The notes beneath the pieces are model-generated. The model saw only the letters and a list, made by a program, of their open reading frames with translations. It had not been told where the DNA came from and made no database searches. Shown here piece after piece: positions 1-53,939 of a stretch of 53,939 nt of DNA. The position numbers were made by a program, and so were the translations under genes. Source of the DNA: Candidatus Saccharimonadota bacterium (lineage in GTDB: Bacteria > Patescibacteriota > Saccharimonadia > Saccharimonadales > Saccharimonadaceae); assembly GCA_027493025.1 (NCBI GenBank), contig JAPUDQ010000030.1:1-53939 (forward strand), in the 5' to 3' direction. Position 1 is the first letter of the stretch. The number at the start of each line of letters is the position of its first letter.

Positions 1-71
1 AGCAAGCTGGCGCACTTTTTTGTTTTTGGTCGGCATAGCCGACACGCTCCGCGTCATGGTAAAATAGAAAT

Positions 72-152
72 GGACACAATCAATCAGTAAAACGGCGATA
101 TTTTTGGCTTATATAGCCGTCCCGTACAATGCAGTTTTACTGGATTGTGTCC
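72..152. repeat. Long imperfect hairpin upstream of serine recombinase
   Basis: Arms at 72-93 and 134-152 are near-perfect inverted repeats (outer part GGACACAATC against GATTGTGTCC, inner part CAGTAAAAC against GTTTTACTG) around a ~40 nt loop. The structure ends 33 nt before the recombinase start. It could be a recombination site arm, an operator or a terminator for something to the left; there is no T-run directly after it. A purine-rich ribosome binding site (GAGGGGG) follows at about 173-180. Confidence 0.6.
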
Positions 153-185
153 AGCGGGGCGGCTATTTAAGTTGAGGGGGCAACT

Positions 186-1844
186 ATGAGGGAGCTACTG
201 GTAAATATAGAATTGGCGTATTTCATCTATGTGCGTAAAAGCACCGATGTCGAGGACAAGCAAATATTATCTGTGGCGGCGCAGATAATAGAGCTAAAAG
301 AATTTGCCAAGCGCATGGGTTTGCGCATTGCGGGCATCATTGTAGAAAAGCAGACGGCGAAAAAGCCAGGACGCTCGAAGTTTAACAAAATGCTGGAGCA
401 CATAGAAAACGGCGAGGCAAATGGTGTTTTGGCATGGTTGCCCGACAGGTTGTCGCGCAACTCGATAGATAGCGGGCGTATCATTTATATGCTTGATGAA
501 AATATCATCGCCGATCTAAAGTTCCCCCACTTTTGGTTTGAGAATACGCCGCAAGGCAAATACATGCTGGCAAATGAGTTTAATTCGTCTAAACAGTATG
601 TCGATAATCTATCGGTAAACACCAAACGAGGACTACGCCAGAAAGTGCGCGAGGGGCATTGCCCGCGCCTTGCGCCTGTCGGCTACATCAATGATGTGCG
701 GACGAAAACAATTTGGGTAGATAAAAGCCGAGCGGAAATCGTGCGCCAAGCTTTTGAGCTATACGCCACAGGCACAAAAACGCTGGACGACATCGCCGCT
801 TTTCTGTACGCCAATGGTGTAAAGACGCGCGGACGGCGCAGGAAAAAGGGCGAGCCAAAGTCGGCGGGAGGTAGACAATGGCATGCAACGCGCGTCAAAC
901 GTATGCTAGCAGATGTGTTTTATTATGGGCATTTCAGGTACAACGGCGTTGTGTATGAGGGCAAGCATACGGCTATTATCGACAAAGCGTTATTCGACAG
1001 GGTGCAGCGCGTGCTTGCAGGGCGCGGACGCGCCCAAAAACAAGCCACTGCGCCACAGCCGCTTAATCTATTGGTCAAGTGTGAGAATTGCGATTGTTTC
1101 GTAACTGGAGCGCATAAAATCAAGCGGCAGAAAAACGGCAATGTACATGAGTACACCTACTATCGGTGTACTCATAAAAGCAAAAAGATTGTGTGCCAAG
1201 AAAAAGAGGTGCGCGAATATGTACTGGCTGGCGAGTTAGTACCGATTTTGCAATCTTTTGCCTTGCCAAAAGATTGGCGCGACTATATGGCGTCGAAGCT
1301 GGAGCAAGACCGAACGGAGCTAGAGAACGAGAGCAAAGCGACTATCGAGGCGTTACGCGAGGAGCTGGACGCCATAGACGCGAAACTCAAACGACTTTTT
1401 GACTTGTATTTAGAGGGCGACATTGAACGTGAGGACTACAAAGACCGACAAGGCGAATTGATGAGTGAGAAAAAGTCGCTTGAGGGCAAAATCGAGCGCG
1501 TTTTGACAAACGCGGGCTATTGGATTGAACCTATGCAAAAATGGCTAGAAACTGCCGTTTCTATCTGTTCGATAGACGAAAAATCGGAGCATAGCGAAAT
1601 TGCGCGGGCACTACGCAAAATCGAAGGATTGAACCTAAAAATGAAAAACAAAAAAGTCGTCGCGGAGCGCGACGCCAAATCTCATTCCCCCCAGAAAAAC
1701 AGCTGGCAGGCACTGCGCGCCGCCAGAGAAAAAACCGCCCGAATGGGCGGCAATTTCCGTAGTTCTGCTGTTTTGGTACCCCGCACAGGAATTGAACCTG
1801 CAACCTTTGGTACCGGAAACCAACGCTCTATCCAATTGAGCTAA
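186..1844 (+). CDS. Large serine recombinase (resolvase/integrase family)
   Basis: Site-specific DNA recombinase. An N-terminal resolvase domain carries the nucleophile in YVRKSTD (Ser19) and the catalytic arginine motif PDRLSRN; a recombinase domain follows (roughly residues 160-280), then a zinc-ribbon with CENC and later Cys residues (about 300-340) and a coiled coil (about 370-440), the layout of large serine integrases. The frame reads through the terminator and the complete antisense of tRNA-Arg(CCG), stopping at 1844 inside the tRNA. The last ~24 residues, beginning around RTGIEPATFG, are therefore antisense tRNA and not a real domain; the natural protein is about 510-529 aa or has its end supplied by the integration site. 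A good SD sequence supports the start at 186. The window edge hides the left end of the element. Confidence 0.93.
   Translation: MRELLVNIELAYFIYVRKSTDVEDKQILSVAAQIIELKEFAKRMGLRIAGIIVEKQTAKKPGRSKFNKMLEHIENGEANGVLAWLPDRLSRNSIDSGRIIYMLDENIIADLKFPHFWFENTPQGKYMLANEFNSSKQYVDNLSVNTKRGLRQKVREGHCPRLAPVGYINDVRTKTIWVDKSRAEIVRQAFELYATGTKTLDDIAAFLYANGVKTRGRRRKKGEPKSAGGRQWHATRVKRMLADVFYYGHFRYNGVVYEGKHTAIIDKALFDRVQRVLAGRGRAQKQATAPQPLNLLVKCENCDCFVTGAHKIKRQKNGNVHEYTYYRCTHKSKKIVCQEKEVREYVLAGELVPILQSFALPKDWRDYMASKLEQDRTELENESKATIEALREELDAIDAKLKRLFDLYLEGDIEREDYKDRQGELMSEKKSLEGKIERVLTNAGYWIEPMQKWLETAVSICSIDEKSEHSEIARALRKIEGLNLKMKNKKVVAERDAKSHSPQKNSWQALRAAREKTARMGGNFRSSAVLVPRTGIEPATFGTGNQRSIQLS
1729..1750 (-). terminator. 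Rho-independent terminator after tRNA-Arg(CCG)
   Basis: On the minus strand CCGCCC-ATTC-GGGCGG is followed by six T. It lies 24 nt beyond the tRNA CCA end and inside the recombinase reading frame. Confidence 0.8.
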
Positions 1845-1850
1845 CGGGGC
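1774..1850 (-). tRNA. tRNA-Arg(CCG)
   Basis: Cloverleaf read on the minus strand: acceptor GCCCCGT pairing with GCGGGGT, anticodon stem TTGGT/ACCAA with loop TTCCGGT (anticodon CCG, codon CGG), T arm GCAGG/CCTGT, and an encoded CCA. It is the apparent target of the serine recombinase on its 3' side and carries a duplicated 5' end on its other side. Confidence 0.95.
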
Positions 1851-1957
1851 ATGAAAGTAAGTGTACCATAGAACTTGTATACTACCACGGGCAATTGGAT
1901 AGAGCGTTAACGCATAGTACAAACGCTGAGGGCTCCCCAATTGAGCTAACGGGGCAT
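1851..1957 (-). repeat. tRNA-Arg(CCG) 5'-end mimic leader with inverted D-arm copy
   Basis: A 21-bp perfect direct repeat of the tRNA 5' end plus two flanking bases lies at 1832-1852 (in the tRNA) and 1937-1957 (copy), offset 105 bp. Between them, 1892-1908 is a 17-bp copy of the D-arm/anticodon-stem region in the opposite orientation, so that on the tRNA strand it is complementary to the tRNA. The sense copy and the inverted copy can form a hairpin closed by CAATTG. The leader follows the minus-strand gene ending at 1981 and may be co-transcribed with it. Confidence 0.85.
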
Positions 1958-1980
1958 AGTAAATATTGTATCAAATATAC

Positions 1981-3564
1981 CTATAATTCATCCTTGCGTT
2001 CGTTGATAAAGCTCGACCATTGTCGAATGAGCCGGAGGATAGTTTTGAGCGGTAGCTCAATAACCATATCAAGGATTGTGCCGACGATATTAAATTGCGA
2101 ATACGTGTTGGTCATCCATTGTCCTAGGACGACAAATGGCATATAGAAAAAATCCCGAATTGTTGCAACAGCCGACTGATCCGCCTCGACAACTTCCAGG
2201 TCACGAACAATACGACTGAGACGAAAACCAAGAAAGCTTGCGGTCGACACAAAGACAAAAAAGATGATGATATGTACCCACGAAAACTGCAGCATTAGCA
2301 GTCCCGCAATAACCAGGCATACAATGATAATCCCAAATATGGTATAGGCAATCTGAAAGGCCATTTTCGAACCATTGGCTCTTAGACGACGCTTAAGCTC
2401 GACTGTTTTATTCGTTTTATAGAACAACGTAGTCGCTTTTTCGATGAGAGCAGCGGTATTCGCACTACTCGGTAGAACCAAGGTATAGCGCAAAAGAAGC
2501 ATAAATAATGGCGGAAAAAGCAGATTGATGATCAGTGGCACCCAAATAATCTGACCGTGGATGAATTGATCATATGGAACTTCAATGGCAATACCGATCA
2601 AGACTTTTGTAATAATCAAAAAGATCACACTTTTTATAATGGCTTTGTTGATGCGACTATTCGCTCGTCGATACTCAGTTTCGATCTGTTGTAGATACGC
2701 CGCCTTAAAGCGGGGTTTAGATGAGAAAGTATTTTCCGGATGCTGCTCATTAAGGAGCTGTCGCACGATCCGATATGGAGCACCGTCTCGATTCACGAGA
2801 TTATAAACTTTACGCAAATCCTCGGATTTGAGCAGCTCATCAATTTGTTTGTTCAAACTCGTATATGATTTGAGTACCCGTGGGGTTTGTTTGTATCTCT
2901 CAACCAACGTCGCCCGAATCAAAGCTTCGTCAGCATGCAGCAAGGCTCGTTGAATAGCTACATACAGAAGAACCGGAAAATCTGGCACTTTCTTACTGGG
3001 AAAAAGCTTCGCTAGATCATACGTTTTAAGCATCGTACTATGCGCAAAATCAGCAAAAATCACATCATTGGTATGATCATTAAATATCTGCTCTACCCGT
3101 ACGGCTAACACGTCGATAATCCATTTTGAAATGGTATCAGCCGGCAATGAATGCTTTTTCTCCAGCTTTGTGAAACCCTCAAAATATTCGATAGCTAACT
3201 TTGAAATTCGATCAACTTCTATAATAGGGATTGAATCATTATCAAGATAACCGGCCAATGTCAACTCAACTACCAGCTCCGCACCGCATTGCTCGATTTC
3301 TTTATGGTCGTGTATCAAAAACAACCGGCGAAAATAGCGAGCAATCGCTTTTTGAAGCAGTAGATGTTCCTCGGTATATTCAGCGGCATTTCTCAGTTGC
3401 TCATATGCTGATGTTAGCGTCCGGCCCACCCCAATGACATGCGCCATTTCATGCTGAGAATATTTCTTATGCCTATTTGCTTGATTCGCCAGCAAAGCCG
3501 CCAAAAATTTGCGGCCATTCGAATTGAGTTGATCTGTTTGATCTGACATAGTTTTCTCAGTCAT
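1981..3564 (-). CDS. Conserved membrane protein of unknown function
   Basis: Not recognised. The first ~310 residues look soluble and largely helical; four or so hydrophobic segments follow between about residues 315 and 460 (for example one rich in Ile near SVIFLIITKVLIG), and the C-terminus is amphipathic. No catalytic motif is visible. Two starts are possible: 3564, or Met6 at 3549, which is preceded by GAGAAAACT and may be the better one. It lies between tRNA-Arg(TCG) and the tRNA-Arg(CCG) leader on the same strand, and its end is only 24 nt before that leader. Base composition resembles its neighbours. Confidence 0.85.
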   Translation of the reverse strand: MTEKTMSDQTDQLNSNGRKFLAALLANQANRHKKYSQHEMAHVIGVGRTLTSAYEQLRNAAEYTEEHLLLQKAIARYFRRLFLIHDHKEIEQCGAELVVELTLAGYLDNDSIPIIEVDRISKLAIEYFEGFTKLEKKHSLPADTISKWIIDVLAVRVEQIFNDHTNDVIFADFAHSTMLKTYDLAKLFPSKKVPDFPVLLYVAIQRALLHADEALIRATLVERYKQTPRVLKSYTSLNKQIDELLKSEDLRKVYNLVNRDGAPYRIVRQLLNEQHPENTFSSKPRFKAAYLQQIETEYRRANSRINKAIIKSVIFLIITKVLIGIAIEVPYDQFIHGQIIWVPLIINLLFPPLFMLLLRYTLVLPSSANTAALIEKATTLFYKTNKTVELKRRLRANGSKMAFQIAYTIFGIIIVCLVIAGLLMLQFSWVHIIIFFVFVSTASFLGFRLSRIVRDLEVVEADQSAVATIRDFFYMPFVVLGQWMTNTYSQFNIVGTILDMVIELPLKTILRLIRQWSSFINERKDEL

Positions 3565-3582
3565 TCATTATCGAGTACGCTC

Positions 3583-3659
3583 TGGTACGCCCGGCAGGAT
3601 TCGAACCTGCGACCACTTGGTTCGAAGCCAAGTACTCTAATCCGCTGAGCTACGAGCGC
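3583..3659 (-). tRNA. tRNA-Arg(TCG)
   Basis: Acceptor GCGCTCG pairs with CGGGCGT; the anticodon loop CTTCGAA gives anticodon TCG; the T arm is GCAGG/CCTGC; CCA is encoded. Unlike five other tRNA genes here it has no duplicated 5' end upstream. Confidence 0.95.
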
Positions 3660-3730
3660 ACAAGACTGTACTCGATCTACCCACTCACCACAATCGACGT
3701 ATCTAGTATAACAGATTAAAACCACTGGAG

Positions 3731-3736
3731 TATACT
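3731..3736 (+). promoter_or_regulatory. -10 box of murB (leaderless type)
   Basis: TATACT ends 6 nt before the murB ATG, so transcription is expected to begin at or next to the start codon. There is no SD sequence. The same arrangement recurs at many genes in this window. Confidence 0.7.
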
Positions 3737-3742
3737 AATAGT

Positions 3743-4795
3743 ATGAAAACATTCCATAATGAATATCTAGCCCCGTATACGTCACTCCGCGTTGGCGGCC
3801 CCGCCGAAACGCTCATAATTGCCGAATCCTATGCTGATACCGTCACTGCCCTGTCGTCGCTATCAAAACCCGCACATATTATGGGGTATGGCGCTAACTG
3901 TCTGGTGAGTGATCAGGGGCTTGACGGAACTACTGTACTACTTCGCGGTGGAACGGTGAACGTCGAGGGCACTACCTTAACAGCAGATGCGGGTATATGG
4001 TGGGATACTGCCATTCAAACCGCTATTCAGCATGGTCTGTGGGGACTGGAGCTCATGAGCGAAATACCAAGTAGCGTCGGTAACGCAGTTGTCGGCAATA
4101 TTGCTGCGTATGGTCAACAAGCTTCTGACACACTTTTATGGATCGATGTTTTTGATCAAAAGCAAAAAGAAGTTCGACGAATCAAGAAAGATCAGGTTAC
4201 CTTTGGCTATCGCGAGAGTTCATTGCAGAAACAGCTCGAGCTTGTTGTATTGCGTGCCGCATTCCAGCTATCAATGTTGCGAACTGTCGAACTCAAATAT
4301 GACTCCGCGATCACTATCGGTGAAGAGCTTGGCCTAGATCACACGACCCTTGCACACTGTCGTGATATCATTATCGAAACAAGACGACGGGCTGGTTCTA
4401 TCTGGCATCCTAATGAACCGACCGACCTTCATACCGCTGGATCATTTTTTAAAAACCCCATGGTCAGCGAAAAGCAAGCTCGCGAACTAGCTCATTTCGA
4501 TGAGACCGGCGCTACTCTGGAGCGTGTCATCAACCAAAGCAAAATCCATGGTGGCAACGCGCAACGCGCCTCAGCTGCGCACGTGTTACTCGCCGCAGGA
4601 TTTCACCGTGGACAGCGCTGGGACAGAGTAGAGCTTCATCCCAGTCATATTCTAAAGCTCGCCACCCTCGACGGTGCGTCTGCCCAAGAGGTCTACGACG
4701 TCGCCATGGAAATCGTTCAAACCGTCAAATCCAAACTCGATATCGACTTAGAAACCGAAGTAAAATTCCTTGGGACGTTTAACAAAAAGTGTTAG
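3743..4795 (+). CDS. murB: UDP-N-acetylenolpyruvoylglucosamine reductase MurB
   Basis: FAD-dependent cytoplasmic enzyme that reduces enolpyruvyl-UDP-GlcNAc to UDP-MurNAc in peptidoglycan synthesis. The protein has the N-terminal FAD-binding fold (YTSLRVGGPAE, then MGYGANCLVSD), the AGSFFKNP segment that carries the proton-donating serine, GGNAQRASAAHVLLAAGF, and a final LETEVKFLG with the conserved glutamate. At 350 aa with the longer insertion it fits the E. coli-like type I class. It starts leaderlessly at 3743. Its stop codon overlaps the stop of convergent glyA. Confidence 0.97.
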   Translation: MKTFHNEYLAPYTSLRVGGPAETLIIAESYADTVTALSSLSKPAHIMGYGANCLVSDQGLDGTTVLLRGGTVNVEGTTLTADAGIWWDTAIQTAIQHGLWGLELMSEIPSSVGNAVVGNIAAYGQQASDTLLWIDVFDQKQKEVRRIKKDQVTFGYRESSLQKQLELVVLRAAFQLSMLRTVELKYDSAITIGEELGLDHTTLAHCRDIIIETRRRAGSIWHPNEPTDLHTAGSFFKNPMVSEKQARELAHFDETGATLERVINQSKIHGGNAQRASAAHVLLAAGFHRGQRWDRVELHPSHILKLATLDGASAQEVYDVAMEIVQTVKSKLDIDLETEVKFLGTFNKKC

Positions 4796-6063
4796 TACGG
4801 TAGCGGGAAATCTTTGACAAATTTCTTGACTTCTTTGTGAATACCCTCAAGCTCTTTGTCGTCATCGCGCGCATCAATCGCCCGTTTCATCCACTCAGCA
4901 ATTTGCGGCATATGTTCTTCACGCAGCCCACGTGTTGTCATGGCTGGCGTGCCGAGACGAATGCCGCTCGGGCGGAATTTGGGTAGTGGATCTTCCGCAA
5001 TTGCATTCTTGTTCAGTGTCAAGCCAATCTTATCGAGTGCAATTTCAGCCACTTGTCCATCGATCCCAAAGCTCGAGTACACATCCGCTAGGATAAGATG
5101 GTTGCTCGTCCCACCGGTGATGAGTGTAAAACCCCGTACCTGAAGCTCATCAGCAAGTCGGGCAGCATTTTTCACAATCTGTCGCGCATATTCTTTAAAC
5201 TCAGGCTGCAACGCTTCGCCAAGGGCAACTGCCTTGGCTGCGGTATTGTTCATATGTGGACCACCTTGTGTACCAGGGAAAACTGCTCGATCAATAAGAG
5301 TTGGGATATTTTCCAACGTTTTTTCGGGTGCTTTCAGCGGAGAACTGACCGTACCCCGGCTCAAAATCATGCCGCCGCGAGGACCACGGAGTGTCTTGTG
5401 GGTAGTTGTCGTAATAACATGAAACCCTTTGTCAAGCGGATTTGTCGCCACACCACCCGCAATCAATCCGGCAATATGCGCCATGTCAGCCATGAGCAAC
5501 GCACCGATTTCATTACCAATCTCAACAAATTTTTCGTAGTCAAGCTCGCGTGGATAGGCCGAAAAACCAGCGAGAATAATCTTTGGTTTGTGGGTGCGTG
5601 CTAGTTCGCGCAGTTCCTCGTAGTCGATCTCGCCAGTCGTCGGGTCTTTCATTTTATAGCGAATAAAGTTATATATCTGAGCACTACGAGTCACCGGCGC
5701 ACCATGTGTCAAATGTCCTCCATGGTCGAGATGCATCGCAAGTACCGTATCGCCTGGTTCTAACCATGCATGGTAGACTGCCTCGTTGGCTGGTGCGCCC
5801 GAATGCGGCTGAACATTAGCGTGATCAGCATGAAACAGCTGCTTGGCTCTATCGATAGCCAGCTGCTCAACCTGATCGGTGAACTCCTGACCGCCATAAT
5901 ATCGTTTCCCTGGGTATCCCTCAGAGTATTTATTAGTAAATACCGACCCCAGTGCTATCAACACATCAGGCGATACATAGTTTTCCGACGGGATTAGCTC
6001 CAACCCCTCTTGTTGGCGCTTTTTTTCAGCGGCAATAAGTTTCTGTACCGTAACATCTTTCAT
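4792..6063 (-). CDS. glyA: Serine hydroxymethyltransferase GlyA
   Basis: PLP enzyme that interconverts serine and glycine while loading one carbon onto tetrahydrofolate. The family-typical N-terminal stretch ELIPSENYVSP, the QPHSGAPANEAVY region, DMAHIAGL, and the PLP-lysine motif TTTTHKTLRGPRGG are present; 423 aa is the normal length. A clear SD (GGAGGAAAAACC) lies just before the ATG, so unlike many neighbours this gene has a leader. It converges on murB with overlapping stop codons and diverges from the HTH-MurA gene across about 156 bp. Confidence 0.97.
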   Translation of the reverse strand: MKDVTVQKLIAAEKKRQQEGLELIPSENYVSPDVLIALGSVFTNKYSEGYPGKRYYGGQEFTDQVEQLAIDRAKQLFHADHANVQPHSGAPANEAVYHAWLEPGDTVLAMHLDHGGHLTHGAPVTRSAQIYNFIRYKMKDPTTGEIDYEELRELARTHKPKIILAGFSAYPRELDYEKFVEIGNEIGALLMADMAHIAGLIAGGVATNPLDKGFHVITTTTHKTLRGPRGGMILSRGTVSSPLKAPEKTLENIPTLIDRAVFPGTQGGPHMNNTAAKAVALGEALQPEFKEYARQIVKNAARLADELQVRGFTLITGGTSNHLILADVYSSFGIDGQVAEIALDKIGLTLNKNAIAEDPLPKFRPSGIRLGTPAMTTRGLREEHMPQIAEWMKRAIDARDDDKELEGIHKEVKKFVKDFPLPY

Positions 6064-6219
6064 GGTTTTTCCTCCATCATAGTATTGATTCGTCCCACTT
6101 ACGGATGTTATGCACGCTATATCATGAAACTAGTATAGCACGCCACACATGGCTGCCTATTGTAATTTATATGACAGTATAATGCTTGCAATATATCGTT
6201 TATGATATAAAATATAGAT

Positions 6220-7740
6220 ATGAATGATTATCGAACCCGTATAGGATCTCTGATCCGCGAAACCCGTATCACCCGTGGCATGACCCAAAGTGAATTTGCG
6301 ACTGCCTTAGGCACCAGTCAAAGTGCTGTCAATCGCATCGAAAATGGAGGACAAAATGTCAGTCTCGAAATGCTGGCTCGTATCGGCGAAGTCTTAGCAA
6401 GTGAGATTGTCTCGCTCAATCGTACGGGTAATAACCTACAGATTGAAGGTGGCAAAAAATTGCATGGTTCAATTGAAGTTAAAACCAGCAAGAACGCTGC
6501 CGTTGCTTTGCTTTGCGCGGCGCTACTCAACAAAGGTACAACAACCTTTCATCGAGTAGCCCGTATCGAGGAAGTCAATCGCATTATCGAAGTTTTAAAC
6601 AGTATTGGGGTCAAAACAAAATGGATCGATGAGACCAACGATCTTGTCATTACGCCACCAGCGCGACTCAAGCTTGACCAAATGGACATCGAAGCTGCCA
6701 AAAAGACTCGTACCGTCATCATGTTTCTTGGACCCCTTCTTCACCAGTATCGTTCATTCCGTTTACCCTACGCAGGCGGGTGCAGTCTTGGAACCCGTAC
6801 CGTTGAACCACACCTTGATGGCCTAAAGCATTTCGGTCTGCATGTTGAAGCTGAAGCAGAGTACTATCAAGCTACCGTCAAAAAAGCTACGCCCAAACGA
6901 GCTATCCTGCTCACCGAACGCGGCGACACCGTAACCGAAAACATCTTGATGGCGGCGGCGCTATACGATGGAGAAACAATTATCCGTAATGCCAGTCCGA
7001 ACTATATGGTGCAAGATGTCTGTTTCTTTCTGCAAAAACTCGGCGTCAAAGTCGATGGCATAGGCACGACAGTTTTGCGTGTTCATGGCCTCAAAGTTAT
7101 CAAAAAAAATATTGACTACTACCCATCGGAAGACCCGATTGAAGCGATGAGCTTCATTGCTGCTGCTCTCGTAACAAATTCAAAACTAACCATTCAACGT
7201 GCACCGATCGAATTCCTGGAGCTAGAGCTCGCCACGCTTGAAGGCATGAACCTCCAGTACGATATAAGTGACGAATACATGGCGCGAAACGGCAAGACAC
7301 GTCTCGTTGACCTCACGATCAAACAGTCAAAACTGGTTGCCCCCAAAGACAAACTCCATGCTCTGCCGTTTCCAGGCATCAACATGGACAACCTACCTTT
7401 TATGGGGCTGATTACTACCGTTGCTGAGGGTCGAACACTTGTCCATGACTGGAGCTATGAGAACAGAGCTATATACTTCATGGATCTCAATGCGCTCAAT
7501 GCCAAAATCGAACTCCTTGACCCACATCGTGTCTATATAACCGGTCCTACCAGGTGGAAGCCAGCGGAGATGGTTGCGCCGCCAGCACTTCGTCCTACCG
7601 TTGTCGTTCTGCTTGCTATGCTTGCAGCTCCAGGAACCTCAATCTTGCGCAATGTCTATCAGATGAATCGAGGCTATGAACAGCTAGCCGAACGCCTCAA
7701 CACAATCGGCGCTGATATCCAACCACATTTTGAACTATAG
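6220..7740 (+). CDS. murA: HTH (XRE)-MurA fusion: UDP-GlcNAc 1-carboxyvinyltransferase
   Basis: The enzyme part (about residues 73-506) transfers enolpyruvate from PEP to UDP-GlcNAc, the first committed step of peptidoglycan synthesis. It retains the SKNAAV lysine (Lys91) and the loop cysteine in AGGCSLGTR (Cys188), so fosfomycin sensitivity is expected. Residues 1-68 form a Cro/CI-type helix-turn-helix (MTQSEFATALGTSQSAVNRIENG), an unusual fusion for MurA, which is normally ~420 aa. The two parts are in frame with no internal start needed. The upstream AT-rich TATAAA box near 6205 suggests a short or absent leader. The HTH might let the enzyme bind DNA and regulate wall genes; that is inference. 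Confidence 0.93.
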   Translation: MNDYRTRIGSLIRETRITRGMTQSEFATALGTSQSAVNRIENGGQNVSLEMLARIGEVLASEIVSLNRTGNNLQIEGGKKLHGSIEVKTSKNAAVALLCAALLNKGTTTFHRVARIEEVNRIIEVLNSIGVKTKWIDETNDLVITPPARLKLDQMDIEAAKKTRTVIMFLGPLLHQYRSFRLPYAGGCSLGTRTVEPHLDGLKHFGLHVEAEAEYYQATVKKATPKRAILLTERGDTVTENILMAAALYDGETIIRNASPNYMVQDVCFFLQKLGVKVDGIGTTVLRVHGLKVIKKNIDYYPSEDPIEAMSFIAAALVTNSKLTIQRAPIEFLELELATLEGMNLQYDISDEYMARNGKTRLVDLTIKQSKLVAPKDKLHALPFPGINMDNLPFMGLITTVAEGRTLVHDWSYENRAIYFMDLNALNAKIELLDPHRVYITGPTRWKPAEMVAPPALRPTVVVLLAMLAAPGTSILRNVYQMNRGYEQLAERLNTIGADIQPHFEL

Positions 7741-7742
7741 GC

Positions 7743-8390
7743 TTAGTTCGATTTATTTAAGCGAGGCCCATCAGCTAACCATGCAATCGTACCAACTGGT
7801 TTAGCCTCAATAACTTCACGGCTCGTGCGCCAACCACGCAGATCACAAGAATACATGGTCATGCGAGCATCTGGCTGGGTTCGCTCGATAGAAACATCGT
7901 TTGCGCTAACTTTGTAGTGTTTGGTTACCTCATAAGCATAACGAACACCCTTGAAATCAACAAAAATTTGATCGCCTGACTCCATCTTATCAAGATGATA
8001 AAACGGCGATTGGGCTCGTGACTGATCAGGGGTTAGCCCAAGATTAAAACGATGAGCGGCTAGGACAAAATTACCCCCAGTAATCGGGTCACCATTTTCA
8101 GGTGCCCGATGCCAAGCACCTCCCTCAAGCGTCTCGTCCGTTACTCCGGTCACAATCTCAACATCAACACCGATCTTTGGTACATATAGTCGGTTTTTCT
8201 CAAGCGCTGGCTGTCGCTGCGTTAAGACTTTTGAGACCGCATCTGCCTGACCTGTTACGGCTGGCGGCAGCGACGGGTACACGGTGTTAAGCAAAACATA
8301 GCCGCCCACAAACAGAACAATAATGGGCAAGACGAATAATTTTTTGCTAATGTTACGTTTTTTAACTCCGTTATAACAATTATATGTCAT
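7743..8390 (-). CDS. Sortase-family transpeptidase
   Basis: Membrane-anchored cysteine transpeptidase that attaches proteins to the cell wall or joins pilin subunits. One N-terminal membrane segment (about residues 17-35) is followed by the sortase barrel with LAAHRF (catalytic His), the catalytic MYSCDLRG cysteine and WRTSR arginine. At 215 aa it resembles class D/E enzymes. An SD (AAAGGTGAG) precedes the ATG at 8390. The gene ends 3 nt from the end of convergent murA. No LPxTG-type substrate is obvious in this window. Confidence 0.9.
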   Translation of the reverse strand: MTYNCYNGVKKRNISKKLFVLPIIVLFVGGYVLLNTVYPSLPPAVTGQADAVSKVLTQRQPALEKNRLYVPKIGVDVEIVTGVTDETLEGGAWHRAPENGDPITGGNFVLAAHRFNLGLTPDQSRAQSPFYHLDKMESGDQIFVDFKGVRYAYEVTKHYKVSANDVSIERTQPDARMTMYSCDLRGWRTSREVIEAKPVGTIAWLADGPRLNKSN

Positions 8391-8472
8391 ATCTCACCTT
8401 TTTATCTTGGTATGCAGACTATGCTTTTATGTATTATAGCATAGGCGTAATGGTTGTGCAGTAAGAAAACCT

Positions 8473-8507
8473 AAAAAGCAACAAACCGAGTTTCCTCGGT
8501 TTGTTGC
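8473..8507 (-). terminator. Rho-independent terminator of the tRNA-His unit
   Basis: A perfect 13-bp stem (GCAACAAACCGAG against its complement) with a TTTC/GAAA loop, followed on the minus strand by five T. It lies 4 nt after the tRNA-His end. Confidence 0.95.
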
Positions 8508-8511
8508 TATG

Positions 8512-8587
8512 GGGCGAACGATGGGGCTTGAACCCACGACCTCCGGATCCACAGACCAGCGCTCTAACCAACTGAGCTACGTTCGCC
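8512..8587 (-). tRNA. tRNA-His(GTG)
   Basis: Acceptor GGCGAAC/GTTCGCC, loop CTGTGGA with anticodon GTG, T arm GTGGG/CCCAC. Position 73 is C as expected for tRNA-His. The base before position 1 is T, so the -1 guanosine would have to be added after transcription. CCA is not fully encoded. Promoter, mimic leader, tRNA and terminator form an isolated transcription unit. Confidence 0.93.
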
Positions 8588-8720
8588 ATATTTGATTTCA
8601 CCTATAGATTAAACTGTCTGAAATGTACAATGACATCCGTACTCAGTTGGTTAGAGCGCTGCGCTAAAAGTATTCTTTCCGGCTTCGCCTAGGCAACTGA
8701 GCTACGTTCGCCATATTTGA
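8588..8720 (-). repeat. tRNA-His 5'-end mimic leader with inverted D-arm copy
   Basis: A 27-bp perfect direct repeat covers the tRNA 5' end and its upstream flank: 8569-8595 in the tRNA, 8694-8720 in the copy (offset 125). Inside the leader, 8638-8661 repeats tRNA positions ~6-28 in the opposite orientation with one base missing. On the tRNA strand the sense copy (GTAGCTCAGTTG) can close a hairpin with this inverted copy (CAACTGAGTAC). The region between holds a second small hairpin near 8677-8692. The tRNA promoter lies upstream of the leader, so the leader is expected to be transcribed. Confidence 0.88.
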
Positions 8721-8728
8721 CTCAAAAT

Positions 8729-8757
8729 AGTATACCAAACAGAGGCGCAATTGTCAC
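8729..8757 (-). promoter_or_regulatory. Promoter of the leader-tRNA-His unit
   Basis: On the minus strand GTGACA, a 17-nt spacer and TATACT stand just upstream of the leader. It overlaps the divergent promoter region of the 28-aa protein gene. Confidence 0.7.
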
Positions 8758-8802
8758 TACTGTGCTATACTATACTTCAACGTAATAGCAAAGGAATACT
8801 AT

Positions 8803-8889
8803 ATGGCAAAGCACAAAAGCTGGCATGGTGCAGACCGCAAACGCGCCCTCAAGAAGAAGATCAAGGCCGAGAAACGCAAGAATGCTTAA
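8803..8889 (+). CDS. 28-aa highly basic small protein
   Basis: This small gene has all the marks of expression: a TATACT box at 8771-8776, the SD AAAGGA at 8790-8795 seven nt before the ATG, and a strong terminator directly after the stop. The product has 28 residues, about half of them Lys or Arg, with a single Trp (start MAKHKSWHGADRKRALKKKI). The composition resembles tiny ribosome-associated proteins such as bacterial THX or the AURKAIP1/COX24-like proteins, but I do not recognise the family. A nucleic-acid-binding role is inference. It lies between two tRNA units on the other strand. Confidence 0.75.
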   Translation: MAKHKSWHGADRKRALKKKIKAEKRKNA

Positions 8890-8909
8890 AACCTCCTTAT
8901 GGAGGTTTT
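8888..8909. terminator. Bidirectional terminator
   Basis: AAAACCTCC-TTAT-GGAGGTTTT is a perfect 9-bp stem with T-runs in both directions. It serves the 28-aa gene on plus and tRNA-Arg(TCT) on minus, starting inside the small gene's stop codon. Confidence 0.9.
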
Positions 8910-8921
8910 CTATTTCATATA

Positions 8922-8997
8922 TGGTACCCCCGGTAGGAATTGAACCTACGGCCAAAAGCTTAGAAGTCTCTTGCTCTATCCACTGAGCTACGGGGGC
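8922..8997 (-). tRNA. tRNA-Arg(TCT)
   Basis: Acceptor GCCCCCG pairs with CGGGGGT, loop CTTCTAA (anticodon TCT), T arm GTAGG/CCTAC, CCA encoded. A degenerate tandem copy lies directly upstream. Confidence 0.94.
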
Positions 8998-9016
8998 GTA
9001 TAGTAAATTGTAATGT

Positions 9017-9103
9017 ACGGGTCGGTTCAATGGAACCTACGACTCATATCGACTCAGAGGCTTAGAGTCTCTTGCCTTTGTCCATCTGAGCTACGGGGGC
9101 GTA
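9017..9103 (-). pseudogene. Degenerate tandem copy of tRNA-Arg(TCT)
   Basis: The copy begins 103 bp upstream of the functional gene; an 18-bp exact repeat covers the 5' end (8983-9000 and 9086-9103). It continues through a recognisable anticodon arm: stem AGAGA/CCTCT with a 7-nt loop CTCTAAG, so the anticodon would be CTA (amber). The T arm is rearranged into GGTTC-CATT-GAACC and the acceptor 3' strand does not match, so it should not be a working tRNA. The anticodon stem pairs slightly better than that of the functional gene. Confidence 0.75.
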
Positions 9104-9148
9104 TTAGTTACTTACTTATTTTAACAGATAGACGATATACTAGGGTAT

Positions 9149-9937
9149 ATGCAAAAAACATATATTACCGACAGATTGTTGCCAAAAATCATCACGAAAA
9201 TATGCCAGCAACGGAATATACACGTTACCTCATTTTCGGATGATTGGGTTTTACGGCTGGAAAGAGACGGTCTGATTCGTTGGATCGTCAGTTCGCAGTT
9301 TGACCTGAACCACGCGGCAGCGAGCGATGTGGTGGGTGACAAGGTCGCCTGCTATCTAGCGCTCCATGACCAAAATGTCCCCGCCGTCGAACATCGGCTC
9401 ATGCGGATTATCGTTTCCCCAGAAATTATGCACGCTGAGTTTGCACATTTTCCTGCGCTCAAGCCAGTCGTCGTTAAACCACTACGTGGCAATGGCGGAC
9501 GCGATGTCCAAAGGTTCGACACTCCTAACGATGCCAGCAACTTTGTTCATAAGCAATCTCACCCCGAATGGACAATTTCACTCTGGCACGATATTCAAAC
9601 GGAAACACGTCTAATAATCCTTGATGGAAAGGTGCTAACAGCGTATGAGAAGTCATCCCAGATGCAAAATGGCCTCAAAATGTTTAATCTCAGCCACGGA
9701 AATAACGCTAAAATCATCACTGCACATCAGGATATTCAGACACTTGCGCTTCGTGCAACGGAAGTCCTTGGTCTGCGATTGTGTGCCGTCGATATCATAA
9801 CGCTCTCTGACGGTCGCCGGCTTGTACTCGAAATCAATGATCATTTCGGTATGGAATATTTCGCCCGCCAATCAGACAAACACTATCACACCGCGTATAC
9901 AGTTTACGAGAAAATCATTGATGCCATGATGGAATAA
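9149..9937 (+). CDS. RimK-like ATP-grasp ligase
   Basis: ATP-grasp enzymes join a carboxylate to an amine via an acyl phosphate. Visible landmarks are the ATP-binding lysine region PVVVKPLRGNGGRDVQ (about residue 108-125), WTISLWHDIQTETRLIILDG, and the metal-binding end LVLEINDHFGMEYF. At 262 aa it is shorter than RimK and its N-terminal domain is divergent, so the substrate is unknown. TATACT ends 7 nt before the ATG at 9149, indicating a leaderless message. The gene stands alone between tRNA-Arg(TCT) and tRNA-Gly. It is one of three ATP-grasp genes in the window. Confidence 0.85.
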   Translation: MQKTYITDRLLPKIITKICQQRNIHVTSFSDDWVLRLERDGLIRWIVSSQFDLNHAAASDVVGDKVACYLALHDQNVPAVEHRLMRIIVSPEIMHAEFAHFPALKPVVVKPLRGNGGRDVQRFDTPNDASNFVHKQSHPEWTISLWHDIQTETRLIILDGKVLTAYEKSSQMQNGLKMFNLSHGNNAKIITAHQDIQTLALRATEVLGLRLCAVDIITLSDGRRLVLEINDHFGMEYFARQSDKHYHTAYTVYEKIIDAMME

Positions 9938-9990
9938 TTTGAATTTGCAAAAGTCAGGGTTTCTCCTAGCTCGTTCCCCGTCATGAAACA

Positions 9991-10009
9991 AACCGGCGTA
10001 TAGCCGGTT
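9991..10009 (-). terminator. Terminator-like hairpin after tRNA-Gly
   Basis: AACCGGC-GTATA-GCCGGTT; on the minus strand it is followed by TTGTTT. It may also end the ATP-grasp transcript from the other side. Confidence 0.6.
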
Positions 10010-10016
10010 CATTTCA

Positions 10017-10091
10017 TGGTGCGGGATAGGGTAGTCGAAACCCTGTCTCAAGTTTGGAAAACTTGCATATTAACCGTTATACGAATCCCGC
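10017..10091 (-). tRNA. tRNA-Gly(TCC)
   Basis: Acceptor GCGGGAT/ATCCCGC, anticodon stem CAAGT/ACTTG with loop TTTCCAA (anticodon TCC), T stem AGGGT/ACCCT, CCA encoded. No duplicated 5' end upstream. Confidence 0.95.
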
Positions 10092-10123
10092 GTCACACCA
10101 TATTATAACAGTGCTATACTGAT

Positions 10124-11101
10124 ATGCATATGGCAGCAAAGACAAACCCGACTATCAATATCGTTATACCTATATATAACGAGGAATCATGTATTGAATC
10201 ATTTGATACATCGCTTCGCGATGTCATTACGCGTATTAAAGATGTCACGTTTATCATCACCTACTGCAATGATGGCAGCAGCGATAAAACCGCAGAAAAG
10301 CTCGAGGGTATCAGCAAAAAATATCCCGCTACTGAGATACTAACGCTGTCAAAAAACTTTGGAAAAGAAATAGCTATTACAGCGGGCACTACCGAAAGCA
10401 ACGCTGATGCTATTTTGACGCTTGATTCTGATGGACAACATCCTGTAGAGCTCATACCAGAATTTATCCGCTACTGGCAACAGGGTACACCGATTGTTGT
10501 TGGCATACGACAACAAAATGATGACACAACCGCCGTTCGCTCAATAGGATCACGGCTGTTTTATGGCCTTTTTGGCTCAATGTTTGATTTTAAGATAAAA
10601 CCAGGTCTGACAGATTTTCGTATTATTGACCGCGAGGTCAAAGAGCATTTCGTCAGTATGACTGAACGGAGCCGGATGACTCGGACAATGATTGAATGGC
10701 TTGGATATCCTCATGTATATATTCCATTTAGCGCCAAAGACCGTATCGCTGGCCACCCGACATATTCTCTTAAAAAGCTCGTTCAGTTGGCTTTAGATAG
10801 TACTATTTCTATGAGCACCTCTCCGCTGCGAATCTCTGTGTATGTAGGTCTATTTGTTTTTATTTTGTCTACATTGCTCGGTATAGCAATGGCCATAAAC
10901 CTCTTGGTGGGCGATCCTTTTCATCTTTATATAACGGGTAGCGCTTATCTTGTCGTATTTATCCTTATGCTGGTTTCCTTATTACTCATTTCGCAAGGTA
11001 TTATCGGTATGTATCTCGCACATATTTATCGGGAAACCCAGAATCGACCGCTCTATATCATCGACGAGAAACGTTCACATCGACTTTCCAATGATACGTA
11101 G
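10124..11101 (+). CDS. Family 2 glycosyltransferase, DPM1/GtrB-like
   Basis: Transfers a sugar from a nucleotide donor, probably onto a polyprenyl phosphate at the inner membrane face. The GT2 fold is plain: NIVIPIYNEE at the start, NDGSSDKT, LDSDGQHP (the DxD-type motif) and FRIIDREVK; two C-terminal membrane helices lie at about residues 235-300. A TATACT box at 10115-10120 makes Met3 (10130) a likely start, with a near-leaderless mRNA. It overlaps the gtrA-like gene by 11 nt, so the pair is translationally coupled. GtrB-GtrA pairs make and flip lipid-linked sugars; the final acceptor is not shown by the sequence. Confidence 0.92.
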   Translation: MHMAAKTNPTINIVIPIYNEESCIESFDTSLRDVITRIKDVTFIITYCNDGSSDKTAEKLEGISKKYPATEILTLSKNFGKEIAITAGTTESNADAILTLDSDGQHPVELIPEFIRYWQQGTPIVVGIRQQNDDTTAVRSIGSRLFYGLFGSMFDFKIKPGLTDFRIIDREVKEHFVSMTERSRMTRTMIEWLGYPHVYIPFSAKDRIAGHPTYSLKKLVQLALDSTISMSTSPLRISVYVGLFVFILSTLLGIAMAINLLVGDPFHLYITGSAYLVVFILMLVSLLLISQGIIGMYLAHIYRETQNRPLYIIDEKRSHRLSNDT

Positions 11102-11480
11102 ACTATGGACATTCTCTAGTGTACGTTACTTGCTCGTAGGCATTGTCGGGTATTTGTTTGAGATGGGTATTTTGTATGGAGGCATGCAAGCCAAACTTGC
11201 TCCCGTAATTGCCGTAAGCATCAGCTTTGCAGGTGGACTTGTGCTGTCTTTTATACTCCAAAAAGTTGTGGCCTTTCAAAATCAAACTGCTCAAAAAGAA
11301 ACTGTGTTGCGTCAAGTACTTCTCACTGGCTGCCTAGTCATATTTAATTACCTGTTATCTGTCATATCAGTGCATCTGTTGCAAACACTGGTTTCACCTA
11401 TGATTATCCGGACTGGAGTGATCATCATTACGACTATAACGAATTATTTTACTTACAAGTTAATTATTTTTAGAAAATAA
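11091..11480 (+). CDS. GtrA-family membrane protein
   Basis: A 129-aa protein with four hydrophobic segments typical of GtrA, a putative flippase for polyprenyl-phosphate-linked sugars. The start at ATG 11091 lies inside the end of the GT2 gene; a longer in-frame extension upstream would only read through that gene in another frame. Family landmarks are the N-terminal RYLLVGIVGY and the late aromatic-rich NYFTYKLIIF. It converges on the large membrane/PIG-L gene with no intergenic space. Confidence 0.9.
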   Translation: MIRRLWTFSSVRYLLVGIVGYLFEMGILYGGMQAKLAPVIAVSISFAGGLVLSFILQKVVAFQNQTAQKETVLRQVLLTGCLVIFNYLLSVISVHLLQTLVSPMIIRTGVIIITTITNYFTYKLIIFRK

Positions 11481-14078
11481 TTATTCTAGATATTGTCGAT
11501 CAAGAAAACGACCATAGGTAGGGTCGGATGCTGAATAGCATCGTTTCAAATTCTGACACACAGCCGCATCGTAGACAGCATAGTGCATAAATATATCCTG
11601 TTTCTTCAGAAGCTCGTTACCGCGTACATTCTCGGGTGACCGAACGGCATTATAGCCTTTGAAATGTCGGACAACCGGTTGTTTTGGTTCATCAAATGTT
11701 TGCTTATAAAGATCGAGCGCCCTTAACCCGAGTTCTGCGGTGGCAACGTGATCGCTATGGTCATGCCCAGCTCCTGTGACACCTGGTAGATTAAGCTCAT
11801 CTGCTTCAAATAACCCCATGATGCTTGTTAGTGCATCAACGAGACCGTCGCGAGCATACACCGAATCACCATCGACAGAATGAATACTAATGCTGGTGTC
11901 TTGCAATACCTTACGCAAACTCTCATACCGTGAGGCGGGAAAACCTTGACCGCCAATGTTTCCATCCGGAAGACGAAGTGATATAAGAGACACTCGATCT
12001 TCATAGCGCGGATCACGCGGAACGGCATAACTTGCTGTAATACCATCCAATAATTGAAGAGGCTCAGCAGTCCAAGAATCTTTAATGCCAATCATTCTGG
12101 CATATGCAGCCTGCGCGCCCCGTTCTCGTCCTACCCAATATGGCGCATTCTTGCCAGGTTGGCCAGCGTCCCCCGCAGTAATATATACGGTCCGCACACA
12201 AGCTTTTTCATCAATAGAATTCATCAGGTGAGGATTCATAAAAAGCAAATCATCATCCTGATGTGCCACGATTGTCATGATTGTTTTTCCGGGACATCGC
12301 GCCGTCCCATCCGCGTAATGACGCAGCGACTTTGGTAGATAGCTCAAATCCTCTTCATTCGCTCCCGCTTCAACCGTAATAGAATCCTCAGAGCTATGCT
12401 CAAATATGAGCAGCATTTCTTTTGGCAGTTCATTACTGCCATCAATAACCACCGAGTAGTTTGGTTTGCCAAATTTTGCGACAATTTGCTCGTAACTACA
12501 GCGAACCGCTCCTGGCTCGTTATTATCTAGGATTAAGAGATAGCCAAACGAAGTTTTGCTGAGATCACGCTGCCAAGCGCCACTATTAAGCACAAGCCGT
12601 GGATCGAGACAGTTATCTGTGGCCATCGCATTGATCGTGTTTTTACTTTGGTGACGTATAACCGAAACACGCCAATAATTACCGAAAATTGTATCAATTT
12701 TGGCTTCACGCATTGCTTCAAGCACAAAATTATTACGTTGATTGCGGACGACCGCATTACCCGCCCGGTAGGCTATCTGCTGAGAATACAGGAACATCAA
12801 ACCACACAAAATAGAAACAATAGCCAGCCCCGATAAAACAAGCCAGATGCGACGTTTGTCTTGCACTGGCTTAAGTCCGACAGCCAACAATGAAAACACA
12901 GCAAAAAATAGAATTGTTATATAACGGGCATCAACGGGATAATAATGATCCGCAATGACAAATGCCGCAAACGAGCTAAGTGTAATACACCCCAACAGCA
13001 CCGCCACAATACGATAGGGGTCTTTATCGAGTTTCTGTTGTATCGCTTCATGTCGAGGAGATTTCCATAAAGTCCACCCGGCTAAGGCATAGATACCTAT
13101 GTTTAAAACCGCCGCAAGAAATTCTGCACTCATAACGCGATTTTTTAATGTTGTCAGCATCAAATTTGGCTGGACAATATCAAAAAGTGGATTAACCCCC
13201 AGATTAGTCAACGCTCCCATTATAACGAAAAAGACTGCACGCAGAAATCCTGCGGGTGTTGAGGTGAGATTAAAAGGCGCCAATCTCGCATCGTCGACAA
13301 TATGCGTAATACCTGCTGCGTTAATTCCTAGCAGCAAAAGTTTTGCAAATACCATAGCAACTATGCTCACGACCAGCACGCGAACCCCCATATGTCGGTA
13401 AAGATCACGCTTTCTTATCCATCCATAAAGAGCTAGCAATACCGCCCCCGCTATAACAATATTTACAAATAGTCTATCTGACGCAAACAGAAGGAGTAGG
13501 AGAATCAGCCCTATGTATAATGACGTGCGCCGTAGACTCGCAGCACGAACAATCAACCAAAGAGCGACGATAAGCACAATATACTCGATGTTACGCGTAG
13601 CCATCATCCCCATACTGACCGGTAGTAATGATCCTGCGTACGGTTCGATAGGTACCATCAGCAGAACAGCCGACATAAACAAGCACAACATACCAAATAG
13701 CATTGGTCGGGACTCGATCTTACGTAAGAAAAAAATTAAACCAATGATAGTTACTAGTGAGAGTACTATCGTTGCTACCATATACGACCAATCCGCGTAC
13801 CGCGCCAGACTGACAAACAAAAAAACCGGCCATTTAATCAAAAATGTGTGAGCGCCAGGAAACAGTGCCTGATTGAACACCTCAGAAGATCCAAACAAGT
13901 ATGGATCAATGAGCTCATCGGCATTAGTCTGGTGGATAAACGACCCAACAATCGCCCAACAAATTGTGGTTGCAACTAAAGTAAAAACTCCAAACCAAGC
14001 AAACCATGGTCTAGCAAACAAGCTCACGATTTTTTCATTCGGAATATTTATGCGCGATTTTTGTTTTGGCGAGCTCAT
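11481..14078 (-). CDS. Polytopic membrane protein fused to a PIG-L (LmbE) deacetylase domain
   Basis: Residues ~25-440 contain about a dozen hydrophobic segments resembling membrane glycosyltransferase-type proteins. A linker (about 440-590) leads to a C-terminal PIG-L domain (about 600-850). The zinc-binding AHQDDD motif and the late HDHSDH motif are intact, so hydrolysis of an N-acetyl sugar is expected. With signal-less N-terminus and helix count uncertain, the side of the membrane on which the domain lies cannot be fixed. At 865 aa it is far longer than free PIG-L enzymes (~230 aa). It lies next to GT2/GtrA, which suggests a shared surface glycan pathway (inference). A TATACG box stands 1 nt before the start. 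Confidence 0.88.
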   Translation of the reverse strand: MSSPKQKSRINIPNEKIVSLFARPWFAWFGVFTLVATTICWAIVGSFIHQTNADELIDPYLFGSSEVFNQALFPGAHTFLIKWPVFLFVSLARYADWSYMVATIVLSLVTIIGLIFFLRKIESRPMLFGMLCLFMSAVLLMVPIEPYAGSLLPVSMGMMATRNIEYIVLIVALWLIVRAASLRRTSLYIGLILLLLLFASDRLFVNIVIAGAVLLALYGWIRKRDLYRHMGVRVLVVSIVAMVFAKLLLLGINAAGITHIVDDARLAPFNLTSTPAGFLRAVFFVIMGALTNLGVNPLFDIVQPNLMLTTLKNRVMSAEFLAAVLNIGIYALAGWTLWKSPRHEAIQQKLDKDPYRIVAVLLGCITLSSFAAFVIADHYYPVDARYITILFFAVFSLLAVGLKPVQDKRRIWLVLSGLAIVSILCGLMFLYSQQIAYRAGNAVVRNQRNNFVLEAMREAKIDTIFGNYWRVSVIRHQSKNTINAMATDNCLDPRLVLNSGAWQRDLSKTSFGYLLILDNNEPGAVRCSYEQIVAKFGKPNYSVVIDGSNELPKEMLLIFEHSSEDSITVEAGANEEDLSYLPKSLRHYADGTARCPGKTIMTIVAHQDDDLLFMNPHLMNSIDEKACVRTVYITAGDAGQPGKNAPYWVGRERGAQAAYARMIGIKDSWTAEPLQLLDGITASYAVPRDPRYEDRVSLISLRLPDGNIGGQGFPASRYESLRKVLQDTSISIHSVDGDSVYARDGLVDALTSIMGLFEADELNLPGVTGAGHDHSDHVATAELGLRALDLYKQTFDEPKQPVVRHFKGYNAVRSPENVRGNELLKKQDIFMHYAVYDAAVCQNLKRCYSASDPTYGRFLDRQYLE

Positions 14079-14128
14079 ACGTATAATTTATTTTACCTCA
14101 AATACTCTGTCTGGAACAAGAAATTTTA

Positions 14129-16507
14129 TTAGGTAGCGACAATGTCACTTTCTTTGATATGAATCCTATCACCCGGCTGAGCCGTTCCCTCAAGTAATCG
14201 TCGTGCCACGAGATTCTCGACCGTTCGCTGAACAATTCGCCGCATTGGACGCGCACCGAGTCGTGGATCATAGCCTACCGCAGCAAGTTTTTTAATAGCG
14301 GCATCTTCAAGCACCAGTGATATTTTTTGGGATTCGAGAGTTTTATTGATACCTTTTATAATCAATTGTACGACCTGCCCGAGCTCGTCTTGTGTTAAAG
14401 GTCGGAACAAAACAATCTCATCAAAACGGTTAAGAAACTCCGGGCGAAACTGCCCCGTATCAATCAGTTTATTGACGAACTGTTGTTCAACTTGCTCGAG
14501 TTGATAGCCTGCATCAATAAGTTCTCGAATAGTATCAGCTCCCGCATTGCTCGTCGCAATCACAATCGCATCGCGAAAACTAACCTCACGATTGTTAATA
14601 TCACGCATCACACCTTCGTCAAGCAGCTGCAAGAGTGTTGTCAATACTTGTGGATGCGCCTTTTCGATCTCATCTAATAGCACCACCGAAAATGGCTGCT
14701 TCATGATCTGTGCAGCCAGACTATTGGGATCACTCGCACCATCTGCGATCAATCGTGCAACATCATCAGGACGCACATATTCATTGAGATCAATCCGTAC
14801 CAAGCGATTTTCGCCACCAAAATACACCTCGGCGAGTGCCTTGCTCAACTCAGTTTTACCAACACCCGTTGGACCCAGGAATAGAAACGTACCGATCGGT
14901 CGTGATTCGTTGCGGACACCAGCACGCGCACGACGGAGCGCATTGCTGACGACACTGACCGCACGAGTCTGATTAATCATTCTTTCATGAATTCGATCCT
15001 CGAGCTGAAGTAGTGTTTCGCGCTCATCTGCCGTATCAACACGACTAACCTTAACGCCGATACTCTCTTCGATACTACGGGATACCGACTCAGCAGTCAC
15101 TATCCCATTCTCTGCATAGGCAGCCGCCTGTTCCAGTAACCGAACGGATTTACCAGGCTGCGCCAGCTCATGCATATACCGTTCGCTCAAACGATAGGTT
15201 TCTTTGAGCGCTTGATACATATAGATGACATTTCGGTTGTATTCCGTTAGCAAAAGCTGGTCTTGCATAACAAGCAGTGATTCTTGCATGGTTGCTGATG
15301 GAACATTAATTCGGTTTAGTGCAGCTGCTAGACTGGCGTTGCGTTGCGAAATTTGCAAATAGCGTTGCTCATCCATGGTCAATATCATCCTAAGTCCTCC
15401 ACCCTCTATGACCGGCAAAAGAATCGAACTAAGATCCACAGAGCCAGGCCGATCCTCAAAAAAGCACTGTGCCTCATCCAAACACAAGACAATATTTTTG
15501 GCGGTATAGGCTTCAATAAGCAATCTATTCACTAGACGTTCAAGCTCACTTCGTGACTGAGCAGCACCGATAATAGCACTCGCATCGAGACTGACAACCT
15601 GGCGAAATTTGAGATGGGCTGGCACGTGGCTATCCGACACAAGAAGAGACTCGGCAAAGGCTCGCACCACGGTTGTTTTGCCTGCGCCAACTGGACCAAT
15701 AAGTGCGACATTCTGCCGGCCGCTGCTTCCGAATGTATCGTGTAAAAACCGTAATGCATTTGCATGCGAGTCAAGCCGAACATGCATCATGCCACTTCTT
15801 GCTACTTGATCACTAAAATTTACCCCAAAATGGTTTAGGGTGTTGGCATAGCCAAAACTCCAATCACGCGCAATTCCACCAGTTCGTTTCGGATTAGCAG
15901 TTTCCTTGATAAGTGTTTGAAGGCGAGCATACCACGCAACTCCTTGTATAAGATCATTGTCATCAATCTGCAGGCGCGGTAAAAGTTGCGTTATACCTGG
16001 TTGCGTTACGGCTATTGCGGCCAGTATAACCGCGCCATCAATAGTCGGTGAAGCAGATTCTTTTTGAATTGCGCTTGAAGCTTCAAAAACAACCGCAGAA
16101 TCCGAGACCATATCACTACTTAAATCAACCAAAAAACGGGGTGAAAGCCCGAATCGACCCGCAAAAAACTGTCCGCTACGCGTTTTTGCTGCTGCCTCAA
16201 CAAGCGAACGAGGTGAAACTGTCTGAGGCATATTAGAGAGCAATTCCGTCTCAAGTATTCCATCCAAAGAAGCGTTATTTTGAAGTGGCAAGGAACGCAG
16301 TCCTTGAGAAGCCCAGATTGCCATCATTATAGGTATAATCGCAAAGCCGATTGCTGCCCAACCAAAACTCACATTCTGCCACAATAAAACAATTCCTAGG
16401 CCAATCAATGGTATCGCTATACCATATAAACCAATCATAACGGGCTTTGTAAATCGCCTCCCCAGACGCGCTTTCTGAGAACGCAAGCTATGATAATCAA
16501 ACATCAT
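14129..16507 (-). CDS. Membrane-anchored ClpC-like AAA+ ATPase
   Basis: Two AAA+ modules follow two N-terminal membrane helices (about residues 25-70). Module 1 has a Walker A variant GPVGAGKTT and Walker B LCLDEAQ (Gln instead of the usual second acidic residue, so weakened hydrolysis is possible). Module 2 has GPTGVGKTE, LLDEIEKAHPQ, the sensor-1 region ATSNAG, and the Clp C-terminal domain (LGARPMRR). No ClpP-binding loop was identified. The chosen start (Met24 of the longest frame) gives an ATGA overlap with the upstream gene; the longer start would overlap it by 73 nt. Likely role: unfolding of proteins at the membrane. Confidence 0.92.
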   Translation of the reverse strand: MMFDYHSLRSQKARLGRRFTKPVMIGLYGIAIPLIGLGIVLLWQNVSFGWAAIGFAIIPIMMAIWASQGLRSLPLQNNASLDGILETELLSNMPQTVSPRSLVEAAAKTRSGQFFAGRFGLSPRFLVDLSSDMVSDSAVVFEASSAIQKESASPTIDGAVILAAIAVTQPGITQLLPRLQIDDNDLIQGVAWYARLQTLIKETANPKRTGGIARDWSFGYANTLNHFGVNFSDQVARSGMMHVRLDSHANALRFLHDTFGSSGRQNVALIGPVGAGKTTVVRAFAESLLVSDSHVPAHLKFRQVVSLDASAIIGAAQSRSELERLVNRLLIEAYTAKNIVLCLDEAQCFFEDRPGSVDLSSILLPVIEGGGLRMILTMDEQRYLQISQRNASLAAALNRINVPSATMQESLLVMQDQLLLTEYNRNVIYMYQALKETYRLSERYMHELAQPGKSVRLLEQAAAYAENGIVTAESVSRSIEESIGVKVSRVDTADERETLLQLEDRIHERMINQTRAVSVVSNALRRARAGVRNESRPIGTFLFLGPTGVGKTELSKALAEVYFGGENRLVRIDLNEYVRPDDVARLIADGASDPNSLAAQIMKQPFSVVLLDEIEKAHPQVLTTLLQLLDEGVMRDINNREVSFRDAIVIATSNAGADTIRELIDAGYQLEQVEQQFVNKLIDTGQFRPEFLNRFDEIVLFRPLTQDELGQVVQLIIKGINKTLESQKISLVLEDAAIKKLAAVGYDPRLGARPMRRIVQRTVENLVARRLLEGTAQPGDRIHIKESDIVAT

Positions 16508-16887
16508 GTCCATGGCATCCACCGCCAGCTCCACGCTATGATACCCAGAACTGGAGCCAAGGGCATCAAAGGCCACAATGCCAAGTGCACAATACCCCCT
16601 ACCGCACCAACCACAAGTGCCCCGATACCCGCAACTAAGACCGCTATACGCACCATAGCACCGATCATTCGTGAAACAAACCGATCAATCATTGCGCGAA
16701 ATTGGATACCGAGCGGACCATCGACACGTCCGGCAGATATTTGGCGATATGGTGAGAATAACGTTCTAAGTAATAAACTAAACGAAAAGAAATCAAGTAG
16801 GCTATCGATGCGTCGGATAACATGCTTGGCCTGAAGCATAAACCCCTCGCCATACCACCACGAGAAAAATGCAAGAAACATAACCAT
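16504..16887 (-). CDS. Small membrane protein upstream of the ClpC-like ATPase
   Basis: A 127-aa protein with an N-terminal hydrophobic stretch and two strong C-terminal membrane helices (about residues 78-118). The middle (SPYRQISAGRVDG) is conserved-looking but I do not recognise a named family. It shares a 4-nt ATGA overlap with the ClpC-like gene, so the two are translated together and probably work together as a membrane complex. No close SD is evident. Confidence 0.8.
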   Translation of the reverse strand: MVMFLAFFSWWYGEGFMLQAKHVIRRIDSLLDFFSFSLLLRTLFSPYRQISAGRVDGPLGIQFRAMIDRFVSRMIGAMVRIAVLVAGIGALVVGAVGGIVHLALWPLMPLAPVLGIIAWSWRWMPWT

Positions 16888-16952
16888 ATTGTAGCATGTA
16901 TAGAGTACATTCTATGGATAGAATTGCCTCATAAGTTGCTATACTAGTAGCA

Positions 16953-18242
16953 ATGGTTTCACGAAAACATATCATCCGTATCGGTAAAGGAGTGCGTCAC
17001 ATTAGCCGCCTCAGAGGAGGCTCAGGTTCTGCATTACCCGGACTAATCGTCGAAAAGCTGGACCCTGAATTTACCAAGAAAATCCTCGAAGATTTACCCT
17101 ATGGAGTTGTCATCATAACAGGTACGAATGGTAAAACGACAACTACAAAAATGGTAGCTCAACTTCTCCGTGATCAGGGTCTAAAGGTATTTACCAATAA
17201 AACTGGCAGTAACTTTACCCGCGGTATTGTTGCGGCTTTACTTGCAGAAGTCAGTACAGACGGGCACTTAGATGCCGATGTCGCCGTACTCGAACTCGAT
17301 GAAGCGTATGCAGCACATTTTGTCCGTGCGATTCGACCACGCTATAGCCTTCTGCTCAATGTCATGCGTGACCAACTTGACCGTTTCGGCGAAATTGATC
17401 ATACCGCAAAACTACTACGAACTGTCGCCGAATCAACCACCGATGGCGTAGTTCTAAATCGTGATGATCCGCTCGTACGAGCCATCGCGAAGAACCTTCC
17501 TACGTCGGTACAAATAGAGTATTTTGGACTTCATAGCCATTTACTCTCGCTTTTTCCAAGCGACCAGAATCTCCATACGGCACCAAATGTAAAACTTACA
17601 TTCAAAAACAGTACGAATATAAATGATGTAACGCTTGAGGCACTTTCTGGTTCTGAGGCTTTATTCTCATTTGCTGGTAAGCGCCAGCAGCCTGTATCCC
17701 TAAAGATCGATGGAGTATATAATATCCAAAATGCAGCCGCTGCTTTATGTTTAGTCCGAATGATATGCGGCAAAAAAATCTCAAATCAAACTCTGCTAGC
17801 CTCTATAGCTACTCTCAAACCTGCATTTGGCCGAGGTGAGGCAATTGAAATCGATGGCTATCCACTTGAAATTATCCTCGTAAAAAATCCTGCTGGTTTT
17901 CGATTAGCGCTTAGCTCATACCAAGCACGTCCGGCACAAACGATGATTGCCATCAATGATAATTATGCTGATGGACGTGATATGTCGTGGCTATGGGACG
18001 TAGGTTTTGAATCATTAAGTCGAGTTGATTACGTGACAGGCATACGCGCCTATGATATGGCCCTACGACTACAATACGACGAAGTAAATGTTGGCGAGGT
18101 CAATACCAATATTACTCATTCATTGACTGCCCTCCTTGCCGAAAAACCAGGACCAAAACACATTTTTTGCACCTATACCGCGATGATGTACATCAGAAAG
18201 ATTTTAGCAAAACGCTATGGATTGGAAAGCATTGACGTATGA
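16953..18242 (+). CDS. murT: Lipid II isoglutaminyl synthase subunit MurT
   Basis: Mur-ligase-like subunit that activates the alpha-carboxyl of D-Glu in lipid II so that GatD-derived ammonia can amidate it. The P-loop is ITGTNGKTTTTK (about residue 55-67), followed by the Mur ligase central motif LELDEAY and the C-terminal MurT domain (DUF1727; NDNYADGRDMSWLWD). The four-cysteine zinc ribbon present in S. aureus MurT is missing: the stretch from about residue 185 to 235 has no Cys. TATACT ends 7 nt before the ATG (leaderless). The gatD start overlaps the stop by 4 nt. Confidence 0.95.
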   Translation: MVSRKHIIRIGKGVRHISRLRGGSGSALPGLIVEKLDPEFTKKILEDLPYGVVIITGTNGKTTTTKMVAQLLRDQGLKVFTNKTGSNFTRGIVAALLAEVSTDGHLDADVAVLELDEAYAAHFVRAIRPRYSLLLNVMRDQLDRFGEIDHTAKLLRTVAESTTDGVVLNRDDPLVRAIAKNLPTSVQIEYFGLHSHLLSLFPSDQNLHTAPNVKLTFKNSTNINDVTLEALSGSEALFSFAGKRQQPVSLKIDGVYNIQNAAAALCLVRMICGKKISNQTLLASIATLKPAFGRGEAIEIDGYPLEIILVKNPAGFRLALSSYQARPAQTMIAINDNYADGRDMSWLWDVGFESLSRVDYVTGIRAYDMALRLQYDEVNVGEVNTNITHSLTALLAEKPGPKHIFCTYTAMMYIRKILAKRYGLESIDV

Positions 18243-18964
18243 GTCAGAAACGCCCACCCCTAACGATTGTTCATCTTTATAGTAAAGATATGAATATTTA
18301 CGGTGATTGGGGAAATGTTCTTACCATACTCAAACGAGCAGCTTGGCACGGCTATGAAACTCGGCTCATTACCTATGATCCCGGTAACACATTCCCCGTT
18401 GAGGCAGACATGATCATTGGCGGTGGCGGACAAGATTCCGGTCAAACAAAAATCCAAGAAGATTTGCTCGCAATTGGCGACGCTCTTCACAAGCTTGCCG
18501 ACAGACATGTGCCCATGCTTGCAATCTGCGGCTTATATCAGCTATTTGGGCATTTCTTTGAAACAAGAGAAGGAAAACGAATTAACGGGATTGGGCTATT
18601 TGACCTTGAAACCTACGGGGGAGATAATCGCATGATTGGCAATATTGTTACCAAAACTGAGTTCGGCGATACGATTGGCTATGAAAATCACAGTGGCCAA
18701 ACTCTTCTCGCCAATACACAGAAATCATTTGGAACTGTTCGTAAAGGATATGGCAATAACGGTAAAGATAAGACAGAAGGTGCGATCTACAAAAGCGTAT
18801 ACGGCAGTTATCTACACGGCTCGCTTCTACCTAAAAACCCCGTCTTTGCCGATAGACTGATTGAGGCTGCTGCTATGCACCGTTACGGCAACTATGAACC
18901 GCAAGTCATTGATGATCGATTTGCTGATGAAGCACGTCGTATTGCGGCTACACGGCCTCGTTAA
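18239..18964 (+). CDS. gatD: Lipid II isoglutaminyl synthase glutaminase GatD
   Basis: Class I-type glutamine amidotransferase that supplies ammonia to MurT. Catalytic Cys97 is in LAICGLYQ and the His in GSYLHGSLLPKNP; the family start LYSKDMNIYGDWGN and the GGGGQDSGQ loop are typical. 241 aa is normal length. It is translationally coupled to murT (ATGA), and the pair indicates amidated D-iso-glutamine in the stem peptide, as in Gram-positives and in the actinobacterial hosts of Saccharibacteria. Confidence 0.95.
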   Translation: MSQKRPPLTIVHLYSKDMNIYGDWGNVLTILKRAAWHGYETRLITYDPGNTFPVEADMIIGGGGQDSGQTKIQEDLLAIGDALHKLADRHVPMLAICGLYQLFGHFFETREGKRINGIGLFDLETYGGDNRMIGNIVTKTEFGDTIGYENHSGQTLLANTQKSFGTVRKGYGNNGKDKTEGAIYKSVYGSYLHGSLLPKNPVFADRLIEAAAMHRYGNYEPQVIDDRFADEARRIAATRPR

Positions 18965-18974
18965 AGGGTTTTAT

Positions 18975-20096
18975 ATGTTGAAAACAAAAGACTCCTCTTC
19001 AGCCCTCCCAAAAAAAATGCGCATTAATGAGCTAGATATGCTACGGGGATTCTTTATATTTGTGATTATCATAGATCATTTACAACGTTGGCCTAGTCCG
19101 TTGACGTATCTCACTGGCGAGGGTCGTCTGTGGGTTTCAGCAGCCGAAGGCTTTTTCGTTATTTCTGGACTATTGATTGGCTATATCCGCGGTTACAAAG
19201 GATTAAAATTGTCGCTCAAGGAGATTACAAAAAAACTCTTGACCCGAGCACTCACCTTATATTTTTGGTCGATTATCATTACGTTTGTTGCCGTATTTCT
19301 CATCCAAACTTTTCATGGCAATCCAGAACTGGTACCTATCCTACCAGAGGCCACGGGACTGACGTATATCTGGCAAGTTATAAGTCAACAATACATATTT
19401 GATTGGATTTATTTTCTAAGACTATACTGGATGATGCTGCTAGCAACACCCCTAGCAATTATTGCCTTTCGTCGAGGAAAGTGGTGGCTTGTACCAATCG
19501 TCAGTATCCTTGTATATGTAGTTAGCTTTACGTTTGGAGAGCCAGAGGCGGCTTTACAATGGCAGGTTCTGTTTTTTATACCAGCAACCATTGGGTTCCA
19601 TTTTGAGAAAATTATTCGATACCTCAAATCTCACCGGACACGTAAAGACATTATCGTTGACATTATGATAGCAATAGGAATCGTTGTTATGACACTAAGT
19701 TATTTTTGGGTATTAGGCTGGGATTTTGTAGAGAATAATTCCTACCTATCGATCGATACGTACATATCAACGCGTGCATGGCTCGACCCAATTTTTAGTA
19801 ACGATCCTATGGCCGTCGGAAGAATAACCCTTGCATTATTTATTGTTGGCAGTTGGCTTGCATTGTTTCATTGGTTGCGTCAACCGCTTGAAAAGTACTT
19901 CGGCTGGTTGCTCATACCACTAGGTATGTTTTCTCTGACAGCATATTGCGTCCAAGCTATACTGTTGCTCTTTTTCCAGTTCTTGATTCCGGTTAGTAAC
20001 AACTGGCTCATAAATCTTCTGATTGGCTTGAGCGCCGTGCTGTTCGTTCGGTTCTTAATCACAGAACGTCATATCCATAGGATACTTCCGCAATAA
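18975..20096 (+). CDS. OpgC/acyltransferase-3-like membrane protein
   Basis: A 373-aa polytopic protein with about ten membrane helices. The N-terminal ELDMLRGFFIFVIIIDH with its His, and the following EGFFVISGLLIGY, match OpgC and related membrane acyltransferases that O-acylate glycans. The start at 18975 has a weak SD (AAAGGG) and lies 11 nt after gatD, so it may belong to the murT-gatD operon. Substrate unknown; modification of a surface polysaccharide is the natural guess. Confidence 0.85.
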   Translation: MLKTKDSSSALPKKMRINELDMLRGFFIFVIIIDHLQRWPSPLTYLTGEGRLWVSAAEGFFVISGLLIGYIRGYKGLKLSLKEITKKLLTRALTLYFWSIIITFVAVFLIQTFHGNPELVPILPEATGLTYIWQVISQQYIFDWIYFLRLYWMMLLATPLAIIAFRRGKWWLVPIVSILVYVVSFTFGEPEAALQWQVLFFIPATIGFHFEKIIRYLKSHRTRKDIIVDIMIAIGIVVMTLSYFWVLGWDFVENNSYLSIDTYISTRAWLDPIFSNDPMAVGRITLALFIVGSWLALFHWLRQPLEKYFGWLLIPLGMFSLTAYCVQAILLLFFQFLIPVSNNWLINLLIGLSAVLFVRFLITERHIHRILPQ

Positions 20097-20107
20097 TCTC
20101 ATGTCTT

Positions 20108-20695
20108 TTACTTTTTAACAGATTTGCCGTACTGAAGTATCACATGTATCACCACTAGAACGAGAGTCATAATCGCAAGAAAAAAACCAATCGCATACGC
20201 AACATTAGCCGGCAACCTATCATTCATGGTCATCGCAACAGGCACAAGACCAGCCGCGACAAGCGATGCCATACTCGTTACACCCAGAATAATATTTTGA
20301 TGCAGCACTTTACGCTGCTTTTTCGTGATAGTATGATTCACGACACGTTTTTCAATGATAGGCATTACGGTCTTTTCGGCAACATCATCCACAATCTTTG
20401 CAGTATATTTGACTGCCACAATCGGAGTTTTAACAAGAAAATACATTGCAAATCCAACGACAATAATCACGATCATCGATATAACCACAAACTCCAAGAC
20501 TGGCGTATCCATGCTCATCTGAACAGGCGGTTGAGGCTTTGGGGTATTTGGTAACCCCGTAAAATATTCTAGCTGCAAGAACGCTGGCGTAAACAACACG
20601 ACAACCCAAAACCACTGGAGTATCAAACAAGTGTACATGCTGAGTTGTATTATGCACCCCAGGAGAGCCATTGCTGTCCGATACATTGTCTTCAT
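20108..20695 (-). CDS. Membrane protein of unknown function
   Basis: Not recognised. With the start at 20695 the protein has 195 aa and four hydrophobic segments (about residues 12-45, 70-95, 135-155, 165-190), with a charged loop after the second. This start has TATCAT ending 6 nt upstream, like other leaderless genes here; a longer form from 20749 adds 18 residues of poor quality. It is convergent with the OpgC-like gene and divergent from the next gene. Confidence 0.72.
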   Translation of the reverse strand: MKTMYRTAMALLGCIIQLSMYTCLILQWFWVVVLFTPAFLQLEYFTGLPNTPKPQPPVQMSMDTPVLEFVVISMIVIIVVGFAMYFLVKTPIVAVKYTAKIVDDVAEKTVMPIIEKRVVNHTITKKQRKVLHQNIILGVTSMASLVAAGLVPVAMTMNDRLPANVAYAIGFFLAIMTLVLVVIHVILQYGKSVKK

Positions 20696-20761
20696 TGCAT
20701 TATGATAGCAGAAAGTTACCTTTCGCTCAGTACCAAAAATAGCATACACTAGTATGCATAC

Positions 20762-21826
20762 ATGAAATCATTTACTCATCTGTACCGTTCAATCGACTCA
20801 GGAAAACTGATCGATATCTTTTTGCTATCAGCGATTGCAAGCATTCTAGCCCTTCGTCTGTTTCTCCATCTCTCCAACTATCCACAAATTGGAAATGGCC
20901 AGTTTCATATCGCTCACATGCTGTGGGGTGGTCTGCTCATGATGGCAGCATTGATGGTTTCATTTCTCTATCATGGTCGACGGCTGCAAACTCTTGTTGC
21001 CTTAGTCGGTGGCATCGGCTTTGGCGTGTTTATTGATGAGCTGGGAAAGTTTATCACCCGTGATCATAATTATTTTTTCCAACCGACAATTGGTATCTTA
21101 TATGCTCTTTTTGCCATATTATATATTGCTGCAACATTTCTGACGCGCAAAAGACCGCTTACGACCGAAGAACGACATGTCAATGCGCTTCAACTTCTCG
21201 AAGAAAGTATTGACCATAACTTCGACATAAATGAACGAAATCAAATCCGTGAAATACTAGTCAAAGCTGACCAAACTCATCCATTAACAATGGCTCTCAC
21301 GAAAATAATCGATACGCTCCCCTACAATCCACCCAAATCAAATCCAAAATGGCGTGCGTTTTCGCTTGAGAGCTTGCGAATCAAATACCGCTTATATGCC
21401 ACTAAACGATCATCTGAGAGAACAATTAGAGTCATCTTTGGCTTGCTGTTTGTTGTCATGATACTTCTTGTCTGGTTTCTTATCGATACAAGCTACGACT
21501 TTACCGATACCTCAAGTTATGAAATATTGGACAAAGATTTTTTTGTTAACGGTCAAATCATTTCGACTCTGTTTGCTGAAATATGTTTGCTGATCGGAAT
21601 CTTCGTCATTATCCGAAATCGACTCAAGGCATTCGTTTGGCTCTATCGGTCACTCATGGTCAATCTACTACTCACGCAATTTTTCCTCTTTGCCAGAATC
21701 GAGTTCAATGCAATGCCGTTTTTCATTATCAATCTCGTACTAATGATAGTCACTCGGTTTATTATTAGCCAAGAGACAATACTAAGTGAAAAGAAAAGCT
21801 TTTACAAAAAACATGACAATGTATAA
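20762..21826 (+). CDS. Conserved polytopic membrane protein
   Basis: Not recognised as a named family. About eight hydrophobic segments are arranged as four N-terminal (residues ~18-130), a long soluble middle (about 135-220, rich in charged residues) and three or four C-terminal helices. GFGVFIDELGKFIT in helix three has conserved-looking acidic residues within the membrane. The gene ends before a terminator-like hairpin, and marks the last ordinary gene before the accessory island. Confidence 0.82.
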   Translation: MKSFTHLYRSIDSGKLIDIFLLSAIASILALRLFLHLSNYPQIGNGQFHIAHMLWGGLLMMAALMVSFLYHGRRLQTLVALVGGIGFGVFIDELGKFITRDHNYFFQPTIGILYALFAILYIAATFLTRKRPLTTEERHVNALQLLEESIDHNFDINERNQIREILVKADQTHPLTMALTKIIDTLPYNPPKSNPKWRAFSLESLRIKYRLYATKRSSERTIRVIFGLLFVVMILLVWFLIDTSYDFTDTSSYEILDKDFFVNGQIISTLFAEICLLIGIFVIIRNRLKAFVWLYRSLMVNLLLTQFFLFARIEFNAMPFFIINLVLMIVTRFIISQETILSEKKSFYKKHDNV

Positions 21827-21835
21827 CCATAGAAC

Positions 21836-21858
21836 AGTGTCCAGTACTGACACTTTTC
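21836..21858 (+). terminator. Terminator-like hairpin
   Basis: AGTGTC-CAGTACT-GACACT followed by TTTTC, 9 nt after the upstream gene. Confidence 0.6.
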
Positions 21859-22026
21859 TATGATCGGCTCAGAGCGAAGCTGTTGAGTTGCCGCCTCAAT
21901 AATCAGCGACCGTTACACGCAGATGGGGCAACAAAGTCCCTACTGACCCTAGTGGCGAAAAGTACATTAGAATAGACGAAATTAAGAATAGCTTGTTAAT
22001 AAAAATATAAAACCTACAATAGCCTT
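21859..22026 (+). other. Gene-poor stretch with a short coding remnant
   Basis: No complete gene. A plus frame near 21910-22010 without a start reads RRWGNKVPTDPSGEKYIRI and then stops, and may be the tail of a lost gene at the island's left edge. A TACAAT box at 22015-22020 belongs to the next gene. Confidence 0.4.
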
Positions 22027-22539
22027 ATGAACTACAAACAACAGAGTAACCAAGGTTGTCTCGTCGTAGATTTGATGTACTTATTTGACGTAGAGCCAAC
22101 GAGAGATAAAGAGCAGGACATACTAAGTGATGGGCTGTTTCGATTACGCGAGAATTACACACTAGGCTGTCTATTGGCTTTTCTTGACCGATACACTGAC
22201 AAGTCGGTGACATTATATGTTGATAACAAGTACTACCTCGATATTTTGAAGCAGTGGGTAAAGCACCCACGCATCAAGATGGTACATAAGAAGAACGACG
22301 CAAAGCTACTAAATGCACTCGACACACCTTTCATCGTCTACGTTGACAACAACATAACTGATGGCTGGACGCACTTACCGCATTTTATGATGATTACAAG
22401 TGCTACTGATAAGTTCTATAACGTATTTGATCCCTGGGAGGGCAGCACGATGAGGATGTCGAAGACTCGGCTTATGAGTGGTATTGAGCAACTGCGGAGC
22501 CACGTGAAGATTTGTCCGTTTGTGATTGTGCGGCGCTAA
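22027..22539 (+). CDS. C39-like / papain-fold protein (putative)
   Basis: A 170-aa protein with the arrangement of peptidase C39-like proteins: a cysteine near the N-terminus (NQGCLVVDLMYL, Cys10), then His in HFMMIT and Asp in FDPWEG at the spacing seen in this fold. No signal peptide or membrane helix is visible, so it is probably cytoplasmic. Family assignment rests on these short motifs and is tentative; whether it cleaves peptides or is an inactive relative cannot be told. TACAAT ends 6 nt before the ATG (leaderless). It is in the island, next to a Fic gene. Confidence 0.6.
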   Translation: MNYKQQSNQGCLVVDLMYLFDVEPTRDKEQDILSDGLFRLRENYTLGCLLAFLDRYTDKSVTLYVDNKYYLDILKQWVKHPRIKMVHKKNDAKLLNALDTPFIVYVDNNITDGWTHLPHFMMITSATDKFYNVFDPWEGSTMRMSKTRLMSGIEQLRSHVKICPFVIVRR

Positions 22540-22812
22540 CGACCACGATTCCTTACCCGCGCTTTCTAGTGTCGGGAGGAATGTGTGGATGAGTTTGCGC
22601 CGTTCGACCTGAGATCATGTTCGCAGAGGTTTTTAGCTTTTCGGATCAATATGTTTTATCACGGCAAATCTTTGTTCTGTATTTTCATCTATCTGTTAAG
22701 GGATTATCCTTTTATATCCGCTTCTATATTCGCAACCAATATTTTATATTATCTCAGCGCAAGTACGAAATTGCCATTACGGATAACGTACTGCTATCAA
22801 CTTTGATTAGGG
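22540..22812. other. Intergenic stretch without a supported gene
   Basis: Two short overlapping plus frames (from 22585 and 22617, about 70 aa each) are AT-rich, lack SD sequences and resemble no family I know. The tail RKYEIAITDNVLLSTLIR of the second could be a gene remnant. Confidence 0.4.
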
Positions 22813-22856
22813 AATTCCTTATGTAAAGTTTACCATTTAACTTTACATAAGGAATT
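22813..22856. repeat. Perfect 18-bp inverted repeat upstream of fic
   Basis: Arms 22813-22830 and 22839-22856 (core TTATGTAAAG / CTTTACATAA) are perfectly complementary around an 8-nt loop, followed by further T. The T-run makes it terminator-like, but the stem is AT-rich and it ends only 20 nt before the Fic start, so an operator for the winged-helix of the Fic protein is equally plausible. Confidence 0.8.
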
Positions 22857-22876
22857 TTTTGTGTAAACTAGAAACT

Positions 22877-24034
22877 ATGAACCATTCCACATATATTGCA
22901 GGTACAATGCGGCGATATTTTCCTGATTCGAACGCCGAGTATACTTATTTTTTGCCCGAACATCTTCCTCAGATATATACCATTATTGACCCTAAACTTA
23001 ACCGCCTGCTAGAAGAAGCAACTCATAGCCTAGGCGAGTTAAACGCATACGCGCGCTTTGTGCCCGATATTGACTATTTTATACGCATGCACGAAACAAA
23101 GGAGGCAACTGCATCGAGCAGGATCGAAGGTACCCGCACCAATATGGACGAGGCCTTGATGAAGGAAAAGGACATTGCCCCAGAGAAGCGAGACGACTGG
23201 AGGGAAGTGCAAAATTATATTGCCGCCATGAAGTACTCCATTGACGAGTTGGATAATTTGCCAATTATTTCTCGACTACTGGGAGAAACGCACAAAGTGT
23301 TGTTACGCGGAGTGAGGGGTGCTGGTAAAAATCCGGGTATGATTCGTACATCACAAAACTGGATAGGTGGGGCCACGCTTCGAGATGCTAAATTTATTCC
23401 GCCGCATAATATGCATTTAGCTGATTTGCTCTCTGATCTCGAGCGATTTTTGAACGAGGATAACCTGACGACCCCGAACCTCATACGGGCGGCTATCGCT
23501 CACTATCAGTTTGAGAGCATCCACCCCTACCTCGACGGAAATGGGCGCTTGGGCCGTCTGCTGATTATTTTGTTCCTAATGAAGCAAGGTATGCTCGAAA
23601 AGCCAGTGCTATACTTATCGCAGTTTTTTGAACAACATCGCCAGGATTACTATGATTCACTTATGTCGGTACGCCGGCACAACGATATTGAACAGTGGCT
23701 ACGATTCTTTTTGGTTGGCGTGAATCAGACAGCAACAAGTGCGATCAGTACATTGCAGGCGATTATGCAACTTCGCGACGATACGAGTCAGACAATTTTG
23801 CAGCTAGGTAAGCGTGCCGAGCGCGCAGGCAAGCTCATTGATTATTTGTATCAAAATCCCATTGTATCAGTCGGTAACGTGGCTGAGATCCTGAATATTA
23901 CCCCACAATCAGCCAACTCGCTAGTGGCAGAGCTGACAAAACTTGGCGTATTGGTAGAGATCACGGGCTACGAGCGCAACAGGCTATTCCGCTATGAGAA
24001 ATATGTGCAACTTTTCGACAGCATGCAGGGCTGA
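22877..24034 (+). CDS. Fic-family AMPylase with C-terminal winged helix
   Basis: Fic enzymes transfer AMP or related groups to protein hydroxyls. The active motif HPYLDGNGRLGR (His216 to Arg227) is complete, and an N-terminal inhibitory motif SSRIEG (Ser80, Glu84) is present, so it should be self-inhibited as in class II Fic proteins. Residues ~300-385 form a winged-helix region (TPQSANSLVAELTKLGVL) likely to bind DNA. The ATG at 22877 is chosen over an in-frame TTG at 22859. A perfect inverted repeat just upstream may be its operator. Fic genes are common cargo of mobile islands; no antitoxin gene is needed for this class. Confidence 0.93.
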   Translation: MNHSTYIAGTMRRYFPDSNAEYTYFLPEHLPQIYTIIDPKLNRLLEEATHSLGELNAYARFVPDIDYFIRMHETKEATASSRIEGTRTNMDEALMKEKDIAPEKRDDWREVQNYIAAMKYSIDELDNLPIISRLLGETHKVLLRGVRGAGKNPGMIRTSQNWIGGATLRDAKFIPPHNMHLADLLSDLERFLNEDNLTTPNLIRAAIAHYQFESIHPYLDGNGRLGRLLIILFLMKQGMLEKPVLYLSQFFEQHRQDYYDSLMSVRRHNDIEQWLRFFLVGVNQTATSAISTLQAIMQLRDDTSQTILQLGKRAERAGKLIDYLYQNPIVSVGNVAEILNITPQSANSLVAELTKLGVLVEITGYERNRLFRYEKYVQLFDSMQG

Positions 24035-24076
24035 GCGTCAGCCAGTCGCCAGTCGGGACGCAGCAATTCGGGCACA

Positions 24077-24774
24077 AAAGGTTCACCCCTGAAAGGTGTT
24101 AAAAAATACAACTTTGGTGTACAGTACAGATATGCCGATCAAAAACACCGTCAAACAATATGACACCCCCGCCTATTACCATGTATACAATCGTGGTGCC
24201 GGCGGCTTAGAAATCTTTCGCGACAACCAAGATCGAGCAAAGTTCCTGTCGCTCTTTGCACGCCACCTCGACCCGAATAATGCCTCGCTCAACGCCAACT
24301 GCATGCTTTACAAAAAATATCCGCTCGAACTCGTTGCCTACTGTCTTATGGGCAATCATTTTCATTTGCTTGTCTATCAAGAATTGGATCCGCTGGCGCT
24401 CACGAACTTCATGCGTTCGGTTGCGACCGCATATACAATGTATTTTAACCGCAAATACAAGCGTCAAGGGCATCTTTTTCAAAGTATTTTCAAAGCCTCT
24501 CGTATTACTGAGGAGGGATATTTGTTGCACGTCACGCGCTATATTCATATGAACCCGCGAAACTATCTGCGGTACCCCTGGTCGAGTATTGGCTATTACT
24601 TGGGCAAAGCTGCACCGGCCTGGTGTCATCCCGAGCGCGCAAATGTCATGACACCGTTGCAGTATCGCGAATTTATATGTAATTACGAAGGGCGAAAAGC
24701 CGAGCTAGAATTACTAAAAAACGAGCTAGCATTATAAATATGTAAAAATTAACACCTTTTAGGGGTGAACCTTT
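24077..24774 (+). mobile_element. REP-type transposase element with 26-bp terminal inverted repeats
   Basis: The ends 24077-24102 and 24749-24774 are 26-bp inverted repeats with one mismatch; each contains a small hairpin (CACC...GGTG). They enclose one transposase gene with almost no other sequence, so the whole 698-bp unit looks like an intact mobile element. Its right end coincides with a premature stop in the flanking minus-strand gene. Confidence 0.85.
24132..24737 (+). CDS. REP-associated tyrosine transposase (Y1/IS200-like)
   Basis: HUH-type single-strand transposase. Family features: YHVYNRGAGGLEIF near the N-terminus, the metal-binding NHFHLLVY (HUH), the helix with the presumed catalytic tyrosine (SVATAYTMYFNRKY), HLFQSIFKA, and the C-terminal YPWSSIGYYLG typical of RAYT proteins. 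201 aa is the usual size. Start at 24132: TACAGT ends 6 nt upstream, and upstream codons have no merit. It lies inside inverted ends that probably are its own recognition hairpins. Confidence 0.92.
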   Translation: MPIKNTVKQYDTPAYYHVYNRGAGGLEIFRDNQDRAKFLSLFARHLDPNNASLNANCMLYKKYPLELVAYCLMGNHFHLLVYQELDPLALTNFMRSVATAYTMYFNRKYKRQGHLFQSIFKASRITEEGYLLHVTRYIHMNPRNYLRYPWSSIGYYLGKAAPAWCHPERANVMTPLQYREFICNYEGRKAELELLKNELAL

Positions 24775-25003
24775 AGGCCATAGCCAAGGTAAATGTAGGG
24801 CTTACAGTGTCTTGCAAGTCTTCTGATATGGCATCTGAATAGCCTTGAAACTTCTCCTCCCAGTACTCCCTACCTTGTGCAAAATTGCACAGTAAAAACT
24901 TAGGACTATTGCCTAAATCCTTTACAAGTTCTTGATGAAACTCTCGCTTGAGATTTGGTGCATTTTTGATACCGCCAGAGTTCAGGACATATTTCGTCAT
25001 CAC
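24773..25003 (-). pseudogene. Peptidase E-like (S51) gene truncated by the transposase element
   Basis: The 76-aa product begins like CPR peptidase E/S51 proteins (KYVLNSGGIKN, then PKFLLCNFAQGREYWEEKF) but stops at residue 76, where the family needs about 200 residues including the catalytic serine. The stop codon lies at the junction with the transposase element's right inverted repeat. No continuation is seen beyond the element. Its ATG overlaps the end of the upstream gene, so the two were one operon. Family assignment is from the N-terminus only. Confidence 0.65.
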
Positions 25004-25545
25004 AGTTTTGTTTCGTCTGATAACTTTATTCTGACTTTTTCTGTCATAGTATTGGTACTTACATAGCCCAGTGCATCTACACCGGGGTCATATAGCTCAA
25101 TCATATCGAGGTCATTACGTGGAAACACTCGAGCACCTTTAACCTGCTTACCGTTGATTAAAGATTGCTTCAGCTCATCATACTGCCCTTGTTCAAGATA
25201 AAAGTCTACGTCTCCAACGTGGTGACGGTACGGGTCGGGACGACGGATGTAGAGGTGTGTATAGGTGGTCTCTGGCACATCATCTTCTGAGGCTACAGTT
25301 ATCGGCTCGTATAGCTTGAAGTATTTTTGGTCTGGGTTGTCAGATGGCTCTGTCATCTCCTTGCGTAGAGCTACAAGCTTTTCGTACTCTTCGTCATAAT
25401 GGCAGAAGATGCCCATATTGCCCGCATTGGGCAAGTAAACATCAAACGATTGTTTGCAAAGTTTATGGCAAGCAAAGTGTACATATTTTATTGCTTCAAC
25501 TAGCTGGTCTTTGTCTTCAATTGGGCTGTATCGGTAGAGTTTCAT
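25000..25545 (-). CDS. Conserved hypothetical protein, 181 aa
   Basis: No named family recognised. The protein is soluble and acidic; a stretch HFACHKLCKQSFDVYLP early and TYTHLYIRRPDPYRHHVGDVDF in the middle (rich in His, Arg and Asp) look strongly constrained, and the C-terminus DALGYVSTNTMTEKVRIKLSD is regular. The start at 25545 (MKLYRYSP) is preferred to a longer frame whose first 70 residues are antisense to the recombinase start. It is coupled by a 4-nt overlap to the truncated peptidase E-like gene, so the intact pair may once have acted together. Confidence 0.8.
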   Translation of the reverse strand: MKLYRYSPIEDKDQLVEAIKYVHFACHKLCKQSFDVYLPNAGNMGIFCHYDEEYEKLVALRKEMTEPSDNPDQKYFKLYEPITVASEDDVPETTYTHLYIRRPDPYRHHVGDVDFYLEQGQYDELKQSLINGKQVKGARVFPRNDLDMIELYDPGVDALGYVSTNTMTEKVRIKLSDETKL

Positions 25546-25606
25546 TGAGTTAATTATATACCAGAAAACCGTCGAACCTATATTACAAGCTATAATGATA
25601 GACAGT

Positions 25607-27716
<2,110 letters not shown>

Positions 27717-27736
<20 letters not shown>

Positions 27737-29222
27737 CTCGTGTTTCGCGGATAACATTGACCTTGATAGTACCAGGATACTGCATAGTACTCTCAATCTT
27801 CGTTGCAATATCGCGCGCGAGTTTAATTGCACTGAGATCATCAATCGTCTGGGGCCGCACAATAACGCGAATTTCGCGACCAGCCGATATCGCATACGCC
27901 TTATCGATACCCTCGAAACTCGTTGCAACGTTTTCCAGATCACGCATACGCTCAACAAAGTTTTCGGCAGAAATATTGCGAGCACCAGGACGCGCAGCCG
28001 ATAAGGCATCACAGACACGGACGATCAGTGCTTCCGGAGTTGTTGCCTCGATATCGTCATGATGAGCCTCAATCGCATGAACGATTTCATCACTCATGCC
28101 ATATTTGCGCGCCAACTCAGCGCCGATATGATGATGCTTACCTTCCATTTTGTGGGTAACGGCTTTGCCCATATCATGAAGTAGTGTTGCAGTTTTAGTA
28201 ATACGTACATCTGCACCAATCTCCTCAGCAATCAGACCAGCCATATGGGCCATTTCAGTACTATGCTTGAGGACATTCTGACCATAGCTGGTTCGGAATT
28301 TAAGCTCCCCTAACAAGCGAAGTAGCTCTTTCGGAATACCAACAACTCCAACCTCACGGGCGGCATCTTCACCAGCTCGATCAATTTCTTTATCAATTTG
28401 CTTTTGAGCTTTCTCGACTACCTCTTCGATTCTGGCCGGATGGATACGACCATCTTTCATCAGCATTTCTAAGGCTTGTCGAGCCACTTGACGGCGAATC
28501 GGATCAAAAGAACTCAAAATGATCATACCCGGTGTATCATCAACCAAAATATCGACACCCGTAGCACGCTGCAGCGACTGAATATTGCGTCCTTCTTTAC
28601 CAATAATCCGACCCTTGATCTCATCATCGATTAACTTGACAGCAGTCACCGTTCGTTCAGCCGTCACGTCGCTCGCCATCCGCTCCATAGTGGTCAGCAA
28701 TATGGTCTGGGCACGTTCTTCAGCATCTTGCATTGCATCATTTTGAAGTTTGTTAATAAGACCCAGGAGATCATTCTTGATATCACGCTCCGTCATAGCC
28801 ATTAACTTATCAGCAGCGTCTTTTTTGCTTAGCTTAGCAATTTTCTCCAGCTTTTCCTGTTGCTTGGTACGAATATCTTTAATTTCTGATTTGAGGTCCT
28901 CAACTTCGTCTTCCTCTCGACGTAATTTCTCAGAACGCTGGTCAAGCTCCTCAAGTTTTCTATCAAGATGTGTCTCACGATCAGCAACACGATTCTCGGC
29001 CTTTTTAATCTCTCGCCGACGTTCATCTTCTTCTTTTTTACCCTCTTCGCTGAGTTTGATAACTTCGTCTTTGGCTTTGAGCACAATGCCGCTAGCTTTA
29101 TTCTTTGCATCGGCAATTAGCTTGTCTGCTTGGGCGGTCGCTGTCGTACCTTTACGTTGATTGTAAAGTGTTACTCCACCGGCACCAGCAGCAATACCTA
29201 CTAAGGCAACAAGTATTTCCAT
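27717..29222 (-). CDS. rny: Ribonuclease Y
   Basis: Membrane-anchored endoribonuclease that starts mRNA decay. An N-terminal membrane segment (residues ~1-20) is followed by a long coiled coil (about 25-190), a KH RNA-binding domain (GRIIGKEGRNI), and the HD nuclease domain (LLHDMGKAVTH, then HHHIGAELA, AHHDD). 501 aa is typical. SD GAAAGGAAAAATT precedes the start. The gene ends 60 nt before the tRNA-Pro leader, so leader and tRNA may be read from the same transcript. Confidence 0.97.
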
Positions 29223-29404
29223 AATTTTTCCTTTCGTTTATCAGCCGCTTTTTTTATGACGATCAATGACGATGTAATTCAGATACGCGGCACGTTCAAA
29301 ATATTCAGTTGATCATAGCGATCATGTAGTCTGCATAAGAGTTGTTGTAGCTAATACAAACTACTGCTTATACTATACGAGGTTTGGGTCTGCGCGCGCA
29401 AGCC

Positions 29405-29797
29405 CTATTTGCGCGGCTTGGTAATCCGCGGGTTAGCACCGTATTCGGGCAAAACCGATTCATCATTTTCTTCTCGTTTCAGATGACTTACTCCTTGAGC
29501 AATCCAATCTTCTCCGTCCGCACCTATTATCGGAACTGGGCTGCTATAGGCAATGGTATTTGCTATCGTACAACCAATGCGAAGCCCCGTAAAACTGCCC
29601 GGACCCCGATATACAACAATCCCCGAAACTGAGCTAAGCGAGCTGTGCGCCTCTCGCATTAGCTCATCACACACTTTTAGCAAATCTCGGGCTAATGTTC
29701 GATGTGCCTCCCACCGCCGCTCAACAACAACCGCTCCATCAGTATCGAGTACAGCGACATGTACTTCTGGCTGATCCGTTCGTATACAGAGTATCAT
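29405..29797 (-). CDS. tsaB: TsaB, t6A biosynthesis partner (short form)
   Basis: TsaB scaffolds TsaD and TsaE in making threonylcarbamoyladenosine at position 37 of tRNAs that read ANN codons. The actin-like N-terminal half is complete (RGPGSFTGLRIG motif), but at 130 aa the protein lacks most of the second half found in the ~230-aa E. coli protein. It follows tsaE with a 4-nt overlap. tsaD is not in the window. Confidence 0.9.
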   Translation of the reverse strand: MILCIRTDQPEVHVAVLDTDGAVVVERRWEAHRTLARDLLKVCDELMREAHSSLSSVSGIVVYRGPGSFTGLRIGCTIANTIAYSSPVPIIGADGEDWIAQGVSHLKREENDESVLPEYGANPRITKPRK

Positions 29798-30243
29798 TGG
29801 ATGTCCTCTAGGTATGTATCAGCATTCTCACCCGAAAGAGTAACCTTTCGCGCTTCATTATCAGGCATATACTCAATCATAACAGTTACACGTTTATCCG
29901 GTAGTACTGCTCCGATTGTTTCGCCCCACTCTACAATGGTAATTGTATTGGGATCAAGCAACGATTCAGCAAGCTCAAAGCTCAAAACACCAGCCTCCTG
30001 TAGCCGGTAAAAATCATAATGTGCGAGCGTCAAACCATCACGTGCTGCATATTCTCGGCTAAGCGTAAAGGTAGGACTTTGAACATCCTCATCAATATCC
30101 AGGCCAAGCGCGATACCTTTAGTAAAAGTGGTTTTTCCGGCTCCGACATCTCCGACCAACTCTAGGCATTCTCCACCACGAAGTTTTACGCCTATCCTCC
30201 TACCGAGTTTTTGCATGGCTGCATCATTTTCGATAATCATCAT
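29794..30243 (-). CDS. tsaE: TsaE, t6A biosynthesis ATPase
   Basis: P-loop ATPase that resets the TsaD-TsaB complex. Walker A GDVGAGKTTFTKG (about residue 30-42), the SPTFTLSREY switch, and HYDFYRL Walker B-like motif are all present. 149 aa is the usual size. It is the first gene of the tsaE-tsaB pair, divergent from pilB across ~100 bp of AT-rich sequence. Confidence 0.95.
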   Translation of the reverse strand: MMIIENDAAMQKLGRRIGVKLRGGECLELVGDVGAGKTTFTKGIALGLDIDEDVQSPTFTLSREYAARDGLTLAHYDFYRLQEAGVLSFELAESLLDPNTITIVEWGETIGAVLPDKRVTVMIEYMPDNEARKVTLSGENADTYLEDIQ

Positions 30244-30347
30244 CTACTAGTATAGACTACCTGTCTTTCAAACTATACAACTTATGCTTATACCGGTATG
30301 ATATATATAGCCTTGATAACGTTAATATTATATATGACTACGTATTT

Positions 30348-32132
30348 ATGAGAATTACCGATAATACCCTCGAGAATTTACTTGTCAGTAAGAAGAAAAT
30401 TACTGGTGAGCAACTAGAGACAATACGCTCCGAAGCCAAGTCTACTGGAAAATCCCTGCAAGAAGTACTTATTAGTCATGCTATCGTGTCTGACGATGAG
30501 ATTACTCGTCTCTACGCCGAACGATTAGGTATACCATTTGTCACCATCAACCCTAAAGAAGTAACCAAAGATATCGTATCGGCTCTACCTGAGCGAATCG
30601 CACGACAATACATGGCAGTTGTATTCAAAATTGATGATGACGGAACGCATCATCTGGCCATGGCTGATCCTGATGATTTACAATCAATTGACTTTATTCA
30701 AAAATACACCGGCAACAAGGTTGATATCTATGCCGCCAGTCAAGATAATATTCTAACAACCCTCCAGGCGTATAGGGAAGGCTCTGAAGAAGAAATAACC
30801 AAGACGATCCAAGTTGAAAATGAAGAGACGCTCGAAGAAGAAGTCTCGGCTTCAGATATTGCCGAAGATTCGCCTATTGCACAAACTATCAATCTGATTC
30901 TCGAGTTTGCGATACGCGCTGGATCAAGTGATATCCATATTGAGCCGCGCGATGACTATGTCAGCATTCGCTATCGTATTGACGGCGTTCTCCAAGAAGC
31001 TAACAAACTACCAAAGAATGTTCATGGTGCTCTCGTTTCCCGTATTAAAATCCTTAGTAATCTTAAGATTGACGAACGACGGGCCCCGCAAGATGGCCGT
31101 TTCAAAATAAATCTAGGTGGCAAAGCCTACGCTTTTCGTGTCAGCACCTTGCCCATTACCACTGGCGAAAAGGTCGTTATGCGTATCCTCAACGAGAGCA
31201 GCAAAGCCCTCACTCTTGAACAACTTGGCTATTGGGGCAAGGCAAAGGAACGAATCCTGGAGGCAATCAAACAACCGCACGGCATGATTCTTGTTACTGG
31301 GCCAACAGGATCAGGCAAATCAACGAGCCTCTTTAGTGTACTCAGTATGCTCAATGATCCAAAAGTGAACATATCAACCGTTGAAGACCCCGTGGAGTAT
31401 AAAATTCCCGGAGCCAACCAAACACAGGTTAACCCAACCGCCGGTATGACGTTTATCAATGGCTTACGAGCACTGCTTCGCCAAGACCCAAACATTATTA
31501 TGGTTGGTGAGATTCGTGATGGCGAAACCGCTGATCTTGCAGTTCAAGCTGCTCTCACTGGACACCTCGTTTTTAGTACACTTCACACCAATAATGCCGC
31601 GACCTGTCTGCCTCGACTTCTGGATATGCACGTCGAGCCATTTCTGATTGCAAGCACCGTTCGAGCGGTTGTTGGACAAAGACTTGTACGCATGCTTTGC
31701 AAATCATGTCGCGAAGAGTATAAACCGAGCGAACAAGAATTGGGAGAGATCACGAAGTTATTTCATCTTGAAAATCATGACGTTAGCGATCTCCATGATC
31801 TTGAGAAACAAGCTGCTGCCGAAAACATTGGTGGTTCTGAAACTGATCAACCACTTGCCACAACCGAACAAGCAATTACTCATTTGTATCGTGAGCATAC
31901 TGGCGGTTGTGATGAATGCAATGGCATTGGATATAGCGGTAGACGAGGTATCTATGAGGTACTCGCAAACACAAACACCGTACAAAAATTAATTGTCGCG
32001 AATGCAACCAGTAATGACATTCAGGATCAATCAGTCAAAGAAGGCATGGTAACAATGCAGCTAGATGGTCTGATAAAATCGCTTCGCGGCGTAACCAGTG
32101 TTGAAGAAATCTTGCGCGTTACAAGGGAGTAA
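30348..32132 (+). CDS. pilB: Type IV pilus assembly ATPase PilB
   Basis: Hexameric ATPase that drives pilus extension. An N-terminal MshEN/GspE-N domain (residues ~1-150; EVLISHAIVSDDEI) precedes the secretion ATPase core: Walker A GPTGSGKSTS, the Asp and His boxes (GEIRDGETADLA, GHLVFSTLHTN), and a four-cysteine zinc site (CKSC ... CDEC). 594 aa is normal. The gene is followed after 2 nt by pilC. No pilT retraction ATPase lies in this window. Confidence 0.96.
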   Translation: MRITDNTLENLLVSKKKITGEQLETIRSEAKSTGKSLQEVLISHAIVSDDEITRLYAERLGIPFVTINPKEVTKDIVSALPERIARQYMAVVFKIDDDGTHHLAMADPDDLQSIDFIQKYTGNKVDIYAASQDNILTTLQAYREGSEEEITKTIQVENEETLEEEVSASDIAEDSPIAQTINLILEFAIRAGSSDIHIEPRDDYVSIRYRIDGVLQEANKLPKNVHGALVSRIKILSNLKIDERRAPQDGRFKINLGGKAYAFRVSTLPITTGEKVVMRILNESSKALTLEQLGYWGKAKERILEAIKQPHGMILVTGPTGSGKSTSLFSVLSMLNDPKVNISTVEDPVEYKIPGANQTQVNPTAGMTFINGLRALLRQDPNIIMVGEIRDGETADLAVQAALTGHLVFSTLHTNNAATCLPRLLDMHVEPFLIASTVRAVVGQRLVRMLCKSCREEYKPSEQELGEITKLFHLENHDVSDLHDLEKQAAAENIGGSETDQPLATTEQAITHLYREHTGGCDECNGIGYSGRRGIYEVLANTNTVQKLIVANATSNDIQDQSVKEGMVTMQLDGLIKSLRGVTSVEEILRVTRE

Positions 32133-32134
32133 TT

Positions 32135-33349
32135 ATGGCATCGTATACGTTTACCGCCCAGACAAAAGATAACAACACTATTAATGGTCACGTTGAAGCA
32201 GCTTCAAAAGAAGCAGCTACTCAGGCTATCATTAAGCAAGGACATCGGCCAATTTCGATAACCGAAGAAAAAACCCAAAAAAGTTTATTCTCGTTTGGTG
32301 GTAAAAAAGTTAAGACCACTGAGCTAGTCGTCTTTACTCGTCAACTCAGTACTATGATCAGTGCTGGCGTGCCGTTACTTCGAGCCCTTAACACCTTAAC
32401 TGATCAAGCAGAAAGCAAAGCGATGAAATCGACCTTGGCTGATGTCACAAAAGACGTCCAGTCGGGTATGGCGCTTGGTGACGCATTCGCCAAGCATCCC
32501 ACTGTGTTTAGTGATGTTTTTATCAATATGGTACGTGCCGGCGAAGCTGGTGGTATCCTCGACGACATTCTAAAACGCCTTGCCGTCCAGCAAGAAAAAA
32601 ACGACTCGATGCGCAAAAAAGTAAAAAGTGCCATGACCTATCCCATGGTACTTGTCGTGATTATGGTTGGTGCATTTTTCGGTATGATGTACTTTGTCAT
32701 TCCAAATATTGGCAAAATCCTCTACGACCTCGGTGGACCAGATGCTAAATTACCTTTTCTTACGCAAGTAATGCTTGGTCTCAGTTCTTGGATGCTTCAG
32801 TATTGGTATGTTGTATTTGGTATAGTGTTTGGAATAATTTTTGCATTACGAAAATTCATCAAAACACCCAAAGGCAAACGTCTTCTACACTACTCTCTTA
32901 TTAAGGCCCCTATTATCGGTCCTATTATCAAAAAGGTTGCCGTCGCCCGGTTTGCGCGCACATTCTCATCTCTTGCCGGCGCGGGCGTTAGCGTATTGGA
33001 AACCCTTAGAGTTACGGGCAATGCTATCGGAAATGAGGCATTTAAAGACGAGTTAGGACGCGGTGCTGAAGCAATAAAATCAGGCCAACAACTCTCGGTA
33101 GCGCTAGCAAAAGGCGGCCTATTTCCTGGAATAGTACCCCAAATGCTTGCCGTTGGTGAAGAAACAGGACAAACAGCCGAAATTCTAATCAAAATTGCTG
33201 ACTTTTACGAAGAAGAAGTCGATGCTACCATATCAAGTATAAGCTCGATTATTGAGCCAGTCATGATTGTCCTGATGGGAGGCTTAGTTGGCCTGGTGGC
33301 TGTAAGTGTCATGGAACCAATTGCCAGTCTATCTCAGAGTATCAAATAA
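32135..33349 (+). CDS. pilC: Type IV pilus inner-membrane platform PilC
   Basis: Platform protein that couples PilB rotation to pilin insertion. Two homologous GspF domains (about residues 65-190 and 270-395) and three membrane helices are visible; FTRQLSTMISAGVPLLRAL opens the first and FARTFSSLAGAGVSVLE the second. 404 aa is typical. It is tightly linked to pilB and ends just before the convergent minor-pilin operon. Confidence 0.96.
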   Translation: MASYTFTAQTKDNNTINGHVEAASKEAATQAIIKQGHRPISITEEKTQKSLFSFGGKKVKTTELVVFTRQLSTMISAGVPLLRALNTLTDQAESKAMKSTLADVTKDVQSGMALGDAFAKHPTVFSDVFINMVRAGEAGGILDDILKRLAVQQEKNDSMRKKVKSAMTYPMVLVVIMVGAFFGMMYFVIPNIGKILYDLGGPDAKLPFLTQVMLGLSSWMLQYWYVVFGIVFGIIFALRKFIKTPKGKRLLHYSLIKAPIIGPIIKKVAVARFARTFSSLAGAGVSVLETLRVTGNAIGNEAFKDELGRGAEAIKSGQQLSVALAKGGLFPGIVPQMLAVGEETGQTAEILIKIADFYEEEVDATISSISSIIEPVMIVLMGGLVGLVAVSVMEPIASLSQSIK

Positions 33350-33364
33350 AGTAAGTTACGATCG

Positions 33365-34891
33365 CTACGGTGTCGTAAGCACTTCCCGCCAAGAAATGAT
33401 ATCGAACGTACTGGTTACTGGAAAAAACGGTGGTGGTGCATATCGCAGATTTTCATCATAAATGTTGTTTGTATATCGGTAGCCAATCCAACAAGCCGCG
33501 CTCGTTTCAGAACCACACGTAATAACTGACCACGTCCACATTTGGTTTGACGCAAGCGAACCAAAAAAAGTCAGCGCTTGGGATTCTAGCGCATACCCAG
33601 GAGCAGCACGGCCATTCTCTCGATAACGTTGCCGAATTCCAACACTGCCAGACTGCGCAATGATAGCCGCATCTATCTCAATAGGCTTACCAGCATAAGG
33701 TGCCACCTCAACATTGTTTTCTGCGATAAGGCCAATTGTATCATTCCCATTATAACGATCCGCATATTTTATAGGACCAGCTATGGTAATATTTGTTTCG
33801 CCACTGACCGCAAGGCGCGCTGAGGCTATTGTGACGCGCCCATTAAACCCATTAGGACCGGAAGTCCTTACCCAGACGTTATCTTCGACAAATATCGCCC
33901 CGTTTTCAGGAATAGGAATATTTGTTGCGATCGTACTGCGAGTCAACGAAGTCGTATAGGTCGCCCGCGTATCGCGCTCGTTTGTAACACGCTCTAAATT
34001 ATAGGTATTATCATCATTCAGACTAATAAGGTACCCCGTTTCCGCATCATAGGAAGTGTAGACGGGAGGAACATAGCTAGCACTTCGCGCCGGCCGAGTA
34101 GTACAAGCGTTTGTAGCGGTGCTGTTTAAGGCAGCCTTTTTAATAACACAAAGATCAGCACGCACTTTATTAAAATCTACTGCTGGTGATGGATATAGCC
34201 AGCTAGTTTTAAGTCGCGCATTACAATTCACAGGACTAACAATATTTGGATCACACCACACACCTGGCTTATACGAATAGGCACCCCATCCATGGCTACC
34301 CGGTATTTGATACGTCCGATTTGCGCTCGTAACCATATCAGAATTAGGTCCATCCATTTTTACACCAACATTAGAATGAACCGGTCCGCTTGCTGATTCT
34401 GTATTACCAAACCACAAGGCCGTATTGCCAGCGACTGCATAGGTACTAAATGACGGAGCTCCAATTTTTGCCTCGATTGTTCGTACTGCTGGGTTAGGAC
34501 CATTGGTTTTACCGATTGATCGCACAGTTGCCACTGTTGAGCCAACCGCACCCGGTTTTATCCATAGTGTATAGGTACCGATCACCTTACCTTCATTATT
34601 TCTATAGTCATGTTCATATGGACCATACCCTAACAGCTGTGGAGTTGCTGGCCAGGTCTTTCCGTCGCGAAGGTCAGCATTGTTGTGATTGAAATGCCAG
34701 AGATAGTAATTAATACCACCATCGGCAATATTAAATGCTGTTTCACTAGATTGAGAACGCGTGACCGTTGTCATGGTCATTAAATTAGCCTGGATGACGG
34801 CAGTTGCAACAAATGCAAATACCACCATAAATGTTATGATTGCAACCGTGGAGAACCCGTTGGCACTATAGAAGATTTTTTGGTGTATCAT
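33365..34891 (-). CDS. Large PilX-like surface protein
   Basis: A 508-aa protein with a prepilin-like N-terminus: GFSTVAIITFMVVF forms one hydrophobic helix after a short charged leader, but position +5 is Ala rather than Glu, as in PilX/GspK-type minor pilins. A soluble beta-rich region of about 450 residues follows, with six or more cysteines that could form disulfides. No enzyme motif is evident. It is the last gene of a three-gene minus-strand operon and overlaps the preceding gene by 4 nt. It probably sits at or near the pilus tip. Confidence 0.8.
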   Translation of the reverse strand: MIHQKIFYSANGFSTVAIITFMVVFAFVATAVIQANLMTMTTVTRSQSSETAFNIADGGINYYLWHFNHNNADLRDGKTWPATPQLLGYGPYEHDYRNNEGKVIGTYTLWIKPGAVGSTVATVRSIGKTNGPNPAVRTIEAKIGAPSFSTYAVAGNTALWFGNTESASGPVHSNVGVKMDGPNSDMVTSANRTYQIPGSHGWGAYSYKPGVWCDPNIVSPVNCNARLKTSWLYPSPAVDFNKVRADLCVIKKAALNSTATNACTTRPARSASYVPPVYTSYDAETGYLISLNDDNTYNLERVTNERDTRATYTTSLTRSTIATNIPIPENGAIFVEDNVWVRTSGPNGFNGRVTIASARLAVSGETNITIAGPIKYADRYNGNDTIGLIAENNVEVAPYAGKPIEIDAAIIAQSGSVGIRQRYRENGRAAPGYALESQALTFFGSLASNQMWTWSVITCGSETSAACWIGYRYTNNIYDENLRYAPPPFFPVTSTFDIISWREVLTTP

Positions 34892-35472
34892 AAATTCACT
34901 TTCCTATTCCGAAGCAGTATCGTATTGGTGATTTGCGACTCAGAAACATTACCACGGGCTTTTGAATGAATCGTAACCGTAATACTTTTGATATCTTTTA
35001 GCTGATCAGCCGCAAATGGCCCCGTTGCCCCATTGGCATCTTTGTAGACAAACATACCTCCAACTTGCTCATAATTATCGACAAGTACTAGTGTTTTTTT
35101 GTTAGAATCCAAATACGTATAGTTTGGCGGTGAACCAGACGCGGGAATCTTGTCGACTTTTAGCTTTTTCGTGGAAGTATCATAATAATAGGTTACCTGT
35201 GATAAGGTCGCATCTTGTGGCGAAAAATATGCATAGATCGTTAATTTTTTATCTTCAGCTGCGGTTATTCGAGTCCCACTACGGATCACTTGCGAAATAC
35301 GTTGGCTGGCTATTACCTGATCATTAACAACACCCATTTCATCATTCATACGAAACATTCTTTGCAAAGTACCATTGAATACTACCGCCATAGAGACAAC
35401 GATAATTCCTATAAGCCCCATAGCTATGAGTAACTCCAGTATCGTAAAACCGGAGCTATTATGGCGTGACAT
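34888..35472 (-). CDS. Minor pseudopilin (PulJ/PilW-like)
   Basis: A class III prepilin signal (SSGFTILELLIAMGLIG, cleaved after Gly, with Glu at +5) heads a 194-aa protein with a small beta domain. Such minor pilins prime pilus assembly. It overlaps the upstream large pilin gene by 14 nt and the downstream gene by 4 nt. A prepilin peptidase must be encoded outside the window. Confidence 0.88.
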   Translation of the reverse strand: MSRHNSSGFTILELLIAMGLIGIIVVSMAVVFNGTLQRMFRMNDEMGVVNDQVIASQRISQVIRSGTRITAAEDKKLTIYAYFSPQDATLSQVTYYYDTSTKKLKVDKIPASGSPPNYTYLDSNKKTLVLVDNYEQVGGMFVYKDANGATGPFAADQLKDIKSITVTIHSKARGNVSESQITNTILLRNRKVNL

Positions 35473-36943
35473 TTATACCTCCATTCGTACCTGGATCAAC
35501 GGTTGTCTGAACCACCTGTTCAGAACCTTTGACTACAATGACGTCATAGGCTCCTATTTCTGCGCTTGACATATTAAATTCACGACTGATAAGCTCGCTC
35601 GTATCGCTCTCTAACGTCGTTGTGCCCGTAAGGATTGTCGAACCCTTTTTAAGCTGTACTGTTGCTCCGTCCAAATGAGCGCCTTTTACCTTGACAAGCG
35701 TAGTAGAGATATCCGAACTACTCGTTGCAACGGTGGCTGGTGATACTGAAGTAACTCGCGGAAAACTGGCCGATGAAGTCATGACGAGTCGTACTGTTTG
35801 CATATATCCATTTGTTGCGGTTGTTGTTCCCGCAGGAATACTAAATGGCTGATATGACACACCGCCTACTGCTACATGAAGTGCCGCCAAAAGATTTCCA
35901 TTTCCACAGTCCTGATTTGTCGGCGAACAGGCAATATACGCTCCTGGAACGAGAGACCCGATAGTTAGTTCACCGGATGCATTGGTTGTAAGCGTTTGCA
36001 TATAACTGTAGTCATAATCATCGCTGCTGGTATACAGTTTATATCCCCCTCGTAATGAGAAAGAAGCATTTGGTAAAGGTGACCCACTTGGCGTTACTAT
36101 TTGGATCTTTAGACTATTCGGAGAAATGGGATCTATTTTTAGCGTTACATTACTTGCCTGTTGAGACAAAGCCGTGACCATTGGGTAGGTCGCAATTCTC
36201 TCTCCGTCATTCTCTATCGTCTCTAAAGAACTATAACCTGCTTTACTGACTAATACCTTGTAGTGAGGATCACTATCTGGTGGAACATCAAGAAATAATG
36301 CCGTACCATTCGCATCAGTACTGATGGTTTGCTCTACAGTAGGACTAAGAGCAGTGTTTCGAATAGTCACGGTTGCACCACCTACTGGGCTACCCGCGCC
36401 ATCAATCACCTGAATCACAAGTGCCGCCGTGTTACTACCAGTCTCGGCGACCCGCGCGGTAAACAGTGTTGAGAGACTGGCATACTGCTTGTTGGATAAT
36501 TTGTCAAAAACCTGTACTGTAGCGCTTTTATAATCCTTTGGATTTGTATCGATAGGTAAACTAGGGTTTACAGGACCATTTCGACACAACGAAGCTGAAG
36601 CGGCAGCATAGGCAAGACATCCATCATAGGCATCATCTGCATACACAATATCTTTTTTAACAATATATGTTCTTGTGCCATAGACTACCTCTTTGACTGC
36701 CGGTAACTTTGGTACATTTGTCATAATTGCACCACCCTCAACCGCAAGCTGATCATAGGGCAAAGAACGTAATTCTTCAATCTCTGATGATGCGATACTA
36801 GTCGCTGCGGCTCGGATTTTTGACGTAGCGGCTAGATTAGCGAATGAGATTACGAACGTTAATACTGTTGTTGCCACGATAGCAAACAATACTATCGTTA
36901 CCATAAACTCAACCATCGTAAACCCACGAGAAGAACGCTGCAT
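35459..36943 (-). CDS. Large pilin-like adhesin with carboxypeptidase-regulatory and IPT-like repeats
   Basis: SD AAGAGGA supports the start at 36943 (494 aa). A prepilin signal (RGFTMVEFMVTIVLFAIVA) anchors it in the pilus. Residues ~165-235 form a carboxypeptidase-regulatory-like beta sandwich (GSPVGGATVTIRN ... TDANGTALF), a second such domain lies at ~265-370, and the last ~85 residues look like an IPT/TIG domain (PRVTSVSPATVATSSSDIS). This makes a stalk-like minor pilin, a candidate tip adhesin for host cells (inference). It is the first gene of the minor-pilin operon. Confidence 0.85.
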   Translation of the reverse strand: MQRSSRGFTMVEFMVTIVLFAIVATTVLTFVISFANLAATSKIRAAATSIASSEIEELRSLPYDQLAVEGGAIMTNVPKLPAVKEVVYGTRTYIVKKDIVYADDAYDGCLAYAAASASLCRNGPVNPSLPIDTNPKDYKSATVQVFDKLSNKQYASLSTLFTARVAETGSNTAALVIQVIDGAGSPVGGATVTIRNTALSPTVEQTISTDANGTALFLDVPPDSDPHYKVLVSKAGYSSLETIENDGERIATYPMVTALSQQASNVTLKIDPISPNSLKIQIVTPSGSPLPNASFSLRGGYKLYTSSDDYDYSYMQTLTTNASGELTIGSLVPGAYIACSPTNQDCGNGNLLAALHVAVGGVSYQPFSIPAGTTTATNGYMQTVRLVMTSSASFPRVTSVSPATVATSSSDISTTLVKVKGAHLDGATVQLKKGSTILTGTTTLESDTSELISREFNMSSAEIGAYDVIVVKGSEQVVQTTVDPGTNGGINVTP

Positions 36944-37018
36944 GTCAAAATCCTCTTGTTTACTTGTATGATACCACAAACCATAACTATATCGTATGAC
37001 GCAATGCTACTTTTTCTC

Positions 37019-37046
37019 TTGACTGAGGGAGTATATGTACTATACT
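37019..37046 (+). promoter_or_regulatory. Promoter of the major pilin gene
   Basis: TTGACT, 16-nt spacer, TATACT, followed by a ~47-nt leader and a strong SD (AAAAGGGGGG) seven nt before the ATG, a signature of high expression. Confidence 0.7.
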
Positions 37047-37099
37047 TATGCTTAAGGTCTGGTATACACCGATCACTATCAACTAAAAGGGGGGCATTT

Positions 37100-37549
37100 A
37101 TGCTCAAAAAAACATCACAAAAAGGCTTTACGATCGTCGAACTCTTAATCGTTATTGTCGTTATCGGTATTCTTGCTATGTTAGTTCTCAATACATTTAA
37201 TGGCGTTCAAGCTAAAGCACGTAATACTGAACGTCAAACAGATATCAAAGCAATTGCATCTCAGCTTGAAGCTTACTATGCCGACAAAGGTGGCTACCCA
37301 AAGTACACCCAGATAAATGATGCGACAAAGCTCAAAGCCGTACTTAAAGGCCTCGATGAAGGTGCAGCCAAAGCTCCTCAAGGTAGTGCCTTTGACCTCA
37401 AAGGCGTACAATCAACTGTCAAGACTGACTACGGATATGTTGCTACAGACTGCGGTAGCGCTGACACCGATTTATGTCAAAAGTTTATACTCTCCTACTT
37501 TACCGAAGGTGATGACGCAGCTGTCGTAACGGTAAAGAGTCTTAACTAG
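37100..37549 (+). CDS. pilA: Major type IV pilin
   Basis: A 149-aa prepilin: basic leader MLKKTSQKG, cleavage before Phe, Glu at +5 (FTIVELLIVIVVIGILAM), then a compact domain with one pair of C-terminal cysteines (TDCGSADTDLCQKF), the classic disulfide loop. Pilin subunits polymerise to the fibre used for twitching, DNA uptake and, in Saccharibacteria, host contact. It has its own promoter, the strongest SD in the window, and a terminator. Confidence 0.93.
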   Translation: MLKKTSQKGFTIVELLIVIVVIGILAMLVLNTFNGVQAKARNTERQTDIKAIASQLEAYYADKGGYPKYTQINDATKLKAVLKGLDEGAAKAPQGSAFDLKGVQSTVKTDYGYVATDCGSADTDLCQKFILSYFTEGDDAAVVTVKSLN

Positions 37550-37579
37550 TAATTATTACCTCTCGATGTAACCGAAAGT

Positions 37580-37603
37580 TGCTCATCACATGAGCAGCTT
37601 TTC
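37580..37603 (+). terminator. Terminator after pilA
   Basis: TGCTCAT-CAC-ATGAGCA followed by GCTTTTCTT. Confidence 0.75.
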
Positions 37604-37640
37604 TTATGAGATGTTATACTAGAACCAGAAGCAACATCGG

Positions 37641-38702
37641 ATGGGCATGAAACGAAAATTATTTTTGCAACGACGACCAATTATCGGTATTGACATTAGT
37701 CATACGTATATTAAACTTATGTCTATCAATCCCTCAAACTGGAGAGTAAATTGTTATGGCTCTGTTAACGCTGACCCGCAGAAACTACGTTCTAGCCTCA
37801 ATGAATCACCAGATTATCTCGTAGAACTTCTTCGTGATTTATTATCTAAGAACATGATTGGCACACTCTCGAGTGACCAAGTGATAATTGGTATCCCCAC
37901 AAATATAACGTATAGCCGCAGCATCTCTCTGCCTAAAGCTGCCGTCAAGAAACTCGATGATGCCGTCGCGCTAGAGGCAAGTCAATACATCCCCGTATCG
38001 CTCGACGAGTTAAATGTAAGCTTTGAAATTTTATCAGAAACAGCCGACACCTTAGAAGTCATCATGTCGGCCGCCCCAAAAAAAATTGTAGCCAATATTG
38101 TTGAGGCATGTAGCAAAACTGGACTGACAGTTGTAGCGGTGCGACCGAGTATCAACGCTGTCGCTCGACTTGTTAAATACGTTGAACAAGGCCAGTTACC
38201 AACCATCATCGTTGATATCGGCGTGGCTGATACGGATGTCGCGATTCTTAACGAACGAGTACGGGCAAGCTCCAGCATACAAATTGGCAGCAACACATTG
38301 ACGTACGCTATATCTGAAAAGCTCAAGATTGGTCTCGAAAATGCGCACCAGCTAAAAATCCTCCAAGGACTTGCTCATGGCTCCAAACAAAAGCAAATCC
38401 AAGCAGCAGTTGACAAATCTTTGATGCAAATCGTTGATGAAATTCATAAGATCATACGCTATTATACCGATCGTATTAATTCATCTGATCGTATAGAGCA
38501 GGTTATTATCGTTGGCAGTGGCTCAGACATTCCCGGTATCGGCGAATACTTTACCGACAAGCTCATTATGCCCGCCCGGGTTGCTAACCCGTGGATTAAG
38601 CTTGATTTCGGCACCCTACCTCAACCTGCCAAACAATTTCGCCCTCGATATATTAGCGCAATTGGTCTTGCAGTAACAGGCCCCAAAGAGGTGATAAAAT
38701 GA
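37641..38702 (+). CDS. pilM: Type IV pilus assembly protein PilM
   Basis: Actin-like cytoplasmic protein that links PilB/PilC to PilN. The fold shows in IGIDISHTYIKLMSI (phosphate 1), IVDIGVADTDVAIL (phosphate 2) and IIVGSGSDIPGI. 353 aa is typical. Start at 37641 is plausible; Met3 (37647) is an alternative. A TATACT box at 37615-37620 precedes it. It heads a run of overlapping genes pilM-N-O and a PilP-position gene. Confidence 0.94.
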   Translation: MGMKRKLFLQRRPIIGIDISHTYIKLMSINPSNWRVNCYGSVNADPQKLRSSLNESPDYLVELLRDLLSKNMIGTLSSDQVIIGIPTNITYSRSISLPKAAVKKLDDAVALEASQYIPVSLDELNVSFEILSETADTLEVIMSAAPKKIVANIVEACSKTGLTVVAVRPSINAVARLVKYVEQGQLPTIIVDIGVADTDVAILNERVRASSSIQIGSNTLTYAISEKLKIGLENAHQLKILQGLAHGSKQKQIQAAVDKSLMQIVDEIHKIIRYYTDRINSSDRIEQVIIVGSGSDIPGIGEYFTDKLIMPARVANPWIKLDFGTLPQPAKQFRPRYISAIGLAVTGPKEVIK

Positions 38703-39277
38703 TAAACCTCCTAAGCCCAGAGTACAAGAAAGAACTTGCTGCCGCTCGACGCAATGTCACCCTACTTCGTTATGTATTCGTGCTTGGGATACTTGCTGGT
38801 ATTGTTGCAGCAAGCTATGGAGTAGGTTATTTTATTTTTCATCAGCAAGAACAAGCAGCTCATCAGCAAATTGCCGATTATGCTCCACAAAAAGAACAAT
38901 ATAAAGCCGATATAGAAGCCGCAAATGCCTACAACAAGAACTTATCAATCGCCAAAGCTATTCTAAAAAATGAATTCTCATACAGCACCTTTTTGACAAT
39001 GCTTGCAAAAACCCTCCCATCCAATGCAGTTCTAGCAAACATCGAGGTCACAACCGCTACTCTTACGAAACCTATCAAGATTGATGTCAACACAAAATCA
39101 TACCAAGGCATCATTGATGTAAAGGATGCATTCCAACGTTCACAATATTTTAAAGATACAAAAATCATAACTGCCGAATCTACTTCCACCACTGGCGCCT
39201 ATACTTTTCGTGGAAGCCTGATGACAACCTTTGACATAAACGCATTCAACAAAGCACAAAAAGAAGGTGCGCTATGA
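38699..39277 (+). CDS. pilN: Type IV pilus protein PilN
   Basis: Begins with the PilN signature INLLSPEYKKEL, which binds PilM, followed by one membrane helix (about residues 25-48) and a periplasmic-side coiled coil and ferredoxin-like domain. 192 aa. Overlaps pilM by 4 nt (ATGA) and pilO by 4 nt, so the three are translated together as the alignment complex. Confidence 0.9.
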   Translation: MINLLSPEYKKELAAARRNVTLLRYVFVLGILAGIVAASYGVGYFIFHQQEQAAHQQIADYAPQKEQYKADIEAANAYNKNLSIAKAILKNEFSYSTFLTMLAKTLPSNAVLANIEVTTATLTKPIKIDVNTKSYQGIIDVKDAFQRSQYFKDTKIITAESTSTTGAYTFRGSLMTTFDINAFNKAQKEGAL

Positions 39278-39849
39278 AAAAGCTCGGCTCATTTCAACTA
39301 AATGCAGCCTCACTCCAGTACGTACTCATTGCGGCAATTATATTATGTATTACTGGGATAGTTGGTATATTCATTATGGCTCAATCTATTCTTGTTGAAA
39401 AAGCTATTTCTACAGATCATGCAAAGATAGACGCCGAACTTTCACAAGATGAAATTATACGTTTGCAACGACTAAGATCCAGTTTGAAAGATGAAAAAGC
39501 CACTATCGACAAAACCGCCAAGATAGTAGCGGAAAGTCAACAATATACGTATCAGGATCAGGTTATCAATGATATCACCGCATTTGCAGCCCAAACAGGT
39601 GTCAAAATAACTGGTTTTGACTTTAGCAAAAAGCCTACTGCCACAACCGATAAATCCTTACCGCAAAAAACGATCGTAACAGTCACGACCGATAAAAGTA
39701 TCGATTACACCGCACTCCTTAGATTTATTAAACTCATTGAACGAAACATTACGAAAATGCAACTGACTGGTCTTTCTATCCGTCCTGACATGCAAAACCC
39801 GGCCGTCGTACTTGGACCTATCATTGAACTGGAGGTATACTTGCGATGA
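39274..39849 (+). CDS. pilO: Type IV pilus protein PilO
   Basis: One N-terminal membrane helix (about residues 15-37), a coiled coil (about 45-85) and a ferredoxin-like C-terminal domain with SIDYTALLRFIKLIERN, the same layout as PilO. Pairs with PilN. 191 aa. Overlaps both neighbours by 4 nt. Sequence similarity to the family is low, so the call depends strongly on gene order. Confidence 0.85.
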   Translation: MKKLGSFQLNAASLQYVLIAAIILCITGIVGIFIMAQSILVEKAISTDHAKIDAELSQDEIIRLQRLRSSLKDEKATIDKTAKIVAESQQYTYQDQVINDITAFAAQTGVKITGFDFSKKPTATTDKSLPQKTIVTVTTDKSIDYTALLRFIKLIERNITKMQLTGLSIRPDMQNPAVVLGPIIELEVYLR

Positions 39850-40157
39850 ATAATCCTACATCAAAGTCACTATCGTTATCATTAGAACCTCTAAAACGAA
39901 TCCTTGGTGTCGTCCTATACCATCATAAAATCATTGCTTTTACGGCAGCTATGGTGATTCTTATATATTGTATTTATTCAATTCAGAACAACTTTACGAT
40001 ACCGTCAGACGAGGCTTATGAAACAGAGCAGAGAACAAAAAATACGAAAACGTCTTTTGATAAGGTGACAATAAACCAAGTAAATCGGCTCCGAACGTCC
40101 GACGACCCAACGCCTATCGTCTTGCCAGAGGGTCGGATTAATCCTTTTAAAGAGTAG
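39846..40157 (+). CDS. Small membrane protein in PilP position
   Basis: A 103-aa protein with a single membrane helix (about residues 30-52) and a short extracytoplasmic tail ending in PEGRINPFKE. A terminal G-R-x-N/D-P-F motif is seen in PilP/GspC-like linkers, but the beta domain that follows it in PilP is absent. With no outer membrane in this lineage, loss of the secretin-binding part makes sense (inference). 4-nt overlap with pilO. Confidence 0.7.
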   Translation: MNNPTSKSLSLSLEPLKRILGVVLYHHKIIAFTAAMVILIYCIYSIQNNFTIPSDEAYETEQRTKNTKTSFDKVTINQVNRLRTSDDPTPIVLPEGRINPFKE

Positions 40158-40172
40158 TGATACACTATACCT

Positions 40173-40748
40173 ATGCTGTTACTTTCAGACAAATTAGCCA
40201 ACATCCCCCTTATGAGCCTCCAGACTGGCTCCGAACTCGGTCGTACTACCAGTGCTATCGTTGATCCTCGTACACTTTCTATCCCAGCTTTTTACGTTTC
40301 CGGACCACAGATTACTGATCAACCAGCAGTCTTACATACAAATGACATCCGCGAGTTTGGCGAGCTTGGTTTTATCATTGATGATAGTGACAGTATTATG
40401 GCGCTAGACGGACTCGTGCGACTCCAAGAAGTGATCGATTTTGATTTTGATATTCTTGCCTGTACCGTGTACGATACAGCGGGCAACAAACTTGGTAAAG
40501 TATCGGATTTTTCGTTTGAACCCAACACCTTTTCGATCCACAATCTTTACGTCGAACAGTCATTTCTGCGCAGTATCACGAGTACTTCAAATATCATCGC
40601 CCGCCAGCAAATAGTCACGGTTTCGCCTGGTAAAATAATCGTTGACAGTCCGACGATCCACGAAAAAATATCTAAAAAAACCGGTGAGGCTGCCGCACTC
40701 GTCAATCCGTTCCGGACCAAACCACAGCCCGATCATATCAATCAATAA
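40173..40748 (+). CDS. PRC-barrel domain protein
   Basis: Two PRC-barrel-like halves (LQTGSELGRTTSAIVDPR, and later YDTAGNKLGKVSDFSFEP) in 191 residues. PRC barrels occur in RimM and photosynthetic reaction centre H subunits and mediate RNA or protein contacts. No membrane segment. A TACACT box ends 6 nt before the ATG (leaderless). It lies 15 nt after the pilus operon and converges on recX with 1 nt between; a pilus role is not shown. Confidence 0.82.
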   Translation: MLLLSDKLANIPLMSLQTGSELGRTTSAIVDPRTLSIPAFYVSGPQITDQPAVLHTNDIREFGELGFIIDDSDSIMALDGLVRLQEVIDFDFDILACTVYDTAGNKLGKVSDFSFEPNTFSIHNLYVEQSFLRSITSTSNIIARQQIVTVSPGKIIVDSPTIHEKISKKTGEAAALVNPFRTKPQPDHINQ

Positions 40749-40749
40749 T

Positions 40750-41397
40750 TCACTCACCTTTTACGAGAGCGTCTTTGATCGTATCGTATGAAAAGCCTTG
40801 ACGTATCAAATACTGAATAAGTTTTGTTTCATCTGTATATTTAGCACCTTTTTTCGCAATAATTTTTTGAATTTCATCGTCATCAGTTCTTTGTGTATGC
40901 GTAAGTTGCGTGGTGATATATCTTACATCAACACCTTTAGCACGTAGCTCAGCGATAAGTTTACGACGGCTGATACCTTTGATTTGCTGTCGATTTTCAA
41001 TCCAATAACGAACAAACTTTTCATCGTCAATATAGCCTTTTTCGCATAAACGATCGTACACCCTATCAGCAATTTTTTGACTCACTCCAGCTCTATCCTT
41101 AATCTCGCCAGTTCGGGTTTTGTATTTGGCAGTACGAGTCTTGCGCCACAGGTAGTCTCGAATTTCTTTGGCGCTATGCGGCCGTATGAGCGTGTACTCA
41201 AGTGTACGAGCATACAGCTTGCCAAACTCGCTCTCTTCTTCCCATTTGACGACTTGCTCAGAGGTGACGTCAGCCCCATTTCGGATTCCCAACTCAGCAA
41301 CTTGATAAATATCCAGACTCAGCCGATACTTCCCATCGATCGAAATATTCACTCGATTTGAGTTCTTGGCCTGAACTGAAATATCGGTAACTCTCAT
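40750..41397 (-). CDS. recX: RecA regulator RecX
   Basis: Helical-repeat protein that binds RecA filaments and limits their activity. The pattern ALEYTLIRPHSAKEIRDYLWRK and the later repeats (GYIDDEKFVRYWIENR, LIQYLIRQGFSYDTIKDAL) are typical. 215 aa. It follows recA after 24 nt in the same direction, the usual arrangement. An SD-like GGTAGG precedes the start. Confidence 0.93.
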   Translation of the reverse strand: MRVTDISVQAKNSNRVNISIDGKYRLSLDIYQVAELGIRNGADVTSEQVVKWEEESEFGKLYARTLEYTLIRPHSAKEIRDYLWRKTRTAKYKTRTGEIKDRAGVSQKIADRVYDRLCEKGYIDDEKFVRYWIENRQQIKGISRRKLIAELRAKGVDVRYITTQLTHTQRTDDDEIQKIIAKKGAKYTDETKLIQYLIRQGFSYDTIKDALVKGE

Positions 41398-41421
41398 ATA
41401 TTCGTTACCTACCCATATTAT

Positions 41422-42495
41422 CTAATTATCGGATTTAGCTGTAGTTGCGGATTGCATAGCTTCCTCATCCATTCCAGAAACTTTAGCACGGACTGCCTTT
41501 TCAATCTCCTCAAGCACTTTAGAATTCTCTTTGAGATAGACTTTAGTCGCTTCGCGGCCTTGGCCTATTTTGCTATCTTTGTAGTCAAACCATGCACCAG
41601 CCTTGCCAACGATACCGTGCACTACAGCAAGATCAAGCACGTCACCAGTACGCGATATACCTTCGTTGTACATGATGTCAAACTCAGCCGTACGGAAAGG
41701 CGGTGCAATTTTGTTCTTAACAATCTTTACCTTAGTACGGTTGCCGATAATATCTTCGCCCTGCTTGATCTGCCCGATCCGACGGATGTCGATCCGAACA
41801 CTGGCGTAGAATTTCAGCGCATTGCCACCTGTGGTTGTCTCCGGGTTGCCAAACATGACACCAATTTTCATACGGATCTGGTTAATGAAGATAACGGTCG
41901 CCTTGCTCTTGTTGATGATTCCTGTTAGCTTACGCAGTGCCTGGCTCATCAGTCGAGCCTGAAGGCCCATGTGACTGTCGCCCATATCACCTTCGATCTC
42001 AGCTTGCGGTACAAGTGCCGCCACAGAGTCAACTACGATCAAATCAACCGCGTTTGAGCGCACGAGAGTCTCCGTAATCTCAAGGGCTTGCTCGCCATTG
42101 TCCGGCTGACTCACGAGAAGATTTGCCGTATCAACACCAAGTCGCTTGGCATAGGCTGGATCAAGCGCATGTTCTGCATCAATAAAGGCCGCCGTACCGC
42201 CTTGTTTTTGAATCTCTGCAATGGCATGAAGTGTTAGCGTTGTCTTGCCAGAGCTCTCTGGACCATAGATTTCGATAATCCGCCCTTTTGGATAGCCACC
42301 ACCAAGTGCTAGATCAAGTCCGAGCGCGCCTGACGGAATAAGTTCTACGTCAACTCTATGACTCTCACCAAGCTTCATGATCGAACCGTCGCCAAACTGC
42401 TTGGTTATCTGATCCATAGCGAGGCCTAAAGCCTTCGCTTTTCCATCCATATTTCCCGTATCGGCATTATCCGTTTTTTTCACTTTATCAGCCAT
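41422..42495 (-). CDS. recA: Recombinase RecA
   Basis: DNA strand-exchange ATPase. Walker [10 protein letters not shown] (about residue 70), [19 protein letters not shown], the L2-flanking [21 protein letters not shown] and [13 protein letters not shown] are all intact; 357 aa is usual. SD GGGAGG precedes the ATG. In this window RecA lies close to the pilus, comEC and ruvABC genes, consistent with use in transformation. Confidence 0.98.
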
Positions 42496-42553
42496 AGGTT
42501 CCTCCCTGAATTATATATCTATTATACTGGCTGCAATGGTATAATAACAGCAT

Positions 42554-42943
42554 ATGCAAAAACAATCCGGTTTTACGGTTATTGAAATTATAGTGGTAAT
42601 AATTATATGCATTACTGTTGGAGTTCTCTTTACGCAGCAAAAGGCCAACATTGAAAAAGTCGACCGAGATAGACAACGAAAAACAGCAATTAACGCCATG
42701 TACTACAGCCTGGAAGAAGTCTATTATCGTGCAAATAACACGTATCCTGCAAAAATTGACAAAACAATCCTTCCCTCAATGGATCCAGCGCTCTTTATCG
42801 ACCCCGATGGCAAATCGCTAAATGATACAGAAAGCGACTACCACTACAGCCCCCTTAACTGCGAAGGTAACACTTGTCGTAGCTATACGCTACGAACAGT
42901 ACTTGAGAACGAAGCTGATTACATCAAAAAATCAGTTCATTAA
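42554..42943 (+). CDS. Pilin-like protein
   Basis: Prepilin signal (KQSGFTVIEIIVVIIICITV: Gly-1, Phe+1, Glu+5) on a 129-aa protein with two cysteines close together (NCEGNTC). It stands apart from the main pilus operons, divergent from recA. An extended -10 (TGGTATAAT, 42537-42545) ends 8 nt before the ATG, so the message is nearly leaderless, unlike the major pilin. It may be a competence pilin or minor pilin. Confidence 0.88.
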   Translation: MQKQSGFTVIEIIVVIIICITVGVLFTQQKANIEKVDRDRQRKTAINAMYYSLEEVYYRANNTYPAKIDKTILPSMDPALFIDPDGKSLNDTESDYHYSPLNCEGNTCRSYTLRTVLENEADYIKKSVH

Positions 42944-42990
42944 TACCCGGTCTTATTATTTCTCGCAAAGAAGAAGTAGTTTACTCTCTT

Positions 42991-43164
42991 TAAATTAACC
43001 CCAACCCGACATAACACCACTATAGGAGCCGAAGGCGACTAGCAAGCGATAGCGCAGCCTTTAGGGGTGGGAAGCTTATGTAGCCGGATTTATTCCGGTT
43101 ACATAAGCGGGGCGGGTGAGCCCGCCCCTTGAGAACCCGATGTCTTAGATCGGGTTCGGGTTAT
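42991..43164. ncRNA. Candidate structured RNA or palindromic element
   Basis: A gene-free stretch packed with inverted repeats: 43075-43107 (CTTATGTA...TACATAAG with inner CCGG pair), 43109-43128 (GGGGCGGG-TGAG-CCCGCCCC) and 43134-43156 (AACCCGAT / ATCGGGTT). AACCCGA at 43003-43009 can also pair with the later TCGGGTT as an outer stem. There is no T-run typical of a terminator except weakly, and no ORF. GC content is clearly above that of the flanks. It could be an RNA gene, a palindromic mobile remnant or a terminator cluster between converging genes. Confidence 0.55.
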
Positions 43165-43165
43165 A

Positions 43166-43942
43166 TTAGTCAAGCGACTCGTTTGGATCGACAGGACGGC
43201 CCATTTTAAAGGCCTCAACGGCGTCGTTTAGGAGCGCAACTTGTCGCTGAGGATTGGACACAAAATTAAACCGATAGGTTGTTTCATCACCCTCAGTAGA
43301 TAGACGGATCGATCCATAGTTTAGCATCGTCTGCAAAATACCGTGCTGTCGAAAACTTGCGTCCTCAATATTCGTCAGGCTAATTGTTTGTTCTTTTTTA
43401 GAAAATAAGCCTAGCTGAATATGCTGAGTAACACTTTCGTTTGTTAAGAAAAAGCGATTACCCTCATACACAATCGTTGCCATAATACCACCCAAAAATA
43501 CGAATACCATCAGCCCCAACAAAACCATGCTAAGCCACGCCGCACTCTCACGTGACATCTCCATTATTGCCGCATCACCACTCATAATCAGCAAGATTCC
43601 GACAGCGAGAATAACCAACGCCATCCCAACCACCGCCCATATCTGTACTAACCCAATTGGATGACGCTTAATCGCACTAATGATATACTCGCCATCGCTC
43701 AAGTTCAAATACGGAAATTGCCGTTTGGATTCTTCGTGTTTTTTACGTCCGGATTCAGAAATAACTGGCGCTACTGGCTCGTGAGGACGTGCGACATATA
43801 CCATCTGATGCTCGGACGCAGTGGCGGTTTGTGTAGTTTGCGTTGAGCTTTGGGGAACGAAATTACTTGTATCAATAGGATTTCCATGCTCGTCATACAC
43901 TATCTTAGGAAGCTTAGGATGATTCATCGGTTTCTGGTTCAT
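43166..43942 (-). CDS. Bacterial PH-domain membrane protein
   Basis: A 258-aa protein: a proline-rich, disordered N-terminus (about 1-75), two membrane helices (about 108-132 and 140-165), then a bPH_2-type domain (YEGNRFFLTNESVTQHIQLG, TISLTNIEDASFRQHG). Function unknown; such proteins are common membrane proteins in Gram-positives and CPR. TATACT ends 6 nt before the ATG. It follows ruvB by 16 nt. Confidence 0.85.
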   Translation of the reverse strand: MNQKPMNHPKLPKIVYDEHGNPIDTSNFVPQSSTQTTQTATASEHQMVYVARPHEPVAPVISESGRKKHEESKRQFPYLNLSDGEYIISAIKRHPIGLVQIWAVVGMALVILAVGILLIMSGDAAIMEMSRESAAWLSMVLLGLMVFVFLGGIMATIVYEGNRFFLTNESVTQHIQLGLFSKKEQTISLTNIEDASFRQHGILQTMLNYGSIRLSTEGDETTYRFNFVSNPQRQVALLNDAVEAFKMGRPVDPNESLD

Positions 43943-43958
43943 AGATATAGTATAGCAA

Positions 43959-44981
43959 CTATCGCTTCTGTCCGTTACCGCCGATGCTATTCAAATGTTG
44001 CTGCGCTTTCGGTGTTACGCGACGACCGCGCGGCGTTCGTTCAATAAAACCAATTTGCAGCAGGTACGGCTCGTAGAAATCTTCAATCGTCGACGACTCA
44101 TCGCCAGTCAACGCGGCAATCGTGTTCAGTCCAACTGGATTGTCGCCATACGCACCAATCATCCGCTCCATAAGTGATCGATCAGCCGGATCGAGTCCAA
44201 GATGATCAATCTCCATCATCTCTAGCGCCTTTAGAGTAACTGCTGTATCAATGATTCCATCTCCGTTTACGTCCGCATAATCCCGCACTCGCTTTAAGAG
44301 CCTGTTAGCAATTCGCGGTGTCAAACGCGCGCGTGTCGATAGTAAATCAGCCGCTGGAGCTTCTATTGCAGCCTGCAAAATTCCCGCCGCACGGGTAATA
44401 ATCTGTCCGATTTCTTCTGGAGTGTAAAATTCTAGCCGATAGAGATGGCCGAATCGATCGCGCAGTGGTGCAGCTAAACTTCCTGTCCGAGTTGTCGCGC
44501 CTATAACCGTAAACCGTGGTAGATCGAGCCGAATCGAACGCGCCGCTGGACCTTTGCCAATGACAATATCAAGCTTATAGTCCTCCATAGCGCTATAGAG
44601 TACCTCCTCAACGGCTCGTCCTAAACGATGTATTTCATCAATAAATAGAACGTCGCCATCATGCAGGTTCGTCAGAATACTAGCCAGATCGCCAGCCCGT
44701 TCAATCGCTGGCCCCGCCGTAATACGAATGTTTGTTCCCATTTCATTAGCAATCACCATCGCCATAGTGGTTTTACCTAAACCAGGTGGGCCATACAAAA
44801 GCACATGATCAATCGGCTCATCACGTTTTTTGGCCGCATCAATTGCTAATTTCAAATTCTTCTTTAAACGTTTCTGGCCAATATATTCTGAAAATTTCTG
44901 CGGCCGTAAAGAAACTTCGATTTTCTGTTCCTCATCATCTTCTGTATGGGCTTCGATGTCAACAATTCGTTCTATAGCCAT
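43959..44981 (-). CDS. ruvB: Holliday junction ATPase RuvB
   Basis: AAA+ motor that moves Holliday junctions together with RuvA. Walker [10 protein letters not shown], Walker [11 protein letters not shown], sensor 1 GATTRTG, and the winged-helix end ([13 protein letters not shown]) are in place. 340 aa is normal. It follows ruvA by 4 nt in the order ruvC-ruvA-ruvB. Confidence 0.97.
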
Positions 44982-44985
44982 AGTT

Positions 44986-45552
44986 CTAGCCTCGTAATGC
45001 CTTGGTTATTCGCTGATTGATCGGAAGTGATGCATCGACACCCTCTAACGCTTTCGTAGCGTCGGCTAGTGTATAGCCGAGAGCCATAAGCGCTTCCAGT
45101 GCTTCATCTGACGTATTAATTTCTGTTTGCACTGGCACCTCATAGTGGGTCGGCAATCCCACTTTATCACTCAAATCAACCACAACCCGTTCAGCCGTCT
45201 TTTTACCTACTCCGCTAGCCTTTGTTATATAGCCGCTATCACCATTGGCAATTGCATTCCGAACCTGTTCGCTGCTACCAACGCTTAAAATAGCGAGAGC
45301 TGCCTTTGGTCCAACACCCTGAACGGTAATAAGCAGTTCAAAAAGCTTTTTAGCGGCCAGTGAACGAAACCCAAACAAGTCCTGGGATTGTTCACGAATA
45401 TGATGATAGGTATAGAATTTACTGGTATCATCCAGTTTCACGGCATCATAATCCCCAGCAGAAACTTGTATCTCATAGCCAACCCCCTGAACATCAACAA
45501 TGATTGAATTGTTGAACTTTTCGGCAATTATTCCTTGAATGTGTGCAATCAT
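44986..45552 (-). CDS. ruvA: Holliday junction DNA-binding protein RuvA
   Basis: Tetrameric junction binder: an OB-fold N-terminus ([17 protein letters not shown]), two helix-hairpin-helix motifs ([13 protein letters not shown] and [16 protein letters not shown]), and the C-terminal RuvB-binding domain ([17 protein letters not shown]). 188 aa. TATAAT ends 6 nt before the ATG, so it can also be read from its own leaderless promoter inside the ruv cluster. Confidence 0.96.
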
Positions 45553-45559
45553 ACTTTTA

Positions 45560-46033
45560 TTATAGCCTGCTCATCATAGAATACGTAATTGCAGCGGCTA
45601 GAGCATCGGCACAATCATCAGGTTTAGGGGCAGTTTTTAAGCCAAGCTGTAACCGTACCATTTCCTGAACTTGTTTTTTCTCCGCTCTACCATACCCAGT
45701 CAGCGTCTGTTTAATTTGCAGCGGTGTGTATTCTGCAAGTATAAGTTTCGATTTTTTGCCAGCCAGCATAGCAACACCGCGCGCATGTGCCACACTAATC
45801 GCCGTCGTAACATTGCGGGCAAAATACAGCTTCTCAATCGACATACAGTCAGGCTTGGTTTCGGTAATAATTTCCATGAGTGAATCGTAGATATCCTCTA
45901 GCCGCTCCTCAAGCGGAGTATGAGCTGGTGTTGTAATAACCCCCGCCGTCACAAGTGTCGTTTTACTACGTACATTATCAATAACACCAAATCCAAGAAT
46001 TCCAGTACCAGGATCAATGCCAATAATTCTCAT
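45560..46033 (-). CDS. ruvC: Holliday junction resolvase RuvC
   Basis: RNase H-fold nuclease that cuts Holliday junctions. Catalytic acidic residues are in IGIDPGTGILGFG (Asp7), SIEKLYF (Glu) and PDDCADALAAA (two Asp). 157 aa is typical. TATACT ends 6 nt before the start. It is the first of the ruvC-ruvA-ruvB-PH genes. Confidence 0.97.
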   Translation of the reverse strand: MRIIGIDPGTGILGFGVIDNVRSKTTLVTAGVITTPAHTPLEERLEDIYDSLMEIITETKPDCMSIEKLYFARNVTTAISVAHARGVAMLAGKKSKLILAEYTPLQIKQTLTGYGRAEKKQVQEMVRLQLGLKTAPKPDDCADALAAAITYSMMSRL

Positions 46034-46069
46034 ATATTTAGTATAACGGACTCCGGCTATGCGAAAGAT

Positions 46070-47632
46070 TTACTTTTTACGAAATACACTCACACTACGC
46101 GTAACACCAGTCACTATTTCGGTACGCCATTCGTACAATGCATAGCCTATTCCCACTATCGCGATAGCCCCAGCTATCATATAAGGATTTACCTGCATAC
46201 TATTTGCAGCACTTGCTTGAGTAGGAACAGCCAGTGGGGAGTTCGTCGATGCACCTGCGACCTTACGACAACGATTCGTGGCAGGATTACGTTCATAGCC
46301 TTCATCGCATGGAATCAGTTCAGCGACCTCACTAGCAACACTTCTACATCGATTTGTTTCAGGATTTCGCACCTGTCCCTCTTTGCACGGCGTGAGCTGA
46401 GCAATTGTAGTAGATACCATTTTACGACAGCGGTTTGTAATCGGGTTTCTTTCATACCCTTCGTCACAAGCCGCAAGCACATTGATTGCATCCTCAAGCG
46501 ATCGACAACGACCCGTATCAGGATTGCGATATTGTCCAGCCGGACAGGACTTTATCGTAACTGGCTCAGGAGCCGGTTCTGTAAATACATTGTCGCTCGT
46601 AGGTTGTGGCGAGACTGTCCAACGCCAGGTGTTATCGGACATACGCGCGTATGACCAGCCTTGATGATCACCCCCTCCTTCAGTATATCGGACATGACTA
46701 TATCGCTGTGTATCAATTCCATATAACTCTTCTATCCAGACATCTCCGGCGGTATTTGTAAGACTCAACCGTTCGTTATTTTGTGTGCGTTGCACGACCA
46801 AGTATTTTTCGTCAGCTGATATAGCGACAACTTCCAGTGGAATAGTATTAGTCGCGGTGCGCGAATGACCATCGCCCGTTCGAAGGACAAATTTGTCGTA
46901 TTGTTGTGTGTCGGCATTAAGTCGGATTTTTATATAATCCCCACACAAGACCGATTCGTCTAGCGATGAGCAGTCGCTCGCATAGGAATAGATTTCCTCA
47001 ATTTGAAGCGTGGGTGTAGACGGTTTTTGATATAGGCCGTTGTCATAAATCATGAACTCATTATGCGGCTTGCCAATACTCGCCATATAATCATCAACGT
47101 TTATGAACGATGACCCATAGCCAGTCGTCGTCCGCGTCCGCGTCCAATGAGTTTTTGTTTCGTATTTTTTAGCTGGCGTGATTTCAGTAACCGTTACACT
47201 CCCCGACTTTGATCTTGGAGCAACGATAATTAACTTAAATGACTGAGGATTTGAAATCATTGTCCGTGACATACGATAGCTTGCGTTATCGATATATCCC
47301 TCTCGACTGATAACTACATGATTGCCTGGGAGAAAATAGCCATTGTTTTGGTTTGGCACATAGTGGAACTTGGTATTAGGTGAGACTTCATCGATATATA
47401 TTGACCACTCGCTAAGATCAATAGGCTCGTTCCCGTCATTATAAAGTTGTATATAATCCAAATAATCAGTATCCGCGATATCATCTTTGGAATACCGATA
47501 ACCACTCACTAAAATTTTGTGAGGTAATAAATCATGGGCATCAACCGTCGACAAACCACAGGCTTTTACGCCAGACATTACACTCATTGCTATTACACCC
47601 ACCCACAGCAGTAATTTCACTGTGGTTTTCAT
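46070..47632 (-). CDS. Lamin-tail-domain surface protein with four Cys repeats
   Basis: A 520-aa exported protein: signal peptide (residues ~1-24), a lamin-tail domain (about 40-160; LVSGYRYSKDD ... NDGNEPIDLSEW), a second beta region, then four repeats at ~365-475 each with C-x2-G-x3-NP-x-T-x-RCR, and a C-terminal membrane helix (about 485-505) with a basic tail. It should stand on the cell surface with its repeats near the membrane. Lamin-tail domains in bacteria are found on secreted proteins; the repeats are a distinctive cysteine-pair motif. A role in host attachment is inference. It lies between ruvC and yebC on the same strand. Confidence 0.82.
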   Translation of the reverse strand: MKTTVKLLLWVGVIAMSVMSGVKACGLSTVDAHDLLPHKILVSGYRYSKDDIADTDYLDYIQLYNDGNEPIDLSEWSIYIDEVSPNTKFHYVPNQNNGYFLPGNHVVISREGYIDNASYRMSRTMISNPQSFKLIIVAPRSKSGSVTVTEITPAKKYETKTHWTRTRTTTGYGSSFINVDDYMASIGKPHNEFMIYDNGLYQKPSTPTLQIEEIYSYASDCSSLDESVLCGDYIKIRLNADTQQYDKFVLRTGDGHSRTATNTIPLEVVAISADEKYLVVQRTQNNERLSLTNTAGDVWIEELYGIDTQRYSHVRYTEGGGDHQGWSYARMSDNTWRWTVSPQPTSDNVFTEPAPEPVTIKSCPAGQYRNPDTGRCRSLEDAINVLAACDEGYERNPITNRCRKMVSTTIAQLTPCKEGQVRNPETNRCRSVASEVAELIPCDEGYERNPATNRCRKVAGASTNSPLAVPTQASAANSMQVNPYMIAGAIAIVGIGYALYEWRTEIVTGVTRSVSVFRKK

Positions 47633-47677
47633 ACTATTCTGAGAATAATCCTCGTAAGCGTTTTATGTCAATAGACT

Positions 47678-48397
47678 TTATGCAGCAAACTCTGCATTAT
47701 TATAGACGCTTGTTACATCATCGAGATCATCAAGAGCATCAAGTAGTTTAAATATCTTTGCCTCTATCTCCTCATCCACAACAGGAACTGTGTTGGTTGG
47801 AACGTATTGCAATCCGGCATCAATAACTTTCATCCCACCTGTTTGTAATGACTTTCGAACTTCATGAAGTTTTTTCATATCGGTATAGACGATTAATTCA
47901 TAGTTCTCGACTTTCGCATCCTCGACACCCGCATCAAGTACCGTCAGCAACATATCGTCAGGATTACCCTCAAGAGCAAGCACAATCACGCCTTGTCTTT
48001 TGAATTGAAACGCCACGCTCCCAGGCTCAGCAATCGAACCGCCATTTTTACTAAAGGTATGGCGTATTTCAGGATAGGTGCGGTTTTTATTATCAGTGGC
48101 TGCCTCAACGATAATTGCCGAACCGCCTGGACCATAACCTTCATAGAGTACTTCTTCAAGTTGAGCAGCTGATTTATCGGCTACACGATCAATCGCCCGT
48201 TGAATATTGTTCATCGGCATATTAGCTGCTTTAGCTTTTTCGATGGCAAGCGCAAGATTAGAATTTAGCACTGGATCCGTACCGCCACGTGCTGCAATGG
48301 CAATTTGATTACCAATTTTCGTAAACACAGCGCCACGCTTGGCATCTTTCGCACCTTTTTCACGTTTGATTGTTGACCATTTACTATGTCCTGACAT
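47678..48397 (-). CDS. yebC: YebC/PmpR-family protein
   Basis: The typical N-terminus GHSKWSTIKREKGAKDAKRG and the acidic later domains identify the family, linked to transcription control and to translation of proline-rich stretches. 239 aa is normal. TATAAT ends 7 nt before the ATG (leaderless). It is downstream of comEC by 15 nt and next to the ruv genes, a common linkage in bacteria. Confidence 0.95.
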   Translation of the reverse strand: MSGHSKWSTIKREKGAKDAKRGAVFTKIGNQIAIAARGGTDPVLNSNLALAIEKAKAANMPMNNIQRAIDRVADKSAAQLEEVLYEGYGPGGSAIIVEAATDNKNRTYPEIRHTFSKNGGSIAEPGSVAFQFKRQGVIVLALEGNPDDMLLTVLDAGVEDAKVENYELIVYTDMKKLHEVRKSLQTGGMKVIDAGLQYVPTNTVPVVDEEIEAKIFKLLDALDDLDDVTSVYNNAEFAA

Positions 48398-48412
48398 GTG
48401 TTCTATTATACC

Positions 48413-49870
48413 TTATTCAATCATACTTTGTGAACGAAAGTTATAGTGTGTTTTTCTGGTAAGTATCACTACACTCACCAGAATAATTCCGTATATACCC
48501 ATCATAACAGGAGCAGAAATCGCAACATCAATTTGCGCCCAAGACGGAGATGATAACCAACGCACAATTGCCACAAAATAACTTAGGATGATCTCCGCTA
48601 CAATACCCGCAAAGCCGCCAAGTACTGGAACAGCCATAGTCGTAATTCCAGCAATAAAAGTCACTGACATAGCGAGCGGAATAAATGGAGCGGTCACAAC
48701 ATTAGCCACCAGCGCTACTACCGACAGCTTACCAAACACCAACAAAATAAAGGGGAGGGTCATAATTTGCGCCGCCAATGACTCGATTGTTATTTGTAGC
48801 AATACCGGAGGCTGTGTATGTGTCGGTTTCATAAAAAGACGCAAGACCACAGGGCTAACGATAAGCACGCCAAAAAATGCAAGAAATGATAGCCACCATC
48901 CGATATCAGCCCACACATAACTCGGCTGCCATATCCCCGTCAGCGCTGCTACATACCCAATAAGAAGCAGTGGATGAAATCGTCGCCCATAATACCACAC
49001 TAGCAAACTCAGCCCCGCCACCAACCCCGCGCGCACCATAGAAGGGCTCGCGCCCGAAATAACAATAAAGCCAGCAATAAGCGCCGTTGAACTAGACGCC
49101 ACGGCGTATTTAGAATGTTTTTCGAATAGCCGTTTTGCAAGACGTACCAGTATCGTCAGATTATATCCACTCGCTACAATCAGATGTGTCAAACCGACGA
49201 TACGTAGTTGTTCATCGAGAGTAGGTGGCAAGGCGCTCTTTTGTCCCACGACAAATCCTAGGCCTAAACTCGCCGCTGGCTCCACCACGACACGCCGTAC
49301 CGCCTCTCCAAATTGATCGCGCAGTCGCAGCAGAGGATCGCGCGTTCGCTCCACCACGGCGATACTAGCGTAGCTCATAGATAGCTGATGTACTCCAAAT
49401 CCAGATTTTGCTTTACCGGACACCATCACCTGATCGTCTCGCGAAATACGTGACTCACTCGGCGTTGATACCCATATCGTACCAGGATATAACTTGCCAT
49501 CAATCATAATCGAACTAACAATCATGCGCATATCACCACGCGCAGTTATCGATGGATCTTCCGCTATTCTTCCGTGGAACTGCATTGACTTTCCGGAAAA
49601 TGATGCGAGCGGAGCAAGTGAATTCGCATACATCCCGCCTCGCGCTATCCCCAATACACCGCCTGCTACAATTACAAAAGCAACACTATACCAATAAAGC
49701 TTGGCTATACATAAAATAGCAATAACAATACTCACGACAATCAAAATAATCGGAATATTCCACACAAAAAACTGTGATCCATACAAGCCACCAACAATAC
49801 CCAAACATAACCAACCTAAACCATAGGAACTATGGAATTTTTTGTGGCGCCATGAACGAAATACGTGCAT
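48413..49870 (-). CDS. comEC: Competence channel protein ComEC (core only)
   Basis: Inner-membrane channel for single-stranded DNA in transformation. An OB-like DUF4131 region (about residues 70-140) is followed by the competence domain with many helices (GLTHLIVASGYNLTILV motif, ASPSMVRAG). At about 485 aa it lacks the C-terminal metallo-beta-lactamase nuclease domain of longer homologues. The start at 49870 is chosen because TATACT ends 9 nt before it; longer starts at 49894 and 49909 exist. With the pilus and recA genes this supports natural competence. Confidence 0.93.
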   Translation of the reverse strand: MHVFRSWRHKKFHSSYGLGWLCLGIVGGLYGSQFFVWNIPIILIVVSIVIAILCIAKLYWYSVAFVIVAGGVLGIARGGMYANSLAPLASFSGKSMQFHGRIAEDPSITARGDMRMIVSSIMIDGKLYPGTIWVSTPSESRISRDDQVMVSGKAKSGFGVHQLSMSYASIAVVERTRDPLLRLRDQFGEAVRRVVVEPAASLGLGFVVGQKSALPPTLDEQLRIVGLTHLIVASGYNLTILVRLAKRLFEKHSKYAVASSSTALIAGFIVISGASPSMVRAGLVAGLSLLVWYYGRRFHPLLLIGYVAALTGIWQPSYVWADIGWWLSFLAFFGVLIVSPVVLRLFMKPTHTQPPVLLQITIESLAAQIMTLPFILLVFGKLSVVALVANVVTAPFIPLAMSVTFIAGITTMAVPVLGGFAGIVAEIILSYFVAIVRWLSSPSWAQIDVAISAPVMMGIYGIILVSVVILTRKTHYNFRSQSMIE

Positions 49871-49952
49871 ATGCTCTGTAGTATACGCCTCCATAGAACA
49901 GTTAAACAATTCTGACTTGTAATCTATCGACGGCGTTCAAACACTCTTATCG

Positions 49953-49999
49953 CCTCCATAGAAAACATCCTACACGGGGTAGGATGTTTTCTATGGAGG
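49953..49999 (-). terminator. 21-bp palindrome ending the tRNA-Lys unit
   Basis: Arms 49953-49973 and 49979-49999 are perfectly complementary around a 5-nt loop. The inner part AAAACATCCTAC/GTAGGATGTTTT is a terminator; the outer part includes the CCA end of tRNA-Lys, so the hairpin could mask the 3' end until processed. Confidence 0.85.
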
Positions 50000-50070
50000 G
50001 TCCAGTGGGGCTTGAACCCACGACACCCTGCTTAAAAGGCAGGTGCTCTAACCAGCTGAGCTATGGACCC
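49994..50070 (-). tRNA. tRNA-Lys(TTT)
   Basis: Acceptor GGGTCCA/TGGACCC, anticodon stem CCTGC/GCAGG with loop CTTTTAA (anticodon TTT), T arm GTGGG/CCCAC, CCA encoded. The discriminator base is T, unusual for lysine tRNA. Confidence 0.94.
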
Positions 50071-50248
50071 GTATTGGGTATAAAAAACTGTAAGCTGCAA
50101 TCGTTCGGGTCTCAGCATACCTGAGAAAAGGCAGGGTCACGTTCCGCGACCCCGGCACATCGCGGCGATGAACATAGTTCATCCCGGATGATGCCCTTGC
50201 GGAGCGAAGACTTTCGCTCCTCACTCTAACCAGCTGAGCTATGGACCG
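50071..50248 (-). repeat. tRNA-Lys 5'-end mimic leader, interrupted by a 91-nt element
   Basis: A 24-bp exact copy of the tRNA 5' region (acceptor strand and D arm) lies at 50224-50247, 178 bp upstream of 50046-50069 in the tRNA. Beyond the 91-nt element the copy resumes with the anticodon-arm segment CCTGCCTTTT (50126-50135 on the tRNA strand), then CTCAGGTATGCTGAG hairpin. The promoter is upstream of the leader. Confidence 0.9.
50135..50225 (-). ncRNA. Conserved 91-nt structured element (copy 2)
   Basis: Gapless partner of the element at 27546-27636. Of 23 differences, 20 fall in ten base pairs that change on both sides, for example 4 of 8 pairs in the stem at 50201-50220 around its GACT (plus-strand) loop. 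The other three differences are in a bulge, a hairpin loop and an internal loop. It is inserted at the same point of the tRNA copy as in the proline case. Confidence 0.87.
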
Positions 50249-50282
50249 TGTACGATACACATGGTTTGTAAATCACCGCAAT

Positions 50283-50312
50283 AATATAGCATTTTATATC
50301 TGTTGTTGTCAA
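50283..50312 (-). promoter_or_regulatory. Promoter of the leader-tRNA-Lys unit
   Basis: On the minus strand TTGACA, 18-nt spacer, TATATT, about 35 nt before the leader. The -35 box overlaps the stop of the neighbouring membrane-protein gene. Confidence 0.8.
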
Positions 50313-50803
50313 TGTTTACTAGCTTTTTGATGCTTGGCGGCACTAGAGTGAATCATAAAGATGTCAACAAGTGCCAAAACGATACCACTAATAATTATGA
50401 AGCTTTGTCGATTCATTATCATGACCATTACATCGCGAGCTGCTCGATCAGCCGCGGGTGCCAATGTTGAAAATGGTCCTACAATGAGAGCAGTGCCAAA
50501 GATAGCAAATCCCACCGCACCGATCATACTACTGTGTCGACCTGTATATATCGGACCGCCCGCCAATAAAAATATCGCCGGAAGTACCGTAACAATAATA
50601 GCGGCGAGCGCCTGATAGCTATCGACACCAAATCCGATATGATACGTTCGCAGTTGTTCAGCAACAAAGCCCGCACTGTATTGGGCTAAAACCACACCTG
50701 CCGCCAAACCGAGCCCCAGCACACCGAATCGACGTTTTGTAATAAACGCCGCTAAAAATAATCCAATCGCAACTCCCACCAAAATCATAAGCGTCATACT
50801 CAC
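50309..50803 (-). CDS. Small polytopic membrane protein
   Basis: A 164-aa protein with about five hydrophobic segments and short charged loops; no family recognised. TATTAT ends 6 nt before the ATG (leaderless). It is on the same strand as, and upstream of, the tRNA-Lys unit and follows the rimK operon after 32 nt, so it may be read through from it. Confidence 0.75.
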   Translation of the reverse strand: MSMTLMILVGVAIGLFLAAFITKRRFGVLGLGLAAGVVLAQYSAGFVAEQLRTYHIGFGVDSYQALAAIIVTVLPAIFLLAGGPIYTGRHSSMIGAVGFAIFGTALIVGPFSTLAPAADRAARDVMVMIMNRQSFIIISGIVLALVDIFMIHSSAAKHQKASKH

Positions 50804-50835
50804 ATAATAGCATGCGCGCTAGCCACTACTTACTA

Positions 50836-51735
50836 CTACGCACCAATCTTATCTTTTTTGTTGCGACGTTTTGCATTCATTTCGACATAATCAATAATTT
50901 TGCTTGCTACATTTCTTCCCGTAACTTCCTCAATCCCTTCGAGTCCTGGCGAAGAATTTACTTCCAGCACGAGCGGCCCCCTATCACTTCTCATCAAATC
51001 AACACCACAAATCGGCAACCCCATGGCTTTTGCCGCCCGTAGTGCCACCCGTTTCTCTGCCTCATCTAATTTGATGGCTGTTCCTGATCCACCTTGATGA
51101 ATATTAGAACGAAAATCATCATCAAGACTCTGTCGTTTCATACTGGCTACAACGGTATTACCAACGACAAATGCTCGAATATCCGTACCTGCCGACTCTT
51201 TGATAAATTCTTGTATCAAAAAACTTGTATCATTGACATAAAACGCCTGAATTACAGATTTAGCAACTTTTTTGGTCTCAGCAAGAACCACGCCATTCCC
51301 TTGTGTCCCGGATGCCAGTTTAATGATAACTGGCATTTCAAGTCCACTAAGGAGCTCGTCAACACGGTCAGTCTCTCGAGAGAATATCGTCCGAGGAATA
51401 CCCACGCCAGCTTTACTAAGCAGCTGCAATGAACGTAATTTATCCCGAGTTCGCGTCAATGCAATTGATTTAACCGGCGTATATACCCCCATCATCTCAA
51501 ACTGTCGAATGATTGCCGCACCGTAGTTTGTCATTCCCGGCATAACCCGGGGGATAATTGCATCAAGATCATTGAGTACTGTTCCGCGATAATGTACGTC
51601 CGGCTGATCCTGTTGAATCTCAACGTAACACTCTGGGTATTTGACTGTCACGACTTCGTGGTCACGTCGCTCTGCTTCTTCACGCAATCTGCGAACTGTA
51701 TAGCCCGGTGTTCGGGTAATAATGCCTATCTTCAT
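50836..51735 (-). CDS. rimK: RimK, ATP-grasp glutamate ligase
   Basis: E. coli RimK adds glutamates to the C-terminus of ribosomal protein S6. This 299-aa protein follows the E. coli sequence closely by eye: VHYRG, IIPRVMPGMTNYG, LTRTRDKLRSLQLL, VIIKLASGTQGNGVVLAE, FRSNIHQGG and VLEVNSSPGLEGIE, including the ATP-grasp lysines and the Mg-binding Glu/Asn. It is the last gene of a four-gene operon with another ATP-grasp protein, a DUF1704 metallopeptidase and a 47-aa ORF. The target cannot be seen here; rpsF is outside the window. Confidence 0.93.
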   Translation of the reverse strand: MKIGIITRTPGYTVRRLREEAERRDHEVVTVKYPECYVEIQQDQPDVHYRGTVLNDLDAIIPRVMPGMTNYGAAIIRQFEMMGVYTPVKSIALTRTRDKLRSLQLLSKAGVGIPRTIFSRETDRVDELLSGLEMPVIIKLASGTQGNGVVLAETKKVAKSVIQAFYVNDTSFLIQEFIKESAGTDIRAFVVGNTVVASMKRQSLDDDFRSNIHQGGSGTAIKLDEAEKRVALRAAKAMGLPICGVDLMRSDRGPLVLEVNSSPGLEGIEEVTGRNVASKIIDYVEMNAKRRNKKDKIGA

Positions 51736-51736
51736 G

Positions 51737-52624
51737 TCAAATCATTTCTTCTAAAGTTTTTCTCAACATATCCATCTTGCTCGTCGCATCAGTACCAGAT
51801 GTTAATTGCGGGATCGCATTAACTTCTAGACAACTGTACTCAACGGGTGAATTGCGATCTGGTATCAGATCGATCCCAGCTAGTTCTCTGTGCATATTAT
51901 TACATATTTTTCGACACATTGTCAATATTTCAGTGCTCAAACTATCCAGTGACAGCCACGTAGCTATCCCGCCTTGTGAAGTATTATTTAGATGCGTCTC
52001 CGAAGACTGACGCGATCGTTTCATAACAAGTTTTGGTTCGCCACCGAAACATATTACTCTCAGATCATGATCGTTCGGTAAGAAGTCTTGCACTAATAAG
52101 TTCTGCTTGGCTTCGAGAATTTTTTGTCGCATAGTTTCGTCTTGTACCAAATAATTGAAACTCCCGCGACTTGCAGCTGGAGCTTTGGCGATACATGGTA
52201 GTGAAGCACTCTCAAGATGCCGCTTTGACAAAGAGAACGTTGTATGCGGCACGGGAATATTCTGAAGCGCGAGCTCAACCATACACGACAATTTTGTCAT
52301 CGATCGTTGAGTACCGATCTCTGAATTCCAAACTGGTATGCGTCGATGTTCCAAATATTTTGCAAACGAATAAGCGATATCACGATAGATACTTTTGTCA
52401 CCATTTTTATACCAGCCAAATGCAAGTACCAGATCAATAGATAATGTATCAAGGTTTGTATCACCACAAGATATTGAGACGTAGCCTGTCTGAATATCGA
52501 ACAGCATTTCCTCCCAATAAGCTAACTGAACTGCACTCTTGTCAGTCTGAATCGCTTGCGCAATCACCGCAGGATCATTTTTTGACCCAACGTCTTTACT
52601 GCCAATAACTAAAATGTTTTTCAT
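51737..52624 (-). CDS. Second ATP-grasp protein of the rimK operon
   Basis: A 295-aa ATP-grasp protein, divergent from RimK. Recognisable parts are SMTKLSCMVELALQNIPVPHT (pre-ATP-grasp helix), CIAKAPAASRGSFNYLV (lysine with a Gly-poor loop), LVQDFLPNDHDLRVICFGG, and the metal site YSCLEVNAIPQL. The N-terminal domain is unrelated to that of RimK, so it probably takes another substrate. It overlaps the DUF1704 gene by 4 nt and precedes rimK by 1 nt, so all are made together. Confidence 0.85.
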   Translation of the reverse strand: MKNILVIGSKDVGSKNDPAVIAQAIQTDKSAVQLAYWEEMLFDIQTGYVSISCGDTNLDTLSIDLVLAFGWYKNGDKSIYRDIAYSFAKYLEHRRIPVWNSEIGTQRSMTKLSCMVELALQNIPVPHTTFSLSKRHLESASLPCIAKAPAASRGSFNYLVQDETMRQKILEAKQNLLVQDFLPNDHDLRVICFGGEPKLVMKRSRQSSETHLNNTSQGGIATWLSLDSLSTEILTMCRKICNNMHRELAGIDLIPDRNSPVEYSCLEVNAIPQLTSGTDATSKMDMLRKTLEEMI

Positions 52625-53700
52625 AAAAGTTTTTTCCTCCCTTCGATTATATCGACAAAATCGTCATACGATGGAGTATCATCGATGCACCTTTGCCAAA
52701 CCTTCATGTTCCCTATAAAATAAATCGTATCTTTTAAATAGACAGACCCTGCGAGATTAGGAATACCACCACGAAAAACCCGCGCACATTCATCGAAGGC
52801 ATGTTCTTTCGCTGTGTTCTCTTTATATTTACCACGTATCACCATAAGCCTCCAAATGATCTCATACACCTCGCGAAACGTCCGCGGTTTGTCGAGTACT
52901 CCCCAGCCAAGCGCAGCTGCTACGTACCGATACGACCGTTTGGTAGTAAACTTTTGCTCTGATAGTTGTTCAAGCATTGTCGCGAAACCTTCGCTCTCCA
53001 AAAAATCATCGGCCACATTTCTTAAAGCATGGCCATAGACTTCATGAAGCACGATACTCCTGATGGCTTTTTGCGTACGCGGCGAATAGTCTGCACCTAT
53101 CACTATGGTTTTTTGAGCATGTATCGTGCGCGCAAAATGCGGGCCGCGTTGTTCTTGTATGGACCAGCCTTGTTTAACTAGTCCGGTAGCTATTAATGCT
53201 TTTTCAATAGCTTCATATAGGATAGGCGAATCCAGATCGTGCAGGGCAATATATCGTTCCAAATGCTCTTGCATTGTCTTGAATAGTTCAGATGACGGTT
53301 GCTGGATCGTATGATCTGGTGCTGGTAGCGCTACATTGTATTTGATATATTCCCATAAATATGACGTCTGATGAGTCACTTTTTGTTGAGTTCGATCCAA
53401 GATATAGCCTACATCACTCGGTCTTGGTATCTCATAGAGAGCGGCATTGGCTCGACGGAAATATCCTAAGTTGTTAGATGTTTGGTGTTGTCGTAACTGC
53501 AGTGACGCAAGAACCAGCTCGAGGTTTTGACGAGCCCGTTCATCTATAGTACTTTTTATACGACGTTCAATTTCACCTTCGGAAACGTCTTTGTATATAA
53601 ACTCAGGCTGCGCTACTACGCCACTAATAAAGCGGTGTTTCTCTGTGACCTTATTATCTATCCTAAAATACGTGTACGCTGAGGTAGGATATTGGCTCAT
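52621..53700 (-). CDS. DUF1704 metallopeptidase (MATCAP-like)
   Basis: A 359-aa protein of the DUF1704 family, named in bacteria after a QEGLA motif. The zinc site is HEVYGH (His219, Glu220, His224; HExxxH) with a third ligand region FLESEGFAT (Glu237). Eukaryotic relatives (MATCAP/TMCP) are carboxypeptidases that trim C-terminal tyrosine and glutamate from tubulin tails. No signal peptide, so it is cytoplasmic. Its start overlaps the stop of the 47-aa ORF (ATGA), and its end overlaps the ATP-grasp gene by 4 nt. Together with RimK it suggests a writer/eraser pair for C-terminal tails (inference). Confidence 0.88.
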   Translation of the reverse strand: MSQYPTSAYTYFRIDNKVTEKHRFISGVVAQPEFIYKDVSEGEIERRIKSTIDERARQNLELVLASLQLRQHQTSNNLGYFRRANAALYEIPRPSDVGYILDRTQQKVTHQTSYLWEYIKYNVALPAPDHTIQQPSSELFKTMQEHLERYIALHDLDSPILYEAIEKALIATGLVKQGWSIQEQRGPHFARTIHAQKTIVIGADYSPRTQKAIRSIVLHEVYGHALRNVADDFLESEGFATMLEQLSEQKFTTKRSYRYVAAALGWGVLDKPRTFREVYEIIWRLMVIRGKYKENTAKEHAFDECARVFRGGIPNLAGSVYLKDTIYFIGNMKVWQRCIDDTPSYDDFVDIIEGRKKLL

Positions 53701-53840
53701 ACATCACTACTATACGGAATCATACCAAATTTTTCCTGATTACCCTGGTGAGAGGCTAGAATCATACACAAATTTGCACGGTCTTCATCGATCTGCGGGT
53801 CAGTTCTAACTGGAAGTGATAGTCCTTCGCGCATGTACAT
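53697..53840 (-). CDS. 47-aa ORF leading the DUF1704-rimK operon
   Basis: A small reading frame (start MYMREGLSLPVRTDPQIDED, end MIPYSSDV) ends in an ATGA overlap with the DUF1704 gene and starts just after a -10 box. The position and coupling argue that it is translated. No family is recognised. It might be a regulator (in pseudomonads a small rimA gene leads rimABK), a substrate peptide, or only a leader ORF that couples translation. A second Met (53834) could be the true start. Confidence 0.6.
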   Translation of the reverse strand: MYMREGLSLPVRTDPQIDEDRANLCMILASHQGNQEKFGMIPYSSDV

Positions 53841-53849
53841 ATACTTCTA

Positions 53850-53855
53850 ACTATA
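53850..53855 (-). promoter_or_regulatory. Extended -10 of the DUF1704-rimK operon
   Basis: On the minus strand TGGTATAGT (TG, one base, TATAGT), about 9 nt before the first ATG of the 47-aa ORF; transcription should begin within a few bases of that codon. Confidence 0.6.
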
Positions 53856-53939
53856 CCAGCCCATTGTGTGAAATAAAATAAGCACGCATTAGATAAAAAA
53901 GAAAGCTACCCAAACCGCTCCGGTTAGATAGTAATTCGG

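Follow-up and report, generated by a model that had tools for sequence, protein, structure and literature searches.

Several described systems share components with the locus reported here. In RimABK of Pseudomonas, the ligase RimK is co-encoded with a retropepsin, RimB, that acts as its eraser, and the RimBK hybrid protein of Desulfotalea psychrophila and others couples Rim eraser and ligase as one unit. Some bacteria, E. coli among them, use RimK without any known eraser. RloABC of Pseudomonas also pairs a RimK-like ATP-grasp ligase (RloC) with a retropepsin (RloA), while the ligases LysX and ArgX, acting on LysW, use a protein's C-terminal Glu as the point of attachment for amino acids. The known job of RimB is to take glutamates off RpsF; RimK can also make free poly-Glu, RimB stimulates RimK, and rimK-only genomes have been described (PMC11957791). 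Among tubulin carboxypeptidases, MATCAP1/TMCP1 and TMCP2 (KIAA0895L, KIAA0895) act on C-terminal Glu and polyglutamate, and human and Tetrahymena relatives cleave C-terminal tyrosine, glutamate and post-translational polyglutamate (PMC10499314).

We analysed a stretch of 53,939 nucleotides (the window), a 53.9-kb contig from a genome of 0.91 Mb (98% complete, 45 contigs), near the end of which a minus-strand operon encodes a short DUF1704 metallopeptidase (MATCAP), a divergent ATP-grasp ligase (DATPG) and RimK. Nearly all relatives recovered by protein search belong to Candidatus Saccharibacteria, and the window's genome is Saccharibacterial. The operon resembles RimABK in its RimK-family ligase, its co-encoded protease and the Glu-ending S6/RpsF of its host, but differs in that RimB is absent genome-wide, its own protease, an HExxxH metallopeptidase, is unrelated to RimB, and a second ATP-grasp ligase has been added. 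The RimBK hybrid uses a retropepsin as eraser, whereas here the genes are separate and the eraser has another fold. RloABC has the same pairing of ligase and peptidase, and other Patescibacteria have MATCAP fused with ligases of the RloC type, but the RloABC retropepsin is secreted, its transglutaminase is inactive and it does not act on S6. LysX and ArgX serve the carriers of amino-acid biosynthesis; the window's operon has no lysine or arginine pathway gene. With the tubulin carboxypeptidases the peptidase shares its fold, the HExxxH motif and a downstream Glu, in a bacterial operon with a ligase and no tubulin.

A first-pass annotation of this DNA had described four tightly coupled genes and suggested that the DUF1704 protein could fill the role of RimB. 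Our preferred reading, to which we assign a probability of about 0.52, is that the operon encodes a variant of the Rim system, in which tail erasing has passed from RimB to a carboxypeptidase of the MATCAP type.

Operon Anatomy

Three minus-strand ORFs overlap or abut in the order MATCAP-DATPG-RimK: MATCAP (359 aa, 52621-53700), DATPG (295 aa, 51737-52624), whose ORF overlaps that of MATCAP by 4 nt, and RimK (299 aa, 50836-51735). The tight coupling of these three genes stands as first described; the fourth member, a 47-aa ORF (53697-53840, minus strand), does not. It overlaps the MATCAP start in an ATGA, matches no family in Pfam or NCBIfam, and is probably not a gene, because a homologue sought upstream of six other short MATCAP genes was found at none of these orthologous loci (0/6). 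As it is not conserved, we rejected it both as a fourth operon gene and as a RiPP precursor. A RiPP-like pathway, with DATPG as modifier and MATCAP as cutter, could draw on the small size of the ORF, the ATGA overlap and its position upstream of peptidase and ATP-grasp genes, but the six orthologous genes without an upstream homologue, and the closer relation of DATPG to ArgX and RimK than to the graspetide ligase PsnB, leave it next to no credibility.

Two features lay outside the first-pass annotation. Upstream, 99 bp separate the 47-aa ORF from the contig end, in the place that dnaK-dnaJ occupy in relatives, and downstream of RimK lies a 164-aa protein (family f2; 50309-50803, minus strand) which keeps this position across 38 Saccharibacteria loci. 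The latter matched nothing in Pfam or NCBIfam and is predicted, from its hydrophobic sequence, to be a membrane protein. Promoter and terminator scans of the operon region returned nothing beyond the level of shuffled sequence. Further along the window, a tRNA-Lys(ttt) occupies 49994-50070 (minus strand), and part of its end is repeated some 150 bp further on (about 50222-50250). The same genome encodes two more RimK-family ATP-grasp proteins, unlinked to the operon, at 9338-9874 (plus strand) of the window and at G000:C43:3493-4032.

The MATCAP Peptidase

The match of the MATCAP ORF to PF08014 is modest but passes the family cut-off (E 4.4e-7; 29.6 bits against 27). Its HEVYGH sequence (residues 219-224; 53029-53046, minus strand) is an HExxxH zinc-binding/catalytic motif, which profile alignment identifies as the same motif as that of human MATCAP. 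H219, E220 and H224 are invariant in an alignment of 42 relatives, as is E237 (EGFA; 52990-52992, minus strand). E237-G238 is the equivalent of the downstream EEG/QEGLA glutamate motif, described as EEG for TMCP1 (PMC10499314), and E237 is the putative third zinc ligand. An AlphaFold2 model (pLDDT 95.0, pTM 0.92) finds its best PDB match in human MATCAP (7z5g; Z 16.4 over 241 residues, rmsd 3.9); the next other entry reaches Z 10.1, and scores are near 10 for DUF885 proteins and near 8 for M32 carboxypeptidases. The first-pass identification of a DUF1704 HExxxH peptidase is thus borne out. At the sequence level the match to human MATCAP is weak (about 18% of aligned positions identical), and MATCAP evolves much faster than RimK. 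The window's protein belongs to a distinct short clade (n=7). The activity on C-terminal Glu and polyglutamate known from the tubulin enzymes is predicted for it, and it would cleave alpha-linked glutamates.

The Two Ligases and the S6 Tail

The alpha-L-glutamate ligase RimK has full-length RimK domains (PF08443, 2.5e-60; Rimk_N PF18030, 5e-29) and matches Pseudomonas RimK (7qyr) over its full length (4.9e-92), with FRSN.H.GGS and LEVNSSPGLEGIE conserved. Its score against the NCBIfam equivalog PRK10446 (312.5 bits) falls below the cut-off of 331, while that against the wider subfamily TIGR00768 (255 against 143) exceeds it; we therefore assign it to the RimK family without calling it the E. 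coli equivalog.

DATPG, of type A, matches the RimK-like ATP-grasp family PF08443 at E 8e-13, and both ligases are accordingly what the first-pass annotation had taken them for. Against NCBIfam, DATPG reached no single model's cut-off (best 81.8 bits, with 143.4 needed). Its ATP/Mg residues K111, K147, D252, E267 and N269 are invariant in 33 relatives, by which we ruled out an inactive pseudoenzyme. An HxNNTS motif, likewise invariant in 33 sequences, stands where RimK has FRSNIH. The model (pLDDT 94) is closest among solved folds to ArgX (Z 16.2) and then to RimK (Z 14.6). DATPG thus probably works as an active ligase on a substrate different from that of RimK, and is a candidate second writer. 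DATPG sits directly upstream of RimK, where RimB is normally found. Because elsewhere it adjoins RimB or is fused with it, DATPG is most plausibly a long-standing accessory of the RimB/RimK locus rather than a new pairing.

S6 in the window's genome ends in ...AEKSDDKEEE, so that the acidic, Glu-ending acceptor tail on which the first-pass proposal depended is present. That of another short-MATCAP genome (G289) ends in ...EEGEEE, and in some others the end is EEA, EEK or DNE. Among the genomes sampled, 25 of 44 that have RimK possess an EE-ending S6, vs 9 of 37 that lack it (p 0.004, kinship ignored), and many RimK-less genomes also have acidic S6 tails. Given the Glu-rich S6 ends, the association of EE with RimK and the known deglutamylation of RpsF by RimB, we read MATCAP as a tail eraser, with S6 as its presumptive substrate.

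Distribution and History of the Module

We sampled 247 genomes of the order, defining strong RimK by E below 1e-50 and RimB by PF05618; the counts are based on draft genomes, in draws of 247 to 393, and on mechanical ORF picks as the gene calls of relatives. Strong RimK occurs in 197 genomes, RimB in 192 and MATCAP in 61. RimB is present in 189 of the 197 strong-RimK genomes, usually directly upstream of RimK, and a typical Saccharibacteria locus reads dnaK-dnaJ-(MATCAP)-(DATPG)-RimB-RimK-(DUF192)-164-aa protein. At some rim loci, RimB is fused with DATPG-like or other ATP-grasp domains in either order. Strong RimK accompanies MATCAP in 56 of 61 genomes, which upholds the co-occurrence of DUF1704 with RimK that the first-pass proposal relied upon. 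The two genes lie within 7 kb of each other in 38 of these 61 (37 on the same strand), where about 1.6% would be expected by chance, and apart in 23.

A search for RimB (PF05618) found no match anywhere in the window's genome, which is 98% complete. Eight of the 197 strong-RimK genomes lack it (G000, G003, G030, G058, G090, G143, G147, G183), and seven of the eight, the window's included, carry DATPG type A directly upstream of RimK. All seven DATPG-A genomes are without RimB (Fisher 4e-12, shared descent ignored), and the gene before DATPG is MATCAP in six; in the seventh, G058, the contig ends there. In a wider sample, every short-MATCAP locus (7/7: the window, L217, L218, L219, L220, L221 and L223) has the order MATCAP-DATPG-RimK and no RimB at the locus. 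The loss of RimB where MATCAP and a second ligase are encoded with RimK suggests MATCAP as the replacement eraser. The first-pass suggestion thus survives for this operon type, in which RimB was never found, and fails as a general rule: 51 of 52 other MATCAP+RimK genomes retain RimB, and the RimB active-site motif is intact in every complete Saccharibacteria copy examined (87 of 90 domains, the other three being truncated or incomplete). MATCAP is therefore no general RimB substitute and, as a narrowed reading, the replacement is specific to this operon lineage.

In the RimK tree, ten RimB-less RimKs with DATPG-A group together (94/62), nine of them at 98/77. Their cluster stands apart from the main RimB-bearing clade, and its hosts span four families. 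The same main groups recur in the RimK, DATPG and short-MATCAP trees, and this congruence shows that the three genes are co-inherited and travel as a unit into one chromosomal locus. Many independent losses of RimB are unsupported, as RimB-less RimKs fall mainly in one clade; the loss in this module was probably one event, and the Fisher value is therefore descriptive. Two RimB-less loci (G003, G183) carry a MATCAP of a different clade, the long form, at the same place, which suggests that MATCAP was recruited to the RimB-less operon more than once.

The dnaJ-rimK interval of Saccharibacteria (L222-L264) is a hotspot in which predicted ligases and amidases vary, among them, as named from sequence only, extra ATP-grasps, a Mur-ligase-like and a glutamine-amidotransferase-like protein. 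Its contents suggest that the chemistry of tails or peptides here goes beyond S6 glutamylation alone. RimB-RimK fusion genes resembling the published RimBK hybrids also occur in Saccharibacteria (L234, L235, L236, L244). Two typical Saccharibacterial rim loci, L241 and L263, are on contigs labelled Nomurabacteria and Chloroflexi, which are probably misbinned.

MATCAP Fusions in Other Patescibacteria

In other Patescibacteria, MATCAP forms part of a larger protein, 670-840 aa long, at 24 of the 30 MATCAP loci that we examined (L302-L304, L306, L307, L309-L324, L327, L328, L330). A RimK-related ligase (TIGR02291/PF14397) lies N-terminal to MATCAP in all eight fusions tested with profile libraries; these ligases are of the RloC type (TIGR02291), not RimK. 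Between them is a retropepsin-like domain with a weak match to RimB. Among the 23 alignable fusions, this middle domain has lost the catalytic Asp in 11 and retains an intact D[TS]G in two; all 24 fusion proteins, by contrast, keep HExxxH. RimB of Saccharibacteria shows no such erosion in its complete copies. The pattern offers a second, separate hint that MATCAP and retropepsin overlap in function. In one further operon (L325:2-3926), a fused RloC-like ligase and retropepsin is accompanied by a MATCAP and by a RimK-family protein of 476 aa, and another locus (L308) places MATCAP/DUF1704 and ATP-grasp beside an N-formylglutamate amidohydrolase. Such DUF1704/ATP-grasp neighbourhoods with N-formylglutamate amidohydrolase have reportedly been described before. 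Our literature search, largely confined to open-access papers, found no paper naming DUF1704 together with RimK.

Discussion

In the variant Rim system that we favour, MATCAP would be a zinc metallo-carboxypeptidase taking glutamates off the same tail to which RimK adds them, and so would do the job of the retropepsin RimB in most Saccharibacteria and in pseudomonads. DATPG would act as a catalytically competent second ligase, its product being added to, or trimmed from, the same tail. Several points count against MATCAP as eraser. Most MATCAP+RimK genomes keep an intact RimB, and MATCAP can therefore serve another step; the association of RimB-less loci with DATPG-A may rest on a single event, since RimB-less RimK is essentially one clade; and some bacteria use RimK without a known eraser, rimK-only genomes being on record (PMC11957791). 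The fast evolution of MATCAP and its weak sequence match to the human protein, the S6 tails ending in EEA, EEK or DNE and the weak match of the fusion domain to RimB also tell against it.

RimK, DATPG and MATCAP could also assemble and shorten a poly-amino-acid whose carrier is a free peptide or some other protein, with S6 not the main target. The dnaJ-rimK region often holds further predicted amidoligases, the Patescibacteria fusions couple MATCAP to TIGR02291 ligases in place of RimK, acidic S6 tails are frequent in RimK-less genomes too, and RimK makes free poly-Glu under stimulation by RimB (PMC11957791). We nevertheless regard another target as unlikely, given a full-length RimK close to S6-modifying RimKs, the association of EE-ending S6 with RimK, and a usual RimK partner, RimB, that is itself an S6 tail protease. 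A division of the operon is improbable: DATPG and MATCAP would then act as writer and eraser on a substrate of their own, simply co-transcribed with an eraser-less RimK, as the occurrence of DATPG beside or fused to RimB elsewhere, its own HxNNTS substrate motif and the 23 of 61 genomes with MATCAP away from RimK would allow, but the three gene trees are congruent, gene order is constant, and RimB is lost exactly in the MATCAP-DATPG-RimK operon type.

MATCAP might also be a maturase, trimming the last S6 residue or residues to expose a Glu acceptor for RimK, by analogy with the tubulin detyrosination that exposes Glu; human MATCAP cuts a terminal non-Glu residue after EE, and in several S6 proteins a single different residue follows the EE (G147 EEA, G297 EEK, G082 EEK). 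Such tails show no significant excess with MATCAP (5/17 MATCAP+ vs 4/27 MATCAP- RimK genomes, p 0.27), on which ground we rejected an S6 'uncapping' enzyme, and the S6 of the window's genome is already Glu-ended, which makes a maturase distinctly improbable.

Returning to MATCAP as the replacement eraser, full RimB replacement in the window and retropepsins decaying beside intact MATCAP in the fusions lead us to a broader and more tentative proposal, possible though short of an even chance: that reversible ribosomal-protein polyglutamylation has two unrelated erasers, that metallopeptidases of the MATCAP type originated in bacteria, where RimK-like glutamate ligases were their partners, and that the eukaryotic tubulin detyrosinase/deglutamylase has a ligase-coupled tail eraser of bacteria as its ancestor or its parallel. 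Saccharibacteria are genetically tractable (PMC10633639). If the replacement is real, bacterial DUF1704 proteins, for which no paper in our search reports a tested function, would gain a concrete substrate class, and the locus would constitute a natural experiment in which one eraser has been swapped for another at the same place. The same peptidase family would then join a bacterial ribosome-tail code to the tubulin-tail code.
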